32,559 nt of DNA from a candidate division KSB1 bacterium (GTDB lineage: Bacteria > Zhuqueibacterota > JdFR-76 > DREG01): NCBI GenBank assembly GCA_022566355.1, contig JADFJB010000046.1, forward strand, positions 1 through 32,559, written 5' to 3'. The notes below the pieces were generated by a model. It had not been told where the DNA came from. It worked only from the letters and a program-made list of their open reading frames with translations, and searched no databases. Below, one piece after another: positions 1 to 32,559 of the stretch (the stretch's first letter is position 1; every line of letters begins with the position of its first letter). The translations under genes and the position numbers were made by a program.

Positions 1-147
1 TGATACAGATTTCTTTACTCGTTTAGGCTTCACTACGACCGTTACCTTGGGATGATCTGTCCAGATGATGCCACATTCTGCACAGAGGGATGATGGAGAA
101 GGGCGGCCACGACCGCCGCCTGGTTTTTTGAATTTGTGAGGTTCCAA
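1..147 (-). CDS. Partial small basic protein with a CxxC pair (C-terminus outside window)
   Basis: An open frame runs leftward from a TTG codon at 145-147 to the window edge, 49 codons with no stop. An in-frame stop lies just upstream and there is no ATG or GTG, so TTG is the only start. It has a strong AGGAG Shine-Dalgarno (complement of 155-159) about 7 nt away. The visible peptide is Gly/Arg/Lys/Pro-rich near the N-terminus, then has one Cys-x-x-Cys pair and a basic, Val/Lys-rich stretch. This could be half of a zinc ribbon whose second Cys pair lies outside the window. Local GC is higher than in the surrounding DNA. I do not recognise the family. The ribosome binding site makes it credible, but the function is unknown. 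Confidence 0.45.
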   Translation of the reverse strand, partial: MEPHKFKKPGGGRGRPSPSSLCAECGIIWTDHPKVTVVVKPKRVKKSVS

Positions 148-605
148 AGTAAACTCCTATGTGTTCCTTACAGTATCTCACAAATGCTTAATCTGTCAAG
201 CTAGTCCACCTTACTCCTTTATTGTTCGTTGAATAACATTTTCCATACCCTCGTCAAGTTTGTTACTATGATGACATGATTACTCCTGAAATTGAAGTTC
301 GACTGCTTTGTGAAAATTGCAAAAGTAATCAAAACCAATATCATCTGAAATTGTTGATGGATTTGCAATAAATGAAAATCGAGATAGAATATATCTCGCT
401 ATATTTTCACTTTCCCAACCCTTACGAAAAGATAATAAATGCGCCATATGAATACTATCTATAATTGACCAATAAATGGTAACTAATAGCTAAGTATCTA
501 AATTGTTAATTTATAGAAATTAACACCCCAAAGCTATAAGGTTTTAACTGCCCTCGCAAGAGAAACTTAACTTCTTGCAAGCAGGCAACTAGCATTTCCT
601 ATTTT
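148..605. other. Gene-poor stretch with one long hairpin
   Basis: No convincing gene is visible in this 458-nt stretch. A 31-codon plus-strand frame (276-371) starts with ATG and contains one Cys-x-x-Cys pair, but it has no clear Shine-Dalgarno. A hairpin spans 549-587: TGCC (549-552) pairs with GGCA (584-587) and GCAAGA (556-561) with TCTTGC (573-578). It lies just downstream of the lamin-tail gene stop codon on the minus strand and may stabilise that transcript's 3' end, though it lacks a T-tract. Confidence 0.4.
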
Positions 606-3167
606 TCATAGCACACCAGCAATAACCACTGTTTTTTTGATTATTCTAACGACCCCTTGCTTTTGATTCAGCGCTTTCAGAAACAGGATGTAAATACCTA
701 TCGGCAAAGATTCGCCATTGGGTTTTCTGCCATCCCAGATCAATTCCCTGTGGCTGCCGGAAGGTGCGTTGTTCAGTAAATCCGCCACTTCTCTGCCAAG
801 CATATCAAAAACTTTTAACGACACAAAAGCGGTTGTAACCGGCAAGTTGTATTGTATAATGGTTACATCTTCATGGCCATCGCCATCCGGTGAAAACGGA
901 TTGGGGGCCGATGATAAGTTGGCATCGTCCGGCAATTTGTCGACGAATACAGAATTAATTTCCCCGATGGTTGAGCCAGTTACCGATGCGCTGGATGCCC
1001 AATTACTGGAATCCTGGCTGCTTAGTTCAGGATTAATTCGCTCCAGTGAAACGCCGGATTCGCCACCCCAACCGGATGTATAAAACACGTCATCGATAAT
1101 CGTATCTGCAAAATCTTTCAGTTGCAGATGGTCTTCGTCATTGTTTAAGGATGGAAAGGATTTTGGGACCAATAAAAGCGCAGCCAAAGAATTTATGATT
1201 AAAGAATCACCCGCTACGACTAAATATTCGCCAGGATTGAGAAAGATAAATTCCTCCGTTAAAATAGTTCTTTTCCCGGTAATTTTTTCAAAGATAGACC
1301 AACCTGTTAATTGAATTTGCACACTTGACCGATTGTAGAACTCGATCCATTCCGGCTCATTGCTAAAAGGCCGGTACATAATTTCGTTGAGTACAATTGC
1401 AGAAGGTTCATAGCCTATTTTCAGGATCTCCCGGTCATAATTGTTTCTGTCATTATTATCATTTTCAGTCGTGGCTAAAACAGATATCACTTCATAACCG
1501 GAAGGCAGGTTCGGAAGTTGAACAGAAAATTGCAGGGAGTCTTCTACATCAATTGCTTGTTCTACCAGCTCATAGTGAATGGTTTCTTCCGGTTGTGCTA
1601 AAGAATCCGAATTCCGATCGATAAAGACAAACATCTCAAACTTGTCAATCGGTTCCCTGCCTGAATTGGTTAGGGTAAGGTTAAGTTCTGCTCGTTCCTG
1701 GTATGAAATTGGATTGGGAGATAGTTCCAGACCGGTTATCGCCAAATCCCTCTGCAGAGGACTGGAATTATTCATCAGCCCGGCAGTGCCTCCTGCTATT
1801 TCGCTTAATTTCCAGTTGCTGCTATCTAATCCGGAACGTTCAGCCCAACGGCGTTCCAAAGAGAAATTTCTTTGCTTGCCCCATTCAGGTTTATATCTTG
1901 CCGCATCTATGGATTTTCCGGAAGCATCAAACAGAAAAAGTTCACCGCCGTTATTTCGCAGAGATGGAAAACCACGCAACCATTTTGCATTCCCGATAAA
2001 ATCAGATACCCAGCCAGAATCCGAACTGACACCTAAATATTCTTTTGGTTGAATGATTTCTTCATCGGTAATGAAGATTGACTGAGAGTTGTCATTCGTT
2101 TGCGACAACTGCCAGTCAATAAGATTTACCGCTAGTGAAGTTGGATTATACAGTTCTATCCATTCTGCTTCTCCAACATTAGGGAAATACATCCATTCAT
2201 TGACAACAATACTGCTTTCTTCATATGGAATGAGTATGATATGTTCGATAGAATTGTTGGAAGTATTCTCATCATTCTCGAAAATACATTCAAAATAATA
2301 ACGCCAACTTCCTGCCGTGGTTATGCTTGTCGATGCGGAAAAAAGCAGCGAATCACCCGGCGACAAATCTGTGGAAATTTCATCAAAGAGGTAAGTAGAG
2401 TCTGATGGCAAAGAATAGTGGTCCACAGTTCCAATCAACCGAAATTCTTTTGCGGTTATTACACCAATATTTCGGACAACAAAACTTAAAGTAAACTCAA
2501 CACCAAATTGCGGCGGAGTGTCTGGGGATGAAATCAACTCCAAACTGATATCCAAATCACCGGGAGACACACTGTTTCTAAAACCCGGTGTTCCAAGCAA
2601 ATTTTGGCTATCGGCCCAATTGTCAAGTTCATTTTCCGCACTCAGGATGATTTTCTCATCGGAATGCCCTGCCTGGTTGCCGACAGAATAAGAATAGCTA
2701 TCGACAATTTGTCCATCCGGATTCAATAAGACCACGTGTTTCGAAACTGAATTCGTCCAGCCATTCCTGCCAAAAGTAGCGCCATCGATTGTTAAAACGA
2801 CTGCGTTGTCCGGAATTAAATCATCGTATGAATTCGAATGGTCAAAATAACCGGCATCTAAAATCAAACCAAAAGTTCCGGGAGGGAGCGTCATTCCTTC
2901 ACCGGCATCTACAATCTCGTCAAAGCTTGTACTGTCGCCAATTTGCCAGCCTGATAAATTGATAGAATCTGTTTGAGAAAGATTGTAAATTTCAACGAAT
3001 TCGTCATAAAATTCTGACCCAGTTGGGTCGAACATCACTTCTGATAAAGTAATATTGACATCAGGTTGATGTCTGGGCATAAAAGAAGTTAAAAGGTTAA
3101 AAAGAAGCAGCGTGAAAAGCAATTGAAATTTCACAAATGAAAGGTTTAAAAATCGGTGGATCAACAT
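606..3167 (-). CDS. Secreted lamin-tail-domain protein with a FlgD-like/type IX C-terminal domain
   Basis: 853 residues. An N-terminal hydrophobic segment (about residues 11-29, after His/Arg/Lys) looks like a signal peptide. Three lamin-tail-like domains follow, each opening with a 'xxExMxxP...E(W/F)(I/V)E(L/I/F)YN' pattern: about 38-165, 318-425 and 589-700. CARDB-like beta-sandwich spacers lie at about 205-310 and 475-585. The C-terminal 100 residues (from about 752) show 'APNPFSPDGDG', then 'VFDMLGREV', 'WDGR' and 'GIYILFL', the FlgD-like Ig fold often used as a type IX sorting signal. The ATG start has an AAAGGGGG Shine-Dalgarno at 3172-3179. It lies 54 nt downstream of the VWA gene and is probably cotranscribed. 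Inference: a cell-surface or extracellular multidomain adhesin-like protein of unknown ligand; no catalytic motif is seen. Confidence 0.85.
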   Translation of the reverse strand: MLIHRFLNLSFVKFQLLFTLLLFNLLTSFMPRHQPDVNITLSEVMFDPTGSEFYDEFVEIYNLSQTDSINLSGWQIGDSTSFDEIVDAGEGMTLPPGTFGLILDAGYFDHSNSYDDLIPDNAVVLTIDGATFGRNGWTNSVSKHVVLLNPDGQIVDSYSYSVGNQAGHSDEKIILSAENELDNWADSQNLLGTPGFRNSVSPGDLDISLELISSPDTPPQFGVEFTLSFVVRNIGVITAKEFRLIGTVDHYSLPSDSTYLFDEISTDLSPGDSLLFSASTSITTAGSWRYYFECIFENDENTSNNSIEHIILIPYEESSIVVNEWMYFPNVGEAEWIELYNPTSLAVNLIDWQLSQTNDNSQSIFITDEEIIQPKEYLGVSSDSGWVSDFIGNAKWLRGFPSLRNNGGELFLFDASGKSIDAARYKPEWGKQRNFSLERRWAERSGLDSSNWKLSEIAGGTAGLMNNSSPLQRDLAITGLELSPNPISYQERAELNLTLTNSGREPIDKFEMFVFIDRNSDSLAQPEETIHYELVEQAIDVEDSLQFSVQLPNLPSGYEVISVLATTENDNNDRNNYDREILKIGYEPSAIVLNEIMYRPFSNEPEWIEFYNRSSVQIQLTGWSIFEKITGKRTILTEEFIFLNPGEYLVVAGDSLIINSLAALLLVPKSFPSLNNDEDHLQLKDFADTIIDDVFYTSGWGGESGVSLERINPELSSQDSSNWASSASVTGSTIGEINSVFVDKLPDDANLSSAPNPFSPDGDGHEDVTIIQYNLPVTTAFVSLKVFDMLGREVADLLNNAPSGSHRELIWDGRKPNGESLPIGIYILFLKALNQKQGVVRIIKKTVVIAGVL

Positions 3168-3221
3168 ATTTCCCCCTTTAGTTTAGTCATTTATTTTAGT
3201 TGACTTTAGAATTACATCATT

Positions 3222-5432
3222 TTAAAGCATACCCCGTCGGCGTCTTATCGTCCATTCAATGGCAAGAAAAAACAGTGGGATAAACAAAGACCACCACAAA
3301 TTCCAAAGATTAATTTCTCGATTTATAGTTCTAGCCCTGCCTTCTGCATTCAGATTTTCTGCAAGTTCACCAAAATTCGCTATAGTATAATATGAACCAC
3401 CACTTATATTTGCAACTCGTTTAAGCAGAGCTTCATTCATCTGTGTCTGTTGAAATTCGATTTCAAACGCACCTACAGAGAACTTACCACTATCTGCACC
3501 AAAAAACTGATCCTCCCGATTTGCTTCTGCACTAAAATCATAATCACCACCCTGGAATATTCTAAATTGGATTTCATACTTTCCGTTTCCCATGGGTTCA
3601 AGTATATATTCCTTTTCTTCATCTTGGTGTTTAACTTGCAGCTTAACTAGGGCATTGTCAACCGGTTGATAATCTTGAGTATATACCTGGCCCAGAACAT
3701 AGACTTGTTCTCCACTCCGATAAACCAGTTTATCTGTTGAGATTTTTACTTGTTTAACTTCCTCCCGGGTTACAAGCCATCTAATAGACCTTTGAAGAAA
3801 CCGCACAAGCATTTCGTTTGTTTTTCCGACTCCCCACATTAATAAATCCCAACGCCAAAATCCATAGCCTAGCAGTGCCAGTGATTTTTGTCCATCAAAC
3901 TGACGCGTTAATAGAATGGGTTTTCGGGATGCAGCTGTTTCAGGTAACTTGGACATGCTTGGTTCAATGGTTAGTAATACTTCACTGTCCGGTTTCTTTT
4001 TAAAATTATTCAGAAAAGTGAATATAGGTGGTAGATTATTCCACATTGTTTGATTAGCACTACGATTGTCTGATATGAGTATTAGCGGTGTATTTTCACC
4101 AGCAATTGTCGGATCGACAACTACTTCTTTAACAGATTTTGGAGTTGCGGATATTTGAAATGGCAACACTTCATTAAATTGACTGAGTGCTGCGATATGA
4201 AGATTTGGAGCTTCTATAAAATACAATGGTTTCTTTTTACGAATAAGGTTTTCCTTTAAAAAATTCAACAGGTCAATTTGAATAGGCCAGCGGGGGAAAC
4301 CAAGGAATACCAGCAAATTAAAATCTTCTCTAAGAATCGAATTCACCTTTGCTTTTGTGTAATATCCACCGCCTTTTTTCTGAATAATTGTAAACAATTC
4401 AATATTTTCATCATTGTTTAAGGCTTTCTGAATAAACTTCAAATCCAAACTAGGTTCTCCGGCAATAAGCAGGACTTTAATTTTGCTTTCGAGAACTTTT
4501 ACAAACAAACTGCGGAAATTATTTTGAGAAGTAAACTCGTCTTGTAATGCAGGTATCTCAATTTTATACTCATGAAAACCGGGTTTTTGTGGTGTAAAAT
4601 GCAATCGGTGGACTTGCTCTTGTCCATCACTGCCTAATCTAACTAATTTGCGATCAATCACCTCATCGCCCTCTTTTAACAGTAGATCAATTCGATTTCC
4701 TTCAAACCCTTCGTGTTTTACCGTAATATCTATTGGCACACGATTATTTGTATATACAATATCATTGGTTGCAACCCTTTGTAGTATGATGTCTTTTTTG
4801 ATACTTGGATCCCCAATACCAATCGTATGAACGGGTATTCCATAACGCTGGACAAAAAACTCAGGATTTTCGCCAGTATTGTAATTGCCATCACTTATAA
4901 GGATTGCGGATGTATAATGGCCGTTAAGAAGTTGCTTCTTACCTAAATCCAATGCCCTGCTAATATCGGTGCCTTCACCATCAAATTTTAAAGAATCCGC
5001 ACTTTTGTAGGAGAAGTTTGTATCAATTCCGGTCGAAAAGGGATAAAAATGTAAATTAAACTTGCTCTCAAGGTTTTCCCAATTACTTGCTTCTAAAAGT
5101 TTTTGGACACTTATTGCTCGTTTTTCATTATCATCTTCTATCTGCAGGCTTTTGGATTTGTCGATTAGGATTGCCAGATCCGGCTTTTGGATAAATGTAT
5201 CCTGGATATTTATTATCGGGTGAAAAATCAGTGTTATAAATCCTAACAAAGCACAAAAACGCAGAATAAAAAGGATATTGCGAAGAGTGCGGCTCGTAGG
5301 CGGTGTTGTTTCATTGTAAATAAAATAACTGAAAATTAAAGCAAATAGAGCTAATAAAATTAGCAGCCAAACTGATCCTTCTATGGAAATATTAAAATCA
5401 AGTTGGGCAAGATAAATAATCAGCGGCTTCAT
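3222..5432 (-). CDS. Membrane-anchored VWA-domain protein (BatA-like architecture)
   Basis: 736 residues. Two transmembrane helices lie near the N-terminus (about 20-39 and 52-71) and one near the C-terminus (about 713-728), followed by a basic cytoplasmic tail. A von Willebrand type A domain follows the second helix. Its MIDAS metal site looks complete: Asp91-x-Ser93-x-Ser95, Thr155 in 'GEGTD', and Asp181 in 'LISDGN'. The middle (about 310-540) resembles the glutamine-amidotransferase-like domains found in such proteins, without an obvious catalytic Cys, and a beta-rich region follows (about 560-660). The start overlaps the tsaD stop by 4 nt (ATGA), so translation is probably coupled. The family is common in FCB bacteria; its role (envelope homeostasis or protein interaction) is not established from sequence. 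Confidence 0.8.
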   Translation of the reverse strand: MKPLIIYLAQLDFNISIEGSVWLLILLALFALIFSYFIYNETTPPTSRTLRNILFILRFCALLGFITLIFHPIINIQDTFIQKPDLAILIDKSKSLQIEDDNEKRAISVQKLLEASNWENLESKFNLHFYPFSTGIDTNFSYKSADSLKFDGEGTDISRALDLGKKQLLNGHYTSAILISDGNYNTGENPEFFVQRYGIPVHTIGIGDPSIKKDIILQRVATNDIVYTNNRVPIDITVKHEGFEGNRIDLLLKEGDEVIDRKLVRLGSDGQEQVHRLHFTPQKPGFHEYKIEIPALQDEFTSQNNFRSLFVKVLESKIKVLLIAGEPSLDLKFIQKALNNDENIELFTIIQKKGGGYYTKAKVNSILREDFNLLVFLGFPRWPIQIDLLNFLKENLIRKKKPLYFIEAPNLHIAALSQFNEVLPFQISATPKSVKEVVVDPTIAGENTPLILISDNRSANQTMWNNLPPIFTFLNNFKKKPDSEVLLTIEPSMSKLPETAASRKPILLTRQFDGQKSLALLGYGFWRWDLLMWGVGKTNEMLVRFLQRSIRWLVTREEVKQVKISTDKLVYRSGEQVYVLGQVYTQDYQPVDNALVKLQVKHQDEEKEYILEPMGNGKYEIQFRIFQGGDYDFSAEANREDQFFGADSGKFSVGAFEIEFQQTQMNEALLKRVANISGGSYYTIANFGELAENLNAEGRARTINREINLWNLWWSLFIPLFFLAIEWTIRRRRGML

Positions 5433-6439
5433 ACCGATTCAATCAACTTTAAATTCGGAACAGCATCAAGTTCAAAACCTGAGGTTTGACCTTGATTCAA
5501 ATGAAACAACCCGGCTTTGCCAATCATTGCAGCATTATCCGTACAAAAATCCGGAGAAGGGAAATATAATTCAATATTTTCAACTTCAGCCTTTTCCTGA
5601 AAGCACTGCCGCAAATAAGAATTCCGGGCAACACCACCAGTAAGCACTACAGTTTTCACCTCATTTATTTTCGCAGCAAGCATCGTTTTTCTTAAAAGAA
5701 CATCGGTTACGGCAGCCTGAAAACTGGCTGCGATATCTGCAAGTTTGTCTTTAATAAAATCTTCAGATTTCGAATCCAGATAATACAATATAGACGTTTT
5801 TATTCCACTAAAGCTAAAATCTAAGCTATCTTTATGAAGCCAGGAGCGTGGAAACTTATGGAAGTTCTCATTGCCGGATTTTGCGATCCGATCGATGACA
5901 GGGCCCCCCGGATATTCCAGGTTTAGCATTTTTGCAACTTTATCAAAAGATTCACCAACTGCGTCATCGATTGATTGTCCAATCACCTGATAGTTTCCCC
6001 AATCTTTCATTAGAATAAGTAAGGTATGCCCTCCGGAAACAAGCAATAAAACTAGTGGAGCCTTGATTGATGGATGATCTAGTAAACTAGCAAAAATATG
6101 TCCCTCGAGATGATTTATTCCAATAAAAGGAATATTAAGCGCCAAAGCCATTGCCTTTGCAAAATTCACCCCCACTAAAAGTGCTCCCGCAAGGCCCGGG
6201 CCGTTTGTAACAGCAATTGCTTCCAAATCAGACTTCTTGAAATTTGCTGTTTGGAGGGCCTCCTCAACTGTTGGTATAATAGCCTTGAGATGTGCTCTTG
6301 AAGCCAATTCCGGAACTACCCCACCGTATTTTCTATGGACATCCAATTGGGAATAGACGATACTACAATATAGCTTTTCTTCATCAATTATTGCTGCCGC
6401 TGTTTCATCACAAGATGTTTCAATCGCAAGTATTAACAT
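5429..6439 (-). CDS. tsaD: tRNA N6-adenosine threonylcarbamoyltransferase TsaD
   Basis: 336 residues, the usual length. It transfers the threonylcarbamoyl group to A37 of ANN-decoding tRNAs in the cytoplasm, together with TsaB and TsaE. The sequence opens with the ASKHA nucleotide-binding motif 'LAIETSCDET'. Metal-ligand histidines are His110 and His114 in 'INHLEGH', and the C-terminal metal Asp is about residue 301 in 'CTDNAAMIG'. 'LLVSGGHT' and 'LTGGVARN' are both present. The ATG start has only a weak Shine-Dalgarno. The ybbR-like stop codon is 1 nt away, and the 3' end overlaps the VWA gene by 4 nt, so this is an operon. No tsaB or tsaE is visible here. Confidence 0.97.
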   Translation of the reverse strand: MLILAIETSCDETAAAIIDEEKLYCSIVYSQLDVHRKYGGVVPELASRAHLKAIIPTVEEALQTANFKKSDLEAIAVTNGPGLAGALLVGVNFAKAMALALNIPFIGINHLEGHIFASLLDHPSIKAPLVLLLVSGGHTLLILMKDWGNYQVIGQSIDDAVGESFDKVAKMLNLEYPGGPVIDRIAKSGNENFHKFPRSWLHKDSLDFSFSGIKTSILYYLDSKSEDFIKDKLADIAASFQAAVTDVLLRKTMLAAKINEVKTVVLTGGVARNSYLRQCFQEKAEVENIELYFPSPDFCTDNAAMIGKAGLFHLNQGQTSGFELDAVPNLKLIESV

Positions 6440-6440
6440 T

Positions 6441-7376
6441 TTAATCGAACTTTAATTCAAATTTGTCAGGGGAAATATCAAAATAAGTTAAATCGGCCGG
6501 CAATTCAATATAAGGCAACAAAAATATTTCACCGGTTATTTTATATTCACCATAGTCCACATAAGCAAGAATATCGTTTTTATTCATGGAGTCAATGATT
6601 TCTATTCCACCCTTTATTTTCAATGAAAGTGTGGAAGGCAATACAGATGCTTGAACTCCAATTGGTGCGTTGAGAACTTTTATTGAAATATCTAAAAATT
6701 CCTTTTCTTCCAGCAGTTGAACATCAGCAAAATATTTTGTCGACTGTATATCCATTGACAAGTCTTGCGGATATGGGTTTATTAATTCAATTTCTCCGGA
6801 TACATCAGAAACAACATTTTCAAATTTCAAATCAGCAGTTACTATAAAGTTAGTTTCTTCGATTAACCTTTGTGGCCCAGTAAGCAGTACTCTCTGGGGT
6901 TGTACTTTTATTCCACCTACTATGGTGTAACCCAGCGCAATCTGAATATGGATTTCATGGTTTATTAGTGTTTCTTTTGTGTGGATCGGTTCAATAAAAA
7001 ATACTAATGTATCTTTATCAACAAATTTTATAGGTGTAAGGTTGGTTGTAGAGGCAGGTAATTTTAAATTATTAAGATTTAGTTTTACATTAATAGGAGA
7101 TTTAGTTTGATGTGCAATGTCAACATTAATCTCTATTTTAGCATTGATTAAAGCTCGCAGAAGCAATTTTCCGCTTCCCTGAATTTGAACCCCTATTTTT
7201 TTCGTATAGTTTTTTAAAACAACATAGTCTTTAGGTTGATTTATTAATACGACTTGAGCTTGAAAGATATGTTCATATTGCTTTTCTGTTACGGCATACA
7301 ACCATATGAAGATAGCAATTATTATGATCATTATGCGGATCCTATAGTTACCGATAATTGACAATCGTCTCCACAT
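6441..7376 (-). CDS. YbbR/CdaR-like domain protein, single-pass membrane
   Basis: 311 residues. A short basic N-terminus is followed by a transmembrane helix (about 14-31) and then an extracytoplasmic region built from repeated YbbR-type beta modules of about 80 residues. A 'GYTIVGGIKVQPQRVLLTGP' block is typical of these repeats. In Firmicutes, YbbR (CdaR) controls the membrane diadenylate cyclase CdaA and its gene usually follows cdaA. No cyclase gene is adjacent here, so a c-di-AMP role is only family knowledge. The ATG is preceded by AAAAGGG with about 7 nt spacing. It lies just downstream of the terminator at 7400-7430 and 1 nt from tsaD. Confidence 0.75.
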   Translation of the reverse strand: MWRRLSIIGNYRIRIMIIIIAIFIWLYAVTEKQYEHIFQAQVVLINQPKDYVVLKNYTKKIGVQIQGSGKLLLRALINAKIEINVDIAHQTKSPINVKLNLNNLKLPASTTNLTPIKFVDKDTLVFFIEPIHTKETLINHEIHIQIALGYTIVGGIKVQPQRVLLTGPQRLIEETNFIVTADLKFENVVSDVSGEIELINPYPQDLSMDIQSTKYFADVQLLEEKEFLDISIKVLNAPIGVQASVLPSTLSLKIKGGIEIIDSMNKNDILAYVDYGEYKITGEIFLLPYIELPADLTYFDISPDKFELKFD

Positions 7377-7399
7377 ATTAAAGCCCTTTTGCCTGGTAT

Positions 7400-7430
7400 A
7401 AAAAAGGGTAAAGCCTGAAACTCTTTACCC
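7400..7430 (-). terminator. Intrinsic terminator after the zinc-ribbon small gene
   Basis: On the minus strand an 8-bp perfect stem, GGGTAAAG (complement of 7423-7430) with CTTTACCC (complement of 7406-7413), has a 9-nt loop and is followed at once by a run of T (complement of the A run up to 7405). This is a classic Rho-independent terminator about 30 nt before the ybbR-like start. It separates the ribosomal-protein side from the ybbR-tsaD side. Confidence 0.85.
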
Positions 7431-7460
7431 TAAAATTAACCGCTCCTATTTTATGACGTA

Positions 7461-7655
7461 CTATTTTCTCGAACTAGTAATTTGCTTTCCGAAGCTTACT
7501 TCTCCATTATCAATTCGAATATTAAATCCACATTCCGGATTTGAACAAACCCAAGCTTTGTATAGAATTGATGCTCCTTCCCTTCCATAATCTGATAGTG
7601 GAATAAGTATACCGGCTGAACACTTCAAACACTCTGGAAATTGTATTTGCTCCAT
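7461..7655 (-). CDS. Small zinc-ribbon-like protein, 64 aa
   Basis: 64 residues with two cysteine pairs, Cys9-x-x-Cys12 and Cys37-x4-Cys42, separated by a beta-prone stretch: a zinc-ribbon arrangement. There is no signal peptide or membrane segment, so it is presumably cytoplasmic. The ATG has a good AAAGGA Shine-Dalgarno 5 nt upstream, and a strong terminator lies about 30 nt after the stop, both supporting a real gene. It lies 157 nt downstream of the DUF3307 gene, so it could be the last cistron of that operon or its own unit. I cannot name the family; a nucleic-acid or protein-binding role is inference from the Cys pairs. Confidence 0.7.
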   Translation of the reverse strand: MEQIQFPECLKCSAGILIPLSDYGREGASILYKAWVCSNPECGFNIRIDNGEVSFGKQITSSRK

Positions 7656-7812
7656 TATTTTCCTTTCCAGATCATTGCAATTCGCATAATTGGTTTATGG
7701 GCTTTGAGATAATTCATAATTTCATACATAATTTATTAGCAATTTATCATAATAACTGAAAAACAAATTCAATAAAATTAAACTATTTCATAAATTCAAT
7801 ATATTTTATAAA

Positions 7813-8523
7813 TTAGGATATTAAAACCGTAAAAAGCCACACCGATGCTATTGTCAGCCCTATACTTAGCCAGAATTCCCTTAAATCACTTTTCTCTCCA
7901 AATATAAATCTCATTAAAATACCTAACGGGATTATAATCAAGTACCAACTTTGTAAGAATATTCCAATCGCAATACATGCGCGTTCAATATAACCCCATT
8001 TTCGTTCTGCTACCGAGGGGAATTGCCAATGAGGTCTTTTCAGGCCCTTAAAGTAAGCATAATAATCGTTAATTATAAAATAGTTCATCGGAGTAATTGC
8101 AAATACAATGAATACAAATCCGGACATGGGTTGAATATAGTCTAATCGACTCCAAATGCCAAATGTAGAGCCATCTATTTGAGGGTACAAATAATAAAAG
8201 AATAAGGCAGCTGCAAAAGCAGTTGAAACATGTAATACCTGGTCCAGTATAAATAAAGGAAAATTATCCGCAATGCCAATTTCTGTCAGTTTAATTTTCG
8301 AATAATCGTAAATATAATGAGATATTACTAAAGCAAGAAAGATAAACCAATATAATGGATACTTCAGGTAGGGTATCGTAAAAACTAAATTGCATAAAGA
8401 CCAAATTCCGACATGCAGCCAAAGCCCCCCTTTAATCATTTTTTTAACATAAAACACACGATCAGTTTGTAGGGGAAAATCTCCGATCAAATGGGCTAGC
8501 AACAGAAGCCAGAATAAATTCAT
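7813..8523 (-). CDS. DUF3307 family multipass membrane protein
   Basis: 236 residues, hydrophobic, with about five or six predicted membrane segments. The N-terminal signature 'LLLAHLIGDFPLQTD' and a later 'SHYIYDY' are the conserved His/Asp motifs of DUF3307. The biochemical function of the family is not established. The ATG has a GAGG Shine-Dalgarno about 4 nt away. It follows rplI by 56 nt on the same strand, so it is probably the distal gene of the ribosomal-protein operon. The His/Asp motifs near a membrane interface hint at metal binding, but that is inference. Confidence 0.8.
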   Translation of the reverse strand: MNLFWLLLLAHLIGDFPLQTDRVFYVKKMIKGGLWLHVGIWSLCNLVFTIPYLKYPLYWFIFLALVISHYIYDYSKIKLTEIGIADNFPLFILDQVLHVSTAFAAALFFYYLYPQIDGSTFGIWSRLDYIQPMSGFVFIVFAITPMNYFIINDYYAYFKGLKRPHWQFPSVAERKWGYIERACIAIGIFLQSWYLIIIPLGILMRFIFGEKSDLREFWLSIGLTIASVWLFTVLIS

Positions 8524-8579
8524 GCTTCCTCATTTCACAGAATGCCGGACATCACATACACTATTTGATTCAATGGACC

Positions 8580-9023
8580 TTATTTCTTAACAACCCAGAC
8601 TTTTACGGTAGCCGTGACTTCCGGATGCAACTTAACCGGAATTGAATAGATACCTAAATTCTTAATAGGTTCTTCGAGCTGAATTTTCCTTTTATCAACC
8701 TCAATCCCCTTTTCAATTAATGATTCGTTAATATCTTGCGAGGTGACAGAGCCGAATAACTTGTCTTCTTCACCGACTGCTACAGATATGGTGCATGAAA
8801 CCTTTGCTAACATGTCCGCTAATTTTTCTGCTTGCCTTTTCTCTTTTTCGGTTACTATTAAGAGATACTTCTTTTCTTCTTCAAATCTACGTAAATTCCC
8901 TTTTGTTGCTTGGTATGCCACTCCTTTTGGAATAAGATAATTTCTAGCAAATCCATTTTTTACTGTGATTACTTCACCTGATTTTCCTAAGCTTTCATAA
9001 TCTTCTTTTAGGATTATTTTCAT
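8580..9023 (-). CDS. rplI: 50S ribosomal protein L9
   Basis: 147 residues, normal length. The N-terminal RNA-binding domain shows 'MKIILKEDYESLGKSGEVITVKNGFARNYLIPKG', the L9 signature. A Lys/Glu-rich connecting helix (about 45-75) leads to a C-terminal domain ending in a beta strand. The protein binds domain V of 23S rRNA at the base of the L1 stalk. The ATG has AAGGAG about 11 nt upstream. It lies downstream of rpsR (42-nt gap) in the standard rpsF-rpsR-rplI order. Confidence 0.97.
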   Translation of the reverse strand: MKIILKEDYESLGKSGEVITVKNGFARNYLIPKGVAYQATKGNLRRFEEEKKYLLIVTEKEKRQAEKLADMLAKVSCTISVAVGEEDKLFGSVTSQDINESLIEKGIEVDKRKIQLEEPIKNLGIYSIPVKLHPEVTATVKVWVVKK

Positions 9024-9065
9024 AAATAAAAAGACTCCTTAATTACCAATCATTTTATTGCGTTA

Positions 9066-9293
9066 TCAAGTCATTCGATTTGACATATAGGGAATTAATG
9101 CTAGTTGACGAGCTTTTTTGATCGCCCTAACCAATTGCCTCTGATGAGGGGCACATGTCCCCGATATTCTTCTTGGAATTATTTTTCCTGCTTCAGTAGT
9201 AAATCGAATCAACCGTTTTTCATCTTTATAATCGATATACATAGTACCACTTTCACAAAAACGGCAAATTCTTTTCTTCTTTGTACTAATCAA
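9066..9293 (-). CDS. rpsR: 30S ribosomal protein S18
   Basis: 75 residues. It shows 'CRFCESG', 'IDYKD', '[25 protein letters not shown]' and '[13 protein letters not shown]', the full S18 consensus, including the N-terminal Cys-x-x-Cys and a third Cys in 'GTCAPHQ' (the Cys-containing form). It pairs with S6 on the 30S platform. The start is TTG at 9291-9293, overlapping the end of rpsF by 8 nt, with a perfect GGAGG Shine-Dalgarno 6 nt away inside the rpsF coding end. There is no ATG at that position, so the TTG start is well supported and translation is likely coupled to S6. Confidence 0.97.
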
Positions 9294-9729
9294 GAGTGGC
9301 CTCCTTCTTCAAACTCTCATTTTCATTATTTTTGATTTCATGATCTTCATTTTCCAGATTATTAGCTTTAATAGCTTCAGCTTCAGCTTCAGCTTTTTTT
9401 ACTTTTTCAGCTTTCCGATCTAAACTTGCTATTGCTTTTTTATCAAGTCTAACCGTTAAATAACGTATTACCTGCTCATTTAATCTCAAATATTTTTCAA
9501 TCGTTTTATTGTTGCTTCCATCCGATTCAATCAAGAAATAAACATAATAGCCATACTGTTTTTTCTTAATTTCATAAGCCAATCGACGTTTACCCAAAAG
9601 ATCTTTCTGAACAACCTCACCATTGTATTCCTTAATCAGTTTTTCAATCTGTTCTACTTTTTCGTCAACCTCATTCTGTTCGAGCTGACCGTCGAACACA
9701 ACTGTTAATTCATATTTGTTATTTTCCAT
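9286..9729 (-). CDS. rpsF: 30S ribosomal protein S6
   Basis: 147 residues from the ATG at 9727-9729. A TTG codon immediately before it could also start translation, but the AGGAG Shine-Dalgarno sits 5 nt from the ATG and only 2 nt from the TTG. The S6 fold is clear: '[11 protein letters not shown]', '[26 protein letters not shown]' and '[15 protein letters not shown]'. After about residue 100 there is a charged tail with an Ala-Glu repeat (from a 6-nt tandem repeat near 9376-9395) and a Glu/Asn/Lys-rich end. No ssb gene lies between rpsF and rpsR, unlike many bacteria. Confidence 0.96.
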
Positions 9730-9753
9730 CAAATCTCCTAATATCTTTGAAAT

Positions 9754-10335
9754 CTAAAATTCATAATGCTTGTTAAAGGATGTCATTGTTTTGTCAATCC
9801 CATTGACCATCATGGAAGATATAGATTCTATAACTATAGTTCCTAATTTTTTAAGCATTTTTAATTCTTTGGCTTTAAAATTTCCTAAAACGAATTCAAC
9901 CCAATCTTCAATTTCATCATCAACTCCAATTCCAATTCGAATCCTGGGGAATTCAGTCGTATTCAGATTATCTACAATAGACTGTAAGCCATTATGAGTA
10001 CCGGCGCTGCCTTTTTCTCGTATCCGAATTGTTCCCATCGGAAGGCTAAAATCATCGCAAATCACCAACATTTGGTCTGGCCTAAGGTCAAACCATTTTA
10101 GTAATGGAATGATCGAGTTTCCACTTCTATTCATAAATGAAAGTGGTTTGGCAACGGCAATCGTGCTTTCAGCAGTTTTAATGTCGGTCACGAGTGTATT
10201 ACCGGGACCAAATCTAAATGTCGATTCAAAGAACTCTGAAATTAAATCACAAACAATAAATCCAACATTATGACGGGATTTATTATATTTCTTACCAGGA
10301 TTGCCAAGCCCAATCACAAGCAAATCGGGTTGCAA
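9754..10335 (-). CDS. pth: Peptidyl-tRNA hydrolase
   Basis: 193 residues. It cleaves the ester bond of peptidyl-tRNAs released from stalled ribosomes. 'VIGLGNPGKKYNKSRHNVGF' carries Asn12 and catalytic His22. 'PLSFMNRSG' carries Asn69, 'ICDDFSLPMG' the catalytic-pair Asp94, and 'GSAGTHNGLQSI' Asn115, so all active-site blocks are present. The start is TTG at 10333-10335, with AAGGA about 8 nt upstream inside the end of rplY; no ATG precedes the conserved block. The gap to rplY is 1 nt. The rplY-pth pairing is a widespread gene order. Confidence 0.96.
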   Translation of the reverse strand: MQPDLLVIGLGNPGKKYNKSRHNVGFIVCDLISEFFESTFRFGPGNTLVTDIKTAESTIAVAKPLSFMNRSGNSIIPLLKWFDLRPDQMLVICDDFSLPMGTIRIREKGSAGTHNGLQSIVDNLNTTEFPRIRIGIGVDDEIEDWVEFVLGNFKAKELKMLKKLGTIVIESISSMMVNGIDKTMTSFNKHYEF

Positions 10336-10336
10336 G

Positions 10337-10996
10337 CTATTTTTCCTTTTTCGGCTCCTCTTTTGCAGTAATTACTTCTGGCCCTTCTTCTTCTTCTTCT
10401 TCTGCTTCTGCTGCTACCAGTTCTTCTTCAATAGTTACTTCTTGCTCTACCTTCGGTGGAACGACATGTGCAATTAAAGTCTTGGGATCTGATATAATTT
10501 CAATTTTATCCAAAGTCAGATCTTCTGCACGAATACTCTCTTGAAGTTCAAGCCCACTTACATCGATATCAACGCTGTCGGGAACATCTTTAGGCATACA
10601 TTGAATTTCCAGCTCACGGAGTGGATGTTCTAGTATTCCACCCATTTCTTTAACCCCCATTGGCGTTCCGATTATCATTATAGGAACTTTTATAACAATT
10701 TTTTCCGTAGCCTTTATACCATATAAATCTACATGAATAATATCACCGCTGACCGGATCGCGTTGAATTTCTCGAACAATACTCGGTTTTTTCTCACCTT
10801 TATCGAAATCCAGATCAAAAATATTAACTTTGTGAGTAAATAATTGGTAAAAATCTTTGATATCAATAATTATTGGTATTGCATCTTTGCCATCAGTGTA
10901 ATAAACTCCAGGGATTTTCCCGGTTAACCGTAAATTTTTCATACCGGATTTTGTCATTTTTTCACGATTTTCTACCTTCAAAACTGCTTCTGCCAT
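10337..10996 (-). CDS. rplY: 50S ribosomal protein L25/general stress protein Ctc
   Basis: 219 residues, the long two-domain Ctc form. The N-terminal L25 domain binds 5S rRNA (about 1-90, with 'RLTGKIPGVYY'), and a TL5-type beta domain follows (about 95-180, 'GVKEMGGILEHPLRELEIQCMPKDVPDSVDIDVSGL'). The last 35 residues are a Glu/Ala-rich acidic tail encoded by a CTT/CTG triplet-repeat tract (complement, about 10386-10425). The ATG has a GGGAG Shine-Dalgarno 7 nt away. It sits 15 nt after prs and 1 nt before pth. Confidence 0.95.
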   Translation of the reverse strand: MAEAVLKVENREKMTKSGMKNLRLTGKIPGVYYTDGKDAIPIIIDIKDFYQLFTHKVNIFDLDFDKGEKKPSIVREIQRDPVSGDIIHVDLYGIKATEKIVIKVPIMIIGTPMGVKEMGGILEHPLRELEIQCMPKDVPDSVDIDVSGLELQESIRAEDLTLDKIEIISDPKTLIAHVVPPKVEQEVTIEEELVAAEAEEEEEEGPEVITAKEEPKKEK

Positions 10997-11011
10997 TTAT
11001 TAACTCCCGTC

Positions 11012-11962
11012 CTATAGTTTTTCTATATCGAATAAGATACTAATCGATTTCTCATAGTGAATTCGCTCGATAGCCTGACTAAACAATGAAGCCACAGGCA
11101 ATACTTTTAGCTTGGGAATCTGTTTAGTCTTGTCTATATAGAGTGAATCCGTTACAGCAAATTCTTTGATTGGCGATTCCATGATTTTAGTTACAGCATC
11201 TTTTGATAACAATGCGTGGGAACAAGCAACATATATTTCTTTAGCACCTTGTTCTTTAACAGCAACAGAAGCTTCTGCCAAAGTACTTGCCGTATCTACT
11301 ATATCATCAACAAATAAAATATTTTTATCTTTTACATCACCAATTATATTGAGTACTTCTACTTCATTTGTAGCTGGTCGACGTTTGTCGACAATTGCCA
11401 AATCTCCTTTTAGTCTTTTAGAGTAAGCGCGTGCCATTCTAACGCTGCCAATATCAGGTGCAGTAATCACTAAATCAGGAATTGCTTTATCATGAAAATA
11501 CTCAGAAAAAACATAAGAACCGTAAAGATGGTCCAAAGGAATATCAAAGAATCCTTGAATTTGTGATACATGTAAATCCATTGTTAGTATCCTGTCAGCG
11601 CCTGCTTCCGAGAAGAGATTTGCTAACAATTTAGCGCTTATAGGTACCCTGGGTTGGTCTTTTCTGTCTTGGCGTGCATATCCGTAATATGGCATCACTG
11701 CGGTGATTCGTTTCGCTGAAGCCCGCCGGGCAGCATCAATCATAATCAGCAATTCCAAAATATTATCAGCCGGAGAATTTGTAGACTGAATGATAAAAAT
11801 ATCAGCACCGCGAATATTTTCATTGTATTTAATACTAATTTCACCATCATTGAATCGATCACGGGAAACCAAACCGAGCTCAACTTTTAGGTGATTGGCA
11901 ATCTCATAGGCCAACTTAGGATGTGATGACCCTGAAAATATTTTTAATTGTGGCTCGCTCAA
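11012..11962 (-). CDS. prs: Ribose-phosphate pyrophosphokinase (PRPP synthetase)
   Basis: 316 residues, class I length. It makes 5-phosphoribosyl-1-diphosphate from ribose 5-phosphate and ATP for nucleotide, His and Trp synthesis. Motifs: 'YYGYARQDRKDQPRVPISAK' (about 92-111), the signature 'DLHVSQIQGFFDIPLDHL' (129-146), the catalytic flexible loop 'VDKRRP' (191-196) and the PRPP loop 'VDDIVDTAST' (218-227). The start is TTG at 11960-11962. There is no ATG before the conserved region and no strong Shine-Dalgarno, and the gap after ispE is 7 nt, so translation may depend on reinitiation. The ispE-prs-rplY-pth order is a known bacterial arrangement. Confidence 0.97.
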   Translation of the reverse strand: MSEPQLKIFSGSSHPKLAYEIANHLKVELGLVSRDRFNDGEISIKYNENIRGADIFIIQSTNSPADNILELLIMIDAARRASAKRITAVMPYYGYARQDRKDQPRVPISAKLLANLFSEAGADRILTMDLHVSQIQGFFDIPLDHLYGSYVFSEYFHDKAIPDLVITAPDIGSVRMARAYSKRLKGDLAIVDKRRPATNEVEVLNIIGDVKDKNILFVDDIVDTASTLAEASVAVKEQGAKEIYVACSHALLSKDAVTKIMESPIKEFAVTDSLYIDKTKQIPKLKVLPVASLFSQAIERIHYEKSISILFDIEKL

Positions 11963-11969
11963 AGATTTA

Positions 11970-12836
11970 CTATTTATTTCCTGCTATTAATTTTGCGATA
12001 AAAACCGTATATTGATTTTGAAAACTAATTTTGGCTTTCTTCGCTTGGTTATTTGAAAAAAATAAACCGAATAAGGATGAACCTGAACCAGACATACCAG
12101 CGAAAAAAGCGCCTTCCTGATAAAGTCTATCTTTAAGTTCGCCCAAATTCGGATATTTTAAAAAAACAGGACTCTCAAAGTCATTTGAAAAATATTTAAG
12201 TATATCAGAGGATGATAATTTCTCTGATAATAGACTAAGCAATATATTACAATTTGGTTCCCTTGTCAAGGCTATTTTGAGGTTCTGGTAAGCCCATGAA
12301 GTTGATATTTTGAAACTGGGACAAACAATCAAAACCGGGTAATTCCAGGTGGTTTCTACATAAGTAAGGATATCACCTCTGCCATTCCCAACTGCAGTTC
12401 CTTCTCTTAGAAAAAATGGTACATCCGAACCAAGAGTAGATGCAAGTTTAAACAATTTCTCGTTCGATAACGTGTAATCAAAAAGTTCATTTAAGGACTT
12501 AAGCGTTGACGCGGCATCACTGCTTCCACCTCCTAATCCGGCACCATCGGGAATTGTTTTTGTTAATTCAATTTTGCAGCCACAAAAACCCTTAACTTCT
12601 TTCGAAAATAACTCAGCCGCTTTAAAGCACAAATTTGATTCATCCGAAGGTATATTTGATTTAAAAACATTTAATTCAATTGAATGATTATTGGTTAATG
12701 AAATTTCAAGAGAATCCGTTAAATTAACTGTTTGTAATAATGTTTCAATTTCATGATAGCCGTCTACTCGTTTGAACAGAATTCTTAACGAAAGATTAAT
12801 CTTCGCTGGAGGATAGCATTTTATGGACCGAAACAT
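11970..12836 (-). CDS. ispE: 4-diphosphocytidyl-2-C-methyl-D-erythritol kinase
   Basis: 288 residues. It phosphorylates the 2-OH of CDP-methylerythritol in the MEP isoprenoid pathway. It is a GHMP kinase: 'PAKINLSLRI' with Lys12, the glycine-rich ATP loop 'PDGAGLGGGSSDAAS' (about 96-110), Asp138 in 'LGSDVPFF', and the C-terminal 'GMSGSGSSLFGLF'. The ATG has AAGGG 5 nt upstream. It is the first gene of the operon that runs to DUF3307, and a candidate promoter lies about 38 nt upstream. Confidence 0.96.
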   Translation of the reverse strand: MFRSIKCYPPAKINLSLRILFKRVDGYHEIETLLQTVNLTDSLEISLTNNHSIELNVFKSNIPSDESNLCFKAAELFSKEVKGFCGCKIELTKTIPDGAGLGGGSSDAASTLKSLNELFDYTLSNEKLFKLASTLGSDVPFFLREGTAVGNGRGDILTYVETTWNYPVLIVCPSFKISTSWAYQNLKIALTREPNCNILLSLLSEKLSSSDILKYFSNDFESPVFLKYPNLGELKDRLYQEGAFFAGMSGSGSSLFGLFFSNNQAKKAKISFQNQYTVFIAKLIAGNK

Positions 12837-12874
12837 ATTGCCCTTGTAAAATATTCAGATAAAGTGTAATAGGT

Positions 12875-12880
12875 ATTATA
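12875..12880 (-). promoter_or_regulatory. Candidate -10 box for the ispE operon
   Basis: A perfect TATAAT on the minus strand lies 38 nt before the ispE ATG, in the AT-rich divergent region (12837-13076) between ispE and lpxH. No convincing -35 is seen at 17 nt. A second TATAAT faces right at 13012-13017, about 60 nt before the lpxH reading frame opens. Both are weak calls in AT-rich DNA. No tRNA or other RNA gene is visible in this gap. Confidence 0.35.
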
Positions 12881-13122
12881 AAGTTTGGTTAAATTCCTGA
12901 TATTTTCCGATCTAAAAACTAAAAATGAAATTTTAACACTCACACATATTTAATGATGTTTTTTTATGATTAATTCTGTTTGCTTTTACCTTTTTAATTA
13001 TATAGATTTTTTATAATTTAGTTTTTGATCAGTTGCTATAACTATCTATTTTATAGAACTTTAAAGGATAATATAAGTGTATTTTTTTCTTTTTCTATTC
13101 AACGCTCAAACAGGTATTTCTT

Positions 13123-13968
13123 ATTATTACTCAAACAGAAAATTATGATTTAGATTCGGATCAGGAAATATTTTTCATTTCCGATGCTCATGCCGGATCA
13201 AAAGATGTAGACGCTGAAATTAAAAAAGATAAATATCTAAGTAGTTTTTTTGATTTGTTAATGGATATTTCTCCACCACCTGTGCTTTATATTGTTGGCG
13301 ACCTCTTCGATTTTTGGTTTGAATACAGACATACAATTCCAACGAAATATCAAAAAATATTAGGAAAACTGGCACTCATGATAGAACGTGGAATTGAAAT
13401 TCGCTACGTTACCGGCAACCATGATTTTTGGATGGACAAATATTTTCCTGTTGAATTAGGAATACCGGTATTTCATGGTATTCATTCTCTTATAGTAGGT
13501 TCAAAAAAAATACATATTTCCCATGGAGACGGAGTTTTAAAAGAGGACACCGGTTACCGAGTTTTAAAAAAAATATTAAGAAATAAATGGGTGATTGCTA
13601 CCTACAAACTTATACACCCAGATATAGGAATCCCTTTTGCTCATTGGGCATCTTCTACAAGCCGGACCGCTGGATTGCGAACACCGGAACAAGCCAGAAA
13701 AGACGACGCTGAATATTTTTCCTATGCTAAAGAACAGTTAGAAAATGGTTATGATTATGTAATCATAGGGCATACCCACCGTCCTAAAGCAGTCTCGTAC
13801 AATAATAAAAGATATATAAACCTTGGAGATTGGATTCAGCACTTTACTTTTGCTAATTATAACGGAGAAGTTTTGAATCTATTTCACTGGAATGGCAATC
13901 AAAAACATTCCAATTCTCAGATAGTAACACTGAAAAATTATAAGGAAGAATTTATTGAAACTCTATAA
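13123..13968 (+). CDS. lpxH: LpxH-like UDP-2,3-diacylglucosamine pyrophosphatase (start uncertain)
   Basis: A calcineurin-like metallophosphoesterase of the lipid A pathway, which hydrolyses UDP-2,3-diacylglucosamine to lipid X at the inner membrane. All five metal blocks are present: 'FFISDAHAGS', 'VGDLFDFWFEY', 'TGNHDFW', 'SHGDG' and 'IGHTHRP'. The first block, with Asp codon 13183-13185 and His codon 13189-13191, lies upstream of the first ATG/GTG/TTG in frame (TTG 13255). The frame is open back to 13072. The coordinate given uses ATT 13123, which has an AGG 8 nt upstream. The alternative is GTG 13077 with an ideal AAAGGA (13063-13068), which is out of frame by one base across a T7 run (13082-13088). 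It is followed by PBP1A after a 49-nt gap. Confidence 0.82.
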   Translation: MITQTENYDLDSDQEIFFISDAHAGSKDVDAEIKKDKYLSSFFDLLMDISPPPVLYIVGDLFDFWFEYRHTIPTKYQKILGKLALMIERGIEIRYVTGNHDFWMDKYFPVELGIPVFHGIHSLIVGSKKIHISHGDGVLKEDTGYRVLKKILRNKWVIATYKLIHPDIGIPFAHWASSTSRTAGLRTPEQARKDDAEYFSYAKEQLENGYDYVIIGHTHRPKAVSYNNKRYINLGDWIQHFTFANYNGEVLNLFHWNGNQKHSNSQIVTLKNYKEEFIETL

Positions 13969-14017
13969 CCTTATTTCTGTTTAATACATTTTAAATGTAA
14001 ACAAACTAAATATATTT

Positions 14018-16189
14018 ATGAAACGCCGTATTAGATCAATCCCAACTGATTCTTCAAACTCAAGAAGTTCATCATCCCGAGGCAGAAAGCTGAAAATAAT
14101 TGTTCCTATTCTTTCGTTGATATTTATTGGACTACTCATTTTCTGGACCGCTCGCGATTTACCATCACTCACACAATTAGAACATTTCGAACCTACATTG
14201 GTGACTAAAGTCTTATCCGCTGATGGAAAAGTGATAAAGGAATTCTTTTTCGAAAGAAGAGATTATGTGCCTTTAAAAGATATACCAATTCTAATGCAAA
14301 AGGCTATTATCAGCACAGAGGACAAGAGATTTTATTCCCATTGGGGATTCGATTTAAAGCGAACAATGAAGGCAGCTTACGTCGATTTGATCCACCTTGC
14401 TCGATTGGAAGGAGCAAGTACCATCACACAGCAGCTTGCCCGAGACCTTTATTTTACCCAGCAAAAAGTTTTTATCCGCAAAATCCGGGAGTTAATCACT
14501 GCAATTCAAATTGAACGTACTTATTCAAAAGACGAAATAATTGAAATGTATCTCAACCATATTTGGTTTGGGCATGGGTGTTATGGTATCAAAGCTGCAG
14601 CTGAATACTTTTTAAATAAGTCTGTCAAAGACCTCAATTTAGAGGAAAGTGCTTTACTTGCAGCTATCGTTAACGTACCGGCAGTTTATTCGCCAATAAA
14701 TCATCCGGAGCGAGCCCTAAAAAGACGGAACCTGGTTTTATCTTTGATGTATAGAAACGGCGAATTGAGTGAAGAGGAATACTTGCAGGCAAAGGAGAAA
14801 CCAATCGTTCTTGGAGAAGGAGGAAGACCGGGGCGAAATGATATCGGCCCTTACTTCACCGAACATATCCGCAGAACCCTTGAAAAACAGTTTGGCACTG
14901 ACTTATATACTGGCGGGTATACAATCCATACGACGCTTGATTCACGTATGCAGAAATTCGCAGAGTCAGCAACGAAAGCAAAATTGAGTAAATTGCAAGA
15001 AATAGTAAGAAATAGATTTAAAAATCCGGTTAAATTTCAAGAACTTTTGGATAAATTTGTTAAGGATTCTTCATTACATGCTAGCATTATGAAGGACACA
15101 ACCAAGGTCGATTCTTTAATCAATCAGTATGCTGCTGTACAAACCGCTTTTATTGCCATAAATCCAAAAAATGGTCATGTCCTTGCAATGATTGGCGGCC
15201 GCGATTTTGTCGAATCGAAATTTAACCGCGCAGTCCAGGCAAAACGTCAACCTGGCTCCGCATTTAAACCATTTATTTACACTGCCGTTTTTGACAATGG
15301 CTATCCACCAACGTTTGAAGTTTTAAATCAACCTATTGCTTTATTTATGCCCGATGGCACCAGATGGCAACCTCGTAATTTTACAAGAAAATTAGGTGGA
15401 CTTACGACTCTTCGTAATGCTTTAAAATTTTCTTTGAATCTGCCGTCAGTAAGATTATTGCAAGATGTAGTACCGCCACAACAAGTTGTAGAGTATGCCA
15501 AAAGAATGGGACTCACCACCAATATTAGACCGGTTGCTGCTCTTGCGCTGGGAACTTCTGAGGTGATTCCAATAGAGCTGGTTTCTGCTTATGGCCTTCT
15601 TGCGAATAAAGGCATTTTAGTCAAACCGGTTTACATTACAAAAATTGTCGATCGCAGAGGTGAGGTCATTTTTCAGGAAATTCCCGAACGAAAAGAAGTA
15701 TTATCCGAACAGACAGCATATATAATGACCAGTCTTCTTGAAACTGTCTTGGATCATGGAACAGGCAGCTCTGCAAGGTATCTTTATGGATTTCGGCGAC
15801 CTGGAGCGGGAAAAACCGGAACGACCGACAAACACACTGATGCCTGGTTTGTAGGATATACGCCACAAATTGCTGCAGGGGTTTGGGTAGGCATTGACGA
15901 CCCCTCTATTAGTCTTGGAGAGAAGCAGACAGGATCTACAGCAGCATTACCTATTTGGGCAAATTTCATGAAATCTGTTTATGACAGCATTGATTACCCA
16001 GTGGAACATTTTGAAATGCCTGAAGGAATTATAAAACTTACAATCTGTGAAGAAAGTAAAGTCAAGAAAAAATACTGTCCAAAGTTTTTTGATGAAGTGT
16101 TTAAAGTTGGAACCGAACCACTAGAGGAATGCCCGATTCATACAGGGAATCCCAGGAAAGGGGATAAAAGCAAAAGAATTATCTTTTGA
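14018..16189 (+). CDS. Penicillin-binding protein 1A (bifunctional glycosyltransferase/transpeptidase)
   Basis: 723 residues. A basic cytoplasmic N-terminus precedes one transmembrane helix (about 26-44). The GT51 glycosyltransferase domain has catalytic Glu101 in 'STEDKRFYSHWG', then 'EGASTITQQLAR' (131-142) and 'IYLNHIWFG'-type motif 4 (about 177-185). The transpeptidase domain has Ser414-x-x-Lys417 in 'PGSAFKPF', Ser472-x-Asn474 and Lys599-Thr-Gly. It polymerises and crosslinks peptidoglycan in the periplasm. A Cys pair near the C-terminus (about residues 681-691) is unusual but no function is assigned. The ATG has no good Shine-Dalgarno. Its stop is 8 nt from the convergent nucleoside phosphorylase stop, with no obvious terminator between them. 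Confidence 0.95.
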   Translation: MKRRIRSIPTDSSNSRSSSSRGRKLKIIVPILSLIFIGLLIFWTARDLPSLTQLEHFEPTLVTKVLSADGKVIKEFFFERRDYVPLKDIPILMQKAIISTEDKRFYSHWGFDLKRTMKAAYVDLIHLARLEGASTITQQLARDLYFTQQKVFIRKIRELITAIQIERTYSKDEIIEMYLNHIWFGHGCYGIKAAAEYFLNKSVKDLNLEESALLAAIVNVPAVYSPINHPERALKRRNLVLSLMYRNGELSEEEYLQAKEKPIVLGEGGRPGRNDIGPYFTEHIRRTLEKQFGTDLYTGGYTIHTTLDSRMQKFAESATKAKLSKLQEIVRNRFKNPVKFQELLDKFVKDSSLHASIMKDTTKVDSLINQYAAVQTAFIAINPKNGHVLAMIGGRDFVESKFNRAVQAKRQPGSAFKPFIYTAVFDNGYPPTFEVLNQPIALFMPDGTRWQPRNFTRKLGGLTTLRNALKFSLNLPSVRLLQDVVPPQQVVEYAKRMGLTTNIRPVAALALGTSEVIPIELVSAYGLLANKGILVKPVYITKIVDRRGEVIFQEIPERKEVLSEQTAYIMTSLLETVLDHGTGSSARYLYGFRRPGAGKTGTTDKHTDAWFVGYTPQIAAGVWVGIDDPSISLGEKQTGSTAALPIWANFMKSVYDSIDYPVEHFEMPEGIIKLTICEESKVKKKYCPKFFDEVFKVGTEPLEECPIHTGNPRKGDKSKRIIF

Positions 16190-16197
16190 TTTAGTTA

Positions 16198-17532
16198 CTA
16201 TTTCACCTTAAATGGCACTAATTGACCGTTTCGGTCAACCTCCCCCAAAATAAGTGATTCTTTATGACCACGCTTCTCCTGGATTTGAAAAGCCCCACTT
16301 ATTTGATTTTGTAAATTACTTTTTTCACGCTTTTGTGTATACAGGTATGCAAGAGGTTCACCCACCTCAACTTCATCCATTACTTTCTTCTTTAATATAA
16401 CCCCGGCAACCGGATCGACCCTATCGCTAGCTTTTGTGCGACCCGCTCCGGCATTATTAGTCGCAATTCCGATTTCGAAAGCATTTATTGCCGTGACAAA
16501 ACCGGATTTTGCAGATCGTACTTCAATCTTAGGCGGCAATTGATAATCTTGATAATTCTCCACACAACCTACATCACCTCCCACTTCGCCTACATATTGA
16601 GTAAATTTTTCCATCGCAATTCCGGAAGAAATAGCATTCCTTAAGCCAGCCACAATTTTATTTGCAGGTCTATCATCACCGGAAAGCTGCATCGCAGCCA
16701 AACCTTGTGCATAAACCAATTCCATAGTATCTTCAGGACCTTTGTCAAGCAAGCATTCAATAGATTCATAAACCTCAACCCAATTTCCGATTGCATTGCC
16801 AATGGGAGTATTCATATTGGTCAGCAACGCCCGAGTTTTTACTCCAAATCCTTCCCCAACTTTGATGAGAAGTTTTGCCAGATGTATAGCATCCTGCTCA
16901 TTTGGGAAAAAGGATCCTTTGCCCGTTTTGACATCCAGAATTAAACCATCCAGATCTTCTGATAATTTTTTACTCATTATGCTGCCAACAACCAAAGGCA
17001 ATGATTCTACAGTTGCCGTCATATCTCGCAGGGCATACATTTTACGATCTGCCGGAACCAATTCATCCGTCTGACCGGCAATGACAAATCCTACTTTTTC
17101 GATCACTTTTTTCATTCTGGACAATGAGATTTTTGGATCTAACCCTGGTATTGATTCCAACTTATCCAGAGTACCGCCTGAATGTCCAAGTCCCCGGCCG
17201 GATATCATTGGCACAATTAGTCCCATGCTTGCAAGCAGAGGAGCTAAAATAAGAGATATTTTATCACCCACGCCGCCTGTACTATGTTTGTCTAATTTAA
17301 CGCCCTTGAGATCACTTAAATCCAATACATTGCCGGATTCTCGCATAGCATGGACCAGAGAACTCATTTCTTCTACCGTCATATTCTGAAAATAAACCGC
17401 CATCATAAAGGCGCTCATTTGGTAATCTGATACATTACCTGCAGTAAATTCTTTGATAAATTCTGCCAATCTATCAGGCGATATTTCCGCACCATCACGT
17501 TTAGTCCGAATGATTTCAACAGGATTAAACAT
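16198..17532 (-). CDS. Pyrimidine-nucleoside (thymidine) phosphorylase
   Basis: 444 residues, the length of the bacterial DeoA/Pdp family. It reversibly phosphorolyses thymidine and/or uridine to the base and (deoxy)ribose 1-phosphate in salvage. The phosphate-binding motif 'KHSTGGVGDK' is at 82-91, and the family signature 'SGRGLGHSGGTLDKLE' at 111-126. The alpha domain (1-65) and the C-terminal barrel-sandwich domain (about 345-444, 'GRTKASDRVDPVAGV') are present. Whether it is Pdp (broad) or DeoA (thymidine-specific) cannot be decided here. The ATG has a GGGA Shine-Dalgarno. It follows the mutase gene by 38 nt on the same strand. Confidence 0.93.
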   Translation of the reverse strand: MFNPVEIIRTKRDGAEISPDRLAEFIKEFTAGNVSDYQMSAFMMAVYFQNMTVEEMSSLVHAMRESGNVLDLSDLKGVKLDKHSTGGVGDKISLILAPLLASMGLIVPMISGRGLGHSGGTLDKLESIPGLDPKISLSRMKKVIEKVGFVIAGQTDELVPADRKMYALRDMTATVESLPLVVGSIMSKKLSEDLDGLILDVKTGKGSFFPNEQDAIHLAKLLIKVGEGFGVKTRALLTNMNTPIGNAIGNWVEVYESIECLLDKGPEDTMELVYAQGLAAMQLSGDDRPANKIVAGLRNAISSGIAMEKFTQYVGEVGGDVGCVENYQDYQLPPKIEVRSAKSGFVTAINAFEIGIATNNAGAGRTKASDRVDPVAGVILKKKVMDEVEVGEPLAYLYTQKREKSNLQNQISGAFQIQEKRGHKESLILGEVDRNGQLVPFKVK

Positions 17533-17570
17533 CTTTCGTCCCAGGTTTCAAGTCACTAAAATAGACTCAA

Positions 17571-18923
17571 TTATTTGTCGTACTGTAAAAGTTCATCAAG
17601 AAAACTATTTGCAAGCGATTCAGCTTGGATTTTTGTCTCCGCTTCGGCATAAACTCGGATAATCGGTTCGGTATTTGATTTACGTAATTGTACCCACGAC
17701 TTTTCCCATATTATTTTTATTCCATCCGTCAAATCAATTTGCTCATGACTGTGATTTTCATATATTCTCGTAAGAATAGAATCGGTGTCAGTCTTGCCAA
17801 CTTCAACTTTCTTCTTTGCCATTACATATTGGGGTAAGCTTTGTCGCAAAGCTGAAATGGTACCACCAAATTCAAGTAAATGCTGCAGCGTAATTGCAGC
17901 TGCGATCGGGGCATCCCGACCCAAATGAATATCCGGAAGAATTACACCACCGTTTCCTTCTCCGCCGATAACCGCATTTACTTCACGCATTCTTTTGGCA
18001 ACATGAATTTCCCCAACCTTGGTACGAATCACTTGTGCACCATATTTATTTGCAATGTCATCAATTGCCATAGTTGTTGATACGTTAGTTACAATGGGAC
18101 CTGGCTTATAAGAAAGCATAAAATTTACGGCTAATGCGAGCGTATATTCTTCAACCAGCGGTTCTCCCTTTTCGGAAAGAATGGCAAGGCGGTCAGAATC
18201 AGGATCGGTTGCAAATGCCAGATCCACTTCAGAGGATTTAGTGAGCTCTATCAATTCCTGCAAATTCTCCGGTAACGGCTCAGGTGTGTGAGGGAAAATG
18301 CCATTTGGTGTTGTGTTGATTTGCACAACTTCACAACCCAATGACTGTAAAAAATCAGGAAAAAACAATGAACCTGCGCCATTCACACAGTCAATTGCAA
18401 CATGGAATTTTCTTTTTCGCAAGGCTTCCACATCAATAAATGGTAAATCGTAAATGGCATTTTTATGATCTTCAATTGCCCTTTCATAAATTTCATATTG
18501 ACCTATCGATTGCCAATCTTTATATTCGATTTCCAGATTCTCTGCAAGGTCTATAACTGCTTTGCCTTGCATCTCGTCTAAAAATAATCCATCGGGACCA
18601 ATCAATTTCAGGGCATTCCATTCAATCGGATTATGGCTTGCGGTAATGGCAATCCCTCCAGCTGCATTAAGATTTTCAACAGCAATTTGAATCGTTGGCG
18701 TTGGCGTAATTCCGACTGAAACCACATCACAACCAATAGATTGAAGTGTCCCGACAACAAAGTTTTCAACCATCTTTCCTGTAACTCTGGTATCCCGGCC
18801 CACAACAATCTTCTTACCCATAGTTAATCCGAATGCTGCTGTGTAATTTCGGATAACCGATGGTGTAAAAGATTCGCCAACAATCCCACGAATTCCTGAA
18901 ATACTCACCATCAATTTGGACAA
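17571..18923 (-). CDS. glmM: Phosphohexomutase, probably phosphoglucosamine mutase (GlmM)
   Basis: 450 residues of the alpha-D-phosphohexomutase family. Phosphoserine loop 'TASHNP' with Ser96; metal loop 'DPDSDR' (about residue 240); sugar loop 'GGEGNGG' (about 313); and phosphate-binding 'RKSNTEPIIRVYAE', where Asn replaces the usual Gly of 'SGTEP'. GlmM converts glucosamine-6-P to glucosamine-1-P for UDP-GlcNAc, which fits the envelope genes nearby. A phosphomannomutase or phosphoglucomutase role cannot be excluded. The start is TTG at 18921-18923, with GAGG 5 nt upstream; the ATG four codons later has no ribosome site. Confidence 0.85.
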   Translation of the reverse strand: MSKLMVSISGIRGIVGESFTPSVIRNYTAAFGLTMGKKIVVGRDTRVTGKMVENFVVGTLQSIGCDVVSVGITPTPTIQIAVENLNAAGGIAITASHNPIEWNALKLIGPDGLFLDEMQGKAVIDLAENLEIEYKDWQSIGQYEIYERAIEDHKNAIYDLPFIDVEALRKRKFHVAIDCVNGAGSLFFPDFLQSLGCEVVQINTTPNGIFPHTPEPLPENLQELIELTKSSEVDLAFATDPDSDRLAILSEKGEPLVEEYTLALAVNFMLSYKPGPIVTNVSTTMAIDDIANKYGAQVIRTKVGEIHVAKRMREVNAVIGGEGNGGVILPDIHLGRDAPIAAAITLQHLLEFGGTISALRQSLPQYVMAKKKVEVGKTDTDSILTRIYENHSHEQIDLTDGIKIIWEKSWVQLRKSNTEPIIRVYAEAETKIQAESLANSFLDELLQYDK

Positions 18924-19021
18924 TTAAACCTCGTGTTCAATTACAAATAATAGGCCAAGAATATATAACAATTTGTCGAATAAAAACTTGTTTTTTAAAG
19001 ATATGAGAGATAATCACTAAC

Positions 19022-19051
19022 AATGAGGTTTTCTGTCAAATAAACCTCATT
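19022..19051 (-). terminator. Hairpin overlapping the porU-like stop codon
   Basis: A perfect 10-bp stem, AATGAGGTTT (19022-19031) with AAACCTCATT (19042-19051), has a 10-nt loop. It includes the TGA stop of the porU-like gene. The minus-strand sequence after it is not T-rich, so it may be a 3'-end stabiliser or attenuator rather than a strong intrinsic terminator. Confidence 0.4.
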
Positions 19052-22000
19052 CCATTTTTATCATCTTCCCTATAAATTCCCTGCTGCTATCTACGCCTTT
19101 TGCCTTCAATCGATAGAAATAAACTCCATTTGCCAATTCATCGCCATCCTGGTCACGGCCATCCCATTCAAACATATTAAATCCAAACGTACCCTGGAAT
19201 GGATCCAACTCAGCAATGAGCCTCCCCGCGATTGTAAACACTTTGATTTCAACTTCGGCATCGGCGCTGAGGACAAAAGTAAAGGTTGTATTATCCAGGA
19301 ATGGATTGGGATAATTTAATACATCATCGATCACTAATCGATCGCCATCAATCAAAGTAAAACTCAATGATTGCTTAGATGAATTATTCGAATTATCCCA
19401 CGCTTTGATTGTCAGAGTATGTGTTTCATCCGACAGACTTGAATTTTGGAATTCAGGAAATAATGTAAGTGGGATCGTTAAGGATCCTTTGAGATAATTA
19501 TTGGTTTCATATTCAAAATACTGAGTGACTTCCCGAATATTTTTGGCATCATTATCAGCCGTAGCTGTGATTTTATGACCCACATCTCCCGTGATATTTA
19601 TTCCTGATTTATCATCCTCAATCTTAATTTCAATTTTATCTTCCTTGTTCAGTAAAGCAAAATCGATCACATCTGTACCCTTCACAAAAAAACGGATGTC
19701 AGGACCTTCATGATCTATTAAGTCATAAGCAGTTCCATCTACGATCAAATTTTTAACAAACCCCGTACCGTCCGTTTCCTCACCTTCAAAATAAAAACTC
19801 ATTCGGCCTTGCCTGCCTCCATAGGAAATATCCTTAGGGACAATAAAATTCATTTGAAACTGACCATTTTCAACTGTACCAGTGCCACGGAATATTGGAT
19901 TACCCGGCATAATGTAGGATATCCTTTGACCATTTTTCGTTGTATATACAACTTGTCTTCGAGAATCAAATGTTTTGAGAAATGTTTTTCCTCCGCCAGT
20001 GTAATTCGTATTATTTTCATCAGATATATAGCCCTCTACTGAAATTAGACTTAATGCTTTTAGGCTATCTGGAGAAAAATCCGATATAATGACATTTAAC
20101 TTGGGAACTTTTAAAATTAAAGTTGGATCGCCTAAAATAAGAAACTTCTGATCGTTAATACTATTTACTTTTGCTAATCGCATCGCATCCCCTACTCGAA
20201 GTGGTTTTGCAGGGTCCGTGAAAAGAAATTTCACATAACTTTTGTTGAATCGGGCGTTTGATGACGCATAAACCAAACGGGCAGAGGTTAATAATCCAAT
20301 GGCTCCTCGTCCTTCAACCATTAACAATTTTTCTGCCATACTCTGCTCTTGTGGATCATCGAAACGTCCGAAATCACATGTTGCGGTTATAAAGAAAATA
20401 TACCTGTTGCCATTTTGAATTTTCTCAAAATCCCTAGAATCCAGCAAAACTCTTTCATGCGTCCATAACTGTGGGCTGCCATGCCCAATAAAATTAATTA
20501 TTAATGTGCCCTGGTTCATTTGAGCCAACAAATCTTCACTGGCTGAAGGTTTACGAACACCCGACGCAGACGCATCATAAACAACGGGATATTCGGTCAA
20601 ATATATTTTTCGTATATCAAATCTTTTCGGGATAAAGTTTTCAGCAAGTAGCTCAGTATCCCTGGTATGAATAGTTTCTTCTCCAACACCTCCCGTAACT
20701 AATTCGTCATCTGCCACTAAAGTAATTAAATTCCTCCAGGGACCAAAATTTGAAGTAGATTCATATTCAACCAGTTTATCGATTAGATTTTCCGCTTCTT
20801 CTGTTGTTTGCGCAGGAATACGGCCAATGGTATAATCGGCGACCTGATCATTGCCACTGACATATGTGAACCAATCTTCCACTGTGCGGTTTTCGATTTC
20901 ACCTGGCTCTTCGGTTTGGTAAGATGGTAGCCAATTCTCATCATTGCTCAGAATATTTCTGTAGTCATAATCTCCATCGCCAAATAATAAGACATACTGA
21001 GGCCTTTTAGACCAATTTTCATAGACATATTTTAAAAAATCTCGAATTGCTGTAGGATCATATCGGCCGGCAGAAAATTCATCAAAAACATCTGTTATTT
21101 TAACGATTGTGGTACTTAAACCATCAACACTTTCACGTAAATTTTTCAATGAACTTGCCGCATTACTAAAAGATTCATGTGTGATAATCAAAAAATCAGC
21201 ACTATTATTTGGATTGCGTAAATCACTCGGTTCATCTAAAGTTATGCCTGAAATAGTTTTGAATTGATCCGATTTAACTACGATATAATGTCCGGGCAGG
21301 TCGGGATTTTGAAAATCTCGAAAAGTAATCATTAAATTTTGAAATGTGAATTCCAGTTCCTGAATATTTGCCAAGTTCGTGATATTATAAACATTATAAT
21401 TAGCATCTGTCGCCCCTGCAATTTTGTATTCTATTGATCCTGTTCCACGGTTACCATAAAAATCGATGTGGTCATCTACCAATTGCAATTCAGATTCGGC
21501 AAATATTTCAAACCAATCCAAATAGGCGATACTAATGGCAGAAGTGCCAAAATACTTAACATTCAAGGAAGGTGATGAGCTTGGATTTGTTAGGGTAAAA
21601 GATAACCCACTTTCATGGATCCGGGTTCCAAAAAAATTGAATTCTCCTAGTTTTTCATTATCAATCCGAATTTCAAAAGAATGAGATGAGCCAGCGGTAG
21701 ATAGAAAATTACCATATACTTCAACATTACTATTAGGCATTAAATTGGGTAAGTTCAACGGAAAGGTTCGCTCTTCATCATCCAGACCTTTAATGAATTG
21801 CTTTCCATACCAAATCAAGCCGGAATGATGAATGTTTGCTATATCCTCTTCAATAAAAATAGCAGCTTGATAAGTCGTTGCGATAGAAGTAATTGAAGAC
21901 GGCGTTGCAGGTGCTGCCATTCTTTTTCCGGAACTGCCTTCATTAAACGTCAGCCAGTAGATATTATCAAGGGTATATGGATCCACAAAATGTTTTAATC

Positions 22001-23030
22001 TTTCTTCCTGAGTTGAATAATACCAACCCTTTACATCAGTCCCATAGAAAAGAATATAATCCACTGTATCGAACCTGCCATCATCCATACCAAAAAGTTG
22101 AATTGCATTTTCAACCAAACTATCAGGGCGGTTGGTATTAATATCCCTGGGTAACGGTCTTGCGCCATTATTGAATAGCTTGATTGTGGAAGGATCAATG
22201 GATGATATATTAATGCCGTTTTGCTGCAGAAAATCTCCGGTAATTCGATAAACACCATCTTCGTTGACAATGATTTTGTAATAATCTCCTTGCAACCAAT
22301 AACGCCCAGGTTTTTTCAAAGTTTGTTTTCTCGATCGCAGCCAATTTTTTGCTTGATCATAGTTTAGTACAAGAGTTTTATACAAATCTTCCTGCCCTTT
22401 TGAAATATGGCTATTAATTCCGGATGCGGGTAAATTAGATGATGAATTTAAAAAATCGATTCGAAATTCAATTTGTTGATATTTACGGATTGTTTTACTT
22501 TTTATGTGATATTGAATTGGGACTACATGAATTCTCAAAATACGTAAATCGCTGAAATAAGCTGGCTCTTCAATAATAATTGGATTCGAAGGGAACCATG
22601 CATCCTCATTGTCGACTGAATAAAAATCAGGATAACTCAGCTGGGGAAGGTCATTTGTAGTATCGTAAACTGGTAGCGGGACTAAATCAATTCCAGTTTC
22701 TTCGTCCATCGAACTTGAGATGATTGTGACCTTGGGATTAGCATATTCCGGTATTCCAACCACAAAAGTTTGAACTGGGATTTCCGGCTCACCCGGTTTG
22801 GAAAAAACATAACCCTGTGAATATTGGTAACGGGTTTTGGAGGTGCCATTGATCAGATTATTTTCTTTTTCGATTTTGGGAGTAAATACTATTTGGACAC
22901 CCCCCTTGTCCGATCTTAGTAATTTATAATTGGTATCCGATTTTACAGATTGAGATTTCCCTGATTCACTACTAAAAATTATTAAGAGTACCATTAAGGC
23001 AAAACGTACAAATAGTTTTTTTTGATTCAA
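19047..23030 (-). CDS. porU: PorU-like C25 (gingipain-family) peptidase with type IX C-terminal domain
   Basis: 1327 residues, exported. Signal peptide at about 1-28. A beta-rich N-terminal region leads to a C25 peptidase domain (about 610-980). It has 'FLIITHESF' (613-621) and 'LLFGDGDYDY' (681-690), the catalytic His850 in 'NFIGHGS' and the nucleophile Cys885 in 'ITATCDFG', so it looks catalytically intact. Ig-like domains follow, and from about 1235 comes a sorting-type domain: 'LNYPNPF', 'VFTIAGRLI', 'WDGRDQDGDELANGVYFYRL'. In Bacteroidetes, PorU is the sortase that removes the C-terminal signal and attaches cargo to A-LPS. Assignment as PorU rather than a C25 cargo protease is likely but not proven: no porV or other por gene is in the window. 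Start is TTG 23028-23030, with only a distant AGGA. Confidence 0.85.
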   Translation of the reverse strand: MNQKKLFVRFALMVLLIIFSSESGKSQSVKSDTNYKLLRSDKGGVQIVFTPKIEKENNLINGTSKTRYQYSQGYVFSKPGEPEIPVQTFVVGIPEYANPKVTIISSSMDEETGIDLVPLPVYDTTNDLPQLSYPDFYSVDNEDAWFPSNPIIIEEPAYFSDLRILRIHVVPIQYHIKSKTIRKYQQIEFRIDFLNSSSNLPASGINSHISKGQEDLYKTLVLNYDQAKNWLRSRKQTLKKPGRYWLQGDYYKIIVNEDGVYRITGDFLQQNGINISSIDPSTIKLFNNGARPLPRDINTNRPDSLVENAIQLFGMDDGRFDTVDYILFYGTDVKGWYYSTQEERLKHFVDPYTLDNIYWLTFNEGSSGKRMAAPATPSSITSIATTYQAAIFIEEDIANIHHSGLIWYGKQFIKGLDDEERTFPLNLPNLMPNSNVEVYGNFLSTAGSSHSFEIRIDNEKLGEFNFFGTRIHESGLSFTLTNPSSSPSLNVKYFGTSAISIAYLDWFEIFAESELQLVDDHIDFYGNRGTGSIEYKIAGATDANYNVYNITNLANIQELEFTFQNLMITFRDFQNPDLPGHYIVVKSDQFKTISGITLDEPSDLRNPNNSADFLIITHESFSNAASSLKNLRESVDGLSTTIVKITDVFDEFSAGRYDPTAIRDFLKYVYENWSKRPQYVLLFGDGDYDYRNILSNDENWLPSYQTEEPGEIENRTVEDWFTYVSGNDQVADYTIGRIPAQTTEEAENLIDKLVEYESTSNFGPWRNLITLVADDELVTGGVGEETIHTRDTELLAENFIPKRFDIRKIYLTEYPVVYDASASGVRKPSASEDLLAQMNQGTLIINFIGHGSPQLWTHERVLLDSRDFEKIQNGNRYIFFITATCDFGRFDDPQEQSMAEKLLMVEGRGAIGLLTSARLVYASSNARFNKSYVKFLFTDPAKPLRVGDAMRLAKVNSINDQKFLILGDPTLILKVPKLNVIISDFSPDSLKALSLISVEGYISDENNTNYTGGGKTFLKTFDSRRQVVYTTKNGQRISYIMPGNPIFRGTGTVENGQFQMNFIVPKDISYGGRQGRMSFYFEGEETDGTGFVKNLIVDGTAYDLIDHEGPDIRFFVKGTDVIDFALLNKEDKIEIKIEDDKSGINITGDVGHKITATADNDAKNIREVTQYFEYETNNYLKGSLTIPLTLFPEFQNSSLSDETHTLTIKAWDNSNNSSKQSLSFTLIDGDRLVIDDVLNYPNPFLDNTTFTFVLSADAEVEIKVFTIAGRLIAELDPFQGTFGFNMFEWDGRDQDGDELANGVYFYRLKAKGVDSSREFIGKMIKME

Positions 23031-23067
23031 AGCGATTCGTCGTCCTGTGTTAAATGATTAACATATT

Positions 23068-23096
23068 ATATTATCGGAATAAAAATTCATCCACAA
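23068..23096 (-). promoter_or_regulatory. Candidate promoter of the porU-like gene
   Basis: On the minus strand TTGTGG (complement of 23091-23096) and TAATAT (complement of 23068-23073) are separated by exactly 17 nt, about 38 nt before the TTG start. Each box matches only part of the sigma-70 consensus, and a true TATAAT overlaps slightly downstream. The rest of the 256-nt divergent gap to dacB (23031-23286) shows only AT-rich DNA. Confidence 0.35.
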
Positions 23097-23286
23097 TTAA
23101 TAGAACCTTAATAAAGGTATTAAAGATTCCATAATTTAAAAATAATGTTTAACTCTTTCAAAAAAAAAGATAAAATAGGGTTTATTCAGCCCTCAAATTT
23201 TTTGTTACTATATTAATTAACCAGTCTGCTATTGCTTTTTCGTCACAAAACAATTAAACTGATCAGGTTAAATTTGGAGATCATCT

Positions 23287-24765
23287 GTGAAAATTGTTAA
23301 ACGACTTTTAGTCCTGACTTCTTTCATTGTTTTACAATCATGTGCCTCAACATCAATTCATAAAACCGATTCATCAATTTTACCTGTTCAGAAGTTACAA
23401 AATGAAATTTATGCTGTATTTTCAGATTCAATAATGGCACAATCAAATTATAGCGCCATGGTCAAATCCATGGACAACGGAGACGTTTTATTTTCACATA
23501 ATAGTCAAACCTTATTTCATCCAGCTTCGAATATGAAGCTCCTCACCACTGCCACCGCTCTTTCGCGATTGGGTGTGAATTATTTTTTTCGAACTCTACT
23601 CACCGCTGACTCGGCAGCATTTACGACAACCGACACCATCATTCACGGAAATTTATATTTGAAAGGCGGGGGAAATCCCGAATTAGAACTTACAGATTTA
23701 TTAGAGATGGTTGATTTTATGAAATCAAATTCGATCCGATCCATCACTGGTGACCTTATTGCAGATGATACTTTTTTAGATTCCATCCGATTCGGGCATG
23801 GTTGGATGTGGGACGATGACCCTGCTACTTACTTTCCTCATCTATCGGCGCTTAGCCTGGAGAAAAATGTGACTAAAATTATCGTTACACCTGGTGATTC
23901 GGTTGGAGACACTCTTAAATACCAAATCATTCCGTACAGCCCTGGATTTTCGATGTCAAATTCTGGCATTACTATTGATACTCTCCTAGACTATAAACTT
24001 AAAGTCGATCGGGATTGGATGGCCCACCGAAATCATTTTGAAATAAGCGGAAATTATCCTATAAATGCAGGACCGGATACGACCTGGTTAAATGTTGAAA
24101 ATCCAGCTATCTATACCATTTCAACTCTTTATTCTCTTTTACAAGAGGCTGGGATCAATATCCAAGGAGGTTATAAAAGAGGAGTTATGCCAAAATCAGT
24201 GGATACGTTATTTGTACATAAATCTGATCCACTTTCGCGGGTGATCTATAATACAAATAAAGTGAGCGATAACCTTGCCGCAGAATTAATTTTAAAAACC
24301 ATGGCAGCAGAAATCACTGATACAACCGGAACAGCAAAACACGGGTTAACAATCATTCGACAATTTTTGCAGGAAATTGGTGCGGATTCCACAACATATC
24401 GCATAGTAGATGGTTCCGGAGCTTCACATTACAACCTGGTAACTTCAGATTTAATGATTCAATTATTGGATCATATGTACCATAAATTCAATATAAAGGG
24501 CGAGTTTTTGGCCTCTTTGCCTATTGGCGGAGTGGATGGGACATTGGAAAGAAGAATGAAATCAGGCAAAGCATTTGAGAATTTGAGAGCCAAGACAGGA
24601 ACGGTCAGCGGCGTTAGTGCACTATCCGGGTATATTTCAACTGTAGATAATGAAGTCCTGGCTTTTTCGATTTTGATGCAAAATTTTATTGGCTCTTCTT
24701 GGCCATATCGTACTTTACAAGACAGGGTTGGAGAAATATTAGCAAATTTTTCTCGAATAAAGTAA
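23287..24765 (+). CDS. dacB: D-alanyl-D-alanine carboxypeptidase/endopeptidase, PBP4 family lipoprotein
   Basis: 492 residues. A lipoprotein signal with lipobox 'LQSC' (Cys19) suggests membrane anchoring, which differs from soluble E. coli PBP4. Serine peptidase family S13 motifs: Ser81-x-x-Lys84 in 'PASNMKLLTTATAL', Ser327-Asp-Asn329 in 'KVSDNLAAE', and Lys436-Thr-Gly438 in 'AKTGTV'. The long insert between SxxK and SxN (about 240 residues) is typical of S13. It trims or cleaves peptidoglycan peptide crosslinks in the periplasm. The start is GTG at 23287, with GGAGA at 23276-23280, 6 nt away. Confidence 0.93.
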   Translation: MKIVKRLLVLTSFIVLQSCASTSIHKTDSSILPVQKLQNEIYAVFSDSIMAQSNYSAMVKSMDNGDVLFSHNSQTLFHPASNMKLLTTATALSRLGVNYFFRTLLTADSAAFTTTDTIIHGNLYLKGGGNPELELTDLLEMVDFMKSNSIRSITGDLIADDTFLDSIRFGHGWMWDDDPATYFPHLSALSLEKNVTKIIVTPGDSVGDTLKYQIIPYSPGFSMSNSGITIDTLLDYKLKVDRDWMAHRNHFEISGNYPINAGPDTTWLNVENPAIYTISTLYSLLQEAGINIQGGYKRGVMPKSVDTLFVHKSDPLSRVIYNTNKVSDNLAAELILKTMAAEITDTTGTAKHGLTIIRQFLQEIGADSTTYRIVDGSGASHYNLVTSDLMIQLLDHMYHKFNIKGEFLASLPIGGVDGTLERRMKSGKAFENLRAKTGTVSGVSALSGYISTVDNEVLAFSILMQNFIGSSWPYRTLQDRVGEILANFSRIK

Positions 24766-24865
24766 CTTTCTGTTATTGAAATGAAAAGGTTTTTCCCGCA
24801 ACTGATCCAGGATCATATCGTAAAGATATAAATTAGAACTTCAATATTTCAACTTAGGAGAAATC

Positions 24866-25132
24866 ATGGAATTATTAGCATTCTTTTTTTTGGTATTTTT
24901 CTTACTCATAAGTTTCAAAGTATTGGCTCTTGTATTTAAAGTTGGTATTTTCCTAATCAGCATCCCTTTCCAGATTTTGGCAGCAGTATTTGCTTCCCTG
25001 TTTGTTCTTTTTCTTATTCCGGTAGGGTTTGTAGTAGCCGTAGTTGCTGTTATTTTCGCACCATTGTTGATCTTAGGCCCATTATTACCAATCCTAGCTC
25101 TTGCCGGATTGATCTATTTGGTGGTAAAATAA
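24866..25132 (+). CDS. Small hydrophobic membrane protein, 88 aa
   Basis: 88 residues, almost wholly hydrophobic, with two or three membrane-spanning segments (about 1-45 and 48-86) and very few charged residues. The ATG has an excellent AGGAG Shine-Dalgarno 6 nt upstream, which is the main evidence that it is real. It lies 100 nt after dacB on the same strand. It ends 25 nt before the convergent S58 hydrolase stop. I do not recognise the family. Low sequence complexity means similarity searches may be unhelpful. Confidence 0.7.
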   Translation: MELLAFFFLVFFLLISFKVLALVFKVGIFLISIPFQILAAVFASLFVLFLIPVGFVVAVVAVIFAPLLILGPLLPILALAGLIYLVVK

Positions 25133-25157
25133 GTAATTTAATTTGCTCAAACAATCG

Positions 25158-26075
25158 TTATAATTCATTGCTTATTTCTACTGCTGAAATAATTGCCTGG
25201 GCTAATGCATAAGCAGCCATGTCTCCAACCAGGCTCACATCTGCTCTTAGATCGCCGCCACTCAAAGAGAAGACAATATCTCCATCAAACATGGTGTGCG
25301 CCGGACGAATTACTCTCCCAATCCCATTTTGCGCCATTTGAGCAACTTTATTTATTTCCGACTTTGTAAATTTTACGTTTGTCATTACTACCGCTAAAGT
25401 AGTATTTTCGGGACCTATTGGAGATTGAATTTGAATCTTGCGAATGTAACTGGCAGTATCAAGAAAATTCCCGCTTTTTGAATCTTTTGCTCCCGCAATA
25501 ATTTTGCCTGATTTTGGATTAATCACATCCCCTAACGCATTGACTGCCGCAATAGCGCTAACCACAACACCGGAGTTCAACTTTTCACTTGCATAGCCAA
25601 TTCCACCCAACATGCAATTTTCCATCCCGGCAATTTTCCCGACTGTTGCTCCGGTTCCGGCGCCAACCTTGCCACAAGTAATCATCTCTTCCTTAGCATT
25701 TTTACAAGCGCTATAGGCCATACTCTTATCAGGACGTACCAGTTTGTCACCGGTATGAAGGTCAAACAAGACTGCTGACGGAACTATGGGAACCCGAACT
25801 CCCCGGGCATCATAACCTTTGTTTCTTTCTTCCAAATATTTTTGTACACCACCTGCCGCATCCAGGCCGAAGGCGCTACCTCCCGTCAATAAAATTCCAT
25901 GGACTTCCTCCACTAAAAATCCGGGCCGCAAAAGTTCCGTTTCCCTTGTTCCTGGCGCTGAACCTCGTAAATCACATCCACCAACAGCTCCATCTTCACA
26001 AAGCACAACGGTACATCCGGTTTCAGCAATTTGATCTTGTGCCTGTCCGATTCGAATTCCTTGAATCGGATTCAT
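25158..26075 (-). CDS. S58 family (DmpA/NylC-like) N-terminal-nucleophile hydrolase
   Basis: About 305 residues. Family members self-cleave into two chains and act as aminopeptidases or amide hydrolases (DmpA, nylon-oligomer hydrolase NylC). 'IQGIRIGQAQD' opens the fold, and 'GCTVVLCEDGAVGGCDLRGSAPGTRETELLRP', 'LTGGSAFGLDAAGGV' and 'GKVGAGTGATVGK' are strong family blocks. 'ENTTLAVVMTN' gives the likely autocleavage site, Asn230/Thr231 counted from the upstream ATG. Start choice: the ATG at 26073-26075 begins directly at the family N-terminus, while the upstream ATG (26091-26093) adds six residues. The substrate cannot be predicted. No signal peptide, so probably cytoplasmic. Confidence 0.88.
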   Translation of the reverse strand: MNPIQGIRIGQAQDQIAETGCTVVLCEDGAVGGCDLRGSAPGTRETELLRPGFLVEEVHGILLTGGSAFGLDAAGGVQKYLEERNKGYDARGVRVPIVPSAVLFDLHTGDKLVRPDKSMAYSACKNAKEEMITCGKVGAGTGATVGKIAGMENCMLGGIGYASEKLNSGVVVSAIAAVNALGDVINPKSGKIIAGAKDSKSGNFLDTASYIRKIQIQSPIGPENTTLAVVMTNVKFTKSEINKVAQMAQNGIGRVIRPAHTMFDGDIVFSLSGGDLRADVSLVGDMAAYALAQAIISAVEISNEL

Positions 26076-26169
26076 AGTAAACTCTTTAATCATAAAAAGA
26101 AATCCGATTGAATCGATTTGTATAATTATTTTTGGTTAGTTTTTGCGAGAATTTTTGTAAAGTAGTTTT

Positions 26170-27330
26170 TTAATTTTTATTTTCTTCTTGGCCCCACAAG
26201 CGCATGGATAACATCCGGTTCATAAAAGGAACTTTTTTAGTAGGGACTTCTAACAATACGCCACTATTCCCGAAGAAAAATAAATCACCAACCATAACAC
26301 CTATCGAGCTTCGTAAAGGCTTCCAGTTTTCGCGATAAGCCTCATGATCTACTTCAGTACCATTTTTAGTTTTAGAAACCAACCGTACTCTTTGCGGATG
26401 AGCCCTGTTAATCATGAATGGGGAGTGTGTTGTATAAATAATTTGATTTTTTTGTGATAATATTTCAAGAAGTCTAACCAGATCCTTTTGACCTGATGGA
26501 TGCAGGTGAATCCCAGGCTCTTCAATTAAATAGATGCAGTTAGCCTTTCTCTTGTTTAAAGTCTGGGTCATAAAAACAACATAAAAAGACAGAAACCAAG
26601 AAAATCCCAAGCTCCTGGTTTCAGTGTTATCGAATACAGTTGTTTCATCAGATATGTCGATATGAAGCAAATCACCATTGACATTCAGCTTAATTTCTAA
26701 TGTGGGGTCTTGACTCCAAACTTCCCGTATTTGTTCCGTTAAGAAACGAGACACTTCTTCTCTCCTCCTGCGGCCTTTGGTAGAATCCTCAAAAATGACT
26801 TTAAAATCTTCAACTCCGCCAATAATAAGCAAATCTCGCTCACCTTGAAATTGGCTACCAGAGCTCTGCAATTCATTTAAATGAACCTTACTTTTGATAA
26901 GAGGAATTTTGCTAAAATAAATATTTTGGGGGAGTAACTTTAATAATTTTGCACAATCCTTTATGGGAATTATTTTATCATCTATTTTTAATTGATAGTC
27001 ATTTGCCAAAGGGCCAACTCTGTGGACCTCGAATGAGCTGCATTCTTTTAACTTTGGAGAAATATCTCCCAAAATGCCTCTTACTTTGGGATTAATATCT
27101 GAATACTCGATGGAGATTTCAGGATATTTATCATCATTATAATAAGGTGAATATTGACATGTATCTTCTTTGGAAAGAGTGCAGCTTGAATTGAAAGCTT
27201 CGAAAGAACGAAGAAGATTGGTCTTCCCACTCTCATTTGGACCGATGATCACTGTGATTTGAGGATCAAGCTTAATTTCAAGATCCATTATGGATTTAAA
27301 GGCTTTTGCATGCAACTTGGAAATTCGCAT
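26170..27330 (-). CDS. RecF/OLD-type AAA ATPase lacking a TOPRIM domain
   Basis: 386 residues. Walker A 'IIGPNESGKTNLL' is at 28-40 (Lys36). An ABC-type signature-like segment 'TETRSLGFSWFLSF' lies at 236-249, Walker B 'IYLIEEPGIHLHP' at 266-278, and the H-loop 'THSPFMI' at 301-307. This is the ATPase module of OLD-family nucleases and related SMC-like proteins. The typical transition 'GDLFFFGN...VLL' (349-360) that leads into a TOPRIM nuclease is present, but the protein ends 27 residues later. Only 76 nt separate it from the next gene, so no TOPRIM follows. It may be an ATPase-only family member or a shortened OLD gene. The ATG Shine-Dalgarno is weak. Confidence 0.8.
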   Translation of the reverse strand: MRISKLHAKAFKSIMDLEIKLDPQITVIIGPNESGKTNLLRSFEAFNSSCTLSKEDTCQYSPYYNDDKYPEISIEYSDINPKVRGILGDISPKLKECSSFEVHRVGPLANDYQLKIDDKIIPIKDCAKLLKLLPQNIYFSKIPLIKSKVHLNELQSSGSQFQGERDLLIIGGVEDFKVIFEDSTKGRRRREEVSRFLTEQIREVWSQDPTLEIKLNVNGDLLHIDISDETTVFDNTETRSLGFSWFLSFYVVFMTQTLNKRKANCIYLIEEPGIHLHPSGQKDLVRLLEILSQKNQIIYTTHSPFMINRAHPQRVRLVSKTKNGTEVDHEAYRENWKPLRSSIGVMVGDLFFFGNSGVLLEVPTKKVPFMNRMLSMRLWGQEENKN

Positions 27331-27457
27331 TATTTCGATACTCTTCTACAATTAATATTTAATATTCAATCTCTTTTTATTTGACACTAAATGTCCTAGA
27401 AAAACATTAATCCAATTAAGTCCAAAAAACAAGAATAATTAAAATATTGCGTAATCT

Positions 27458-29158
27458 TCAATTCCTACTAATTTTCTTAATTCGACGAAATTTCCGGGAT
27501 AAATCAACTTTATATAAGTATTTCTCAATTTGCTTCTGTTTCTCATCCTCATTCCATTGAAGAGTTTTACCCATTATGTCAGCACATTTTCCGACAATTT
27601 GTGTACCCTGGTCCCAGTCCAGTGAAAAAATGTGCGTCCTTCGTATTAGAAAATCGTCTAAAGAGATTGTCATTTCATAATCAATGGCATAGTAAAGTTG
27701 TGCCCAAATAAAGGGTAGGCCTCGTATAATACTCTCGGAATTCTGTGACGAATCTTTCAGATAATTAAAAAGACTTTTAACATGACACCCATAAGCACTC
27801 AATAAATACATTGCATCATCTTCGGTCAGGCTAAAATCTTCTACCAATGTCTTTTTTAATTCTAATGAATTTTGTTCATAGCTCTCTATTTCACTGCCGT
27901 ATAATGGGAATTTGTCCGTTAAACAACGATTCGGTACACTAAATTCATGGACTTTTAAAATGATATCCATCAAGTCGGCTGACATTTTTCTATAAGTTGT
28001 AAGTTTTCCACCAATTAGATTGTATAAATTTTTGGGTGATTCAAATATTTCATGCTCACGGCTGATTTTCGAGGTTGATTTTCCCTCTTCAAACACAAGT
28101 GGTCTGACGCCAGCATAACTGCTGATTACATCATTCTCCGTCAATTTTATGTCCGGAAATACGGAATTAAAAGAGTCCAAGAGATAATCCGCATCTTCCA
28201 TGGTTGAATAGATCAAATCCAAATCACCATCAAAATCGGAATCAGTGGTTCCGAGTAAAACAAACTCTCTCCATGGAACCGCAAACAATGGACGTCCATC
28301 CAAAGTTGAAATAAGCATCACCGCATAATTCAGATTAAGACGATTCTTTGGGACAACGAGATGTATGCCTTTTGTCGTGCGAATTCTCGGGTTGATGACT
28401 TCATTATTCAAACGGCGTGTTATATCTCCCCAGGCTCCGGTTGCATTGACAAATACTTTTGCTCGGATGTTGTATTTCCCACCCTTTATTTCGTCATGGC
28501 CATAAAGAACTTTTGTGATACCATTTTGCTTTTCAAATCCGGCAACTCTGAAATAGCTGATCGCATCACAACCTGACTGCACTGCGGATTGCAATGTAGC
28601 CATAACCAAGCGTGAATCGTCCGCTTTGGCGTCAAAATATTCAGCCCCACCTGCCAGGTTCGTCTTATTTAGTTCCGGTACTAAATTTAGCAATTGGCGC
28701 CCCCTATGCATTTTGTGGGTACCGATCCTTTTAAATCCGCAAAGCCAATCATAGAGGGTCATTCCAGCTTTAATTTTCCAGTACGAATCGTCCGACTCCT
28801 CATAAATTGGAAATATTGTAGGTAATTTGCTAACAAGGTGTGGCGCAAGATGAAGGAGTTTATAGCGTTCGACAAGTGCTTCGCGAACCAATCCGAATTG
28901 ATATTGTTTTAAGTAACGAAAACCACCGTGAATCAATTTAGACGACTTACTACTTGTACCAGCCGCAAAATCAGACTTTTCAACGAGTAACGTTTTTAGT
29001 CTTCGTAAAGATGCATCTCTTGCAATACCTGCCCCGGATATTCCCCCGCCAATGATACAAATATCATACTTGGTTTTTTCCAGTTGAGATATAATTTTTT
29101 CGCGGGTTTGGAATGAAAACGGAATGGATCGAACATTTTGTACAAATTGAATTTTCAT
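27458..29158 (-). CDS. glpD: Aerobic glycerol-3-phosphate dehydrogenase (FAD)
   Basis: 566 residues. It oxidises sn-glycerol 3-phosphate to dihydroxyacetone phosphate and passes electrons to the quinone pool at the inner membrane. The FAD dinucleotide-binding motif 'DICIIGGGISGAGIARDAS' is at 32-50, followed by 'FAAGTSSKSSKLIHGGFRYL', the GlpD/GlpA signature. 'NATGAWGD', 'WREFVLLGTTDSD' and 'YAGVRPLV' are also typical. A C-terminal DAO-type domain carries 'LIRRTHIFSLDWDQG'. The ATG has no visible Shine-Dalgarno, and an inverted repeat lies 60 nt upstream, so it is probably transcribed separately from slipin/nfeD. No glpK or glpF is nearby. Confidence 0.95.
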   Translation of the reverse strand: MKIQFVQNVRSIPFSFQTREKIISQLEKTKYDICIIGGGISGAGIARDASLRRLKTLLVEKSDFAAGTSSKSSKLIHGGFRYLKQYQFGLVREALVERYKLLHLAPHLVSKLPTIFPIYEESDDSYWKIKAGMTLYDWLCGFKRIGTHKMHRGRQLLNLVPELNKTNLAGGAEYFDAKADDSRLVMATLQSAVQSGCDAISYFRVAGFEKQNGITKVLYGHDEIKGGKYNIRAKVFVNATGAWGDITRRLNNEVINPRIRTTKGIHLVVPKNRLNLNYAVMLISTLDGRPLFAVPWREFVLLGTTDSDFDGDLDLIYSTMEDADYLLDSFNSVFPDIKLTENDVISSYAGVRPLVFEEGKSTSKISREHEIFESPKNLYNLIGGKLTTYRKMSADLMDIILKVHEFSVPNRCLTDKFPLYGSEIESYEQNSLELKKTLVEDFSLTEDDAMYLLSAYGCHVKSLFNYLKDSSQNSESIIRGLPFIWAQLYYAIDYEMTISLDDFLIRRTHIFSLDWDQGTQIVGKCADIMGKTLQWNEDEKQKQIEKYLYKVDLSRKFRRIKKISRN

Positions 29159-29217
29159 GATTTTTTATCAAAATCAAAGATTTCTGCATCCTAAAAAGTT
29201 TTTGATTATTTTGGCAT

Positions 29218-29298
29218 AAACAAAAATGCCCCGCCTTATCATCCAGATTTCACGCATGTAGCAGCACGAACCTCCCAAAAGGCGGGGCATTTTTGTTT
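29218..29298. terminator. Perfect 20-bp inverted repeat, probable bidirectional terminator
   Basis: The arms 29218-29237 and 29279-29298 are exact 20-bp reverse complements with a GC core (GCCCCGCC / GGCGGGGC) flanked by A-rich and T-rich ends. Either strand therefore gives a GC stem followed by TTTTTGTTT. The loop is unusually long, 41 nt. It sits after the slipin stop (29367) and before glpD, where it can end the nfeD-slipin transcript. Confidence 0.8.
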
Positions 29299-29366
29299 TA
29301 AATTGTATTACTAAAATAAACGGATTAATAAAACATAAAGCAATTACTATTTTAATTTTGTAAAAA

Positions 29367-30128
29367 CTAATTTTTTATTCTTTCTGCTAAATCTAAAAAC
29401 GGTTTTATAATGTCAATTGGTAGAGGTAAAACAATAGTTGAATTATTTTCACTCGCCACTTCGGTTATGGTTTGTAAAAATCTCAGCTGCAAGGAAATCG
29501 GATTTTCAGCCATAATTTTTGCGGCATCTGAAATTTTTCTCGCAGCCTGGAATTCACCTTGGGCATGAATGATTTTGGCACGCCGTTCACGTTCCGCTTC
29601 GGCTTGTCGAGCCATTGCACGCCGCATTTCCTGTGGTAAATCCACATGCTTCACTTCTACCATAGCAACTTTTATTCCCCATGGATCAGTATGACCATCA
29701 ATAATTGCCTGTAACTCCTGATTAATTTTATCTCGAGATGCCAGAAGTTCGTCGAGCTCTGCTTGTCCTAATACCGAACGAAGAGTTGTTTGAGCCAATT
29801 GAGAAGTCGCATATAAATAATCCTCCACTTCAACAATAGCTTTTAACGGGTCCACAACACGGAAATAAAGAACAGCATTTACTTTGATTGAAACATTATC
29901 CTTAGTGATTATATCTTGAGGCGGAACATCCATGGCAATTACTCGCAAACTAACCTTAACCATGCGATCGATAATGGGTATGAGAATGATTAAACCCGGA
30001 CCTTTTGTTCCGATTGCCCTTCCTAAACGAAAAATCACACCTCTTTCATACTCGCGCAAAACGCGGATCATACTCGCAAGTAAAAAGAGTACAAAAACGA
30101 CTACAACCGGTAAACCTAAACCTAGCAT
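29367..30128 (-). CDS. Slipin, SPFH/stomatin-family membrane scaffold
   Basis: 253 residues. An N-terminal hydrophobic segment (about 3-21) inserts in the inner membrane. The SPFH domain follows: '[37 protein letters not shown]', '[31 protein letters not shown]' and '[21 protein letters not shown]'. A charged coiled-coil region comes next (about 170-205), with a hydrophobic C-terminal part. Such slipins oligomerise, and the partner NfeD-type protease can cleave the C-terminal region of its slipin (shown for the Pyrococcus PH1511/PH1510 pair). An AGGAGG Shine-Dalgarno sits 4 nt from the ATG. The gap to nfeD is 40 nt. Confidence 0.95.
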
Positions 30129-30168
30129 AAAACCTCCTAAATGATGTTTTTAGTTAACGATGATTTGA

Positions 30169-31461
30169 TTAATCCGATTTTTTTAGTGGTTCAACTTTCA
30201 ACATTAATCCATCCAGTACTGCACATACTTTGACCTTTTCTTTTGGTTTAATGGGTGATTCTGCAACAGCATTCCAGAATTCACCATGAACCTTAATTCT
30301 TCCCTCCGGATTAATTTTTTCAATAGCCACTCCAACTTCACCAATAATACCTTCTGCTCCCGACACCGGTTTTTGTTTCTGTGCTTTGAGACCGAATCCT
30401 ATAGCAAATAGAAAAAAGGCTGCGGTAAGAATCACTGCCGGCAAAATTACGGAAAGAGAAACTTTAAAAAAAGGTTCGGGCGAATCGAACAACATTAAAG
30501 AGCCTAATAGCATAGATATTACTCCTCCAATACTTAACAAGCCATAACTCACAACTTTTATCTCTAATAAAAACAAAATGATAGCAAAGATAATCAACAT
30601 CAATCCTGCATAATTTAACGGAAGCGTTTGCATCGCAAAGAATGCTAAAATCAGAAAAATAACGCCAACAATGCCGGGTAAAACAGATCCGGGATTCGAA
30701 AGTTCAAATATGATTCCATACATACCTAATAACATCAAAATATAGGCAATATTCGGATCTGATATTTTATCCAAAATGCGGAAACGCCAATTCATTCTAA
30801 TCGTAATAATTTCCGCATTTTCAGTATGCAAAATATATTTCTGGTCATCCATATCAACTTCTTTGCCGTCAATAACACTCAAGAGGGAATCTAACGTTGG
30901 GACAATATAGTCAATTACATTAAGTTCCAGGGCTTCCTTTTCTGTTATTGAAACACTCTCGCGAACAGCTTTTTCCCCCCATTCAACATTGCGGTTTCTC
31001 TTCTCAGCAAGCGAGCGGATATAAGCTGCCGCATCATTCGTCACTTTTTCCATTATTGCAGATGTTGAATCGGTTTGTCCAATAGTAACCGGATGAGCAG
31101 CCCCAATATTTGTCCCGGGAGTCATTGCAACAATATGAGCAGAATAACAAATAAACACACCTGCAGAGGCGGCTCGTGAACCACTCGGATTAACATAAAC
31201 AATTACAGGAATTCGAGAAGCCAAAATATCTTTAATGATAGTCCGCATGGATTCCATAAGCCCACCGGGAGTATCCATTTGTATAATGAAGCATTCGGCG
31301 CCATCTTCCTGTGCCTGATCTAAAGCTTCGTGAATGAATTTTGCTGAAACAGGGTTAATCACTCCATTTAATTCGAGGACGTAAACCGGTCTTTTATCTT
31401 GGGTAAAACTCGATCCGTAAATAGAAAACAGCAATACGAATACACATAATAATCTCTTCAT
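30169..31461 (-). CDS. NfeD-family membrane serine protease (ClpP-like) with NfeD C-terminal domain
   Basis: 430 residues from the ATG at 31459-31461, which starts a clear signal peptide ('MKRLLCVFVLLFSIYGSSFT') and has GAGG 5 nt upstream. A TTG 14 codons earlier is less likely. The ClpP-like domain (about 26-210) has 'MDTPGGL', nucleophile Ser99 in 'SRAASAGV' and probable general-base Lys154 in 'LAEKRNR' (compare the Ser97/Lys138 dyad of PH1510). Four or five transmembrane helices follow (about 235-345). A soluble OB-fold NfeD domain ends the protein (about 365-425, 'GIIGEVGVA', 'GRIKVHGEFWNA'). It probably processes the slipin encoded downstream. This is the long form of NfeD. Confidence 0.94.
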   Translation of the reverse strand: MKRLLCVFVLLFSIYGSSFTQDKRPVYVLELNGVINPVSAKFIHEALDQAQEDGAECFIIQMDTPGGLMESMRTIIKDILASRIPVIVYVNPSGSRAASAGVFICYSAHIVAMTPGTNIGAAHPVTIGQTDSTSAIMEKVTNDAAAYIRSLAEKRNRNVEWGEKAVRESVSITEKEALELNVIDYIVPTLDSLLSVIDGKEVDMDDQKYILHTENAEIITIRMNWRFRILDKISDPNIAYILMLLGMYGIIFELSNPGSVLPGIVGVIFLILAFFAMQTLPLNYAGLMLIIFAIILFLLEIKVVSYGLLSIGGVISMLLGSLMLFDSPEPFFKVSLSVILPAVILTAAFFLFAIGFGLKAQKQKPVSGAEGIIGEVGVAIEKINPEGRIKVHGEFWNAVAESPIKPKEKVKVCAVLDGLMLKVEPLKKSD

Positions 31462-31614
31462 AAAAACCTCAAAATTCACTTCAACCGATTCATTTGGAGA
31501 CAATTGTTTTTGATTGATACTAATTGAAAATAAATTATTTAAAGAGTTTTCTTAAAATACTCCATTTTTGTGCTTAAAGATTCATTGAAATCTGTCCGTC
31601 CCAACTGAAAATCA

Positions 31615-31629
31615 TTGGCATACTTCTTG
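31615..31629 (+). promoter_or_regulatory. Sigma-54-like -24/-12 box
   Basis: TTGGCA (31615-31620) and TTG (31627-31629) have the spacing of the sigma-54 consensus (TTGGCA-N6-TTGC), but the last conserved C is T. It lies about 35 nt before the small Cys-rich ORF. No sigma-70-like pair is evident. A single chance match is possible. Confidence 0.3.
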
Positions 31630-31664
31630 TGTTAGAATGATCAAACCAAATGAAAGGAAATGCA

Positions 31665-31877
31665 ATGACAAGTTTAATAGCCCGCGCAGAAGAATTTATG
31701 GAAGATGTACAAATAGTTTGCAAAAATAGAAATTCTAGCATTTCTTGGGATAAATTAATAGTTACAATTAAAAGCAACGAAGTAGTTGCATGGTCCTTTG
31801 ATTGTTTAACCTGTGACCGTTCGAGCTGTCCTCTTAATTCATCAATGTCTTGTAGTTCAATATCTAAACCAGATTAA
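31665..31877 (+). CDS. Small Cys-rich hypothetical protein, 70 aa
   Basis: 70 residues from the ATG at 31665, which has AAAGGA 6 nt upstream; an ATG five codons earlier overlaps that ribosome site and is less likely. The N-terminal half is amphipathic and charged. The C-terminal third has four closely spaced cysteines (Cys-x-x-Cys-x4-Cys, then another six residues later) among Ser/Asp residues, which could bind a metal. There is no signal peptide. It stands alone on the plus strand, facing away from the divergent nfeD gene. I do not recognise it. The Shine-Dalgarno and possible sigma-54 box support a real gene, but the small size keeps this uncertain. Confidence 0.5.
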   Translation: MTSLIARAEEFMEDVQIVCKNRNSSISWDKLIVTIKSNEVVAWSFDCLTCDRSSCPLNSSMSCSSISKPD

Positions 31878-32200
31878 AATTAGTTAATTCAGCAATAAGC
31901 ACCTTGAACAGTGATAGTATATTACATGGAGGTATGATAAGCAAGGTAATTGTTTTCAGGTTTGAATAGTTAAAATCTTCTTACTAGATTATAATTTTTT
32001 AAGTATACGGATTGATGTTCCGATATAATAAGTAGATTTATTAAGCCCATGTTCTTTACATTTTTTTTTATCTAAAAAAGTTGCTAAATAACCTAATTGA
32101 TTGGATTTTTACTTATTTTTTAGATATGTTTTTTTCATCAAATTTCCCTGCTATTTGGTGGCTCTTATGAAAAAGGACTAATAAGATAAAAATGGGAATT
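31878..32200. other. AT-rich gene-poor stretch
   Basis: No gene is supported here. It holds an 11-codon ATG frame with a GGAGG site just before it (about 31926-31968), too short to call. A 10-bp A/T inverted repeat is also present, ATCTAAAAAA (32070-32079) with TTTTTTAGAT (32116-32125). The DNA is very AT-rich with several long T runs. Confidence 0.4.
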
Positions 32201-32338
32201 TAGCTCTGGGCGTCCAAAACAGGCCTCGTCCCGGATGGGAGTGTTACAACACCGGAGGACGTTTGAAACGTATCAGGCGGTACCCACTGTACTACAGTGA
32301 GGCCCTTTTTCCCTAGCCACCGTAGCAGGGATTTTTTT
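32201..32338 (+). ncRNA. Candidate structured RNA: multi-hairpin element ending in an intrinsic terminator
   Basis: A GC-rich island in AT-rich DNA. GGCCTC (32222-32227) pairs with GAGGCC (32299-32304) and encloses three local hairpins. The first is GTC-CCGG (32228-32234) with CCGG..GAC (32252-32260), topped by a GTGTT/AACAC palindrome. The second is ACGTTT/AAACGT (32259-32271), and the third CACTGTA/TACAGTG (32285-32299). T5 follows the closing stem. A second hairpin, CCCT-GC/GC-AGGG (32311-32330), then runs into T7, giving a plus-strand terminator. I cannot match it to a riboswitch, tmRNA, SRP RNA, RNase P or tRNA. It could also be a mobile-element or retroelement fragment. The minus-strand open frame across it looks incidental. 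Confidence 0.45.
32311..32338 (+). terminator. Intrinsic terminator at the end of the multi-hairpin element
   Basis: CCCT (32311-32314) pairs with AGGG (32327-32330), extended by GC/GC across a bulged A, with a 7-nt loop. After one A it is followed by seven T (32332-32338). Confidence 0.6.
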
Positions 32339-32470
32339 AAAATTACAATAGTAGAAAATTTTATTAAGGGGAGTAAGGCACAAATCTTATAGACACTAAT
32401 AAACTTCATATACCAAAAATAAATTAACCTGAATTATTCACAAACCTCATAACTGATATATAAAACTGTC

Positions 32471-32537
32471 ATTCCCGTCCCGCCTGGGCGGGATTATCGG
32501 GAATCTTGTTACACAGGCCACACATAGATCCCCGATA
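32471..32537. repeat. Nested palindromic repeat (REP/dRS3-like), cut by window edge
   Basis: ATTCCCG (32471-32477) pairs with CGGGAAT (32498-32504), and inside it TCCCGCC (32478-32484) pairs with GGCGGGA (32487-32493). TATCGGGAATC (32496-32506) can also pair, with one mismatch, with GATCCCCGATA (32527-32537). The 'GTCATTCCCG...CGGGAATC' form is that of dispersed extragenic palindromes or MITE ends in many bacteria. No other copy is visible in this window. Confidence 0.6.
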
Positions 32538-32559
32538 AAAAATCAGGCTGTCCGAGAAC

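Follow-up and report, generated by a model that had tools for sequence, protein, structure and literature searches.

A divergent 6S RNA gene below the Rfam cut-off in a candidate division KSB1 bacterium

We are nearly certain that the single 6S RNA (ssrS) gene of this candidate division KSB1 bacterium lies at 32140-32338 (extent approximate) on the plus strand of the 32,559-nucleotide stretch of DNA analyzed here (the window), and that it is a divergent, orthodox member of its family. Members of the 6S family are abundant transcripts of about 200 nt whose levels peak in stationary phase; these small RNAs mimic an open promoter and shut down RNA polymerase once growth stops. The analysis establishes homology to 6S RNA, the strand, the approximate boundaries, a covarying rod made up of closing stem, central bubble and apical arm, occurrence in a single copy and a conserved genomic neighborhood. 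A preliminary description of the same DNA had marked 32201-32338, which is the 3′ two-thirds of the larger element, and left out the 5′ arm at 32140-32200. Two things hid the 6S gene: its sequence has diverged too far to reach the standard Rfam cut-off, and its 5′ arm fell outside the marked interval.

The Rfam 6S RNA model (RF00013, positions 1-187) aligns over its full length to 32142-32335 on the plus strand, with 29.0 bits and an E-value of 8.8e-4 in the sub-threshold Rfam listing. Because this score falls short of the 46.4-bit gathering cut-off of RF00013, which is an annotation threshold and not a biological feature, the default scan leaves the window blank; the Rfam check proposed in the preliminary description therefore returns nothing at the cut-off but a full-length match below it. 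Among the weaker Rfam matches listed, no family outscores RF00013 at the element. Hrs1 (minus strand, E 0.1) and mir-7552 (E 8.4) were dismissed as chance matches, and a search of the window for tRNA and tmRNA found none.

Alignment A1 brings together 42 relatives' 6S sequences, from loci located by RF00013 and without the window; it served to build a lineage covariance model, R1. R1 finds 32142-32335 on the plus strand with the whole model (positions 1-188) at 103.3 bits and an E-value of 3.3e-21; the second-best match within the window has an E-value of 1.2, and a search of the whole genome returns exactly one place. Among sense-strand members, R1 scores the window copy lowest (103 bits; others 105-173). 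An RF00013 search of the organism's own whole genome did not report the element, although the window-level scan shows the match, an absence probably due to a loose first-look filter. A plain DNA search with the window reaches RF00013 loci in seven relatives (G005, G006, G019, G032, G035, G054 and G058), and those in G019, G032 and G054, DNA-level homologues of the window, score above Rfam's own cut-off for 6S. Both these shared loci and the R1 match thus support homology to accepted 6S genes. Judged from its sequence, the element is a 6S RNA of the RF00013 family, below threshold in Rfam and unambiguous with the lineage model.

Several features of the preliminary description are indeed in the sequence. 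The contrast in GC with AT-rich flanks holds (G+C 0.55 at 32200-32299 against 0.20-0.26 just upstream), as do the local palindromes TCCCGGATGGGA (32229-32240), GTGTTACAACAC (32241-32252), ACGTTTGAAACGT (32259-32271) and CACTGTACTACAGTG (32285-32299), the T5 at 32306-32310 and the terminal T7. What had to be given up are the boundaries and the proposed closing stem. Taken alone, 32190-32350 folds no better than dinucleotide shuffles (z -0.34 on the plus strand, -1.04 on the minus strand). Once the 5′ arm is added, the fold of 32138-32338 reaches -72.1 kcal/mol (z -4.29), and none of 200 shuffles does as well. The supposed 6-bp closing stem, in which GGCCTC at 32222-32227 faces GAGGCC at 32299-32304, is not the conserved structure by the pair test in relatives: four of its six positions pair there, mostly by way of near-invariant letters that form part of other conserved helices; the remaining two fail in most relatives (paired in 7 of 44 and 15 of 48). 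The second hairpin, CCCTAGCCACCGTAGCAGGG at 32311-32330, is present and is followed by T7 at 32332-32338, but it competes with the conserved closing stem. Both proposals are mostly mispairings that come from cutting off the 5′ arm; the element was mis-paired because only two-thirds of a rod-shaped RNA had been marked.

The rod is closed by an inverted repeat between AAATTTCCCTGCTA at 32140-32153 and TAGCAGGGATTTTT at 32323-32336, a closing stem (helix 1) with 98.8% of cells paired across the 42 relatives. In the minimum-free-energy fold it continues with GGTGGCT at 32157-32163 paired to AGCCACC at 32315-32321. Its 3′ strand, assigned from the inverted repeat and the pair table, runs into the T7 (32323-32338), and stem and T-run together probably act as a terminator; most relatives likewise have a T-run behind CAGGG(A/T). 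Below the central bubble, 32169-32177 pairs with 32303-32311 (the P2 or downstream helix), where the window keeps eight of nine pairs in the R1 alignment, three of them with both sides changed. From what is known of the family, we take 32169-32177 to be the template that a pRNA would copy. The 5′ side of the central bubble, 32178-32193, is unpaired in the consensus, and the pRNA start site would be expected at its left edge; this strand is without the CAACACC present in most of the phylum. The apical (internal) arm at 32194-32285, delimited with the R1 alignment and a pair-by-pair table, contains helices 32194-32200/32279-32285, 32205-32213/32268-32277, 32217-32220/32261-32264 and 32224-32225/32257-32258, and these helices 3-6 are covarying or near invariant. 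On the 3′ side of the bubble, the CACTGTACTACAGTG hairpin (helix 7, 32285-32302) has 89.9% of cells paired in relatives, and it sits at the position equivalent to the 3′-CB hairpin described for other 6S RNAs in PMC8876501.

Covariation was assessed for a structure consisting of the closing stem, the helix below the bubble, the four-helix apical arm and the hairpin in the bubble's 3′ side. In the relatives alone, 93% of cells are paired, 21 pairs have changes on both sides, and the covariation score is 0.265, compared with 0.163 for shuffled alignments and at most 0.076 for slid structures. A refit that includes the window has the same outcome, with 26 such pairs; since in this refit the alignment was made to follow the structure and includes four antisense rows, the test on relatives alone is the cleaner one. 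Closing stem, central bubble and apical arm thus have covariation support above all shuffled and slid controls, and the search for homologues and the covariation check proposed earlier both came out in favor of a conserved RNA. Of the 41 consensus pairs, the window retains 38: 28 are the commonest pair, four are changed on one side and six on both; the other three are broken. Two of the compensated pairs, 32217-32218/32263-32264, are swaps of U-A to A-U. The A-U swaps within 32217-32220/32261-32264 help to create the ACGTTTGAAACGT palindrome, which is probably what the preliminary description noticed; relatives mostly read GTAAAAAACG at this position and form no such hairpin there.

The gene appears to be an independent, single-copy transcription unit, with the T7 after its closing stem and a promoter motif that recurs in relatives and is weak in the window. 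In 43 of 46 relatives, TTGAC occurs in the 60 bases that precede the 6S start, where about 2.8 would be expected from shuffles. No TTGAC lies within 60 bases upstream in the window; the candidate sigma70-type promoter (32097-32126, plus strand) is TTGATT at 32097-32102, an 18-base spacer and TAGATA at 32121-32126, a weak match whose degenerate hexamers were placed by eye beside those of G002. About 640 bases away, at 30169-31503 on the minus strand, lies a divergent gene for an nfeD-type membrane protease (Pfam NfeD_membrane, NfeD1b_N and NfeD). The same family is upstream and divergent at the 6S loci of at least 28 relatives, a lower bound since flanks of only 1.5 kb were available for 30 loci, and also, by coordinates, in G002; a Peptidase_S58 gene is common upstream at other 6S loci. 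Between nfeD and the 6S gene, 31665-31877 (plus strand) is a small, cysteine-containing ORF of about 70 aa with no Pfam match. Of the relatives searched, only G001-G004, which belong to the same order, have matches to it (45-65% identity for the best ones); in G002 and G003 the matching ORF likewise precedes the 6S gene and has the same orientation.

Downstream, the genes differ among relatives (Mg-chelatase of ComM-like type, STAS, aldolase-like, histidine kinase-like), and most are encoded on the opposite strand; no conserved same-strand gene was seen there. In 16 relatives (e.g., G010, G016, G019 and G024) an ORF of one protein cluster lies directly downstream of 6S on the opposite strand, and that of G010, the one tested, encodes a STAS-domain protein. 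STAS domains are used by anti-sigma-factor antagonists, so that such a neighbor beside a regulator of the sigma holoenzyme is intriguing and possibly a coincidence. The element is single copy in this 4.6-Mb genome, where further copies amount to chance matches of 14-24 bases, and there is about one per relative. The contig ends 220 bases downstream of the element. Its right end, 32440-32559, is one copy of an interspersed repeat, which contains CATTCCCGTCCCGCCTGGGCGGGATTATCGGGAATC and lies 100 bases downstream of the 6S gene; the repeat matches 27 places in the genome including its own, five others being nearly full-length at 92-95% identity, and the assembly probably broke there because of it.

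These data allow the alternative readings to be weighed. The preliminary description was right that this is an independent small RNA, as the conserved covarying structure, the sigma70-type promoter motif upstream in relatives and the 3′ T-run indicate, and it went astray in assigning no class and in offering a riboswitch-like leader or a mobile element. An end of a retroelement, intron or transposon might be suggested by the interspersed repeat 100 bases away, but this repeat is separate and lies outside the element, and several copies or a mobile gene, as expected of such an end, were not found: the element occurs once in this genome, and about once per relative, in a conserved neighborhood. 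We rejected this candidate, and its likelihood is negligible. Barely more credible is a riboswitch, or another cis-acting leader, regulating a gene past the end of the contig; the terminator-like end with T7 would suit it, and the next gene is out of view. A leader RNA is disfavored because the gene that follows varies between relatives and usually lies on the opposite strand, and because the structure is that of a 6S rod.

To an equally slight degree, the blank Rfam scan at gathering threshold and the unusual multi-hairpin tip could be taken to mean that this is an independent structured small RNA of a new class with no relation to 6S, as the heading of the preliminary description suggests. 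Against this reading stand the full-length 6S alignment, the 103 bits obtained with a model built from RF00013-found loci and the DNA homology to loci above Rfam's 6S cut-off (G019, G032 and G054); the DNA search and the R1 match refute it. Marginally less improbable, though still very improbable, is an RNA like Ms1, a similar rod whose partner is the core RNA polymerase and not the holoenzyme with its sigma factor. In structure, Ms1 and 6S RNA are related (PMC9130861), and sequence does not reveal binding partners. However, Ms1 was described from Actinobacteria (PMC9130861), and the element matches the 6S sequence-structure model itself. A 6S RNA remains the reading that we adopt.

According to PMC8876501, 6S RNA mimics an open promoter and keeps the sigma70-type holoenzyme occupied; it also templates a pRNA, whose synthesis begins on the 5′ side of the bubble, and the ensuing refolding frees the polymerase. 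We infer by analogy that the RNA encoded here would follow this ordinary 6S mechanism of promoter mimicry toward sigma70 RNA polymerase with release by pRNA synthesis, and the window's anatomy offers the parts: bubble strands at 32178-32193 and around 32285-32302, the helix 32169-32177/32303-32311, an apical arm and a 3′-bubble hairpin. If the family pattern holds, an RNA of roughly 195 nt would accumulate as growth slows, its central bubble would imitate an open promoter and occupy the housekeeping-sigma holoenzyme, and many promoters would fall silent. Once nucleotides return, the polymerase would begin a short pRNA on the 5′ side of the bubble and extend it through the helix strand 32169-32177. 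The pRNA hybrid would then refold the RNA, leaving the 3′-bubble hairpin at 32285-32299 free to form, and the polymerase would be released.

The apical end of the rod carries a feature of the order. Tip folds place two adjacent hairpins, TCCCGGATGGGA and GTGTTACAACAC, inside CCTC/GAGG at 32228-32255, and two adjacent hairpins of differing sequence occur in all five 6S sequences of the order (the window, G002, G003, G005 and G006). In other members of the phylum the tip forms at most one hairpin, a comparison confined to script-delimited tips and in which several mis-delimited ones were not counted. The case for the fork rests on its recurrence in all five sequences because the isolated tip of the window is unremarkable against shuffles (z -0.13). 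It is conceivable, and in our judgment unlikely, that a forked apical tip evolved in this order, with two adjacent hairpins replacing a single loop, and could recruit a protein or alter the contact between the '-35-like' arm and sigma, adding lineage-specific control atop normal 6S function.

Across the phylum, RF00013 has matches in 47 of 59 genomes searched, 23 above and 24 below the cut-off, and R1 finds at least one 6S locus in 53 of 58 related genomes. The R1 search returned no 6S in G001, G004, G023, G048 and G050; three of these genomes are incomplete (77-85%), and G023 (100%) and G048 (94%) are not. One relative, G056, has two 6S genes (C97:2040-2230 and C207:6187-6380), reflecting duplication or assembly contamination (estimated at 5%). 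A search of the accessible literature for 6S RNA together with Caldithrix found no paper. What looked like an unknown RNA is resolved as a familiar global regulator; the assignment to an established kind of RNA is confident, in a phylum whose annotation is poor. Of interest here are the corrected annotation, a minor lineage-specific tip and the lesson on thresholds: the Rfam 6S threshold misses about half of the phylum's 6S genes, which the lineage model recovers with very low E-values. The group also gains a ready 6S alignment and a conserved nfeD-6S neighborhood.

Among known systems, the element is closest to 6S RNA/SsrS (RF00013), with which it shares a length of about 195 nt, closing stem, central bubble, apical arm, full-length model alignment, 3′ T-run and single copy, and from which it differs in divergence (29 versus 46.4 bits) and in its forked two-hairpin tip. 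With the 6S RNAs of its own phylum (42 in A1; closest G002, G003, G005 and G006, the four from its order that share the fork) it has 38 of 41 consensus pairs in common and, in many, the nfeD neighbor; unlike them, it has the lowest score, A-U for U-A at 32217-32218/32263-32264 and a 5′ bubble strand lacking CAACACC. Ms1 RNA of Actinobacteria is likewise an RNA polymerase-binding RNA structurally related to 6S (PMC9130861), but it belongs to another lineage and binds core polymerase, and it was compared here through the 6S model match only.
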